Below are positions 1 through 42,460 of a stretch of DNA of 42,460 nt, piece after piece. The position numbers were made by a program, and so were the translations under genes. Within the stretch, counting starts at the first letter, position 1. Each line of letters begins with the position of its first letter. Under the pieces are notes generated by a model. The model saw only the letters and a list, made by a program, of their open reading frames with translations. It was not told the DNA's origin and ran no database searches. Origin of the DNA: Gemmata sp. (lineage in GTDB: Bacteria; Planctomycetota; Planctomycetia; Gemmatales; Gemmataceae); the NCBI GenBank assembly GCA_025055115.1, contig JANWYJ010000059.1:1-42460 (forward strand). The letters are read 5' to 3'.

Positions 1-45
1 TGAAACATCCGTTATTGGTGGCCCCGTTCGTGCAACCAAGTCCGT

Positions 46-86
46 CCGTCGGTGGTTGTGGTGGTTCCGTCGGTGGTTGTGGTGGT
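46..86. repeat. Tandem direct repeat, 2 x 20 bp
   Basis: Two identical 20-bp copies lie at 46-65 and 67-86, with a period of 21. Each reads CCGTCGGTGGTTGTGGTGGT, and a partial third copy follows (87-93). They lie in the leader before the first small gene. The rest of 1-206 shows no gene that I can support. Confidence 0.9.
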
Positions 87-206
87 CCCGTCGAGCGGTT
101 AACATAAGGTCGCAGCGTCTCCAGAGTTCCGATCGTCCCCCCTCGGCGGTGCGGATGAAGGCATCAGTTTCGGGCTTCATTTCACCGTCGCCCGCGAGGA
201 GTTCGC

Positions 207-425
207 ATGTTTTTTGAATTCAAAATCGGTTCTGATGTGCTGTTGGTGAATCTCGCCCAAGTGACGCAAATTCAAGTGGCGCCGCCAGTTAATGACCAAT
301 CTGAAGTCAAGTTCACCTTCAGCAACGGGCAACACCTGACCGTGGCGCTGACCCCCACGGTCATCCAGCGGCTCTACAGTGCGATTCCGCGGCCCACCAT
401 CTACGGGGCCGGTGGCATGGGCTAG
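207..425 (+). CDS. Small hypothetical protein (72 aa)
   Basis: I do not recognise a family. The ATG at 207 is preceded by a clear purine-rich ribosome site (GAGGAG, about 5 nt upstream), which supports translation. The protein starts MFFEFKIGSDVLLVNLAQVT and alternates hydrophobic and polar residues, as expected for a small beta-rich cytosolic fold. There is no signal peptide or membrane segment. It ends in a short Gly-rich tail (GAGGMG). A possible terminator lies about 130-200 nt downstream. The last 17 bases, including the TAG stop, recur twice downstream with a 35-bp period (see the repeat at 409-495). The role is unknown. Confidence 0.7.
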   Translation: MFFEFKIGSDVLLVNLAQVTQIQVAPPVNDQSEVKFTFSNGQHLTVALTPTVIQRLYSAIPRPTIYGAGGMG

Positions 426-495
426 ACGGCGCGGACTGCGGCACCGGTCGCATGGGTGAGTGAGCGGGGACTGCGGTACCAGTGGCATGAGCCTG
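409..495. repeat. Gene 3'-end repeat, 3 copies, period 35
   Basis: The stop-codon region of the small gene (CCGGTGGCATGGGCTAG, 409-425) has diverged copies at 444-460 and 479-495. The intervening 22-bp block at 433-454 matches 468-489 with three mismatches. The 3' end of the gene has therefore apparently been duplicated in tandem and has since decayed. Confidence 0.7.
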
Positions 496-556
496 TGGGG
501 AGGTACTCTCTGTCGTAAGTGCTGACTAAGCAAAGACATCCGTCATTGATAGCCAG

Positions 557-625
557 AAGCCCGCTCTTTGGGACCATTTTTTGGCGGCTGCGGTGTCTGC
601 CGGCGGCCCCAACGGGCTTTTTTTT
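557..625 (+). terminator. Possible Rho-independent terminator
   Basis: AAGCCCG at 557-563 pairs with CGGGCTT at 613-619, and eight T follow (618-625). TTGGG (568-572) can also pair with CCCAA (608-612). The loop is long, so this is a moderate call. It would end transcription of the small upstream gene. Confidence 0.35.
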
Positions 626-737
626 CTAGAAGGTCGGTCGGGGCGGAGATTGTTCGGGTTGTGGGGAATGTTTCGAACATCGGACAAATATTTTTCTTGA
701 TTCCCAACGACCCGAACGCGAAACTCATCGCCATGCA

Positions 738-798
738 GCGTGTTGAGGTCATTATCCCACCACCGACTGCGTGTTGAGGTGATTATCCCACCACCGAC
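738..798. repeat. Tandem direct repeat, 2 x 30 bp
   Basis: Copies lie at 738-767 and 769-798 (period 31) and differ at one base. They precede the DUF1549/DUF1553 gene by about 115 bp and could lie in its leader or promoter. Confidence 0.9.
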
Positions 799-912
799 AG
801 TTACACTCCAGAAAGGGCCGACCGCGCCAGGTTCACTCCCAGCTGCTACCTTCCCGACTCGGCTTCCATTAACCAGGCTTCATCGCCTGTGGATTCTGTT
901 GAGATCGCGACC

Positions 913-3309
913 ATGTGCGCACGCCGAATGCTCTATAGCCTGTTGGCTGGTTTGGCCGCCACCGGTGCCGGCCGCGCCGCGGAGATCAGCCTCCCTACCG
1001 GGGGGACTCTGAAAGCCGTGGACTTTGAACGGCACATCATGGGCTTACTGTCGAAAGTGGGCTGTAACCTGGGGAGCTGCCACGGTTCGTTCCAGGGCAA
1101 AGGCGGTTTCCGGCTGTCGCTGTTTGGCTACGAACCGGCTCTGGACTACGCCAACCTCACCCGCGATACCGGGGGACGCCGCATCAATACCCAACGACCC
1201 GACCACAGCCTATTGTTGCTCAAAGCCACAGGCCAAGTGGCCCACGAAGGGGGTATGCGCTTCGGCAAAGACGGTTGGGTGTACAACGTGTTCCGCGAAT
1301 GGATTCGCAGTGGGGCGAAATGGCATCGGGGCCGTGGTGAAATTCGCAGCCTGACCGTGACTCCGGCCGATTTCGCGATGCTCAGCGATTCCAAGAGCCT
1401 GCAACTGACTGTCACCGCGACATTCGCCGACGGCAGCCGTGAAGATATCACTCCCTTCTGCGATTTCAAAATTGCCGATGAAGCTGTGGCGGAGGTTTCT
1501 CCCCTCGGGTTAATCACTCCCCGCCAACCGGGCGATACCGGGCTAACTGTGTTATACCGGGGCAGTGTGAAGGCCATTCGCGTGCTCGTGCCGATGCCGC
1601 CCCGGGCTGATCCGTACCCGAAAATTCCCGAAGCCAACTTCATTGACACCGAAGTATTCGCCAAACTCAAGCTGATGAACGTGATTCCGTCGGAGTTATC
1701 GACGGATGAAATGTTCCTCCGCCGACTTTATATCGACACCATCGCCCAACTGCCGCCGCCGGAGGTCATTCGGGACTTTGTGGCCGACAAAGACCCCAAG
1801 AAACGCGAAAAAATGATCGATCGACTGCTGGCCCATCCCCTCCATGCGGCCCTGTGGGCGACCAAGTTCTCCGACATCACCGGCAATAATACCGACGCCC
1901 TCGAAAATCCCGCCCCCACACGCGCCAAACGCTCGCAGATGTGGCACGATTGGCTTCGAAAACGCTTCGCCGACAATGTCCCCTACGATCACATCGTTCG
2001 CGACATCCTGACGGCCACTAGCCTTGACGACAAAACTCCCGAAGAGTGGATCGAATTTGTCAAGAAAGTCGATAACCAAGCGGCCCAGGGCTTCACCACT
2101 GATTATCCCCACAAGAAAACGCTCGACCTGTTCTGGCGGCGGCAGCAGCAGGTGCCGATCGAACAATGGGGCGAAAAGGTGGCGGCGGCCTTCCTCGGCG
2201 TGCGTTTGGAATGTGCCCAATGCCACAAACACCCCACCGACCGCTGGACGCAAGAGGAATATTGGGCGTTTGCCAATGTTTTCGCGCAGGTGACTTTTGC
2301 CCCCAACCAGTTCAGTAGCCCCGCGGTGAAGAAGCTGGCCGATGCCGAAAATGCCGCGCGCCGGGAAAAAGCCCCTCAAGGCAATAACAACCAGATTCTC
2401 TTGGTGCGTGAATTGTTTGTCTCGGATCGCGCTCGACCGCGGCCCAATCCCGCGACCAATATCACGCCGTTGCCACGGACACTTGGCGGGGATGTGATTA
2501 CGGTGCGACCGGGGGAAGATGCCCGCGTCAAACTCGCTGCATGGCTGACGGCCCCCTCCAATCCTTTCTTTGCCAAAGCCTTTGTGAACCGTGTCTGGGG
2601 GCACTACTTCGGTGTGGGTATTGTCAACCCCATCGACGATTTCTCTCTGGCCAACCCACCGACCAACGAACGGTTGCTCAACGCCCTGGCCAACGACTTT
2701 ATCCAAAGTGGCTACAACATCCGCCAACTGGAACGCACCATCTTGCTCAGCCGCACTTACCAACTGAGTTACGTTCCCAACGAAACCAACCGCTTCGACA
2801 AAAATAACTTCTCCCACGCCGCTATTCGCCCGCTGATGGCCGAGCAAGTGGTCGATGTGTTGAACGCGGCTTTGGGGGTCAACGAACGCTTCACTGGGCC
2901 TGAAGAAGCCCCCGTGGGAACCAAGATGGTGGAAGTAGGCGCCAGCCGGCTCAATAGCAGTGTCGCCTATGCCCTGCGCATCTTCGGCCGGCCCCCGCGG
3001 ACCACGGCTTGCGATTGCGAACGCGCGATGGAACCGGCCCTGCCACAAACCCTCTTCCGCATGACCGACAACACCGTGCTGGCCAAATTCACCGACCGCA
3101 ACGGCCGTGTCGCCCAACTGGCCGCCAGCACGCTGACGCCCGAACAACTCGCCGAGGAAATTTTCCTCGCGACCCTCTCCCGCTTCCCCACCCCAGATGA
3201 AAAAACGGAGGCGGTGAAACACCTGAAACAAACCGCCAACCGCACCGCCGCCATCACCGACCTGATGTGGGCGTTGGTGAACACCCGGGAGTTCATCCTG
3301 AATCACTAA
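913..3309 (+). CDS. Secreted DUF1549/DUF1553 planctomycete protein with cytochrome-like motifs
   Basis: This belongs to the large planctomycete family with PSCyt2 (DUF1549) and PSD1 (DUF1553) domains. The function is not established; the usual inference is extracytoplasmic degradation of complex substrates. The 798-aa protein has an N-terminal export signal (MCARRM, then a hydrophobic stretch ending GAGRAAE). A C-x4-C-H motif follows (C51, C56, H57). Next come a BIG2-like beta domain (about 150-220), DUF1549 (about 240-440) with a true CxxCH motif (C434-AQ-C437-H438), and DUF1553 (about 530-790). ATG 913 was chosen over an in-frame GTG at 889 because it places a basic n-region before the hydrophobic core; neither has a strong ribosome site. 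The DUF1501 gene follows 114 bp downstream, a standard pairing. The last bases of the gene are repeated after the stop. Confidence 0.9.
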   Translation: MCARRMLYSLLAGLAATGAGRAAEISLPTGGTLKAVDFERHIMGLLSKVGCNLGSCHGSFQGKGGFRLSLFGYEPALDYANLTRDTGGRRINTQRPDHSLLLLKATGQVAHEGGMRFGKDGWVYNVFREWIRSGAKWHRGRGEIRSLTVTPADFAMLSDSKSLQLTVTATFADGSREDITPFCDFKIADEAVAEVSPLGLITPRQPGDTGLTVLYRGSVKAIRVLVPMPPRADPYPKIPEANFIDTEVFAKLKLMNVIPSELSTDEMFLRRLYIDTIAQLPPPEVIRDFVADKDPKKREKMIDRLLAHPLHAALWATKFSDITGNNTDALENPAPTRAKRSQMWHDWLRKRFADNVPYDHIVRDILTATSLDDKTPEEWIEFVKKVDNQAAQGFTTDYPHKKTLDLFWRRQQQVPIEQWGEKVAAAFLGVRLECAQCHKHPTDRWTQEEYWAFANVFAQVTFAPNQFSSPAVKKLADAENAARREKAPQGNNNQILLVRELFVSDRARPRPNPATNITPLPRTLGGDVITVRPGEDARVKLAAWLTAPSNPFFAKAFVNRVWGHYFGVGIVNPIDDFSLANPPTNERLLNALANDFIQSGYNIRQLERTILLSRTYQLSYVPNETNRFDKNNFSHAAIRPLMAEQVVDVLNAALGVNERFTGPEEAPVGTKMVEVGASRLNSSVAYALRIFGRPPRTTACDCERAMEPALPQTLFRMTDNTVLAKFTDRNGRVAQLAASTLTPEQLAEEIFLATLSRFPTPDEKTEAVKHLKQTANRTAAITDLMWALVNTREFILNH

Positions 3310-3329
3310 CGGAGTTTATCCTGAATCAC
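3288..3329. repeat. Gene 3'-end repeat, 2 x 19 bp
   Basis: GGAGTTCATCCTGAATCAC at 3288-3306 codes for the last residues before the TAA stop. It recurs at 3311-3329 with one mismatch (period 23), directly after the stop codon. Confidence 0.9.
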
Positions 3330-3423
3330 GAACTATCCGCGGGTGAAAAAACACCGGCGGACAGTCCCGGAAACGAGCAGACCCCCCGTTGTGACCACTC
3401 TTTTCTCGCAAGGAGATGTTTCC

Positions 3424-4746
3424 ATGGCCGTAGTTCGTCGAAGCGATTGCGAAGGCTTCCACCGCCGGGACGTGCTGACCATCGGCGCCGCCGGGGCTTT
3501 AGGATTGAGTTTGCCAACGTTTTTGGCCGCCCAAGCCCAAGCGAAGGCCAAAAACGGCAATACCCAAGCGAAAGCCCAAGGCGTCATTCTGCTGTGGCTG
3601 GCGGGCGGCCCCGCGACGATTGACATGTGGGACAATAAACCGGAAGCCCCCGAAGGCATTCGCGGGGAATTCCAGTCGATCGATACCAAAGTTCCCGGCA
3701 TCCAACTGGCCGAAACCTTCCCCAAAACCGCGCAGGTGGTCGATAAGCTCACCATCGTGCGCTCCCTGCACCACACCATTCCCAGCCACGGCCCCGCCTC
3801 AGTGTTCATGACCACAGGCAACAAGCCCACCGCGGCGCTGCAATATCCGTCGATGGGTTCGCTGGCTGCCAAACTGCTGAAGTCCGAAGTCGGTGTGCCG
3901 CCCTATGTGACCTTCGGCGACCTTCGCAATGGCGGCGCGGGCCTGGCCGGTTATCTGGGCACTGGTTACAACCCCTTCGTGATTGAAGGCGGCGGCGGGC
4001 GTGGCAACTTCAGCGTCCGCGGGCTGACGCTCAAAGGCAGCTTCACCCTCGAAGAATTGGAAAAACGCGACGCTCTGCTCCGCAAATTCGACAACGGCCT
4101 GGCCGGCCTCGACAGCAGCAACGAATTGGTCGATGGCCTCGATACCTTCCATCAACAAGCTCTCGAAATCCTCAAAAGCGACAAAACCCGCCGCGCTTTG
4201 GACCTGAACGCCGAAAAGCCCGCGACCCGCGAACTGTACGGCAACACGCCCTTCGGCCAGGGGGCCTTGGCCGCCCGCCGACTGATCGAAGCCGGGGTTC
4301 GCTTCGCCACCGTCAGCTTCGGCGGTTGGGATACCCACCAACAAACCTTCACCCGCCACAAGACCACCTTGGCTCCCACCACTGATACGGTGGTTTCGGC
4401 TCTCCTCAACGATTTGGACGACCGCGGTCTGCTGGAGAGCACCATTGTGATGGTCGCGGGGGAATTCGGCCGCACGCCGAAGATCAACAAGAACGCTGGT
4501 CGCGATCACTGGGCCCGCTCGATGGCCTGCTTGCTGGCCGGCGGCGGCTTCAAACGCGGCTATGTCCACGGTAGCACCGATTCCAGCGGCATGGCTCCCT
4601 CCAGCGAACCGGTCACGCCCGACGACATCGCCAGCACCATCTTCCACAACCTAGGCATCGACCCCCACATGGAACTGCAAACCCCCACGGGCCGCCCAAT
4701 GCAACTGTTCCGCGAAGGGAAGGTCATCGATAAGATTCTCGCCTAA
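3424..4746 (+). CDS. DUF1501 protein with Tat-type signal
   Basis: DUF1501 proteins resemble the alkaline phosphatase/sulfatase fold and are normally encoded beside DUF1549/DUF1553 genes, as here. A joint role in extracytoplasmic breakdown is inferred, not known. The 440-aa protein begins MAVVRRSDCEGFHRRDVL, with the twin-arginine motif before a hydrophobic stretch (GAAGALGLSLP), so export in folded form is likely. Family landmarks include LWLAGGPATIDMWD (about 62-75), the SHGPASVF segment, GGWDTHQQ, and GEFGRTPKIN followed by GRDHW near the C-terminus. ATG 3424 was chosen because AAGGAG lies at the right distance; an upstream in-frame ATG at 3343 would bury the Tat signal. Likely co-transcribed with the upstream gene. 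Confidence 0.92.
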   Translation: MAVVRRSDCEGFHRRDVLTIGAAGALGLSLPTFLAAQAQAKAKNGNTQAKAQGVILLWLAGGPATIDMWDNKPEAPEGIRGEFQSIDTKVPGIQLAETFPKTAQVVDKLTIVRSLHHTIPSHGPASVFMTTGNKPTAALQYPSMGSLAAKLLKSEVGVPPYVTFGDLRNGGAGLAGYLGTGYNPFVIEGGGGRGNFSVRGLTLKGSFTLEELEKRDALLRKFDNGLAGLDSSNELVDGLDTFHQQALEILKSDKTRRALDLNAEKPATRELYGNTPFGQGALAARRLIEAGVRFATVSFGGWDTHQQTFTRHKTTLAPTTDTVVSALLNDLDDRGLLESTIVMVAGEFGRTPKINKNAGRDHWARSMACLLAGGGFKRGYVHGSTDSSGMAPSSEPVTPDDIASTIFHNLGIDPHMELQTPTGRPMQLFREGKVIDKILA

Positions 4747-4775
4747 ATAGCGACCACCCAGACCCACCATCACAC

Positions 4776-4804
4776 GCCCCGCGGAGGTCCCAGCCTCCCG
4801 GGGC
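4776..4804 (+). terminator. Strong GC hairpin after the DUF1501 gene
   Basis: GCCCCG (4776-4781) pairs with CGGGGC (4799-4804), and GGAGG (4783-4787) with CCTCC (4794-4798). This gives 11 bp, one bulge and a 6-nt loop, 30 bp after the stop codon. No T-run follows, so it may stabilise the mRNA end rather than terminate. Confidence 0.4.
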
Positions 4805-5039
4805 AGCTTTGCGGCCAATCTCCGGGTACTGAAGGTTGACGCGCCCCATCCAGCCGCAGACAGTTCCGCCTCCGGGGTTTCTCGACCCCAATCCCCATCC
4901 CTTCACTTGGTTACCGCTCACACGACAGGCTTTCCCAACGACGCTGTTGACATCGGTTACAAGTTCCGTTGCACTCAATGTGTAACCACAGAAATGCCAG
5001 GCATTCCGACGTTGTTGCAAACATCGGGGATGGTGCGGT

Positions 5040-5062
5040 AAGCCCTTCGGTTCGGGCTTTTT
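5040..5062 (+). terminator. Rho-independent terminator candidate
   Basis: AAGCCC (5040-5045) and GGGCTT (5054-5059) form a stem with an 8-nt loop, followed on the + strand by a T-run (5058-5062). It probably ends transcription from the DUF1549-DUF1501 unit before the convergent UvrC-like gene. Confidence 0.5.
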
Positions 5063-5080
5063 CGGGTTTCGCAACGGTCC

Positions 5081-5110
5081 TCAGCTTTCTTGACAAATCA
5101 GGTTTCTTGA
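5081..5110. repeat. Stop-codon repeat, 2 x 13 bp
   Basis: TCAGCTTTCTTGA (5081-5093) and TCAGGTTTCTTGA (5098-5110) differ at one base, with a period of 17. The second copy contains the stop codon of the leftward UvrC-like gene at its edge (5098-5100). Confidence 0.75.
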
Positions 5111-6297
5111 AGGAGTTGCTGCGCTTGCGCGAGGGTGAATAGTTGAGCCCGTTCATCCCGATACTTCTGAAACCAACCAAGCACCAGGAGTACGCTATCG
5201 ACCGCGGTCTCGGAGAGTATCGCGGGGCGGGGGGCATCGGTCGCGATGGCGGTGAGCGTGGCGGCCACCGCCGCCCGGTTGGCCGCCGTGGGCGCATAAA
5301 CCACCGCCCGAACTTGCCCACGATCCAACACATACCAGCGGTGTCGGTCGTCCACACCGCGCAGGGGATAGACAAACGTCCCTTGGTTGCGTGCCCGACG
5401 CAGCCAACGGAGCCGCTCATCGAGCCACTGTACGGCCGTTAGCTTCTCGCGCAAGGAGAGGGCTTTTTCGAATTCCAAAGCCGCCGCGGCCGCAAGCATT
5501 TGCTGGTGAAGTTGTCGCAGAATCGATCGGTTGCGGCCATCGAGAAAGGCTTTCACGGCGCGAACGCGCTCGGCATACTCCCGACGGGTGCAAGTACCCG
5601 CGCAGGGGCCTAAACAAGTGCCCAGTTCATAGCGAAGACATTGGGGCGCGCGTTCAGGGTCGAAAAGTTCCCCTTGGTCGGCAAAATGCAAGGCGACGCT
5701 CTGCGGGCAATCGCGGAGGCGGAACCAATCGTTGAGGCGGCGGGCGGCGGTTTCGGAACGGTACCACCGGACCAAAGGGCCGTAAATGGCCGATTCGTTG
5801 CCCGTGGGTCGTGAGGTGACATAAACATACGGTGCTGGGGGCCGGCCCAAACAGATGTAGTGATAGCGCTGCAATCCCGGGATGCCGCGGACGTTGAATT
5901 TTGGCCGAATCCGCTGAATCAGCTCCAACTCGCGCAGCAAGGCGGCGAATTCATCGCCGGTTTGTTCCCATACCAAGCGGCGGGTTGGCTCGATGATCTT
6001 GCCGGCTTTGGGGTTCCGGCTGTTTTCCCGAAAATACGACAGCAACCGACAGCGCAGATTCTTGGCTTTGCCCACATAGATGAGCCGGTGATGCCGATCG
6101 AGCATGCCATAAACACCCGGTGCCACCGGGGCATGCCTTTTCACTTCCCGGTGAAGAGTTCCGGGATGGCGGCCGCGGATTTCGTCGACGATAGGGACTT
6201 CTTCAGCCGGGCGAAAGCGGCTCGGCCCAAATCCGTCGAAACGGCTAGGGAACAAGGGGGCGTGGGGGCTGTGTCCGTCCGTGGAAGCGCGCTTCAT
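5098..6297 (-). CDS. Short UvrC-related GIY-YIG nuclease
   Basis: The protein resembles the N-terminal half of UvrC, the excinuclease subunit that makes the 3' incision in nucleotide excision repair. It carries a GIY-YIG domain (about 60-145: PGVYGML, LIYVGKAKNLRCRL, then ELELIQRIRPKFNV with the catalytic Glu region). A four-Cys segment of the UvrC type follows (CLRYELGTCLGPCAGTC). A UVR-like helical pair (about 290-320, LEFEKALSLREKL) could contact UvrB. At 399 aa it is far shorter than UvrC (about 600 aa) and lacks the C-terminal RNase H-like nuclease and helix-hairpin-helix domains. It is therefore comparable to Cho, the single-nuclease UvrC homologue, although Cho lacks the UVR part. Start 6297 (MKRASTD) was chosen as the nearest ATG before conserved sequence; no strong ribosome site is visible. 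Confidence 0.85.
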   Translation of the reverse strand: MKRASTDGHSPHAPLFPSRFDGFGPSRFRPAEEVPIVDEIRGRHPGTLHREVKRHAPVAPGVYGMLDRHHRLIYVGKAKNLRCRLLSYFRENSRNPKAGKIIEPTRRLVWEQTGDEFAALLRELELIQRIRPKFNVRGIPGLQRYHYICLGRPPAPYVYVTSRPTGNESAIYGPLVRWYRSETAARRLNDWFRLRDCPQSVALHFADQGELFDPERAPQCLRYELGTCLGPCAGTCTRREYAERVRAVKAFLDGRNRSILRQLHQQMLAAAAALEFEKALSLREKLTAVQWLDERLRWLRRARNQGTFVYPLRGVDDRHRWYVLDRGQVRAVVYAPTAANRAAVAATLTAIATDAPRPAILSETAVDSVLLVLGWFQKYRDERAQLFTLAQAQQLLQET

Positions 6298-6624
6298 AAG
6301 CCGATCACTGTGTGTGCTGGTGCTGATCTGCGTGTATCCTATCCGCGGCCCAACCCACCGGATAACAGGAAATAGCTCCTTGGCCGAGAAGTGCACCGGG
6401 GTCATTCATCTTCGGATGATGCTTGCGGCAACGGTTGCGGTCGACCTTCTGTTTTGTTGCGGTCGACCTTCTGTTCTGTCGTCGGCAGGAGTCTTCCCCG
6501 AGATGAGAGGCCGTTGTGGACATGTGGCGGCATCTGCGATCATGATGCCGAGCCTGATCAGTGGCTCACGCTCGCCCCAGCATGGCCGGCGGCGAGCGTG
6601 ACGAGGGGGAATCGGGAGGAATGC
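6298..6624. other. Intergenic spacer
   Basis: This 327-bp gap lies upstream of the UvrC-like gene and downstream of the BON gene. Apart from a 20-bp tandem repeat (6434-6475) I see nothing definite. The UvrC-like promoter should lie here. Confidence 0.5.
6434..6475. repeat. Tandem direct repeat, 2 x 20 bp
   Basis: Two identical copies of GTTGCGGTCGACCTTCTGTT lie at 6434-6453 and 6456-6475 (period 22), within the spacer upstream of the UvrC-like gene. Confidence 0.92.
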
Positions 6625-6846
6625 TTAGAGATCGGAGCAGACTTCGACGTAGTTGAGCAAGGTGCGTTGCCCGACCAGTGGCCGGAGCGTTTCTTGAGCC
6701 ATCTGTTTGAGGTAGTAGCTGGAGACTTGTCCGGTGATGACCACTTTCTTGTCGTCGGCGGTGACGACCAATCGGCGCAATTGCCCGATGGGGCTGCTGG
6801 TCAGGGCTTCCGCGGGTTCCGGCGGCAGAGTTGAGCAGGTGTTCAT
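6625..6846 (-). CDS. Small BON-domain protein (73 aa)
   Basis: BON domains are short alpha/beta modules found in periplasmic and membrane-associated proteins and thought to bind phospholipid or other ligands. Almost the whole protein is one BON domain: the strand-turn LRRLVVTADDKKVVITGQVSS, then the helix YYLKQMAQETLRPLVG, then the final strand LLNYVEV. A very good ribosome site (GAAGGAG, 8 nt before the ATG) fixes the start. There is no signal peptide, so it may act in the cytoplasm. The gene stands alone, divergent from the glycosyltransferase gene. Confidence 0.82.
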   Translation of the reverse strand: MNTCSTLPPEPAEALTSSPIGQLRRLVVTADDKKVVITGQVSSYYLKQMAQETLRPLVGQRTLLNYVEVCSDL

Positions 6847-7212
6847 CGCGTCGCTCCTTCGGGTGATTCAGTCGGGCGAATATCCGACCCACGAACGCGG
6901 CGACGAGCGGCGATTCGCTGCGTGCCGTCGCGAAGGGGGAATCGTTCCGTAACGACAGTGGAAGGAGGCCAGAATGGTGGCGATTCCATCCGAATTTTGT
7001 GCCGAGGCGAACCGGAGATTCCATTATCTACCGGATGTTATCCGCGTTGGGGTCAGCTTGCAACGATTTTCCTCGTTTTTCTTCATTTTTACACAACTTG
7101 AAGTAAAACTTTGCTATTCCTACACTTCCGGTTGATCATCGTCTGGGTGGCCTGTGGGCGGATCGTTGGGGCGGAGAGGCCTGAACCGGTTGTTCTGACG
7201 GTGTTTTGGCGG
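6847..7212. other. Divergent promoter region
   Basis: This 366-bp gap lies between the divergent BON and glycosyltransferase genes. The part near 7060-7130 is clearly AT-richer than its surroundings and holds a good promoter candidate (7098-7126). No gene is supported. Confidence 0.5.
7098..7126 (+). promoter_or_regulatory. Sigma-70-like promoter candidate
   Basis: TTGAAG (7098-7103) and TACACT (7121-7126) are separated by exactly 17 bp in a locally AT-rich stretch, about 85 bp before the glycosyltransferase start. This follows the standard bacterial -35/-10 pattern and is otherwise untested. Confidence 0.4.
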
Positions 7213-9012
7213 ATGATGTGGCGCATTTTTCAATATCGGCCGTGGCGGTCGGCCCGTTTAGCGTGGATGGTCACGCTGGGGGTTCTGCTTGCTGGCGTGC
7301 CGCTGTTTGTTTGTATGCCGCCGTGGAACGATGTCACCCTCCACGACATGGTGGTGCGGAGTATTCTCCGCGGCGGGGTCCTGTATCGTGACATTTTCGA
7401 TACCAACCTGCCCGGCATTGATTGGGCGATGGCCGCCATCCGCGCCACGTGCGGATGGAGTTACGAAGTTCTGCGGATCGCGGATTTGCTGGTTATTGGT
7501 GCTAGCTTGCTCGCATTGAGCGGCTGGATTCGCGCCAGTGGCGGAACAGAGGCCAGCGTCGCGTGGTTTGTGGCGGCCGCGGTGTTGTTTTATCTGTTCA
7601 CGTCGGAATTCAATCATGTTCAACGCGATCCGTGGATGTTCTTACCTGCGGTGGTCGCGGCCCGCGGGCGGCTGTGGCGTTGCCAACGCGGTCTGACGGC
7701 CTCTCCAGCGGCGCGCTGGGGGGGGGCGATCCTGGAAGGTTTCGTTTGGGGCTTAGCGGTGTGGGTGAAACCCCATGCGTTGGTTGTGGCGTTCGCGGTG
7801 TGGTGGGCGTCGGTCGGGCTGCGGCGACGAGTGGAATCACCGCCACGGCTGGCCGGCGAGTTCGTAGCGCTGGTCGGCGGCGGGCTGTTGGCCGGTGGAC
7901 CGGGGGTGGCGTGGCTGATCGCCACCGGGGCGTGGCCGTATTTTCTCGACATTTTCCTGCATTGGAACCCCAGCTACCTGGCTGATTCGGGGCCTTTGGG
8001 GTACCGCTTTGTCACCGTCTTCAACTGCTTTCGCCCGTGGAGTTTACTTCATTTTGCGGCCCTGCCGTTGGCGCTCATGACCCTGGCCGAAGCGGTGGTC
8101 GGGCCGGTGTTGCGGCGGCCGGTCCTGCTGGACTGGAACGATCCACAGCCCGAGTTGCGCCCGGCGCGCGTTTTGCTAGCGGTGTTGTACCTCAGCTGGA
8201 TGTTCCAAGCGGTCTGCATTCAAAAGGCTTTCGACTATGTCCACATCCCGCTGACGTTTCTGGGTATGGCGATCTTGGCGGGGCACCGCTGGTGCTTCGG
8301 TTTCGCTTACTTGGTGTGGTTTCTCGTGGTCGCACTGGTGTTGTTGGCGGCGGATGCTTCGTGCAGGGTCCGGGCCGTCGTCCAAGCGATCAATCCCTCG
8401 AGCAGTTTCGTGAAATTGGAGAAATACCCCCTTTTTGATGGCGAAGTGATGCAACTTTGGCCACGCTGTTGGCGGGAAGGCGGTTCACCGGAACTCCGCG
8501 ACAAAATCGGCCATTACACCGACATTCACTGCGGCACGCGCTGGCAGGAACTCACCGCCGTGGCGGAGTTTCTTCGTACCCTGGAACCACCGCTGGGTCC
8601 GGGCGAATTGAACTGCTGGCACGATAGTACGCATCCGCTCTATCTGCTGCTCGATCTCGAACCCGCGACGCGCTACATGCACTATGGCACCGCCTTCGGC
8701 ATCCGATCGAAGCGGGAGTTGATAGCCGACGCGGTCCGCCACAGTCGGCAACGCTATGTCGTCAGTGATCTGGTACGCGTAACTCTTGATCGTCACGCAC
8801 CTTACGACCCCAACGCCTGGCGTGCGGGCGATCCGTTGCCGGTGTGGTTGCCGCCTTCGGAGCGCGCTAAGTTCCCCTGGAATCAGCCGGTGGTGTTCCG
8901 CTGCGGCCGCTATGTGGTTCATCGCATCGACCCGAGCCGGCCGTTGGGTGTCATTCGTGTTCCGCCGTGGCACGACCTGGACCGTCTCGCCGAGCTTGGA
9001 CCCGACGAATAA
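7213..9012 (+). CDS. Multi-spanning GT-C type glycosyltransferase (GT39-like)
   Basis: A 599-aa polytopic membrane protein resembling the GT39/ArnT-like group, which transfers sugars from polyprenyl-phosphate donors on the outer face of the cytoplasmic membrane. After the first membrane helix (LAWMVTLGVLLAGVPLFVCM) comes an acidic segment typical of GT-C enzymes (WNDVTLHDM, then YRDIFDTNLPGIDW), in the loop that normally carries the catalytic Asp. Many hydrophobic segments follow up to about residue 420. The last 180 residues are soluble and probably extracytoplasmic. The start is uncertain: ATG 7213 is used, but ATG 7216 or GTG 7201 are possible and no strong ribosome site is seen. A run of nine G (7718-7726) lies inside the gene. 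The acceptor is unknown. It converges on the FAH gene with a 33-bp gap. Confidence 0.75.
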   Translation: MMWRIFQYRPWRSARLAWMVTLGVLLAGVPLFVCMPPWNDVTLHDMVVRSILRGGVLYRDIFDTNLPGIDWAMAAIRATCGWSYEVLRIADLLVIGASLLALSGWIRASGGTEASVAWFVAAAVLFYLFTSEFNHVQRDPWMFLPAVVAARGRLWRCQRGLTASPAARWGGAILEGFVWGLAVWVKPHALVVAFAVWWASVGLRRRVESPPRLAGEFVALVGGGLLAGGPGVAWLIATGAWPYFLDIFLHWNPSYLADSGPLGYRFVTVFNCFRPWSLLHFAALPLALMTLAEAVVGPVLRRPVLLDWNDPQPELRPARVLLAVLYLSWMFQAVCIQKAFDYVHIPLTFLGMAILAGHRWCFGFAYLVWFLVVALVLLAADASCRVRAVVQAINPSSSFVKLEKYPLFDGEVMQLWPRCWREGGSPELRDKIGHYTDIHCGTRWQELTAVAEFLRTLEPPLGPGELNCWHDSTHPLYLLLDLEPATRYMHYGTAFGIRSKRELIADAVRHSRQRYVVSDLVRVTLDRHAPYDPNAWRAGDPLPVWLPPSERAKFPWNQPVVFRCGRYVVHRIDPSRPLGVIRVPPWHDLDRLAELGPDE

Positions 9013-9045
9013 CGGGAGAAGGTCATTTCCGCGGCATGGTCGTCT

Positions 9046-9915
9046 TCAGCTTTCCGCGACCACCGGGTTTTTCAATACTCCGATACCGCCGATTTCGACT
9101 TCGACCACATCGCCGGGTTGCAGCAGTACGGGTGGTTTGCGGGCGATCCCTACGCCGGGTGGTGTTCCGGTGAAGATCAGATCACCTGGTTCGAGCGTGA
9201 CTACTTGGGACAGGTACCACAGCAGGTGGGGTACACCGAAGATAAACTCTCGGGTGTTGGAGTTCTGCATGATGGTGCCGTTGAGCCGCAGTTGCACGGG
9301 CAGCTGATGGGGATTGGTCAATTCGTCGCTGGTGACAAGGACCGGGCCGGTGGGGGCGAAGGTATCAAAGGTTTTTCCGATGATCCATTGTTTTTCTTCG
9401 CCGCGGAACTGCCAATCGCGGGCGCTGACATCGTGGCCGCAGGTATAACCGCCGACGTATTGGAAGGCCGTTTCGTTGTTGGGGATGTGCTTACCGGTTT
9501 TGCCGATCACCACCACCAATTCGGCTTCGTAATCGACCTTCTGGGCGACCTTGGGCAGTTGGATCGGCTCGCCGTGAGCGATGAGGGCATTGGGGAACTT
9601 GCCGAACAGCACCGGTTCGGTGGGAATGGCTTTGCCGCCTTCCAGGGCATGATCCCGGTAATTGAGGCCAATGCAGAGGATTTTGCCGGGGTTGGGCACC
9701 GGCGGCAGCAGACGGACGGTATGGGCCGCGTATTTCACCGCATGCGGGCTGTGGGCCAATTGCGCGGCAGCCTGGCGGATCGCCGGCGCGGCGGCCAAGA
9801 GGGCCTTCATGCACGTTGGCAAACCAGGATCGGTCGCGTGGAGATCGATGTAGCCATCTGCGACCGCCAAGGCCGCCCGTGGTCCGTGAGGTGTGAGAAT
9901 CGTGGCGAGTTTCAT
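9046..9915 (-). CDS. Fumarylacetoacetate hydrolase family protein
   Basis: FAH-family enzymes hydrolyse or decarboxylate beta-diketo acids in aromatic catabolism using a divalent metal. The 289-aa length is typical. An N-terminal cap domain (about 1-75) precedes the catalytic core, which starts at KILCIGLNYRDHALEGG. Metal-binding acidic residues are visible in VDYEAELVVVIG (E-x-E) and CGHDVSARDWQ (D). The late family motif DLIFTGTPPGVG is present. The precise substrate cannot be told: these proteins include 2-hydroxyhepta-2,4-diene-1,7-dioate isomerases, acylpyruvases and oxaloacetate decarboxylases. No aromatic-degradation genes lie nearby. The ATG at 9915 has only a weak ribosome site. Confidence 0.9.
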   Translation of the reverse strand: MKLATILTPHGPRAALAVADGYIDLHATDPGLPTCMKALLAAAPAIRQAAAQLAHSPHAVKYAAHTVRLLPPVPNPGKILCIGLNYRDHALEGGKAIPTEPVLFGKFPNALIAHGEPIQLPKVAQKVDYEAELVVVIGKTGKHIPNNETAFQYVGGYTCGHDVSARDWQFRGEEKQWIIGKTFDTFAPTGPVLVTSDELTNPHQLPVQLRLNGTIMQNSNTREFIFGVPHLLWYLSQVVTLEPGDLIFTGTPPGVGIARKPPVLLQPGDVVEVEIGGIGVLKNPVVAES

Positions 9916-10047
9916 AAGTGCTGAACTCCGATAGCGATATCGGAGTATTCAATCAACTACAGGCGGCAAAGGCGAGTGTGTGTCGGGTCTGTGGGAACGG
10001 CTGCCAGCGACGGAATCAGCGACCACGGTTGGACAGATCGCCCCGTT

Positions 10048-10105
10048 AAAGGTGACGGAATCATACAACTGGGAACAAAGGTGACGGAATCATAAAACTG
10101 GGAAC
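10048..10105. repeat. Tandem direct repeat, 2 x 29 bp
   Basis: Adjacent copies at 10048-10076 and 10077-10105 differ at one base. They contain GGTGACGGAATCAT. They lie upstream of the FAH gene and downstream of the S41-like gene. Confidence 0.92.
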
Positions 10106-10220
10106 AGCCGTCAGCGAAAGCATCGGCGACCACCAAAGCCATCGCGGGGCATCTGGAGAATGAATATCATGCGGTCGCCAGCGAAAGAATTGGCGACTAC
10201 GGCCCCAACCCCACCGCGTC

Positions 10221-10269
10221 GCGACCAGCCAGGGCGGGGCTGCTTCGCCGCGACCAGCCAGGGCGGGGC
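10221..10269. repeat. Direct repeat, 2 x 20 bp
   Basis: Identical copies of GCGACCAGCCAGGGCGGGGC lie at 10221-10240 and 10250-10269 (period 29). Confidence 0.92.
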
Positions 10270-10438
10270 GGCATGGCTCACGCACCGCTAGGGCCCGGCA
10301 GCGGTCCGGTATGCCGAAACTTCACGAATCTATGCCAAACCGGGTCATGGCACGCACCGCCCGGGTCCGGCAACGGCTCGGTGTGCCCGACGGCATGCCC
10401 CGGATGATGGCTGCGGTTTTTCTCTCAGCGTGAAGGTC

Positions 10439-12076
10439 TCATCGTTTCTCATCCAACAGTTGGCGCAGATAATCGAGGGCCTGGAGGCGGAAGGGGTCTC
10501 GGGCTGGGTCATCGAAATCCAGGGCCTCGTTGCTGTCCGAAGGGCGGAGGGCATGAAGTTCCGCCCACTCTCGCAGTTGCAAGGATTTGTCTTTGGTGAC
10601 GGGAACCTCAAGGCCTTCGTCGGGCTTCAAACCCCACGGGTCGAGGGGGCCGCTATCGGGCTTGCGCTGCCGCGGTTGACCGTTGGGGCGGAACGATTCT
10701 CCGGTCGTCACTTTGAACTGCAACCCGCCGAAGCCACCGTCCACAAGGTTCTGAATCCACGCCCGGCCTACGCTTCGCTGCCCCATCAGCACGCAGCGGT
10801 TGTTATCGCGCAGCGCCGCGGCGATCAGTTCGCCCCCGCCGGTAGTCTCCTGACCGATCAGCACGACCAGTGGATAGGTGGTGTAGCGCGTCAGGTTGGG
10901 GAAGTTGTTGCGAATCTCGGGTTGATTGCCGGCGCGGTGGGGGTTGCGGTACTTCATCTGAGCGATGAGGGCATCGGCCGGTAAGAACATTCCGGCGATC
11001 CGCACGCCGGGATCGACATATCCGCCGGGGCACCAGCGTAAATCGAGGATCAGGGCCCGGCAGCCGCGGCGGTCTAAGTCGGCGAGCATTTCGGCCACTT
11101 TGACATCCAAATTCGCTTCAATCGCCCCCAGCCGCAGATAGCCGATTTTGTACTGACGATCGAGCATGCAATCCCATTTCTCGTCGCTGGTGCGCATGAC
11201 ACCAAAGGCACTGGCGGGCGTGTACGGCTGGCCGCGGATCGCGACAGAAAAGGCGGGCTGGTTGCCGCGGCGAATGGTCAAAGTTCGATCGGGCGGGATG
11301 ATGACTCCGGTTTGGGGGTCGAACCGCTGGGGCGGGAAGGCGAATTGGGCAAACAGTTGGTGGACGTTGTGGCCGGTCAGTTCCTGGCCGTTGAAATGGG
11401 TGATGATATCACCTGGGCGGAGTCCAGCTTTCTGGGCAGGGCTTTCAGGAATCACGCGTGTGATCCGCCACGGCACACCGGTTGGTGGGGGAATGTGCTC
11501 GGCCCGTCGTGGTGGATCGAGCCAGCCGGTCGGTGGGTACATCCCCAGAGCCGTTTGGTATTCCACGCGGTAAAGAATCCACGCTTTTCCGCTGACCCCT
11601 TCCAATTCGATACCGATGCCGAAATCCATGTCGATGGACGCGAACGTATTGGTCCGCGGACTGACCAATTGACAGGCCGGATCGGTGGCGAAACGGAAGC
11701 CGTTGATCGCTGCGTAGAGAGCACGCGGCCCTGTCAACGCCGGTCGATCGGCCAATTGGATGAGGATTTCGGCCAAAGCCTCGGTGAGTTGGTTGGGGTT
11801 ACGGGCTTGGTCGATAGCACGCAACGCTTGTTCTGGTATCTCGTCGCGGCATTCGTCGTACAATCCGCGAGCGGCAGCTTTGATCAAATCCCTCACTTCT
11901 ACCGGTCGTACGTAGTTGGCCGCGACTTGATCCGCCACATGATACACGATGCGGGCGAAGTCATGAGCTTTCCACTGTTCGGCGCGGGGAAGCTTCGGAG
12001 TTGGGGGCGGCTCGGGGGCCGGAACTGGAGCCGCAACCGAGACAACCACTAACCCCACCGCAGTGATACCCACCAT
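10439..12076 (-). CDS. S41-family (C-terminal processing peptidase-like) protein, probably non-catalytic
   Basis: A 545-aa exported or membrane-anchored protein: the N-terminus MVGITAVGLVVVSVAAPVPA is a signal peptide or anchor. It has a helical part (about 35-115), a PDZ domain (about 205-290, with RVIPESPAQKAGLRPGDIIT) and an S41 core (about 320-500, with RALILDLRWCPGG). In active Ctp enzymes the nucleophile Ser lies in a TASASE-type segment and the Lys in TFGKG. Here the matching segments read ETTGGGE and SVGRA, so the usual Ser is absent and Lys is replaced by Arg. The protein is therefore probably a scaffold or sensor, unless a Thr substitutes. The start at 12076 is fixed by GGAGGAG just before the ATG; an upstream in-frame ATG at 12157 has no such site. 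It stands alone. Confidence 0.82.
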   Translation of the reverse strand: MVGITAVGLVVVSVAAPVPAPEPPPTPKLPRAEQWKAHDFARIVYHVADQVAANYVRPVEVRDLIKAAARGLYDECRDEIPEQALRAIDQARNPNQLTEALAEILIQLADRPALTGPRALYAAINGFRFATDPACQLVSPRTNTFASIDMDFGIGIELEGVSGKAWILYRVEYQTALGMYPPTGWLDPPRRAEHIPPPTGVPWRITRVIPESPAQKAGLRPGDIITHFNGQELTGHNVHQLFAQFAFPPQRFDPQTGVIIPPDRTLTIRRGNQPAFSVAIRGQPYTPASAFGVMRTSDEKWDCMLDRQYKIGYLRLGAIEANLDVKVAEMLADLDRRGCRALILDLRWCPGGYVDPGVRIAGMFLPADALIAQMKYRNPHRAGNQPEIRNNFPNLTRYTTYPLVVLIGQETTGGGELIAAALRDNNRCVLMGQRSVGRAWIQNLVDGGFGGLQFKVTTGESFRPNGQPRQRKPDSGPLDPWGLKPDEGLEVPVTKDKSLQLREWAELHALRPSDSNEALDFDDPARDPFRLQALDYLRQLLDEKR

Positions 12077-12280
12077 AACTCCTCCGCCTGACCCCGACTC
12101 ATCCGGTACGGCCCATGATCGGATGATAACCGCTGGGGAAAGAAACGTAACCCCCATTTGTACTATTGCATCGAGCTGAAGTCATCGCGTGGACGCCTGC
12201 GTCCGGCGGGAAGGAACGTAGCCCCAAAATTGTCCCCTTGTGGGGTTGGTGCTGTTCGGTCCGCCGCATCAGCCGCTCCC

Positions 12281-12403
12281 GTCAGAAGCGTACCGCCCCC
12301 GATTGTCCCAATGCAATTGTCCTAATGCAGGGAGCGACCTACCGGGACATCTCATGCGACAGCTGCGACCACGGCGTCAAAAGCGTACCGTCCCCGATTG
12401 TCC
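12281..12403. repeat. Spaced direct repeat, 2 x 28 bp
   Basis: Copies at 12281-12308 and 12376-12403 differ at two bases and are 95 bp apart. The shared core includes AAGCGTACCG and CCCCGATTGTCC. Confidence 0.88.
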
Positions 12404-12460
12404 GATTGGGGGGGGCTGCCAGCGCCACACGAAGGAGATGGTGAGTTATGAAGCGGCCGC

Positions 12461-12499
12461 AAAAACACTCTGGCTCTCGGTTCATTCACCGAGAGCCAG
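12461..12499 (-). terminator. Rho-independent terminator
   Basis: An 11-bp perfect stem (CTGGCTCTCGG at 12470-12480 with CCGAGAGCCAG at 12489-12499) has an 8-nt loop. On the minus strand it is followed by a run of five T (12465-12461). It lies about 100 bp after the stop codon of the leftward secreted-protein gene and fits its terminator well. Confidence 0.65.
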
Positions 12500-12600
12500 G
12501 TGGAATTGCCGGTTCGGCCAACTGGGAGCGACGCCGGGGGTGATTCGCCGCAAAGTCCTGTCAATGAAGACGTTGCATCACTGACTGACTGTATGCGACC

Positions 12601-13596
12601 TCAGCGGCAGCAGCGACCGCGGAAAAGACCGCCGCGTGCCGAGCCGCACCCGCCGCTCATCCCGCAGGGGTCGCAAGGAGTGTAGCAGGGGCTGCACACG
12701 ACAACCGGAGCCGGCGTGCAAACCGCCACCTTCACAACCTTCTCCACCTGGGTGGGTTTGTACACGTCGCGGGTGCCCGTCTTTTCGACTTTCTTGTAGT
12801 GGACCACGTCCACTTCCTTTTCGACATCGACCAAATAACCCACTTTGCGCGTGCCTGTTTTTTCTACCGGGACGCATTTCATCACTTCGACTTCCTTTTC
12901 CGTGTGGACCATCTCATAGGTGGTCACGGGGCGTTTTTCCTTGGTTTCGACACGCTCGTAGGTGGTCACGTCCACTTCCACTTCACGGGTGACCATTTGC
13001 CGCTGCATCACAGTCTTGGTGACGACTTGCGGGCACGGTGGCGGACAGGGGTGGCAGTCGCTCTCACAGCCCCTCTTCTTGCCACACAGCCGGGCGAAAA
13101 AGCCACCGCGGGACTCACAGGAGGGATGGACAACATAGCTGACCGTGACCGGCACGCACACATATTCGCAGATGGTCCGCTTTTGCTTGGTGACGACCGG
13201 CTTGAAGCTCACCAGGGTCACTTCTTTTTCTTCGGTCTTGGCTTTCCATTCGCAGACCTTGACCTTCTCCTTGGCCTTCACGTATTCGTGAGCCGTGTAC
13301 TTGTACTGTTCATCCTTGTAGGCCATTTCCTTGACTTTTACTTTCTCTTTTTTCTTTTCCGGCTCGTACACGAAGTACTTGTACTCCTCGGTGGTTTTGA
13401 CCCATTCGGTGACCATGACCTTGCGGTCTTCGTAGGTCACAGTGGCGCAGGGTGTGCCGCAGGGGCCGGCGTAGGCGGTCATGCCGCAGGGAGAACCGCA
13501 GTCCGATTGGCGCTTGCCGCCGAAGCCATAGGCGCTGGCCGAGGTCAGCCCCATCACGGCCGCAAGCGCGACCACACTCAGAAGTCGCAGTTTCAT
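12601..13596 (-). CDS. Secreted Cys-rich protein with Val/Lys/Glu repeats
   Basis: A 331-aa exported protein: the signal peptide MKLRLLSVVALAAVMGLTSASA is textbook. A Cys/Gly/Pro-rich segment follows (about 33-50). The body consists of imperfect beta-strand repeats rich in V, T, K, E and Y, such as MVTEWVKTTEEYKYFVYEPE, MVTREVEVDVTTYERVETKE and twice KTGTR with the related VEKEVDVV/VEKVVKVA. A Cys-rich middle (CESDCHPCPPPCP) and a Cys-rich tail (CSPCYTPCDPCG...GRCCR) flank the repeats. The layout resembles the YTV-type repeat proteins of planctomycetes, which may contribute to the cell surface; I cannot confirm the family. GGAGG seven bases before the ATG supports the start. The gene has its own terminator and is probably monocistronic. 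Confidence 0.85.
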   Translation of the reverse strand: MKLRLLSVVALAAVMGLTSASAYGFGGKRQSDCGSPCGMTAYAGPCGTPCATVTYEDRKVMVTEWVKTTEEYKYFVYEPEKKKEKVKVKEMAYKDEQYKYTAHEYVKAKEKVKVCEWKAKTEEKEVTLVSFKPVVTKQKRTICEYVCVPVTVSYVVHPSCESRGGFFARLCGKKRGCESDCHPCPPPCPQVVTKTVMQRQMVTREVEVDVTTYERVETKEKRPVTTYEMVHTEKEVEVMKCVPVEKTGTRKVGYLVDVEKEVDVVHYKKVEKTGTRDVYKPTQVEKVVKVAVCTPAPVVVCSPCYTPCDPCGMSGGCGSARGGLFRGRCCR

Positions 13597-13922
13597 CCGA
13601 AGCCTCCGCTAACGGGAATGGTGAGAGGGCTGTTCCGCTACGTCCCTTCAGCGTTGGGCCCGACGTTCAGTCCCCGCAATCTGGGAAGGGGCAGCGTGAC
13701 TTACTCAATCGCTCCCAAATTGCGCGACGTGAGAAAAATTACAAAACTCCCCATTGTTAGGCAACGCAAACTGCACATTCTGGGTAATTTTTTCTGATTC
13801 CCCAGGTCCGCCGACAAGGGATCGTCGTTCCGGATGGTGGCACATTCCGGCCTAACTCGGTAGGATCATTCCCCAGATGTGGTGAATCAATCTGTTTCTC
13901 ACCGTGGGCGTCAGGAGTTGCC
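13597..13922. other. Divergent promoter region
   Basis: This 326-bp gap lies between the divergent secreted-protein and DUF1080 genes. The part near 13720-13800 is AT-richer and probably holds the promoters, but no pair of -35/-10 elements stands out. I see no gene. Confidence 0.45.
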
Positions 13923-14672
13923 ATGCAAACAGCGTACCTTGTGCGACAATTTTCGGGAATTGTCACCGCTTTGGCCGTCGGGGTTATCACCATTGCGCCG
14001 ACTGGAAAAGCCCAACAATCCGATACTGAGGGATGGATTCCTCTGTTCAACGGCAAGGATTTCACGGGTTGGAAAATTCCCGACCCACCCAGCGGGAATT
14101 TCAAAAGTGTCAAATATGTGAAAAACAGCGATGGGAAAGTCACCGCCTTTGTGGGTGTGACCAAAAAAGATGACCAAGAAATTACGCTTTGGCAGATCAA
14201 AGAGGGCATGATTGTCGGTGGTGGCCCGGCCAGTCACATTTTCACCGAGATTGAAGCCGACAATTTCCATTACCGCGTCGAAGCCAAAATCAACGATAAG
14301 GGCAACAGTGGGCAGTATTTCCGCACCGCGTTTGGCCCGGGGTTCCCGAAAGGCTACGAAGCCCAAATCAACGCGACGCACACCGATCAAATTCGCACGG
14401 GCAGTTTGTACCCGTCGTTTGGCAAATTGAGTGAGGACGATCGCAAAAAGATTCTCGTTCTCAAGGAGGCCCCCCATAAGCCGGATGAGTTCTTCGTTCA
14501 GGAAGTGATTGCCAACGGCAACCACATCCAAATATTCGTCAATGGCAAAAAAACGGTCGATTTTGTCGATACCAATAACACCTACACAAAAGGCCACTTT
14601 GCCTTGCAGGGTCATGATCCCGGCAGTGTGATGACCTTCAAACGGGTGGAATACAAACCAATTCGGAAGTAA
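13923..14672 (+). CDS. DUF1080 (3-keto-disaccharide hydrolase-like) secreted protein
   Basis: DUF1080 domains have a concanavalin-like beta-sandwich and are very common in planctomycetes; some members hydrolyse 3-keto-glycosides. The 249-aa protein has an N-terminal export signal (hydrophobic GIVTALAVGVITIAP). The domain then opens with the typical WIPLFNGKDFTGWK (about 39-52). Further family landmarks are WQIKEGMIVGGG, the YRVEAKINDKGNSGQYFR strand region, and a final strand pair with GHFALQGHDPGS. AGGAG lies just before the ATG at 13923. The gene stands alone and converges on the cyclase gene. The substrate cannot be told from the sequence. Confidence 0.9.
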   Translation: MQTAYLVRQFSGIVTALAVGVITIAPTGKAQQSDTEGWIPLFNGKDFTGWKIPDPPSGNFKSVKYVKNSDGKVTAFVGVTKKDDQEITLWQIKEGMIVGGGPASHIFTEIEADNFHYRVEAKINDKGNSGQYFRTAFGPGFPKGYEAQINATHTDQIRTGSLYPSFGKLSEDDRKKILVLKEAPHKPDEFFVQEVIANGNHIQIFVNGKKTVDFVDTNNTYTKGHFALQGHDPGSVMTFKRVEYKPIRK

Positions 14673-14769
14673 CCCCACTCCCCGTCCCTCCGCTTGCGGG
14701 CCTGAGGTGCCGGAGCGGATGATCCAGGTTCCTTGGTAGTTGCCCAGGAGGTGGCTGACCGTTTTTGTG

Positions 14770-14827
14770 CAGAACTGGCCGTTTTTCCACAGAACTGGCC
14801 GTTTTTGCCGCAGAACTGGCCGTTTTT
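14770..14827. repeat. Tandem repeat, 3 copies of a 17-bp unit
   Basis: CAGAACTGGCCGTTTTT occurs at 14770-14786, 14790-14806 and 14811-14827. Spacers are 3-4 bp. A related GACCGTTTTTGTG precedes the first copy. Each unit ends in a T-run on the + strand. Confidence 0.93.
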
Positions 14828-14859
14828 GCGCAGAGGGCCTAGGTACTTCGGGTTCGTCA

Positions 14860-14896
14860 CTTCCCCCGGTGGTTGACCGCAAGAAGCCGGGGGGAG
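14860..14896. terminator. GC hairpin between convergent genes
   Basis: CTTCCCCCGG (14860-14869) can pair with CCGGGGGGAG (14887-14896), with one G-T pair and a 17-nt loop. There is no T-run, so this is a weak terminator call. Confidence 0.28.
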
Positions 14897-15095
14897 CTGG
14901 TGGTCGTGCGGATAACCGGGTGGTGGGATTGTATTGAGGCGGGAAACCTTGCTGGGGCGCGGAGCGTGTTGACATCGATCGCCGATGGTTCGAGCATTTC
15001 CAACGGATTGTCGCGGCATTATGCACCGCCAAGGCCCCCCCCGATGACATCATGAGTCGCCAAGACTGTCGCCAAGACCACAAATGGCGCTGACC

Positions 15096-15203
15096 GCTCT
15101 CATCGACACGCGACGCATTCCCGGAAAAGGCCGGGCCGGTCTCGACACGCCGGAAGACCGTCCCAACGAAGCTCTCATCGACACGCGACGCATTCCCAGA
15201 AAA
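15096..15203. repeat. Spaced direct repeat, 2 x 33 bp
   Basis: Copies at 15096-15128 and 15171-15203 differ at one base (period 75). They share TCATCGACACGCGACGCATT. Confidence 0.92.
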
Positions 15204-15224
15204 CGCCATCGTCGTGCCTATTTT

Positions 15225-15260
15225 TGCACGTCTCCGATTTTTGTGCACGTCTCCGATTTT
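15225..15260. repeat. Tandem direct repeat, 2 x 17 bp
   Basis: Identical TGCACGTCTCCGATTTT copies lie at 15225-15241 and 15244-15260 (period 19), just downstream of the leftward cyclase gene. Confidence 0.92.
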
Positions 15261-15297
15261 GGCGGGCGAAGGGTTTCCGCGTCGGGGTGTGAGGGGG

Positions 15298-17112
15298 CTA
15301 GTTTTTGCTGGCCAGCGGGATGACGCCATCCCAGCCGGGGGGGGGCGTGCGGTTGTTTTTCAGAATGAACTCGGTGAGAACGTCTTTGCCGCGATCGTCG
15401 GGCGGTACCCGATGGAGAAGGCGGTACGCGGCGTGCCAGTCGCCGGCCAGGAAGGCATCGAGGGCTTGGTCGTAGGCGTGGAGATCAGCCTCAGTGAGAA
15501 TGCCGTCGGGGCGTTCGCTCTCAGGGGGCGGGGCCGGGGGAATCAGTTCCGCGACGACCAGGGGCGTTTCCAAGCCGTAGGGGCGGACTTTGGCCATGCG
15601 GCGGACCCGGCCGACCTCCGGGGGAAGTTGTTCCCGGACTGCTTGAGCGGTGGGTTCGTCGACAAGAATCGGCACCCGTAAGAGCTTCGTCATATCTTGC
15701 AGTCGCGAGGCGAGATTGACGACCGGACCAAATACTGTCACTTTCACTTGTTCGGGAGGTCCGATCCCTCCCGCGACAGCGCGACCGGAGGCGATGCCAA
15801 TACCGACGCGGAAGCCAAACAGCGGATGAGCCGGGTTGCGACCGACCTCTTCAAACGCGGCGCGAATGCCCAGAGCGGCTCGGCAAGCGTATTCCACTTT
15901 TCCCGGTTGTTCCAATGGCCAACCCCAAAAACCCATCGCGGCATCGCCGAGGAAATCGGCAATGGCCCCACGATTGTAGAGAATATTTTGCGTCATCAAC
16001 CCCAAGGCCGCACTGACGCGGTTCAACAGTTCCAGCAAGCGATCACTGGCCTCTTCTGCGGTTCGGGAGAAGCCGCGCAGGTCGCAAAACAGCACGGTGA
16101 CATCGGCTTCGCGCGGCTCCAGCGCGCGCGGAGCGTCGCCACTGGAGAGCACACTGAGCACACCCGGGGAGAAGAAACGGCGGAAGACGCTTTGCCGCTC
16201 GCGGAGTAGTTGCACTTGCCGCAGAGAGCCGAGAATATCTGCGACCAATTCTGTGAATTTCACGTCGTCGCGGAGTTCGTTCGATTCCCACGGGGCTAGC
16301 AACGTGGAGGCCGCCGCCCTGGGGAACCCCCCCGCGATGTAGAATCCCCAGCCACTGCACGCTTCACCGGGAATGGGTGTGCAAAAGGCCCAATCGAACT
16401 GGTCTTGCAAGGTATACGCGTTGGTCATTCCCGAGGCGGTGGGAGTGTTTCCCCACACATGCAAGACCGTTTGCTTCTGCTCACTGACGGCAGCCTGAAC
16501 CAAACGCCGGCTGGGTGCAAAATCCCCTTTGCCGGCCAAGCGGCGATCCCAGTGCAAAACCCGCATGGTGGCGTCTGGGGCGGCAATGGCGACAATCGCT
16601 ACCGCATCGGCACGACGAATCCCGGCCAGAAGCATGTCGACCAGCCGCCCGAACAGGTCGGCATCGTCACTGGCACTGGAAATAACCTCCGGCAAGCGGC
16701 TGAGAACATCGAGTCGGTGCGGGGCGTCGCGGAAGGCGAGATTGTCCAGAGCATGCGGCGCGAGCGTGCGAGCTTCCAGAAGTGGCCGTTCGGGGCTGGG
16801 CGAAGCTGGCGTGGCGGCTGGATCGGCCAGTGTGAAGAGGGTCCGACCGATCACGAATGACCCCCCCGGTGACACTTCGAACGTCTCCACCGGTTGGCCG
16901 GCGTAGAATATCGGATTGGTGGCGTCGCGGAGCTTGCGGACGTGCAGTTTCCCCGAACGCACGGTCAATTCCGCATGCCGTCGAGCCAAAAATGGCTCCC
17001 ACGGCACTGTCCAGGCTGGGGATTCCCGGCCCAAAATCACGATGTCGTCGGGTGGAAGGGCTTTCCGCCACGACTCGGCTGGGTTCGGTCCTTGCGCCAC
17101 CAGAAGCATCAT
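15298..17112 (-). CDS. FHA-GAF-class III nucleotide cyclase
   Basis: A 604-aa cytoplasmic signalling protein. The FHA domain (about 20-95; GRESPAW, ARRHAEL, then DATN) should bind phosphothreonine peptides. A GAF-like sensor region follows (about 125-290). The class III cyclase domain (about 330-525) makes cAMP or cGMP in its family. Metal-binding Asp residues are present in LFCDLRGFS and FLGDAAMGFWG, and the transition-state Asn/Arg in VVNLASRL. The two substrate-selecting positions are unusual: the Lys expected before F-x-G-D is Asp (IADFLGD), and the Asp expected in IGDTVN is Pro (FGPVVN). Base choice or activity may therefore differ. The start is uncertain: ATG 17112 follows 12 codons after a possible earlier start at 17148. 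The gene is divergent from the epimerase. A run of nine C on its strand lies near the 3' end. Confidence 0.87.
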   Translation of the reverse strand: MMLLVAQGPNPAESWRKALPPDDIVILGRESPAWTVPWEPFLARRHAELTVRSGKLHVRKLRDATNPIFYAGQPVETFEVSPGGSFVIGRTLFTLADPAATPASPSPERPLLEARTLAPHALDNLAFRDAPHRLDVLSRLPEVISSASDDADLFGRLVDMLLAGIRRADAVAIVAIAAPDATMRVLHWDRRLAGKGDFAPSRRLVQAAVSEQKQTVLHVWGNTPTASGMTNAYTLQDQFDWAFCTPIPGEACSGWGFYIAGGFPRAAASTLLAPWESNELRDDVKFTELVADILGSLRQVQLLRERQSVFRRFFSPGVLSVLSSGDAPRALEPREADVTVLFCDLRGFSRTAEEASDRLLELLNRVSAALGLMTQNILYNRGAIADFLGDAAMGFWGWPLEQPGKVEYACRAALGIRAAFEEVGRNPAHPLFGFRVGIGIASGRAVAGGIGPPEQVKVTVFGPVVNLASRLQDMTKLLRVPILVDEPTAQAVREQLPPEVGRVRRMAKVRPYGLETPLVVAELIPPAPPPESERPDGILTEADLHAYDQALDAFLAGDWHAAYRLLHRVPPDDRGKDVLTEFILKNNRTPPPGWDGVIPLASKN

Positions 17113-17319
17113 GAGTGTGTGCCCGCACCGGTTGTCAGCCGCGGCCACCTACCCCCCCAGGGTGCGGAAACCGATTCGTCCCTGGCAGATTCCCCTGTTC
17201 GTCTCCGGCTGTTGCCAATTTACTGGTTCATAAGACGGCTCACCAGAGAAACTGGGCGGCAGGTGGAGAAATTCGGGGCGGTCGGGGCCGCGTGGTCTGT
17301 TTCTACGGAGTCATCCGGC

Positions 17320-18342
17320 ATGCGTGTGTTGATTACCGGCGGCTATGGTTTTATCGGGGCCTGGATTATTCGGAACTTGCTGGCCCGTGGCGATGCGGTG
17401 TGGGTTTTCGATCTGCGCGAAGATCACCGCCGCCTGCGGCTGATTCTCCCGGAAACGGAAGTGGCCAAGGTGCATTTCATACCCGGTGATGTCACCGACC
17501 TGGCCGCGCTGACCACGGCGCTTGCCCAACATCAGATCACCCACGTCATTCACCTAGCCGGTTTGCAAGTGCCGACGTGCCGGGCCGACCCCCTGTTGGG
17601 GGCCAAGGTCAACGTTCTGGGGACCTTGGCGGTTTTTGAAGCGGTGAAAGCGGCCGGACCCCAGGTGCAACGCCTGGTGTATGCCAGTTCCGCCGCGGTG
17701 TTTGGCAGCCCCGACAAATACCCCGCAACCGCCTATCCCTGGCCCCTGGCCGACGACGTGCCCCTGCTGCCCAGCACACACTACGGCGTGTTCAAATGCT
17801 GTAACGAAGGCAATGCTCGGATTTATTTTCAGGATTTCGGCCTTTCCAGTGTTGGTCTGCGGCCATGGACCGTATACGGTGTTGGTCGCGACCTGGGTAT
17901 GACCAGTGAACCGACCAAAGCGATCAAAGCTGCATTGCTCGGCCGTCCGTACCACATCCATTTCGGCGGCTGGACCGACTTCCAATATGCCGATGATGTC
18001 GCCAAGACCTTCATCTATGCTCTGGAACGTCCGTATACAGGGGCGAGAAGCTACAACCTGCGTGGGGCGGTGACGACCCTGCAACAATTCCACGCCCTTT
18101 TATGCGAGGTGCTACCCGAGGCCGAACAGCTCATCACCTTCGGCAGCACCCAAATCGCCATTGCGTATGACCTAGCCGATGACGCCCTGCAACGGGACCT
18201 CGGGCCGATGCCGCGAACGCCCCTTCGCGACGGGATTCGGGAAACCGTGGCCATTTTCCGGCAACTGCTTCAGGAAGGCCGTTTGGACACCGCGGATTTG
18301 GAAGCGCCCCGACCGGCTCCCGTGGTGGTGGCCGAACCCTAG
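17320..18342 (+). CDS. NAD-dependent epimerase/dehydratase (extended SDR)
   Basis: A 340-aa cytosolic enzyme of the extended short-chain dehydrogenase group, which acts on nucleotide sugars. The Rossmann nucleotide-binding motif is at the N-terminus (GGYGFIG, residues 7-13). The first acidic residue after strand two (FDLRED) suggests NAD. The catalytic triad is visible as SSAAVFG and Y-x3-K (YGVFK). RPWTVYGVGRD matches the usual substrate-binding segment. The substrate cannot be told; UDP-sugar epimerase-like roles in surface polysaccharide synthesis are common. The ATG at 17320 was chosen because the coenzyme motif must lie at the very N-terminus; an in-frame extension upstream overlaps the cyclase gene and is not credible. 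GGAG lies about 10 nt upstream. Confidence 0.9.
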   Translation: MRVLITGGYGFIGAWIIRNLLARGDAVWVFDLREDHRRLRLILPETEVAKVHFIPGDVTDLAALTTALAQHQITHVIHLAGLQVPTCRADPLLGAKVNVLGTLAVFEAVKAAGPQVQRLVYASSAAVFGSPDKYPATAYPWPLADDVPLLPSTHYGVFKCCNEGNARIYFQDFGLSSVGLRPWTVYGVGRDLGMTSEPTKAIKAALLGRPYHIHFGGWTDFQYADDVAKTFIYALERPYTGARSYNLRGAVTTLQQFHALLCEVLPEAEQLITFGSTQIAIAYDLADDALQRDLGPMPRTPLRDGIRETVAIFRQLLQEGRLDTADLEAPRPAPVVVAEP

Positions 18343-18400
18343 GCCGTCGGTCGGTTCGTCAGCGCTGGGGGGCCTTGAGGCAAGGTGATGGTGGCGCTGT

Positions 18401-18505
18401 CTGCGCTTCAGGGATGATGCTGCGTTTCAGGGATAATGCTGCGCTTCAGGGAAGATGCTGCGCTTCAGGGATGATGCTGCGTTTCAGGGATGATGCTGCG
18501 CTTCA
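18401..18505. repeat. Tandem repeat, 5 x 19 bp plus a partial copy
   Basis: Five head-to-tail copies of CTGCGCTTCAGGGATGATG lie at 18401-18419, 18420-18438, 18439-18457, 18458-18476 and 18477-18495, with one or two changes each, and a partial sixth ends at 18505. The array fills the spacer between the 3' ends of the epimerase and the kinase-tubulin genes. Confidence 0.96.
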
Positions 18506-18515
18506 AGCGCCGCAG

Positions 18516-21500
18516 TCACTGCACCAGCGGCAGCCATTCCGTCACATCGAAACGGGCGTGGGGGGAGGTGTGCGGGCTGGCCAGTGATTGGTAGTACGCC
18601 GGTTGGCATGCCGCAAACAGTTCCGCCACTTCGTCGGGGCGTAAGTTGTGATGTTCGCGGCAAAACATCAGATCGGTGGCCGTGCCGTTGACAGCAATCA
18701 GCAGAGCCGGCGGGACGACCGCCTTGACCCACTGACCGAATTGACGGCCCGAGTTGGTATCGGGCAGCAGCACCAGCGTTTCGGCCTCACTTTCGCTTCC
18801 ACAGGGAGGAATGGCCCGAGCGTGGTAGTTTTTGATACGTTCGGTCACTTCGACCTTCCGCGCCTGCGCTGTGGCGACCTCGACTTCCGTCACGTCGGTA
18901 ACCGGGAGCAATTCGCTCAAAAACGCTGTGGTTTGCTCGACGAGGGGGCCGACGAGGGTGCGATTCATGTCGGCGTTGAGTAAACATAACGACTTCAGCC
19001 CGCCACGCGGTTCCAAGACCAGTTTTTGCAACGCCACTTCGAGCCGTTGCACGTCGTCGGGCTTCATGGTTTTGACAATTTTGTTGGCAGACCGTTCGAT
19101 GTGAGTATCCCCGGCGGGCAGAACGATGTTGAGCGTGTTGGTGGGGTGCAGGGTGTGTTGCAGGGCTTCCTCGGCGACGGAAACGGGCGTATCGGCGGAG
19201 GGAGGCAGGTGAGCCAGTGGTGACTCCAACGCTTGGATGACGGTTTCGATCCGGGTGCGACAGAACGCCAATTCCCGCAGCTGTTCGTCGATGCGGTTCC
19301 GTAGCGCTCGGTAGAACTTGGCCGTGGCATCGGCGAGGTCTTCTTGGAGACGGACGCGGGCAAAGGTGCGGATTTGTTCGAAAAAATGCCGCATGCTCCG
19401 ACCACTGCGGCCGCCGAAGAAGCTGAACGATCCACTGCCCGCCTGGCACAAGTCGTGGGCGGCTTGCACATCGCTTTTCGCCTGCCGGGCTTTGACCGTC
19501 AACGGTGCGATGCGGGCTTCGGCAGCTTCGGCCCAGCTGTGGCAGTGCTGGGCGAGTTGCTGCAGGGCTGATTCCATCGCTCCCAGTCGGCGGCCTGGGA
19601 GTTCTTCCAAGGGGCGAACGATGGCGGCGCATTCGTTGCCCCACATTTCCGCCACGCGTTTGATGGCGTCGTCGAGCAGGCGGGACAGGCGGCTGCGGCG
19701 AACGGAGCTATCCTGTTCGTTGGCGGGGCGTGTACCGATCAGATCGCGGGCTTGATCCCAGACGGTCCGGGACCACACCGCGGCATCGGGGTGCCGCCCC
19801 ACCGCAGCCACCTGGGCTTCCAAATGGGTCAACCACCGCTCGATTTGCTCCGCTGGGCCGCCATCGGGGCCGCGGCCGGCTTCTTGTTCGATCCGTTCGC
19901 GAATGGCTTCTGGCTTCAGTCGCGCATCATTCACCACCTGGGCCACCACCTGTTGAACCGCGGTCTTGTCGTCGGGTTGTTCGTCGCTTTTCCACACCTT
20001 CAGCAAGCCGACAGTGATTTTTTGGGCGGCACTGCGCAGCAACAATCCGCGGGGGAACCACACCCCGTAGGTGCCGAAGGAACGGAACGGGCTGCGGTCG
20101 AAACCGGCTGGCCGCTGCCGCAACTGTTCGAGAGCTGGCCCCAACGGTGTGGTCAGTTCGTGGGCCACATAGCCGGCCAAGTGGGAAATGCAATCGCGGA
20201 AGTAGCCGGATTTCCGTTCGGGCAGCGGCAATAGATAGGTGGAATTGAAGGGTAGGCCGTTCCCTTCCACTTTGGGGCCTTCCAGTCCGCCGTATTGGCC
20301 GACGAAGGTTACATCGGGATCGGCATAGTGATTCAGCTCGGTGATGGTGGCGTAGATGTTGGCCAGTTCGGCATCCGGGGAATTGGGATCGTGGGGGGCG
20401 GCGGCGTAAACGAAGGCCGTGATGGGGCTGGCGGCGGGGCTGATGCGCGTCAGAACCCGGCGCACGGCATAGCCAAGGTCGATGAGCATACCACCGCTGC
20501 CGCCGCTAGCACTGGCGAAAATATACACCTGTGGGGTATGGTCACGCACCAACAGCCCGGTTTGGTCGGCCGACTGGGCCAGGGATTCCGGGTGGGTGGC
20601 GACCTGGAGTTCGCGGCGCAGCCGCGTGACGAAGCGCAGGTAGTTGTCGCAGAAGGCGAGGCGACCTAACGCCCGGCAGCCGCCCGCCTGCAAACTGCGC
20701 GGAATGGCGTAGAGTTTTTCCCGGGGCAGCCAATCGAGAATTTGTTCCAGCTGGCGGCGGCGATACTGTGTGACCGGCTGAAGCGGAACGGTGAAGACCT
20801 CATCGGCACTGAGGGCCACGTCGGGCGGGGCATTGATCGCTTTGGTGACGGCATCCGGGTCGCAATCAACGTACAGGAAGCGGAAACAGGGGACTTGCGC
20901 CACATCGCCCACGCGGTCGGTCAGACGGCAGCGGATTTCTTGCAAGGCGCGGCGGCCAAAGCTACCCACCCCCAACAGAATGGTCGGGCGCAGGATACCG
21001 GGTTCGCGTTGGGGGGCGGTTTCGCCCAACAGATGATCTTCGTCGATTTCGGCGACCGGTTCAGGAGCCATCATCGGCGCGGTGGGTCTGAGCACAGCCA
21101 TGCTGGCACGCGAGCCACCGTTTGCGGGCGTCAAATCGACATCGTGAATCGTACGTCCAGCACCCACCCAAGCCGTTGGTTCGCGAATCCCCGAACCGCT
21201 GCCGGAGCCGCTGCTGCTGCTGCTGTCGCGCGGGCTGCCCAAGGCCCGGATAAATGCCGTGCACGATGGCCAGCGTTCCTCGGGGTTCTTCGCCAAGGCC
21301 CGAGCCACAATCGGCTGATCCTCCACTGGCAACATCGACAGGTCCGGCGGCTCACTCATGTGTTGCAAGGCCAACTGCCGGATATTCTTGCCTGCGAACG
21401 GCCGCTTTCCGGTCAACAGTTCGACATATACGATAGCCAGGCTGTATTGGTCGGAATGCTTGCTGATTTTGTTCTGAAAGGTTTCTGGGGCCGCGTATAT

Positions 21501-22049
21501 GGGGGTCACTCCGCCCATCAATCCCGAGGAACTCGACCGTTCCAGTTGTTTGACCAGCCCAAAGTCCGCGACTTTCACTCGGTCGGCCACCACAAAGAGG
21601 TTGCGTGGTTTGACATCCAGGTGTTGCAGGTTATGCTTTTCGATCAAATGATCCAGCCCGACGGCGGCATCGTCGAGAAAACCCAGCAGCAGGTCACGAG
21701 GAATCCCGGGCCGGCCAGCCGCTTGGTATTCTTGCAGCGTTTCGTGCAGGTTCTTGTCGGCCAGTTCCATGACAATGACTAGTTCCCCGCCGACATTCTG
21801 GATCTGTTCGATCGACAGCACAAACGGATGCCGCACTTGCTTGACCCGCTCCAGGGCTTTCATCTCCTGTCGCGCGCGGGCATCGTCGCCATCGAGGGCG
21901 TTGAGATTACCGTAGACAAATTTGATCGCCTTGTGGATACCACCGGGGGCTACGCACTTCCAGACTTCGCCAAAGCCGCCCGTGCCGATCGGCTCAAGAA
22001 GGCGATAACCGGGAAGCGGTTCCGAATCCGGTTCACGGAGCCAATTCAT
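18516..22049 (-). CDS. Ser/Thr protein kinase fused to a tubulin/FtsZ-like GTPase domain
   Basis: A 1177-aa protein. Residues about 14-265 are a Hanks-type kinase with an intact set of motifs: glycine loop GTGGFGEV, Lys in KAIKF, catalytic loop HLDVKPRN (about 142-149), DFG (about 160) and AAPETF. A Ser/Gly linker follows (about 272-285). From about 350 the protein matches the tubulin-like family: a nucleotide-binding start (ILLGVGSFGRRAL), the tubulin/FtsZ-type glycine motif SASGGSGGM (about 510-519), and a long alpha/beta core to about 800. The rest (to about 1100) is mainly helical and may form coiled coils. No membrane segment is seen. The kinase could control GTP-driven assembly, or assembly could cluster the kinase; both are inferences. 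ATG 22049 was chosen at the kinase N-terminus; an upstream in-frame start at 22157 adds low-complexity sequence. No strong ribosome site is visible. Confidence 0.85.
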   Translation of the reverse strand: MNWLREPDSEPLPGYRLLEPIGTGGFGEVWKCVAPGGIHKAIKFVYGNLNALDGDDARARQEMKALERVKQVRHPFVLSIEQIQNVGGELVIVMELADKNLHETLQEYQAAGRPGIPRDLLLGFLDDAAVGLDHLIEKHNLQHLDVKPRNLFVVADRVKVADFGLVKQLERSSSSGLMGGVTPIYAAPETFQNKISKHSDQYSLAIVYVELLTGKRPFAGKNIRQLALQHMSEPPDLSMLPVEDQPIVARALAKNPEERWPSCTAFIRALGSPRDSSSSSGSGSGSGIREPTAWVGAGRTIHDVDLTPANGGSRASMAVLRPTAPMMAPEPVAEIDEDHLLGETAPQREPGILRPTILLGVGSFGRRALQEIRCRLTDRVGDVAQVPCFRFLYVDCDPDAVTKAINAPPDVALSADEVFTVPLQPVTQYRRRQLEQILDWLPREKLYAIPRSLQAGGCRALGRLAFCDNYLRFVTRLRRELQVATHPESLAQSADQTGLLVRDHTPQVYIFASASGGSGGMLIDLGYAVRRVLTRISPAASPITAFVYAAAPHDPNSPDAELANIYATITELNHYADPDVTFVGQYGGLEGPKVEGNGLPFNSTYLLPLPERKSGYFRDCISHLAGYVAHELTTPLGPALEQLRQRPAGFDRSPFRSFGTYGVWFPRGLLLRSAAQKITVGLLKVWKSDEQPDDKTAVQQVVAQVVNDARLKPEAIRERIEQEAGRGPDGGPAEQIERWLTHLEAQVAAVGRHPDAAVWSRTVWDQARDLIGTRPANEQDSSVRRSRLSRLLDDAIKRVAEMWGNECAAIVRPLEELPGRRLGAMESALQQLAQHCHSWAEAAEARIAPLTVKARQAKSDVQAAHDLCQAGSGSFSFFGGRSGRSMRHFFEQIRTFARVRLQEDLADATAKFYRALRNRIDEQLRELAFCRTRIETVIQALESPLAHLPPSADTPVSVAEEALQHTLHPTNTLNIVLPAGDTHIERSANKIVKTMKPDDVQRLEVALQKLVLEPRGGLKSLCLLNADMNRTLVGPLVEQTTAFLSELLPVTDVTEVEVATAQARKVEVTERIKNYHARAIPPCGSESEAETLVLLPDTNSGRQFGQWVKAVVPPALLIAVNGTATDLMFCREHHNLRPDEVAELFAACQPAYYQSLASPHTSPHARFDVTEWLPLVQ

Positions 22050-22403
22050 GGCAGTCGAACCTGTACACGAGGGGCGAAATGGACAAGCGGCCGTTGGGTG
22101 CGGTCTGCCCCACCAGGCCGGCTGTCCCGGGCGAGTTCCGGGAAAAAGCCATATCAACCGTAAGTCACACCCAACCTGAAGTCCAATCCGCTATCACAAC
22201 TCCCGACCCCATGGCCGCTCGAATTGAGAACCGAACAAAATTCTTGCGACTCTTCAGTGAAAAACTACTCCCTACGGCCATTGACAATCACTCTCTCACA
22301 TGGGAATCTCTGACATGGGAATCTCGCAAGGACGAAGGTCCAGTTCGAGGGGATTATCCGAGGCGATAGTGAACAGTCATCGTTTTCTATCGAGGGCACG
22401 ATC
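22050..22403. other. Divergent promoter region
   Basis: This 354-bp gap lies between the kinase-tubulin gene and the small membrane protein gene. A perfect -35 hexamer TTGACA lies at 22281-22286 on the + strand, but the matching -10 (GAATCT at 17-bp spacing) is poor. A 13-bp direct repeat overlaps that position (22298-22325). Confidence 0.45.
22298..22325. repeat. Tandem direct repeat, 2 x 13 bp
   Basis: ACATGGGAATCTC occurs at 22298-22310 and 22313-22325 (period 15). It lies in the leader of the small membrane protein gene. Confidence 0.85.
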
Positions 22404-22604
22404 ATGCCACGATTCAATCGTACCCGGGGGAAGTCGTTGCGGGACGACGACGACGACCGACGATCTACAGACGATCGCCCCAGCGTCAGCGGCCGCTTGT
22501 GGCTGATGGTATGGGGAATCGTTGTACTTCTGGCGATGGGGTTGGTGTTGATGATTTATCGAGCGTTCGCCAACTTTTACCAGTTGTTCGACACGATCGA
22601 GTGA
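22404..22604 (+). CDS. Small single-pass membrane protein (66 aa)
   Basis: I do not recognise a family. The N-terminal 30 residues are highly charged (RGKSLRDDDDDRRSTDDR). One clear membrane helix follows (about 31-51: LWLMVWGIVVLLAMGLVLMI) and then a short tail ending FDTIE. With the basic-acidic segment before the helix, an N-in orientation is plausible. GAGGG lies about 9 nt before the ATG. It is divergent from the kinase-tubulin gene, so a functional link is possible but unproven. Confidence 0.6.
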   Translation: MPRFNRTRGKSLRDDDDDRRSTDDRPSVSGRLWLMVWGIVVLLAMGLVLMIYRAFANFYQLFDTIE

Positions 22605-22727
22605 CGAAGTACCCCCGCGTTCGACTTCGGGACGTGAAGACGGTGAAGTGAATTCATGCCGCACTGCGGGCAACGACAAGCGGGGATCGGCTCGACCCCC
22701 GCTTGATGGTGTCCGTTCCTAGGTTTG

Positions 22728-22767
22728 TTCACTCAGTTGCCAAAGCATTCACTCAGTTGCCAAAGCA
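22728..22767. repeat. Gene 3'-end tandem repeat, 2 x 20 bp
   Basis: Identical copies of TTCACTCAGTTGCCAAAGCA lie at 22728-22747 and 22748-22767. The second covers the last codons and TGA stop of the leftward Cys/Gly-rich gene; the first is a perfect copy just beyond the stop. Confidence 0.95.
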
Positions 22768-23217
22768 GCCGCCAGCGCAGCCTTTGCGTTTGCCGAACAA
22801 GCCGCCGCCGTCACGCAGACCTAAGAAACCACCACCGCGGCAACCATTGCTGCTGCCGAAGCAACCGTGGCTGTAAGAAACGCTGCCGTGGCAGCCGGCC
22901 GGAGTCGTGACGGCGGGCGTGGCTGGAGTCGTCGGGGCCGCTGGCGTGGCTACGACCGTTCCGACGCAGCCCGCCGAGGTGCTCCCGATGCAGCCGGCGC
23001 TACTGCCGTGGCAGCCTTTCCGATCGCGTAGACCCAGGAATCCGCCCCCGCGGCAACCCCCACGGCTGGTGCCGATGCAGCCGGCGCTGGCGGTGTGGCT
23101 GGTGCCGATGCAACCAGCGACATAGCCACCGCCATAGCAGCCGGCGCTGTCCTTCTTCCCAAAGCTGGCCATGTCGCCACCGGAAGTGGCCGCTACTAAC
23201 AACACTACGCTGTACAT
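22753..23217 (-). CDS. Cys/Gly-rich secreted protein with GC-x-G repeats (154 aa)
   Basis: This resembles small Cys/Gly-rich proteins common in Gemmataceae; the function is unknown. It starts MYSVVLLVAATSGGD, a short hydrophobic leader compatible with export. It then contains many G-C-[IHYFVR]-G units, including AGCIGTS, AGCIGS, AGCVGT, KGCHGS and HGCFGS. The longer block CRGGGFLGLRD occurs twice (near residues 55 and 129), which points to internal duplication. A Pro/Thr/Ala spacer lies in the middle. The many cysteines suggest cross-linking or metal binding outside the cytoplasm. GGAGG lies 8 nt before the ATG at 23217, so this start is preferred over an upstream in-frame start at 23244. Confidence 0.78.
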   Translation of the reverse strand: MYSVVLLVAATSGGDMASFGKKDSAGCYGGGYVAGCIGTSHTASAGCIGTSRGGCRGGGFLGLRDRKGCHGSSAGCIGSTSAGCVGTVVATPAAPTTPATPAVTTPAGCHGSVSYSHGCFGSSNGCRGGGFLGLRDGGGLFGKRKGCAGGCFGN

Positions 23218-23628
23218 CAGGTCGTCCTCCAAATCCCCAACCACGTCCGCGAAGAATCCCCGGCCGCGGCTCCGTGTCCGCGACTAAGCAGGTCTTCGTT
23301 TCGCTCCGGTTAGCTCAGGTTGTGTTAAATCGCCCTCGAACCGTTGGTGTGGCGAGGTATGTTGTTGTAGTGAGGATAGTAAAGCCAGGAGAATTGGGAG
23401 TCAACGGCAATTTGCGTCGTTTAGACCAATCTTTATGTGTTATAGTCGGACTTGTCGGTCCTGAATTGTGGATGGTATTATCTGATTTAAATGCCGGTCG
23501 TAGGCCCATACCGTTTGCGTCACCAACGCCGGCGCAGAAAAACCGGTTATGCCCTTCGTGGTAGTGTGCCGATGGCGTAACCTACCAATACTACGCTTCG
23601 TTGCCCGACAACCGGGGTGAGGTTCGTC
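23218..23628. other. Divergent promoter region, locally AT-rich
   Basis: This 411-bp gap lies between the Cys/Gly-rich gene and the membrane protein gene. The stretch at about 23310-23500 is clearly richer in A and T than its surroundings and probably holds promoters; no pair of hexamers is convincing. A 96-codon frame inside has no ribosome site and I do not call it. Confidence 0.5.
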
Positions 23629-24951
23629 ATGGATCGTGACGCACGTTCGCTGGCCCTTTCTCCCGCGGAGCAGCTTCAACAGATCGTTGCGAATGTGGTA
23701 CCGCGTGCGGAGTGGTCCGCGGTCTGGCGGCTGGCCCGCGTCGGCATTGGCTTGATTGCTTGTGCCGCGATCCTGGAAGGGATCATGCGGGCTGTGGCTT
23801 TACCCAGTTGGTTCTTCACTATCCGGTTGTTGCTGGTGTTTGTGGGGTCGTTGGTGGTGGGGGCGGCGGTTTCCCTGCGGCCGGATTTGTGGAAGGCGTG
23901 GTTGGTGGGGGCGGTTGGCGCGGCTTTGGGCATCCTCGGCTTACCGGCTCATTGGGATTCGTTCCGCTTGGTCTACGCCGTGATGACGGCCGTGGCCGTG
24001 GTATGGACTTTGTGCTTGCTGGCCCCGCCACGCTATCGCCTGCCGGTGCTCAGTGCCATCATTCTCTTCCATTTTACCGGCATTTTCTTTGCCACCACCA
24101 CGCCACCGCCCACGCCGTGGGTGACGGAGCAAGTCTTTCTGCGCGTCTACAATCCCTACTTGCAGTTCCTCTATTTGCGCAACGCTTACCACTTCTACTC
24201 GCCACAACCGGGGCCAGCAAGCGTGTTGGTTTTTCTGTTGAAGACCGAAACTGGTACCGATCCGCAAACCGGCGAGAAGACTTACGAAACCAAGTGGGTG
24301 GTGCTACCGCGACGGCCTGCCGATGTCAAAGACCCTTTAGGGCTGACTTATTACCGCTACTTGGCGATCACGGAGCAAGTGGCTCATGGTACACCTGGAT
24401 TGCGGGCCAATACTGATGAAGCGGAGGAAATGCGGCAACGTCGGCGGATGGTCGCCCACCTGATTCCGATTCATCCCTTGGATGATTTGGATTTACAGTA
24501 TCAGATGATGCAGCCGGATGTGGCTCGGTATGTGCTGCCGTCGTATGCGTCGCACGTCATCCTGGAAAACACTCCCGATGCCAAGACGGCGGCGAAGACC
24601 ACCGTGAAGATTTACCGCCTGCAGCATAACACCATGCCTATCGACGACTTCATCAATTGGCGCAAACACCCAGCGACCATCAGCGATCCGTATCATCCGA
24701 TGACCTACCGGCCATTTTTCTTGGGTGAATTCAACGCCCGTGGCGATTTGATCAATCCCAGAGAACCGATGCTGTATTGGTTGGTGCCGATCTATCCGCG
24801 GCCAGGTGGCGTTCCGCCGGGCAGCAAGCACAAGCGGGAATACATCGACTTTATGTCGATTCACGCCCTCGACCCACTCAATTTGTCGATAGACGAAGTC
24901 GATGACCCGAAGTTTCGGGATCGGGTGTTCGATTGGAGCCAACTGCGTTGA
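23629..24951 (+). CDS. Membrane protein, partner of the HTTM protein
   Basis: A 440-aa protein of no family that I can name, placed 127 bp before the HTTM gene on the same strand. The first 155 residues hold about four membrane helices (for example IGLIACAAILEGIMRAV, LLLVFVGSLVVGAAV and VMTAVAVVWTLCLLA). A soluble part of about 280 residues follows, opening with an aromatic-rich segment (NPYLQFLYLRNAYHFYSPQP). This part contains many charged residues and probably faces the outside. The ATG at 23629 was preferred over an in-frame GTG at 23617; purine-rich GGGGTGAGG precedes it. The association with HTTM suggests a joint membrane function, which is inference. Confidence 0.75.
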   Translation: MDRDARSLALSPAEQLQQIVANVVPRAEWSAVWRLARVGIGLIACAAILEGIMRAVALPSWFFTIRLLLVFVGSLVVGAAVSLRPDLWKAWLVGAVGAALGILGLPAHWDSFRLVYAVMTAVAVVWTLCLLAPPRYRLPVLSAIILFHFTGIFFATTTPPPTPWVTEQVFLRVYNPYLQFLYLRNAYHFYSPQPGPASVLVFLLKTETGTDPQTGEKTYETKWVVLPRRPADVKDPLGLTYYRYLAITEQVAHGTPGLRANTDEAEEMRQRRRMVAHLIPIHPLDDLDLQYQMMQPDVARYVLPSYASHVILENTPDAKTAAKTTVKIYRLQHNTMPIDDFINWRKHPATISDPYHPMTYRPFFLGEFNARGDLINPREPMLYWLVPIYPRPGGVPPGSKHKREYIDFMSIHALDPLNLSIDEVDDPKFRDRVFDWSQLR

Positions 24952-25078
24952 GACGGCCCCGTCGCGGGGGCTACTTGGGTGAATCAACCCGCCATTGCCC
25001 CAGCACCAACGACAAGCCGCCGCGATGATTCCCTGGCTTGTCATGGCAAGGATCAACAGCCACCAGTGAGGCACACAC

Positions 25079-27016
25079 ATGGCGACACCGATGATACCCG
25101 ACACGGCTCCTGAACCCGTGGCGCGAACAGCCTGGCAACGGTGGGTCGGGTTTTGGTTCCCCGCATCGGACCCGACAACGCTGGGTTTCATCCGCATCAC
25201 CACCGGGTTGCTGGTGCTGTACATTCACTTGGCGTATACGGTGGATTTGCAGCAATTCTTCGGTTCCACCGGCTGGTATGCCCACCGGTATATTGAGCGC
25301 GAGCGGCACGAATACCCGCTGATCGCTACTCCGTTTTGGGATTGGGACCCGCAGTCGGCGATTTCGGCCAAGGTGCCCGAAGTGCCGCACCGCCGCAAAG
25401 CGGTCATGGACTTCATCCGGGGATTGCCGCCGCAGCCCGCGGCCCGGGAACAAGCGCTGCAATTTCTGAATCGCGTGGCCCAATTGGAAAGCCCGGAAGC
25501 GGCGATTCGCTTGCTGCGTTGGTTCCGCCGCATGGGCACCAGTGAGGCCGAACGCGAACGCCAACTGGCGGCCCTGATCGAAGGCACACCCCCGCCCCGT
25601 GAGTATACCGAACAAGAACTCGACCGTGCCCCGTTCATCTACGATTGGCCGCAGAGCGAACGGTTACAACTCGCTGCCGAAGTGCGGGCATTTTGGGAGC
25701 TGCTGCCTAAAGGGGCCGACGATCCCAAACAAATCACCGAACGTGGCTACGTTCTCAATCACTTGTTGGAACTGTCCCCCGAGTTCCGCCGCGCCTTTGT
25801 TCGCTTCTTGCTCAACCTGCCGGCCGACGATGCCGCCCGCACCAAGAAAATCGACTACTTGGAATATTGGAACAACGAGCCGGAGAAGGCCGTGCGCATC
25901 GGTCATGCGATTTTCTCGCTGTGGTTCCATGTGACCGATCCCACCCAGATGGCCATCATCCACGGCATGGTGCTATTGACCATCGTGCTGTTTACGATTG
26001 GGTTATTCACCCGGGTGACTTCTGTGTTGGTGTGGCTGGCGGTCGTTGGCTACATCCACCGCACGCAGCAGGTCTTGTTCGGCATGGATACGATGATGAA
26101 CATCCTGCTGTTTTATTTGATGATTGGTAATAGTGGCGCTGCGTTGTCGGTGGATCGGCTGATCGCCCGCTATCGGGCGGCCCGGGCCTCCCTGGCCCGC
26201 AGTGGTACTCTCGACTATGCCACGCGGGTCTTTCTGGCAGCTCCGCCACCTTCACGGAGTGCGGGGTTCGGTTTGCGCCTCATTCAAGTCCACTTCTGCT
26301 TCATCTATATGGCCGCCGGTTTGTCGAAACTCAAAGGGGCAGCGTGGTGGACAGGTACAGCCACATGGGATGTGATGGTCAATCCCGAATTCAGCCTGAT
26401 GCAGTACCCCTGGTACGAGAACGCCATGCGGGCGGTGATGAGTATCAAGCCGATCTACCATGCGTTTATCATCGGCGGCTCGTGGTTTACCCTCTTCATC
26501 GAGATCGCCGGACCGTTTTTGCTGTGGACGCGCTTGCGCTGGCTGATCATGTTCCTGGCAACCATTATGCATGCCATCATTGGTGTGATGATGGGTTTGA
26601 ACCTCTTTGAACTGCTGATGATCATCATGATTCTGGCGTTTGTGCCCGATGGTGTGATCCGCGACCGGCTCCGCGGTGGGCCGGACTTACCCAAGCTCGG
26701 TTTCGCGTTCAATCCTGCCGCGGCTCTGTCGCAACGGGCCGCAGCTCTGGTGGCCGCCGCCGACGTTGATTCCCAAGTAACTTTCACGAGCGAATCGGGC
26801 CTGGCCAGTCCGGTTCTCACCGATCCCAACGGCCAGAAACGAACTGGCAGCGAGGCCTTCACGGCTTTGGCTCGCTCGCTGCGATTACTTTCCGCCGTCG
26901 GTTTCCTCCTGTGGATACCTGGCATCCACCGGCTCTTGGCCAAACGTTTCTTCCCCGAACCACAGCCCCCCACCACTGCCGCCCCGCAACCACGAGCACC
27001 GGTGGCGGCCAGTTGA
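25079..27016 (+). CDS. HTTM-domain membrane protein (vitamin K-dependent gamma-carboxylase related)
   Basis: HTTM (horizontally transferred transmembrane) domains are the bacterial relatives of the membrane part of vitamin K-dependent gamma-glutamyl carboxylase; most bacterial members have no known activity. The 645-aa protein opens with LGFIRITTGLLVLYIHL, the usual first helix. A roughly 200-residue hydrophilic insertion follows (about 85-270), then at least five further membrane helices. The segment HFCFIYMAAGLSKLKG...WWTGTATWDVM is the most recognisable family signature. The C-terminus has a final helix near 600 and a short Pro/Ala tail. GAGG lies 8 nt before the ATG. Together with the preceding gene and perhaps the following secreted protein it may form an operon. 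Confidence 0.83.
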   Translation: MATPMIPDTAPEPVARTAWQRWVGFWFPASDPTTLGFIRITTGLLVLYIHLAYTVDLQQFFGSTGWYAHRYIERERHEYPLIATPFWDWDPQSAISAKVPEVPHRRKAVMDFIRGLPPQPAAREQALQFLNRVAQLESPEAAIRLLRWFRRMGTSEAERERQLAALIEGTPPPREYTEQELDRAPFIYDWPQSERLQLAAEVRAFWELLPKGADDPKQITERGYVLNHLLELSPEFRRAFVRFLLNLPADDAARTKKIDYLEYWNNEPEKAVRIGHAIFSLWFHVTDPTQMAIIHGMVLLTIVLFTIGLFTRVTSVLVWLAVVGYIHRTQQVLFGMDTMMNILLFYLMIGNSGAALSVDRLIARYRAARASLARSGTLDYATRVFLAAPPPSRSAGFGLRLIQVHFCFIYMAAGLSKLKGAAWWTGTATWDVMVNPEFSLMQYPWYENAMRAVMSIKPIYHAFIIGGSWFTLFIEIAGPFLLWTRLRWLIMFLATIMHAIIGVMMGLNLFELLMIIMILAFVPDGVIRDRLRGGPDLPKLGFAFNPAAALSQRAAALVAAADVDSQVTFTSESGLASPVLTDPNGQKRTGSEAFTALARSLRLLSAVGFLLWIPGIHRLLAKRFFPEPQPPTTAAPQPRAPVAAS

Positions 27017-27036
27017 CGCTGCGGCACCATCTTCAT

Positions 27037-27063
27037 GCCAACACGGCTTCAGGCCAACACGGC
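27037..27063. repeat. Short direct repeat, 2 x 11 bp
   Basis: GCCAACACGGC occurs at 27037-27047 and 27053-27063 (period 16), just after the HTTM gene. Confidence 0.7.
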
Positions 27064-27218
27064 CGACCTGTGGGAGTGACCCCGGGTCGGTCGCTGTGCT
27101 GATCTTTTGCGCTTCATGGCTATCTTCGTTGTTTCACTCAAGCCTCTTATCCGACGCGGTCGATGACCAAGATGTGTACCATCCTGCCACGCTCTCGACA
27201 TGGCGGAGGACCGCAGTC

Positions 27219-28724
27219 ATGCGTCGCCAACTCGTGCTCTGTGGGGTCGTCGGTTTTGCCGCATGGATGGTGCTGGCGGGATCGCTCCCGTTGCAGTCGC
27301 AAGAGGGGCCTTTTGGCGGTTTGCCGCCCAACTATTGGCCCCATCGTACCTTCGGCATCCCGGTGAATGCCGAGGCGATTGGGAAATTGGACAACAAGCC
27401 CACCCACCTGCAACTGTACTATGCCACGGATCGCGGAGCGTTCCAGAAAGGGCCGAAACTGTCGCTCACCGGCCTTCACGAACTCAACGGCGGCAAGAAA
27501 GGCTTCCTCTTTGAAGCTCCCCGCGATGGGGATTACGAATTTGCCGTGCAGTTTGTCTATTCCGATGGTTCCGTAGCTCCAAAAACCGAGCAACTTGTCC
27601 CTGAAGTGCGGGCAATCATCGACACAGTGCCGCCACGCGTGCAGATCGCCGCGGTCGGCAACGGCGTGGAATGGCTCGCTACTGACGATCATCTCGACAC
27701 ACGCGGCATCACCCTCGAATGCAAATGGCCCACCAGTACGGAATGGAGCCAAATCAACGACAAACCCTCCGATCGGCCGTTCAAAGCCAACGATAGTTAC
27801 GCGTGGCGTATCCCGCCGGGAAAAGTGCTCGAAGTGCGCGTCAAAGCCCGCGACCGGGCCGGCAACGAGGGCATTTCGCCGGTGGTGCGCGTTCCCGCCG
27901 AAGCGGGTACCCCCGTTGGGCTGCCTAAATCGGGGGGGGCGCCTTGGACCGGTCCGTCGCCGAATCTGCCTCAACCGCGGATCAGTTACGTCAACAGTTT
28001 GGAATTTCACGTGGACTACACCGTGCAGAAAATGGGCCGTTCCGGGGTTCAGGCCGCGTATTTGTATGTGTTGAAAGAGCAAGGCAGTTGGGAGTTGGTG
28101 AAACGACATCCTGTGAAAATGATGCCCGACGACAAAGGGCCGCACTCGATGTCATTGCCGTACAAAGCCGATCGTGAAGGGACCTACGGCTTCTACGTCA
28201 TCCCGGAAAGTGGTGCTGGCAAAAAGGCCGACGATCCGAAAAAAGACGACCCCCCCATGGTCCTTGTGGTTGTCGATACCACCAAGCCGTATGTGCAAAT
28301 CACTGGGGTTCAGGTCAAGCCCGGCGGTGTTCGTGGACCGCTGGTGGAATTCACATGGACCGCGGCGGACGCCAACCTGATGCCGCAGCCGGTCAGTTTG
28401 GAATGGTCCTTGGATAAAAAAGCCGAGACGTGGAACGAGATCAAATACCGGCTCGACAACAACCTGACCACAACAACCGGCCGCTTCACTTGGGAAGTTC
28501 CCGACGAGAAGTTGTGGAAGTTCTACGCCCGGATTCGAGCCATCGACAAAGCCGGTAACGTCGGTGAACACATTTGGGGGCAGAAACCAACCGACAAGAA
28601 CTCAGAACCGCTCGAAATCCTGGTCGATCTGGAGAAACCCTCGGCCACGATCGACCGTGTCCGCAGCGGTTCCCCCTCCACGCCGCCCCAGGAACCGAAA
28701 TTGCCAGACAACGATGACAAGTAG
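27219..28724 (+). CDS. Secreted protein with Ig/FnIII-like domains
   Basis: A 501-aa exported protein with no enzyme motif that I recognise. The signal peptide (MRRQLVLCGVVGFAAWMVLAGS) is followed by a series of beta-rich modules. Two carry the marker that often opens bacterial Ig-like repeats, namely IDTVPPRVQI and VDTTKPYVQI, and two contain the related RVKARDRAGNEG and RIRAIDKAGNVG. This points to at least two copies of one fold, probably for adhesion or binding outside the cell. The tail is Ser/Pro-rich and charged. GGAGG 9 nt before the ATG at 27219 fixes the start. It lies 202 bp after the HTTM gene, so co-transcription is possible. A run of eight G lies inside the gene (27932-27939). 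Confidence 0.8.
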   Translation: MRRQLVLCGVVGFAAWMVLAGSLPLQSQEGPFGGLPPNYWPHRTFGIPVNAEAIGKLDNKPTHLQLYYATDRGAFQKGPKLSLTGLHELNGGKKGFLFEAPRDGDYEFAVQFVYSDGSVAPKTEQLVPEVRAIIDTVPPRVQIAAVGNGVEWLATDDHLDTRGITLECKWPTSTEWSQINDKPSDRPFKANDSYAWRIPPGKVLEVRVKARDRAGNEGISPVVRVPAEAGTPVGLPKSGGAPWTGPSPNLPQPRISYVNSLEFHVDYTVQKMGRSGVQAAYLYVLKEQGSWELVKRHPVKMMPDDKGPHSMSLPYKADREGTYGFYVIPESGAGKKADDPKKDDPPMVLVVVDTTKPYVQITGVQVKPGGVRGPLVEFTWTAADANLMPQPVSLEWSLDKKAETWNEIKYRLDNNLTTTTGRFTWEVPDEKLWKFYARIRAIDKAGNVGEHIWGQKPTDKNSEPLEILVDLEKPSATIDRVRSGSPSTPPQEPKLPDNDDK

Positions 28725-28853
28725 TCCATCTGATGTGAGAGAGTGGCTGCAGGACGAACCCGGGTCGGTCGCAGCGGGGTACTGTTGTGGGCGAATCGTC
28801 GGCGCGAAGGATTGGTTTGTGTTCGGCGGAACCGATGTCTACTTTTGTTGAAA

Positions 28854-28869
28854 TGTTCCACGTGGAACG
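28854..28869. promoter_or_regulatory. parS site (ParB centromere-like binding site)
   Basis: TGTTCCACGTGGAACG includes a perfect 14-bp palindrome (GTTCCACGTGGAAC at 28855-28868). It matches the widely conserved bacterial parS consensus TGTTTCACGTGAAACA, in the C/G variant known from pseudomonads, at all but the last base. ParB binds such sites and spreads along DNA to organise chromosome segregation. The site lies in non-coding DNA between convergent genes, as expected for a functional site. No parA or parB gene is in the window. Confidence 0.85.
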
Positions 28870-29100
28870 TCGGCGAATGTTAGAATGTCGTGCCGAAGTC
28901 CTGACGCTATCTGAACATAAGAATACTCATCAGTTTTTCATGTTTTTCGGCGCCGCGATGACTGCGCAAGATGAAATAGACAAAAGTATACATAAGTCGA
29001 CAAAATGCGACATCGTGGCAACCCCTTTCCACACCGTTGGTGTGCGACTTCGGGCGGAGCAGCCCCTTGCGCATTCGCCGGGGTTTTGGGAGTGACTACA

Positions 29101-29250
29101 GGTTTGATAGCTCCTTTGGGGCAGCTGCTGTGAGCGGCTTCAGGCGTGATAGCTCCTTTGGGGCAGCTGCTGTGAGCGGCTTGAGGCGTGATAGCTTCTT
29201 TCGCGTAGCTGTTGTGAGCGGCTTCAGGTGTGATAGCGACTTTCGCGGGG
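29101..29250. repeat. Tandem repeat, 3.5 copies of a 42-bp unit
   Basis: Copies lie at 29101-29142, 29143-29184, 29185-29226 and 29227-29250 (partial). The first two are almost identical; the third and fourth have diverged together (TTTCGCG replaces TTTGGGG). Each unit contains GATAGC and CTGTGAGCGGCTT. The array ends about 14 bp from the stop codon of the leftward GGDEF gene. Confidence 0.95.
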
Positions 29251-29263
29251 ATGGTCTGAGGAA

Positions 29264-30445
29264 TCAGAGGACAGGAGCCGCGGCCCTCAGCACGCGAACA
29301 ACGGTCCGATTGCGTCCGGTGGCTTTGGCTTCCTTCTCGGCGTCGGCGGCCAGCGCCCGCAGGCGGTCGAAGTCGGTGAACGTATCAGGTTCAACCACGG
29401 CCACCCCCAGACTGATCGTCAATCGCAAAATATGGCTGTGGCCCTGTTCGTCGCGGTAAATGGTGTGGCTGGCTGCGACGTTGGTCCGCAGGCGTTCGGC
29501 GAGTTTTTCGGCCCCTTCGGCATCCGCGTGGGGAGCGACAATCATAAATTCCTCGCCACCGACGCGCCCCAGATGGTCGGTCGCCCGAATCGAGGACTGT
29601 AAGATGCTCGTCAGCCAGCGGAGGACCTGGTCGCCCGCCGTCAACGAGTAATCGCGGTTGATTTGGCCGAAATGGTCGGCATCGATGAGGATCAAGGCCA
29701 CCGCGGCGGGGAAACGTTGGCGACGTTCAAGTTCGCTGCGAGCGATTTTCTCGATTTCGCGGCGATTCCAAATACCCGTCAGTTCGTCGGTCGTGGCGAG
29801 TTTCTTCAATTCTTCTTGCTGTAGCTTGAGTTGCCGATTGACTTCCTCGAGTTCGAGTTTGTTCGCTTGTAACTGGCGATTGGCTGCTTCGAGTTGTTGG
29901 GTTTTTTGCCGTAGTTGTTCGTTGGCCTGTTCGAGTTCCAACCGTTGTTGGTGCAGTTGGAAGTTAGCGCGTTCGAGTTCGAGGGTTCGGCTTTGCACCC
30001 GTTGTTCGAGTTCTTCATTCATCTTCCGCATGTCTTCGAGAAGCTGCTCGTGGCTGCGTTCCAGCAGAAGCGTACGGGAGACGGAACGGAGGGTTTTGAG
30101 GAGGTCTTCCGCGCGCCACGGTTTGAGGACGATGCGGTGAACTTGGCAGTGGTTGATGGCATCGACGGCATCTTGGATGCGTCCGGTGCCAGAGATGAGG
30201 ACGCGAGCCGTTCGCGGTGACGTCCGCAAGACCCAATCGAGCAATTCTAGGCCGCTGCCATCGGGGAGGGTCAAATCACACAAAATGATGTCGAAGGATC
30301 GTTGGCCGAGGTACGCTCGGGCCTGATCAATCGTCTGGGCGGTCCAGATGTCGAAGTCACCGGCCAGTTGTTGGGTGAGGACGGCCAGAACGCCCGGATC
30401 ATCATCGACGGTTAACACCGAGCATTTATACCGTGTGACATTCAT
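29264..30445 (-). CDS. Response regulator with GGDEF (diguanylate cyclase) output
   Basis: A 393-aa cytoplasmic signalling protein that should make cyclic di-GMP on phosphorylation. The receiver domain (about 5-122) shows the acidic pocket (VDDDPG), the phospho-accepting Asp in ILCDLTLPDGSG and the conserved Lys in VLKPW. A long heptad-rich helix follows (about 130-220, with repeated LEQAN/LEAAN/LEEVN-like units), which probably dimerises the protein. The GGDEF domain (about 222-385) has an intact active site, GGEEF. Product inhibition is likely because an RxxD site (RATD) lies five residues before it. ATG 30445 was chosen at the receiver N-terminus, with GAAGG about 11 nt upstream; a longer frame upstream adds Pro-rich sequence without similarity. 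No partner histidine kinase is adjacent. Confidence 0.92.
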   Translation of the reverse strand: MNVTRYKCSVLTVDDDPGVLAVLTQQLAGDFDIWTAQTIDQARAYLGQRSFDIILCDLTLPDGSGLELLDWVLRTSPRTARVLISGTGRIQDAVDAINHCQVHRIVLKPWRAEDLLKTLRSVSRTLLLERSHEQLLEDMRKMNEELEQRVQSRTLELERANFQLHQQRLELEQANEQLRQKTQQLEAANRQLQANKLELEEVNRQLKLQQEELKKLATTDELTGIWNRREIEKIARSELERRQRFPAAVALILIDADHFGQINRDYSLTAGDQVLRWLTSILQSSIRATDHLGRVGGEEFMIVAPHADAEGAEKLAERLRTNVAASHTIYRDEQGHSHILRLTISLGVAVVEPDTFTDFDRLRALAADAEKEAKATGRNRTVVRVLRAAAPVL

Positions 30446-31087
30446 AACAAATGGACCTTCATCATGAAGTTCCCAGTTCCAGCGTCCATTCGGATACGGG
30501 GGAAGAGGAAATTTTGGCAAAATTCTGAATCTATCGGAGTTTACAATACAACGGGGAACCTGTCGCGGGGGTATGACGAGTTTACCCGGAGAAGCATCCA
30601 CGGCCTTGGGCGAGGCCAGAAATCTCCACGGGAAAGGTGAATTGGGCGGTGAGGGGAGGTCGATAAAAGCCGATTGCAAAAAAAGTTGGAGAAAACCGCG
30701 AAAAATTGTCGATTTTTATCGGTCTGCCGCTTGATCAGCACCTGAACAGTGCGTAGAATCGTTCTGATTCACACACGAAGGGGAGCTCCACGAAATCGCG
30801 AACTGTGAGTTGTGCCATCGCCGGCTTGACTGGGCCGTCTCGCTCGACGGAAACGCCCAATTTCGGTAGACTTACGACGCTTTTGTGCCAGTAAGGCCGA
30901 CTGGGATGATGCCGTTGACTCCCGAAGACCCACAGTCAAGTCGGGGAATTTTTTTCCCTGCACCGAACCCCACACCATGGGTGCGGCTCTGACTCGCCCT
31001 CGCATTCGCCGACGATTTCCGGGGATCGCCCCTTGCAACACTGTAGTCCACGAACCTCAACGTATTACAGAACAGGAAACGGCTATC
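30446..31087. other. Long divergent promoter region
   Basis: This 642-bp gap lies between the GGDEF and sigma factor genes. It contains an AT-rich stretch (about 30640-30720) with an 8-bp inverted repeat (CGATAAAA at 30661-30668, TTTTATCG at 30714-30721) and a promoter candidate at 30731-30759. If that promoter is used, the sigma factor mRNA has a leader of over 300 nt. I see no gene. Confidence 0.5.
30731..30759 (+). promoter_or_regulatory. Sigma-70-like promoter candidate for the sigma factor gene
   Basis: TTGATC (30731-30736) and TAGAAT (30754-30759) are 17 bp apart, close to the consensus in sequence and spacing. They lie just after an AT-rich segment. Confidence 0.4.
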
Positions 31088-32095
31088 ATGAAGACCGCTC
31101 GGCGTAAGCGATCTGGACAAACCTCGACCAAACTCGACGATACCTCGATCACTACCTTTTCCTCGGACCTGCTGACGCCAGAAGAAGAACGGGAATTACT
31201 AACAAGTTTCTGGGATTGCAAAAGTGAGTTGGTGCGCGTCTTGCTGCGGCATTTCCCTGATCTGCGGAGCGTCCGGCCGCCCCTCGAACCCTGGCCGATG
31301 GCGCAATTCATCCGCGAATACTGCACCGAAGAACGGGCCGAAGTTCGCGATATCCGCCGCCTGCGCGATCGTTACATCCACTACAAACACCGCCTCGCTA
31401 GCGCCAATATTCGCCTGGCGGCCCACGTCGCCAAGCGTTTCCGTCACCACAGCCTGGCCTACAGCGATCTGCTCCAAGAAGCTGTCTGTGGTTTGATGCA
31501 GGCTATCGATCGCTTCGATGTTTCGCATGGCACCCGTCTGGCCACCTACGCGACGTGGTGGATTCGCCAAACCTTACAAATCGCAGTGGCCCGGCAATCC
31601 CACCTTGTTAGCCTCAGCCCCCACCACCTGCAAGAATTGGGCCTGCTCCAACAGGAAAGCGAAGCCTTGGCTCACGGCGGCAAACACATCCCCAGCCCGC
31701 AAGAATTGGCCTCCCGTACTGGTAGCTCGCTCGAACACCTCAACCATCTGCAAACAGCGACGCGAACACCCGTGAGCCTCAACGCCGTCCTCGACGACGA
31801 TAGCGATTTCAAGCTCACCGAGGCGATGCCCGATACTGGTACACTCATCGCGCAGGAAAACAATGAACGGCAAGAAGCTCTCAGCTTCCTCATGGAGAAC
31901 CTTCGCCCCCGCGAACGGAAAGTTCTCGACCTCCGCTTCGGGTTAACGGGCAACGGTACCCACAGCCTGCGCCAGATCGGCCACCTGCTGCGGATTTCCA
32001 AAGAACGTGTCCGCCAGATCCAAAACCGCGCCCTCGAGAAGCTCAAAGCCAATGCCGAACGCGTTGGCTGGGAACCGACGCTGCTGCTGGAGTGA
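31088..32095 (+). CDS. Sigma-70 family RNA polymerase sigma factor (RpoD/RpoS-like)
   Basis: The protein should direct RNA polymerase to a set of promoters. Over its 335 aa it shows region 2 (about 98-165: NIRLAAHVAKRF, YSDLLQEAVCGLMQAIDRFD, then TYATWWIRQTLQIAVA for -10 recognition), region 3 (about 180-245) and region 4 (about 272-325: LRPRERKVLDLRFGL, then the helix-turn-helix with RQIGHLLRISKERVRQIQNRALEKL for the -35). The close match of regions 2.4 and 4.2 to RpoD suggests recognition of housekeeping-type promoters. The large acidic region 1.1 of a primary sigma is missing, so this is probably an alternative (group 2/3) factor. ATG 31088 has AGGAAA upstream and begins the basic segment MKTARRKRSG; an upstream frame at 30977 is not supported. 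It stands alone. Confidence 0.9.
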   Translation: MKTARRKRSGQTSTKLDDTSITTFSSDLLTPEEERELLTSFWDCKSELVRVLLRHFPDLRSVRPPLEPWPMAQFIREYCTEERAEVRDIRRLRDRYIHYKHRLASANIRLAAHVAKRFRHHSLAYSDLLQEAVCGLMQAIDRFDVSHGTRLATYATWWIRQTLQIAVARQSHLVSLSPHHLQELGLLQQESEALAHGGKHIPSPQELASRTGSSLEHLNHLQTATRTPVSLNAVLDDDSDFKLTEAMPDTGTLIAQENNERQEALSFLMENLRPRERKVLDLRFGLTGNGTHSLRQIGHLLRISKERVRQIQNRALEKLKANAERVGWEPTLLLE

Positions 32096-32130
32096 GTCAA
32101 CTCCCGCCGGATCGGACCACGAGAAACCTT

Positions 32131-32158
32131 CCAGCCCGCCGACACGACGGCGGGCTGG
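32131..32158. terminator. Strong hairpin between convergent genes
   Basis: CCAGCCCGCCG (32131-32141) pairs perfectly over 11 bp with CGGCGGGCTGG (32148-32158), with a 6-nt loop. It lies 36 bp after the sigma factor stop and before the converging permease gene. There is no long T-run, but position and strength suggest a terminator that may work in both directions. Confidence 0.55.
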
Positions 32159-32186
32159 TTGCGTTACCAACATCGCAACTTGGACT

Positions 32187-32258
32187 TCCCAAGGCGGCTG
32201 TCAGTCATACTCCCAAGGCGGCTGTCATTCATACTCCCAATACGGCTGCCATTCATCC
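32187..32258. repeat. Tandem repeat, 3 x 24 bp, resembling the permease 3' end
   Basis: Copies lie at 32187-32210, 32211-32234 and 32235-32258; the third has diverged. Each contains a GGCTGTCATTCATACT-like block that also occurs over the stop codon of the permease gene (GGCTGTCATTCGTACT, 32311-32326). Confidence 0.92.
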
Positions 32259-32315
32259 TGTAGTGGAAACCGCCGCCGACCAGCAGGCGAAGCCCACTGA
32301 TATTCCGATGGGCTG

Positions 32316-35033
32316 TCATTCGTACTGCAGGGCATCGGGGATGCGCGTTTGGATGGCCCGCCATGCCGGAATCAGGCCGGCCAGTGTTGCCAAGCTGATC
32401 GAAGTTGCGGCAATCGCCAGCGTTTCTTTCCACGGAATCAGCAATTCCATGTCGAAGCCCGATTCATCGACAAACATCACCTTCAGCACATACCATTCCA
32501 TCGGTAAACCGATGATTATCCCCAAAAGGGTGCCGAAGATGCCCATCAGAACTGCTTCGGCCAGCACAGAACCCAGGACCTGCCCAGGGGTTGCGCCGAC
32601 CGCTAACAATAGCCCCAACTCGCGTTTCCGCTGTAGTACCGAGATCAACAGGGCCGTCACCACGCCCAACGCGGCGACAATCGCCACCACAATCTGCTGC
32701 ATGTAGGCCAGCAGGTAGACCCGGTTGATGAGTTCCGAGAGGAACTGCCGCAAGGCGTCGCGATCGGTGAGGAACAGGCCCTTTTCCTCGGTGTAGGCCT
32801 CCAGGAGGGCTTTGGTGGGGCCGGAGGCTTCCGCCGTCAGGAAGACGTGGCAAATGTCGATGAGTTCATCCCGGAACAGACGGGCATAGCGGCTGCGGTC
32901 GATAAAGATCGTGCCGCGGCTCCACGAATAATCACGGGCGGAACCGATAATGAGCAAATCGACCGGGCCATTGGGACCAGCTAAGCGAATGGTATCACCC
33001 ACCTTCTTGCCGTGGCGGGCCAGAAAATTCTCGCTGACCATCACCTTGGTGACCCCCTGATGGTCGGGGTGGTCATCGGCCAGTTCGGGGAAACGTTGGA
33101 GGTTGACCGCGCTTTCCGGAACCCGTGTTCGCGCGGTTTCGGCATACGCGACAACGTCCAAGGCGACGAGATAGACGATAGTACCGTTGAACTCAGGCCG
33201 GGCATAGCGAATTGCCATCACCTCATCCACGCCCGGCAAGGCTTTCAGGTCGCGGGCCACTGTGGGCGACATTGGGCTGTTGGAGCTGTTGGCGGTGGTC
33301 ATATTCCCGCTGAAGACGAAGTGATCGGCCTGCACCACCTGGGAGATCCACGAGACCACCGGTTCTTCATTACTTCGGCCCACACCGGCGGTTTGGAACA
33401 TCAACGCCACGCCGGCCCCCAAGGCCCCAATCACCACACCGGTCCGTCCTGGTGCCCGCGACAGATTATCAAACGCCAGCCGGAGCGTGAAGGGGAACGT
33501 GGAACGCACCAAGGGCTGAAAGATCGTCACAAACAAGCTCACAAAGATCGGGGAAGCCAACAATAGCCCCACCAGAACCGTCATCATCCCACCGACGCCA
33601 CCGACCCGGGGCGGAAGTTGATCGCGAACGAGAATCAGAGCCGTACCGCTGGTCACCATCACAAGGCACATGCCGCGGTGGAGCAGCTTCCAGAGGCCTT
33701 TGGCGCCACTGGCCGAACGCCGGACCACATGGGCCGGGTCGTCGGTGGCGGCCTGAATCGCCGGAATCAACGCCGCCAACACCGCGGTAGCCACGCCGGC
33801 GGCGATGGCCAGCAGTGTGTCGGTTGCGGACAACCGTGCGGGGTTCACCTCGGGGTTCAAAAACATGGACTCCAACTCGGTGCGGAATTGATGGAGTGTG
33901 AATTCGGCCAGCAGAATTCCCAACGGCACCCCCGCCACGGCGCCGATCGCACCGAGAATGCCAGCCATAAACCCAAATAGAACAATCACTTGTGCACGAG
34001 TGGCCCCCAGAGAGCGCAAAATACCAATATCGGCCCGCCGCTCGGTGACTGTCACGGCCATGGCGTTGTAAACCAGAAACAGCCCGACAATCATCGCTCC
34101 CAGCGAACACATCAGCACGCCGATTTGCAATCCGGAGACGACTTCCTGGGTGCTGCGGCGTTGCATGTTGGGGGTGCGGATTTCTGCCCGGCCTCGGACT
34201 ACCTGCTCAGCGGCGGCCGCCACGGTTTCGGTGTCGGCCGCCGGTTCCAAAAACAGGTCGATACGGTTGACTTTCGGGGGGAAGAGGATTTTTGCCGCCA
34301 CTTCGCCCAAACCGCCGCCGAGGGCAACCAGTGGCGGCGTGGGCCGGACCACCTCAATGGCCTGGCCGATACTCATGCCGATGAAATTCCGACCCATCGA
34401 AGCCAAGGGGGAATCGGCGGCAAAGTCGACAATCGCGATCGGCAGACATTCCACATTCCGGGTGGCATGGCGGATCAGGAACGGTTTCTGAGCGTTGGTT
34501 CGTCGCTGCCATTCCTCGTAAATAGGCCGGCTAACCATTACCAATCGTGCCGGGATGCGGTCCCACAGTTGCCCGGCTCGGCTGAATTCGCCGGCTCGGA
34601 TGGCTTCGGCCACCGGGGCCAGGTGCCACAGAGCCGGTTGGGGAATCAATTCCACGCTGACTTTGAAGTTGTTATCAGTGGGCAATACCTGCGTGGCGAC
34701 TTCCGCCCCGATCAGCACCGCGGCGCGGCCGTCCAGCTCCGGGAGGAAGACACGTTCATAGATGAGGGGTTGAATCGACTTCACCCCCGGGATGCGGGCA
34801 GCCCGCAGCTCATCGACCAGCGAACGCAGCACTCCGGCTTCACCATTGGTGGCAAACAGATCGGCATGGCCGGCGGGGGTGGTGGTATCTTGGGCCGCGA
34901 CTTCGATGCATTGATTGAGAATCAGGGCGGAAACAAGTGTGGCCACACCCAGGGCGATGCTCGCGACGATCATCGCGCCGCGGTCCCAGCGTAGCAGCAG
35001 ATAGCGTGTCGCCAGCAAGCGATACACGGACAT
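32316..35033 (-). CDS. ABC transporter permease with duplicated FtsX/MacB-type domains
   Basis: A 905-aa integral membrane protein, the transmembrane part of an ABC exporter or lipoprotein-release type system. The N-terminus has a membrane helix (AMIVASIALGVATLVSALIL), followed by a large extracytoplasmic MacB-type core domain (about 45-300). The first FtsX domain has three helices (about 310-450, including LGAMIVGLFLVYNAMAV). A second pair of a soluble part and an FtsX domain fills 500-905 (with MQQIVVAIVAALGVVTALLISVL near 790-815). This doubled layout is seen in large FtsX-like permeases. GAGGAG just before the ATG fixes the start. The ATPase gene lies 89 bp upstream on the same strand, so the two form a complex. 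The cargo is unknown. Confidence 0.9.
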   Translation of the reverse strand: MSVYRLLATRYLLLRWDRGAMIVASIALGVATLVSALILNQCIEVAAQDTTTPAGHADLFATNGEAGVLRSLVDELRAARIPGVKSIQPLIYERVFLPELDGRAAVLIGAEVATQVLPTDNNFKVSVELIPQPALWHLAPVAEAIRAGEFSRAGQLWDRIPARLVMVSRPIYEEWQRRTNAQKPFLIRHATRNVECLPIAIVDFAADSPLASMGRNFIGMSIGQAIEVVRPTPPLVALGGGLGEVAAKILFPPKVNRIDLFLEPAADTETVAAAAEQVVRGRAEIRTPNMQRRSTQEVVSGLQIGVLMCSLGAMIVGLFLVYNAMAVTVTERRADIGILRSLGATRAQVIVLFGFMAGILGAIGAVAGVPLGILLAEFTLHQFRTELESMFLNPEVNPARLSATDTLLAIAAGVATAVLAALIPAIQAATDDPAHVVRRSASGAKGLWKLLHRGMCLVMVTSGTALILVRDQLPPRVGGVGGMMTVLVGLLLASPIFVSLFVTIFQPLVRSTFPFTLRLAFDNLSRAPGRTGVVIGALGAGVALMFQTAGVGRSNEEPVVSWISQVVQADHFVFSGNMTTANSSNSPMSPTVARDLKALPGVDEVMAIRYARPEFNGTIVYLVALDVVAYAETARTRVPESAVNLQRFPELADDHPDHQGVTKVMVSENFLARHGKKVGDTIRLAGPNGPVDLLIIGSARDYSWSRGTIFIDRSRYARLFRDELIDICHVFLTAEASGPTKALLEAYTEEKGLFLTDRDALRQFLSELINRVYLLAYMQQIVVAIVAALGVVTALLISVLQRKRELGLLLAVGATPGQVLGSVLAEAVLMGIFGTLLGIIIGLPMEWYVLKVMFVDESGFDMELLIPWKETLAIAATSISLATLAGLIPAWRAIQTRIPDALQYE

Positions 35034-35122
35034 TCCTACTCCTCAGCTCGAATTCGGGATGACCAAGCTGTGCATTGGATCTTCTCCGGGCTTTGGATCA
35101 ACGGTGGTGGAAAGGTGAATCC

Positions 35123-35809
35123 CTATTGGCAAGTGATCGGTTCATCGGATTCAATCAAGCCGTCGCGAATGCGGACCAGGCGGGTGCCGTAAGCGGCGGC
35201 GGTGGGGTCGTGGGTGACCATGACAACGGCTCGTTTGCCTGGTTCGGGCAGTTTGGCCAAGAGTGCGAGAATTTCTCGGCTCGTTTGTGTATCGAGGTTG
35301 CCTGTGGGTTCGTCGCACAGGACGGCTTCGGGATCGGCGACCAAGGCGCGGGCCACCGCGACGCGCTGCATCTCCCCGCCGGACAGCTCGTCGGGGAAGT
35401 GGTCGGCCCGGTGGCTGAGGTTGACCCGCTCCAGGCATTCGCTGGCCCGTTCGAGTGCCGCCGATCGTGATAGGCCAGCCAGCAGAAGTGGCAGGGCCAC
35501 ATTTTCCGCGGCGGTGAGCGTGGGCAAGAGGTTGAAGGCCTGGAAAACAAACCCAATCCGCTCACGGCGCAATAGCGATCGCTGCCGGTCGGAGAGGGTT
35601 TGCAGGTCTTGGCCGTGGAAGATCGCACGCCCGCTGGTCGGGGTATCCAAAGCGCCCATCAGGTGCATCAGCGTCGATTTCCCGGAACCCGATGGACCCA
35701 TGATCGTGACGAATTCCCCCGTCGCAACGCGCAGCGTCACGCCGCGGACAGCATGGACCACCCGCCGCCCCTGGTGATAGGTTTTGGTCGCTTCGAGCAG
35801 TTCAATCAT
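35123..35809 (-). CDS. ABC transporter ATPase (LolD/MacB type)
   Basis: A 228-aa ATP-binding subunit that should power the permease encoded directly downstream. All motifs are intact: Walker A GPSGSGKST (about 38-46), Q-loop in VFQAFNLL, ABC signature LSGGEMQRV, Walker B AVLCDEPTG and the switch His in MVTHD. The phrase QRVAVARALVADP and the short length are typical of the LolD/MacB/FtsE group, which move lipoproteins, peptides or other bulky molecules at the membrane rather than importing nutrients. AGGACC lies before the ATG. Gene order ATPase then permease with an 89-bp gap indicates one operon. Confidence 0.94.
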   Translation of the reverse strand: MIELLEATKTYHQGRRVVHAVRGVTLRVATGEFVTIMGPSGSGKSTLMHLMGALDTPTSGRAIFHGQDLQTLSDRQRSLLRRERIGFVFQAFNLLPTLTAAENVALPLLLAGLSRSAALERASECLERVNLSHRADHFPDELSGGEMQRVAVARALVADPEAVLCDEPTGNLDTQTSREILALLAKLPEPGKRAVVMVTHDPTAAAYGTRLVRIRDGLIESDEPITCQ

Positions 35810-36094
35810 TGTGGTCCTGTCGGTTCCTGGATGAGGAAGTGGTCAGAAACTGTACAGATCGCCACAGGCTCCCGTTTCGTCATCGTGATCCGTTGATGCG
35901 TCGTGTGGTTGGTCAAGCTATTGCGATCGTTGTCCTGTTGCGTGCGGGTTGCGTCTTGGCCATCGGTTGATCCGCCGCGTGGGTTACTACCCTTGGGATG
36001 CGCGGTGGGTTTCCGAGCCTTTGTCGGTTGGGTCGAATCGCGGGTTATCGTAAGATGTTCCGGGTATTGGCTCCGTTGCGGGTTGGCTGTGGGC

Positions 36095-37762
<1,668 letters not shown>

Positions 37763-37988
37763 GATGTCCTCACTGTCCTGTTGCTGAAGGCATCTTATCG
37801 GTTCGCGGCGGGGAAGGGGAACGCGACTTTCCTTCCACCCAAGTCGCGCGTGGGAAAACGCGGCCCAGCCCGGTAAGGGTGAACAGTGGGGCGATACGTG
37901 CCCCCCACGCGCAGTGGCGCGATCACGCCCGGAGGGAGCGAACACGCGCCCGCCGCAGTTGCTGGCGGCAGCCCGGGAACTTTCCCGG

Positions 37989-38750
37989 CTACTTTTTCGC
38001 GGCGCGAACGATGCCGAGGAAGGAATCGGCTTTCAGACTGGCACCGCCGACCAAAACCCCATCGACATCGGGCAGATGCAACAGCCCTGCAGCGTTTTCG
38101 GCGGTCACGGAACCGCCGTAGAGGATGGGCAGGGCCTCGGCGATGGCCGGGCCGCGGACGTGCCGCAGGGTGGCCCGAATGGTGGCGTGGGCTTCCTGGG
38201 CTTGCTCAGGGGTGGCGACCTGGCCTGTACCGATCGCCCACACCGGTTCATAAGCGATCGTCAGCCGTGCCAACTGGTCGTCTTTCAGACCGGTACAGCC
38301 GGCGAGCACCTGCCGTTGCACAATGCGCTCAGTGAGTTGGCGTTCTCGCTCGGCCAGAGTTTCCCCAATACACAAAATGACGTGCAAGCCTTCGTCGAGA
38401 GCGGCGTGAACCTTGTGGTTGACGACTGCATCACTTTCGCCCAGGATGTGTCGGCGTTCGCTGTGGCCGATGATCACATAGCGGCAACCGCATTCCCGCA
38501 GCATCCCCGGACTGACTTCGCCCGTGAAGGCCCCTTTCTTTTCCGAGTAAACGTCTTGTGCCCCCAGAGCCACCGGCGAGCCGCGCAGCACTTCCGCGAC
38601 TGGTAAAAGCCAGGGAAACGGCGGGCAGACGGCCACCGCGATGCGGTCGTCGGACTCCACGCCGGCGACTACAGCCGCGGCCAGCGCTTTCGCCTCAGCC
38701 AACGTGGTGTTCATTTTCCAATTGCCAGCCACGAGTTTGGTGCGCGGCAT
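37989..38750 (-). CDS. tpiA: Triosephosphate isomerase
   Basis: It interconverts dihydroxyacetone phosphate and glyceraldehyde 3-phosphate in glycolysis and gluconeogenesis. All catalytic residues of the TIM barrel are present in a normal-length protein (253 aa): Asn/Lys in AGNWKMN (about 9-15), the electrophilic His in IGHSERR, and the catalytic Glu in [11 protein letters not shown], where the following residues form the flexible lid loop. The C-terminal phosphate-binding motif appears as ILYGGSVT and [15 protein letters not shown] lies 6 nt before the ATG. It follows aroF by 79 bp on the same strand and may be co-transcribed with it, although the pathways differ. Confidence 0.97.
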
Positions 38751-38782
38751 CGTAACTCCTTTTTCGGCCAGTTATTATGGCG

Positions 38783-38821
38783 AATGAACTGTCACTTTAA
38801 GGCCAATAATGAACTGTCACT
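38783..38821. repeat. Direct repeat, 2 x 14 bp
   Basis: AATGAACTGTCACT occurs at 38783-38796 and 38808-38821 (period 25), in the short spacer between aroF and tpiA. Confidence 0.85.
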
Positions 38822-38829
38822 GCCCTCGG

Positions 38830-39861
38830 CTAGTGGGCCGCCGGCGTCCAGAATTCGCGGCCCAGCGCTGCGGCTAGGCGGCGCAGGTCGCCCATCAGGT
38901 CGAGGAATTGGTGGGGCAGCAAAGCTTGCGGGCCATCTGAAAGGGCTTTTTCGGGGCAGTTGTGAACTTCCACATGGACACCATCGGCCCCGGCGGCCAC
39001 GCTCGCACGGCACATGCTGGGAATCAGGTCCGGACGTCCGGTGGCGTGTGATGGATCCACGATGATCGGTAAGTGGCTTTGCCCCTTCACGTTCGGCACT
39101 GCGCTCATATCGAGCATGTTGCGGGTACTATCTTCAAAGCTGCGGACGCCGCGTTCGACCAACACCACGTCCTTATTGCCCTCCGCGAGAATGTATTCCG
39201 CGGACATCAGTAAATCCTTGACGGTCGCACTCATGCCGCGTTTGAGCAGGATCGGTTTGTTGACCCGGCCGCATTCTTTGAGCAGATCGAAGTTTTGCAT
39301 GTTGCGGGCACCGATTTGAAGCATATCGGCGTACCGGCAGACCAATTCAACCTGGCGCGGGTCCATGACTTCCGTCACCACGGGCATGTCGTATTTTTGG
39401 CCCACGTCGCGGAGAATCTTCAAACCCTCTTCCCCCAAGCCTTGGAAGCTGTAAGGGCTGGTCCGTGGTTTGAAAGCCCCGCCGCGGAGGATGTTGGCCC
39501 CCCCGGCTTTGACATAACGGGCAATGGTATCGAGGGTTTCGTAACTCTCCACGGCGCAAGGACCGGCAATCATCGCCAGACTGCCCCCACCAATGCGCAC
39601 CTTGCCCACATACACCACACTATCGGCTCTGTGAAATTCCCGACTAGCCAGCTTGAAGGGCTTCAGAATGGGCAGAACCTGCTCCACGCCGGGGATGGCG
39701 GAAAAATTCTCCGTACCAGGCTTGGTTTCATCGCCAATGACGCCAATAATCGTCCGGCTTTCACCGCGACTGATATGGGGCGTAAAACCGAGTTCTTTGA
39801 CTCGTTCGATAATATGATCAATCTGTTCGAGGGTTGCTTCGGGTCGAATAACCAGGATCAT
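38830..39861 (-). CDS. aroF: 3-deoxy-7-phosphoheptulonate (DAHP) synthase
   Basis: It joins phosphoenolpyruvate and erythrose 4-phosphate in the first step of the shikimate pathway to aromatic amino acids. The 343-aa protein has the N-terminal ferredoxin-like (FL) domain of the type I-beta group (about 1-65, [20 protein letters not shown]), which gives feedback control in some members. The catalytic barrel follows. Recognisable segments are [10 protein letters not shown] (metal-binding Cys), [37 protein letters not shown], and [10 protein letters not shown] (metal-binding His region). GAGGAC precedes the ATG. The tRNA-Leu gene lies upstream on the other strand. Confidence 0.95.
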
Positions 39862-40031
39862 CGTCCCGCGTCCTCAGTCACCGGGGAAAGAATCATGGAT
39901 AGGAATACAAAAGGAAACGACACCGGCCAAGCAACCGGAAGTTCGCGAAAAAATCGTGATTGTGGAAACTCAGGCCCCGGCCTCTTGAAATGTTGCGGTA
40001 AGCTCCCATAATTGGAACAAAGCAACTCCAG

Positions 40032-40115
40032 GCCGGAGTGGCGGAATTAGCAGACGCACCAGCTTGAGGGGCTGGCGGGAGCAATCCCGTGCAGGTGCAA
40101 GTCCTGTCTCCGGCA
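40032..40115 (+). tRNA. tRNA-Leu (anticodon GAG)
   Basis: The acceptor arms GCCGGAG (40032-40038) and CTCCGGC (40108-40114) pair perfectly, and A40115 is the discriminator. The anticodon stem ACCAGC/GCTGG flanks the loop TTGAGGG, giving anticodon GAG, which reads CUU and CUC. A long variable arm (GGGAGCAATCCC) confirms the class II leucine type. The T stem is GCAGG/CCTGT. The T-loop reads TGCAAGT, so position 55 is G, not the usual U; position 18 in the D-loop (AATTAGC) is A, not the usual G. CCA is not encoded. Confidence 0.93.
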
Positions 40116-40160
40116 CTACTGAGCCGAATACCACCATTTCTGCCGGCTTCCTCTCACACT

Positions 40161-40208
40161 CTCAATTCTATCCACTTCTCAATTCTATCCACATTCTCAA
40201 CTCTCTCG
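40161..40208. repeat. Gene 3'-end repeat, about 17-18 bp, 2.7 copies
   Basis: CTCAATTCTATCCACTT (40161-40177) and CTCAATTCTATCCACATT (40178-40195) lie directly after the leftward leucine-rich gene. The gene's own end, CTCAACTCTCTC (40196-40207), contains its stop codon (40197-40199) and matches the first part of the unit. Confidence 0.85.
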
Positions 40209-41318
40209 GAGAATCATCGCCTCGGGAAAACGTTTTTGCAATAGCCTTACTGCCGAATCCCGCAGGTGGTTGCCTCGAACATCGACACAATACAGCTTCA
40301 GCCGGCTCTCCGGGACTTCGGTGAGCATCTGAAGACCTTCTGGCGTGATGTGGTTGTTGGCCAAACCCAACCAACGCAGTGGCGAAGGACCGGCACGCAT
40401 CGTCCATTCCCGGACCATTTCGCGAATGCCTTGGTCGCCAATGCCTTGGCCATTGAGGTCGAGGTAGCGGAGCCGTTCCCAGGGAATCACCCACCCCAAA
40501 TCCAGATGGGTCAGAGGCCCAGCGCGGTCGATGCCGGTCAGCCAGCCCAGCATCAGTTCTTCGATCTGTCGCAGGCAGGCACTGGCGAGAATTTGTTGTA
40601 ACTCTTGAGAATTCAAGACGATACGGCTCAGATCCAGGCGGCGAAACCGGCGCTGGCGCAGCGCCGGCAACACTTGGGCCAAACGCGGGCCAACGTGCGC
40701 GAGGTCCGACAAATCCAACGCCACTAACTGGGGCATCGCCGTACCCAAAAGAAGCCGTTCCAACAGCTCTGGCAAAATCGCAACCCCACTGAGACGTAAT
40801 TCCGTGATGTTCGCCACAAACGCGCTGCCCACCAATCCTTCGAGTTCCACCGGCGCGACAGGCATAGATGAGAAATCTAACCGCTTGATCCGTTCGAGAT
40901 GCGGTGATGCGAAAAAGTGTTGGAGACAATCCCCGGCGGCGGTGTCGGCGAGTCGGTAGAGCCGCAAGGCTTGGATGGGTTCCACGGCTAAGAGGGCGGC
41001 GGCGTCGCGGGGAAAGACCGCGACATCAACTGTCACCTGCTCGATAAACCCCCGATGAAATTGGTAACTGTTGATCCGGTCACCGATCGCTTGGGTCCAC
41101 TGGAAACGATGACTCAGGAGTAGAGCCTCGGCTTGGGCATCGTGGTAGCGGGCTGTGGGGCTGTGTGGTTCGGCTTGAGCGGCCCAGATTTGATGACGAA
41201 TGAATCGGGCTTGGCTGGCTTGGCCATGCTCTTCGAGCCAATCAGCATAGATCAACCGGGCAACGTCATCCTCCGGATGAGCCAGAACCGCCGCCCGAAG
41301 TGCTGCTTCCACGGACAT
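40197..41318 (-). CDS. Leucine-rich protein with Gemmata-type repeat-companion N-terminus
   Basis: The N-terminal 45 residues (MSVEAALRAAVLAHPEDDVA followed by RLIYADWLEEHG) match the short repeat-companion domain (TIGR02996 type) that Gemmata-group genomes place in front of leucine-rich and other repeat proteins. After it come leucine-rich repeats, poorly conserved in the middle and clearer near the C-terminus (LRYLDLNGQGIGDQGIREMV, LRWLGLANNHITPEGLQML, LKLYCVDVRGNHL). The 373-aa protein has no signal peptide or membrane segment. A protein-binding scaffold role is inferred. The ATG at 41318 has only a weak ribosome site. It is preceded by a 393-bp spacer and stands alone. Confidence 0.88.
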   Translation of the reverse strand: MSVEAALRAAVLAHPEDDVARLIYADWLEEHGQASQARFIRHQIWAAQAEPHSPTARYHDAQAEALLLSHRFQWTQAIGDRINSYQFHRGFIEQVTVDVAVFPRDAAALLAVEPIQALRLYRLADTAAGDCLQHFFASPHLERIKRLDFSSMPVAPVELEGLVGSAFVANITELRLSGVAILPELLERLLLGTAMPQLVALDLSDLAHVGPRLAQVLPALRQRRFRRLDLSRIVLNSQELQQILASACLRQIEELMLGWLTGIDRAGPLTHLDLGWVIPWERLRYLDLNGQGIGDQGIREMVREWTMRAGPSPLRWLGLANNHITPEGLQMLTEVPESRLKLYCVDVRGNHLRDSAVRLLQKRFPEAMILRES

Positions 41319-41449
41319 AGTGTTTCACGATCCGCGCGAATGCCACGGGATATTGTATTTAGCAGATTCCTCTGGGAGGATAATCCTCTCCTCCCCAACG
41401 CCAGTCCAGTGTTGATTAGGTGCGATAATCGCAGGGATCAGAAGATTTG

Positions 41450-41500
41450 ATGAAATAACCTGTAGGAACCAGCTATTTTTTCATGAAATAGCCTGTAAGA
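41450..41500. repeat. Direct repeat, 2 x 18 bp, overlapping a hairpin
   Basis: ATGAAATAACCTGTAGGA (41450-41467) and ATGAAATAGCCTGTAAGA (41483-41500) differ at two bases (period 33). Between them GCTATTT (41472-41478) pairs with AAATAGC (41486-41492), which overlaps the second copy. Confidence 0.8.
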
Positions 41501-41590
41501 GGTGGCGATTGACCGCGGTATTGTGTGTGTGATATGGGTTGTTTCGCTGTAATTAGCGTGAGCAAGCCACTCACCGTCGTTTCTCTCCCC

Positions 41591-41610
41591 GCCTAGTGGC
41601 GCCTAGTGGC
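41591..41610. repeat. Tandem direct repeat, 2 x 10 bp
   Basis: GCCTAGTGGC occurs twice head to tail, about 100 bp before the DUF1559 start. Confidence 0.75.
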
Positions 41611-41711
41611 GTTGCGAGACGAGTCGATGCCACCGCAGGCCCCCAACAGTGACACCCTTTTGTTTCGGTTGGTCTCTATTCTGTCTGCAATTTATTTTCG
41701 GAGCGAGTATT

Positions 41712-42460
41712 ATGCTTAACCCCTTACCCTCACGACACCGCATGCAATGTGGTTTCACGCTCATCGAGCTATTGGTGGTCATTGCGATCATTGCGGTACT
41801 CGTCGGATTACTGTTGCCAGCGGTGCAGAAGGTCCGCTATGCCGCGGCGCGCTCTCAAGCCCAAAATAACCTAAAGCAGTTGGCCCTGGCTTGCCATGGC
41901 TACCACGATGCCAATCGCTTCTTACCGTTCAACGGGAATCGGGATGCGATCGCTACTAATAACGAATCCGGCTCGTGGGTTTACCAAATTCTGCCCTTCA
42001 TTGAACAACAAGCGATCTACGATACGGCCAATGGAATCATTCCGACGACATGGAATGCCCGCATTCCTACCCTACTGTGCCCCATTCGCAGCCGCCCCGG
42101 TTTTGTCAGTGGTGTGGTGAACCAGTCGCAGTGTGGACCCACCCAATTCCCCTTCCAGGTCAACCCCGGGGAAACATGGTATCCTCCGGCGGGGTGGTGT
42201 ACAATTGCCGGCGGTGGCACCCACGGCGTTGTCAACGGTCAATTTGGCGTTACCAACAACACCAATGCCGTGACCACGGGCTGGTACATGATGCGGAGTA
42301 ACGTCACGATCGTGGCCTCCGGGCCAATCACAGACTACGGGATCAATCCCTTCATCAACAACACCTCGGGCCAACTAGATGCAGCAAGTACGCGGCGGAC
42401 ACTGCTGAGCATCACCGACGGAACCTCGAACACGATTTTGTTGGGTCAAATGTATTCGGG
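41712..42460 (+). CDS. DUF1559 pilin-like secreted protein (5' part, cut by window end)
   Basis: DUF1559 proteins form one of the largest paralogous families in planctomycetes and are thought to be surface or pseudopilus-type proteins; the exact role is unknown. About 249 residues are visible and the frame stays open to the window end. The N-terminus carries a type IV pilin-like prepilin segment: the cleavage and methylation region [20 protein letters not shown] after a short leader ([13 protein letters not shown]). The family phrase then follows ([20 protein letters not shown] and [15 protein letters not shown]), and later [11 protein letters not shown] and the segment [18 protein letters not shown] lies 10 nt before the ATG. 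Confidence 0.93.

Follow-up and report, generated by a model that had tools for sequence, protein, structure and literature searches.

The gene described here, on the minus strand of the window (the whole stretch of 42,460 nucleotides of Gemmata sp. DNA that was analysed), encodes a protein whose sequence profiles place it among the planctomycete kinase-tubulins of the FtsZl1 family (Tubulin_2, PF13809). That planctomycete FtsZl1 members can be fused to kinases was described by Makarova and Koonin (2010), so the architecture has been in print since 2010 and is not new; we found no bench study of a kinase-tubulin fusion in the literature. What is new in this analysis is the CetZ-like predicted fold with an insertion, the conservation of the kinase, the clade-specific short T4 loop and the presence of paralogues in the same genome without FtsZ. 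The features of the gene are as follows.

18516..22049, minus strand: whole gene, kinase and tubulin-like protein (FtsZl1/Tubulin_2 family), 1177 residues (translation, Pfam, comparison of starts with relatives)
21270..22007, minus strand: Ser/Thr protein kinase domain PF00069, residues 15-260 (Pfam; folded in the full-length model)
21600..21623, minus strand: kinase catalytic loop HLDVKPRN, residues 143-150 (H, D, K and N kept in 85/85 and 30/30 rows)
21558..21566, minus strand: DFG motif, residues 162-164 (kept in 85/85 and 30/30 rows)
21006..21230, minus strand: disordered Ser/Gly linker, residues 274-348 (pLDDT <50 throughout in the full-length model; 22% mean identity within the clade)
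19989..20984, minus strand: residues 356-687, nucleotide-binding domain of tubulin type together with the first strand and helix that we assign to the C-terminal domain (PF13809; model; CetZ match)
20487..20513, minus strand: glycine loop of T4 type, residues 513-521 (SASGGSGGM), with one residue fewer than its counterpart in paralogues (alignment, tree)
18798..19985, minus strand: insertion of helical or coiled-coil character, residues about 689-1084 (model secondary structure; 36% clade identity against 56% for the N-terminal tubulin part)
18585..18785, minus strand: residues 1089-1155, the final strands and helices, which we take to complete the tubulin C-terminal domain (E745-752 to H802-811 in the model; CetZ match)

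The mechanically called open reading frame begins at a TTG at 22157. The start of the gene is likely the ATG at 22049, since its methionine is nearly invariant (>=90%) across 66 aligned relatives, which were trimmed to begin at this position. Pfam and the full-length model agree on the order of the domains: the Ser/Thr kinase is followed by the disordered linker, the least conserved part of the protein, and by Tubulin_2 at residues 357-679. The pTM of the full-length model is 0.57, and the placement of the kinase relative to the tubulin part is not usable. An earlier note, made from the DNA letters, had proposed a one-protein fusion of a Ser/Thr kinase to a tubulin-like GTPase through a Ser/Gly linker; Pfam, the AlphaFold model and the conserved catalytic residues bear out the fusion, and the linker is found where pLDDT falls below 50.

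The search against tubulin-superfamily profiles that the note had suggested gave PF13809 with E 3e-33 and 116 bits against a cut-off of 27, and no match to PF00091 (FtsZ proper) at E <= 1 in the protein. The AlphaFold model of the tubulin part (mean pLDDT 87.2, pTM 0.73) is predicted to have a complete tubulin fold with N- and C-terminal domains. Its best structural matches are the archaeal CetZ structures 3zid and 4b45 (Z 27.2 and 25.6), with the tubulin fold matched over both domains; on 3zid_B, VIA-align superimposed 293/342 residues with an rmsd of 3.2, the model range 9..814 falling on CetZ 1..344. Identity to CetZ, whose chains have 334-342 residues, is just 12-13%, and to our knowledge CetZ has neither a kinase nor a 395-residue helical insertion. 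Foldseek gave a best match of E 1.3e-5 and 37 matches at E <= 0.001, the titles of which name tubulin, microtubule, gamma-tubulin complex, ciliary apparatus, CetZ, TubZ or BtubA. A profile search of PDB sequences from our alignment matched for the most part helical bundles and coiled coils, and did not find any tubulin, so the tubulin fold rests on Pfam and the predicted model. Since the CetZ match spans both domains, the helical part reads in the model as an insertion of ~395 residues inside the tubulin fold; the long helical tail of the note is in this respect to be revised. The glycine motif that the note had assigned to a tubulin-type nucleotide fold does lie in such a predicted fold. FtsZ and eukaryotic tubulin (PF00091) share the fold of the nucleotide domain with the protein, which differs from them in lacking the PF00091 match and in a T4 loop that is one residue short.

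Compared with FtsZl1 as described, the protein has the same PF13809 profile, the kinase-first order, which is a trait of the planctomycete lineage rather than one that defines the family, and, in the model, coiled coil and helices that follow the FtsZ-like domain. It differs from them in the short T4 and in its locus: an operon with a vWA protein, a GTPase and OmpA is frequent in FtsZl1 but not defining (Makarova and Koonin, 2010), and no vWA, HSP70, GTPase or OmpA gene was found among the ten neighbours scanned in the window. The 2010 paper detected no tubulin C-terminal domain and left open whether FtsZl1 has a whole tubulin fold and polymerises, whereas the present model puts a C-terminal domain at the very end. 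The predicted model speaks for a whole tubulin fold in this FtsZl1 protein, and shows the location of the extra helices.

The kinase has what defines a Hanks Ser/Thr kinase, namely a PF00069 match (residues 15-260, E 6.4e-32, 111.4 bits against a cut-off of 31.7), the catalytic K and E, HxDxKxxN and DFG. That the kinase is complete, as the note had it, holds for all catalytic residues, but HLDVKPRN is without the arginine of HRD, and by our own naming its sequence is that of a non-RD kinase. Among PDB sequences it is best matched by PknA and by the Ser/Thr kinase 7naa; with the bacterial Hanks kinases PknA and PknB it has the kinase domain in common, but it differs from them in HLD instead of HRD and in the tubulin fusion. 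No PASTA domain was found in the Pfam scan of the protein. The catalytic residues are intact in 85/85 aligned fusions, a sample that favours intact kinases because its loci were found via kinase motifs, and also in 30/30 others, which the bias does not affect because they were found via PF13809. Within the clade, identity averages 71% for the kinase, 56% for the N-terminal tubulin part and 36% for the helical insertion; as far as conservation tells, the kinase is under strong constraint.

In the alignment, the glycine motif SASGGSGGM falls on the relatives' tubulin T4 loop but has one residue fewer, and stands in place of the T4 signature GGGTG(S/T)G, which is absent from the protein. The note had recognised the motif correctly, but its position is 513-521 instead of about 510-519, and the missing residue had escaped it. 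The alignment has 85 rows, 54 of the clade and 31 paralogues, left from 89 proteins after removal of four that were too short (L111, L115, L114 and L140). T4 is short in 47/54 clade rows and of full length in the other 7/54 and in all 31 paralogues (31/31); counting only once the pairs of identical genes from two collections (L110/L063, L107/L059, L112/L054) leaves 46 short and 5 full loops in the clade. In a FastTree tree, rooted on rows taken as kinase-less and with long branches flagged by the tool, T4 length changed twice, once at the node ancestral to the 47 (support 97) and once in L181/L182. On alignment and tree, the short T4 appears as a derived loss within a family in which loop length is otherwise maintained among relatives; a sequencing error was ruled out as its cause because the same length recurs in 47/54 rows.

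The T1 loop (GVGSFG) is kept in the protein, and its glycines and most of those of T4 are still conserved, which suggests nucleotide binding. No canonical T7 motif, NxDxx(D/E), was found by eye in the protein. G637, an acidic residue at 641 (49/54 clade rows, 31/31 paralogues) and R644 lie at a T7-like place, by a placement that we infer; the labels T7, H9 and S8 were read from the order of elements in the model. The shortened T4 may still bind, and even hydrolyse, GTP, yet with the loop shortened in the clade, ordinary GTP-driven assembly is not to be assumed.

To explain these features, we tentatively favour an FtsZl1-family kinase-tubulin that acts as an assembly scaffold to cluster tethered kinases, with hydrolysis weak or absent. 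Sequence and predicted model show an active-type kinase attached through a disordered tether to a complete tubulin fold, which carries the helical insertion of ~395 residues. The tubulin part, alone or with paralogues, would assemble into an oligomer or filament, self-assembly being assumed, and the helical insertion could contact partners or neighbouring subunits, contacts that are likewise assumed. Crowded together in such an assembly, the tethered kinases would phosphorylate one another as well as bound clients. Because an ancestor lost one residue of T4 and the loop has remained short since, the short-T4 subunit of the clade probably hydrolyses nucleotide weakly or not at all, which would bring it closer to a regulated scaffold than to a dynamic, treadmilling filament.

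The same observations could be read in other ways. It is rather unlikely that the tubulin part is a pseudo-tubulin receptor, which would take neither nucleotide nor polymer form and, with the insertion, would serve as a docking platform aiming the kinase at clients: the short T4, the long helical insertion and a kinase more conserved than the rest would fit, but the conserved glycines of T1 and most of T4 suggest nucleotide binding. Unlikely, too, is an ordinary dynamic cytoskeletal GTPase, hydrolysing GTP despite its short loop and forming filaments like CetZ or FtsZ, with turnover controlled by phosphorylation by its own kinase. The complete predicted fold closest to CetZ, the kept T1 and the acidic residue near the T7-like position argue for it, and Makarova and Koonin (2010) thought filament formation of FtsZl1 likely, by a novel mechanism; against it stand the shortened T4 signature and the canonical T7 not found by eye.

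Two further readings depend on neighbourhood and distribution. Kaur and colleagues (2020) describe NTP-dependent conflict (immunity) systems that involve tubulin homologues, kinases and, in planctomycetes too, FtsH-vWA ternary systems, with linked MoxR/vWA/FtsH, GTPase, HSP70 or effector genes and a double FtsH in the FtsH-vWA type. That the gene is part of, or coupled to, such a system is very unlikely. At 3.2 kb from paralogue C44 of the same genome there is a vWA protein like those of FtsH-ternary systems (PF19997, PF19996), with relatives in L129 and L140, but two opposite-strand genes, one of them ThiC, separate the two, and they share no operon. A classical FtsH is found near 10/41 window-type loci, but that of L076 has one AAA domain and M41, unlike the double FtsH of those systems; PADLOC kinase models match the kinase part only, and the ten window neighbours include no vWA, HSP70 or GTPase gene. 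No client, phosphatase or conserved operon was found, the neighbourhoods of other loci being covered by clustering rather than annotation. A conserved operon was rejected because, in a comparison of 66 loci (38 of them >=16 kb), the window neighbours recurred in L065, which is the nearest relative, and otherwise just two of these genes did so, in L108. A stand-in for FtsZ in planctomycete division is highly improbable. It would agree with the lack of a PF00091 match in the source genome (E <= 0.001), with the single match among 61 own-family genomes (1/61), which lies inside a Tubulin_2 gene, and with PF13809 in 50/61 of these genomes. However, PF13809 is found in just 59/148 class and 14/294 phylum genomes (absent in 89/148 and 280/294), so a general stand-in is unsupported, and FtsZl1 in other bacteria is typically found beside ordinary FtsZ (Makarova and Koonin, 2010). 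FtsZ replacement was rejected on this distribution of PF13809, FtsZ itself having been searched in the source genome and in its family. In the phylum sample, PF13809 matched in nine genomes outside the class, of which seven were fetched (all but G209 and G261); three fetched regions, L154 in the class and L179 and L183 outside it, gave no match to the tubulin profile. According to PMC8567305, Gemmata and Tuwongella have heavily invaginated membranes; with own-family genomes also lacking PF00091 FtsZ, a widespread cytoskeletal kinase there would bear on cell organisation.

The scaffold that we favour may include paralogues, two of which, both kinase-tubulins, are encoded in the source genome. 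The window-type gene is present at >=300 bits in 43/61 own-family genomes, each time read as a single copy, several relatives have genes for full-T4 kinase-tubulin paralogues next to each other, and kinase and Tubulin_2 are in one frame at 28/30 same-class PF13809 places. The split between short and full T4 within one family and one genome offers a ready comparison of whether kinase-tubulins need GTP hydrolysis. It is conceivable, though quite unlikely, that Gemmataceae build a mixed kinase-bearing tubulin polymer, in which the two full-T4 paralogues would hydrolyse GTP and the single-copy short-T4 protein would be a non-hydrolysing subunit or cap. As every subunit would bear a kinase, the polymer would be a signalling surface, and a bacterial filament of this kind would, if true, be new. 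Such an arrangement may be likened to microtubules, where GTP is hydrolysed at one tubulin site but not at the other.

The protein under study is encoded by the following gene of the window:

18516-22049, minus strand: kinase-tubulin gene, an open frame of 1177 residues

It carries a kinase (residues 15-260) followed by a Tubulin_2 domain (PF13809; residues 357-679), each well over the Pfam cut-off, and the FtsZ/tubulin profile PF00091 gave no Pfam match to it at E ≤ 1. Its nearest relatives come from Gemmata, Gemmataceae and unclassified planctomycetes; at 89% identity, L065, from an uncultured Gemmata sp., is the nearest of all. That a kinase is joined to Tubulin_2 is already known. The family was described as FtsZl1 by Makarova and Koonin 2010 (PMC2875224), who reported an N-terminal kinase on four planctomycete members, were unable to identify T6-H7 or a tubulin-like C-terminal domain with confidence, and put forward a role in membrane remodelling. 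An N-terminal kinase on Tubulin_2 proteins in Planctomycetes was again noted in 2023 (PMC9871819), and a 2024 paper (PMC11032199) is cited with these as showing that the kind is known. Experimental work on the fusion was not found in the literature searched, from which subscription journals were mostly absent.

The kinase is the best conserved part of the protein. Residues K43, E62, H143, D145, K147, N150 and the DFG motif are present in all 85 near-full-length rows and in 30/30 of a set found with PF13809 (28 from the class and two from the own family, Gemmataceae). Within the clade of the window protein, mean identity is 71% in the kinase, 56% and 39% in the N- and C-terminal parts of the tubulin, 36% in a helical insertion (residues 689-1084) and 22% in the linker (residues 274-348).

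PF13809 matches were found in 14/294 genomes drawn from the phylum, 59/148 from the class and 50/61 from the own family. Among 30 same-class places, 28 have kinase and tubulin in a single frame; one (L151) is a tubulin without kinase and another (L154) had no match to the tubulin profile. Outside the class, regions from seven of the nine genomes with a PF13809 match yielded tubulin without kinase in five, one of which (L175) is cut at its N-terminal end, and no tubulin profile match in two; none of the seven had a kinase. The kinase is likewise missing from one gene of the own family (L180). In a quick tree, rooted on the seven rows taken as kinase-less, those rows sit together across a branch of support 99, a placement that fits a single fusion event.

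A model of residues 345-1177, built with 69 sequences, reached a mean pLDDT of 87.2 and a pTM of 0.73. Foldseek matched it, with a best E of 1.3e-5, to CetZ, TubZ and entries for tubulin, and VIA-align placed model residues 9..814 on residues 1..344 of CetZ (3zid_B; Z 27.2, rmsd 3.2, 293/342 residues); a PDB sequence search with the alignment used for the model matched no tubulin. Since the CetZ match spans both chain ends, we take the protein to have a tubulin C-terminal domain, one that the helices of model residues 345-740 (protein 689-1084) would interrupt. Labels of structural elements are taken from element order and are putative. The linker, which would tether the kinase to this fold, is disordered by prediction.

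Of the 85 near-full-length proteins, 54 fall in the window-type clade, which has a support of 100; the other 31 are paralogues, also with kinase and Tubulin_2. The T4 loop, which binds phosphate in tubulins, has GGTGSG-like forms in paralogues; in the window protein it reads SASGGSGGM (residues 513-521), one residue shorter, and T1 is retained. The short loop is fixed in most of the clade, occurring in 47/54 window-type rows (46/51 with identical rows counted once), and the full-length loop is found in the other seven (L109, L116, L107, L112, L059, L054, L056) and in 31/31 paralogues. On a tree built without the T4 columns two changes suffice, one in the ancestor of the 47 rows (support 97) and one in L181/L182; the latter are divergent kinase-tubulins from one own-family genus (G312, G339), in which T4 was shortened separately. 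Because T4 binds phosphate in tubulins, its shortening plausibly alters GTP handling. We suggest that the tubulin part would assemble, that assembly could cluster the kinases, and that hydrolysis may be weak in the window-type clade, a reading to which, taken whole, we give somewhat less than an even chance.

The source genome (4.9 Mb, 98% complete) has three such genes, the window gene and two paralogues on different contigs (C59:50449 and C44:16192), also kinase-first. Window-type genes scoring at least 300 bits (top paralogue score, 280) were found in 43/61 own-family genomes, in each of which we read the gene as single copy, in G328 as one split into two pieces on two contigs. Seven more own-family genomes have the family with no window-type match at ≥ 300 bits. 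Adjacent same-strand Tubulin_2 pairs occur in 12/61 own-family genomes, 3-4 kb start to start by match coordinates; the pairs at L134, L137 and L139 each consist of two kinase-bearing genes with full-length T4, separated by only ~50 bases in L137 and L139. An obligatory partnership of the window type with paralogues is argued against by G306 (94% complete) and G347 (91% complete), which have the window type without other Tubulin_2 genes. At L171 (G360:C301) the kinase-tubulin frame stops early and its C-terminal part resumes as a second frame (6836-7363), by either a frameshift or a split gene.

No FtsZ was found in the source genome. PF00091 matched in 1/61 own-family genomes, inside a Tubulin_2 gene (G294:C1:583301-584338; L025, L184) that scores against both profiles and possibly bridges the two families.

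The ten window neighbours scanned include an epimerase, a nucleotide cyclase, a response regulator with GGDEF, a 3-keto-disaccharide hydrolase, an S41 peptidase and an HTTM-like protein below cut-off; four had no match, and vWA, OmpA and GTPase were absent from the ten. Among 66 loci only L065 shares these neighbours, apart from two of the genes that are seen again in L108. Three of them are:

12601-13596, minus strand: cysteine-rich protein with Lys/Val repeats, its start signal-like by eye, without Pfam match
15298-17148, minus strand: nucleotide cyclase (PF00211)
22753-23244, minus strand: small protein rich in Cys and Gly, in which AGCIGTS-like units repeat; upstream of the kinase-tubulin gene, without Pfam match

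By eye, the N-terminal part of the cyclase resembles FHA and GAF domains, neither of which was returned by the Pfam scan. As FHA domains bind phosphothreonine, a functional link of cyclase to kinase is conceivable; the pairing is repeated only in L065.

Ten window-type loci (L070-L073, L076, L077, L088, L098, L106, L113) have a classical FtsH gene downstream, on the opposite strand; they were counted among 51 loci where the gene end was found, 41 of which extend 2.6 kb or more beyond it. These loci span distant members of the clade, and by coordinates the FtsH start is within ~410 bases of the kinase-tubulin gene in 7/10. The L076 copy, from which Pfam gave the identity, has a single AAA domain by profile, which distinguishes it from the double-FtsH protein of FtsH ternary systems. 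A vWA protein of the kind assigned to those systems occurs elsewhere in the source genome:

L005:1194-2636, minus strand, contig C44: vWA protein, PF19997 and PF19996 ('FtsH ternary systems' vWA)

It lies 3.2 kb from the C44 paralogue, separated from it by ThiC and a second opposite-strand gene, and has relatives at L129:14850-16298 and L140:2613-4079.
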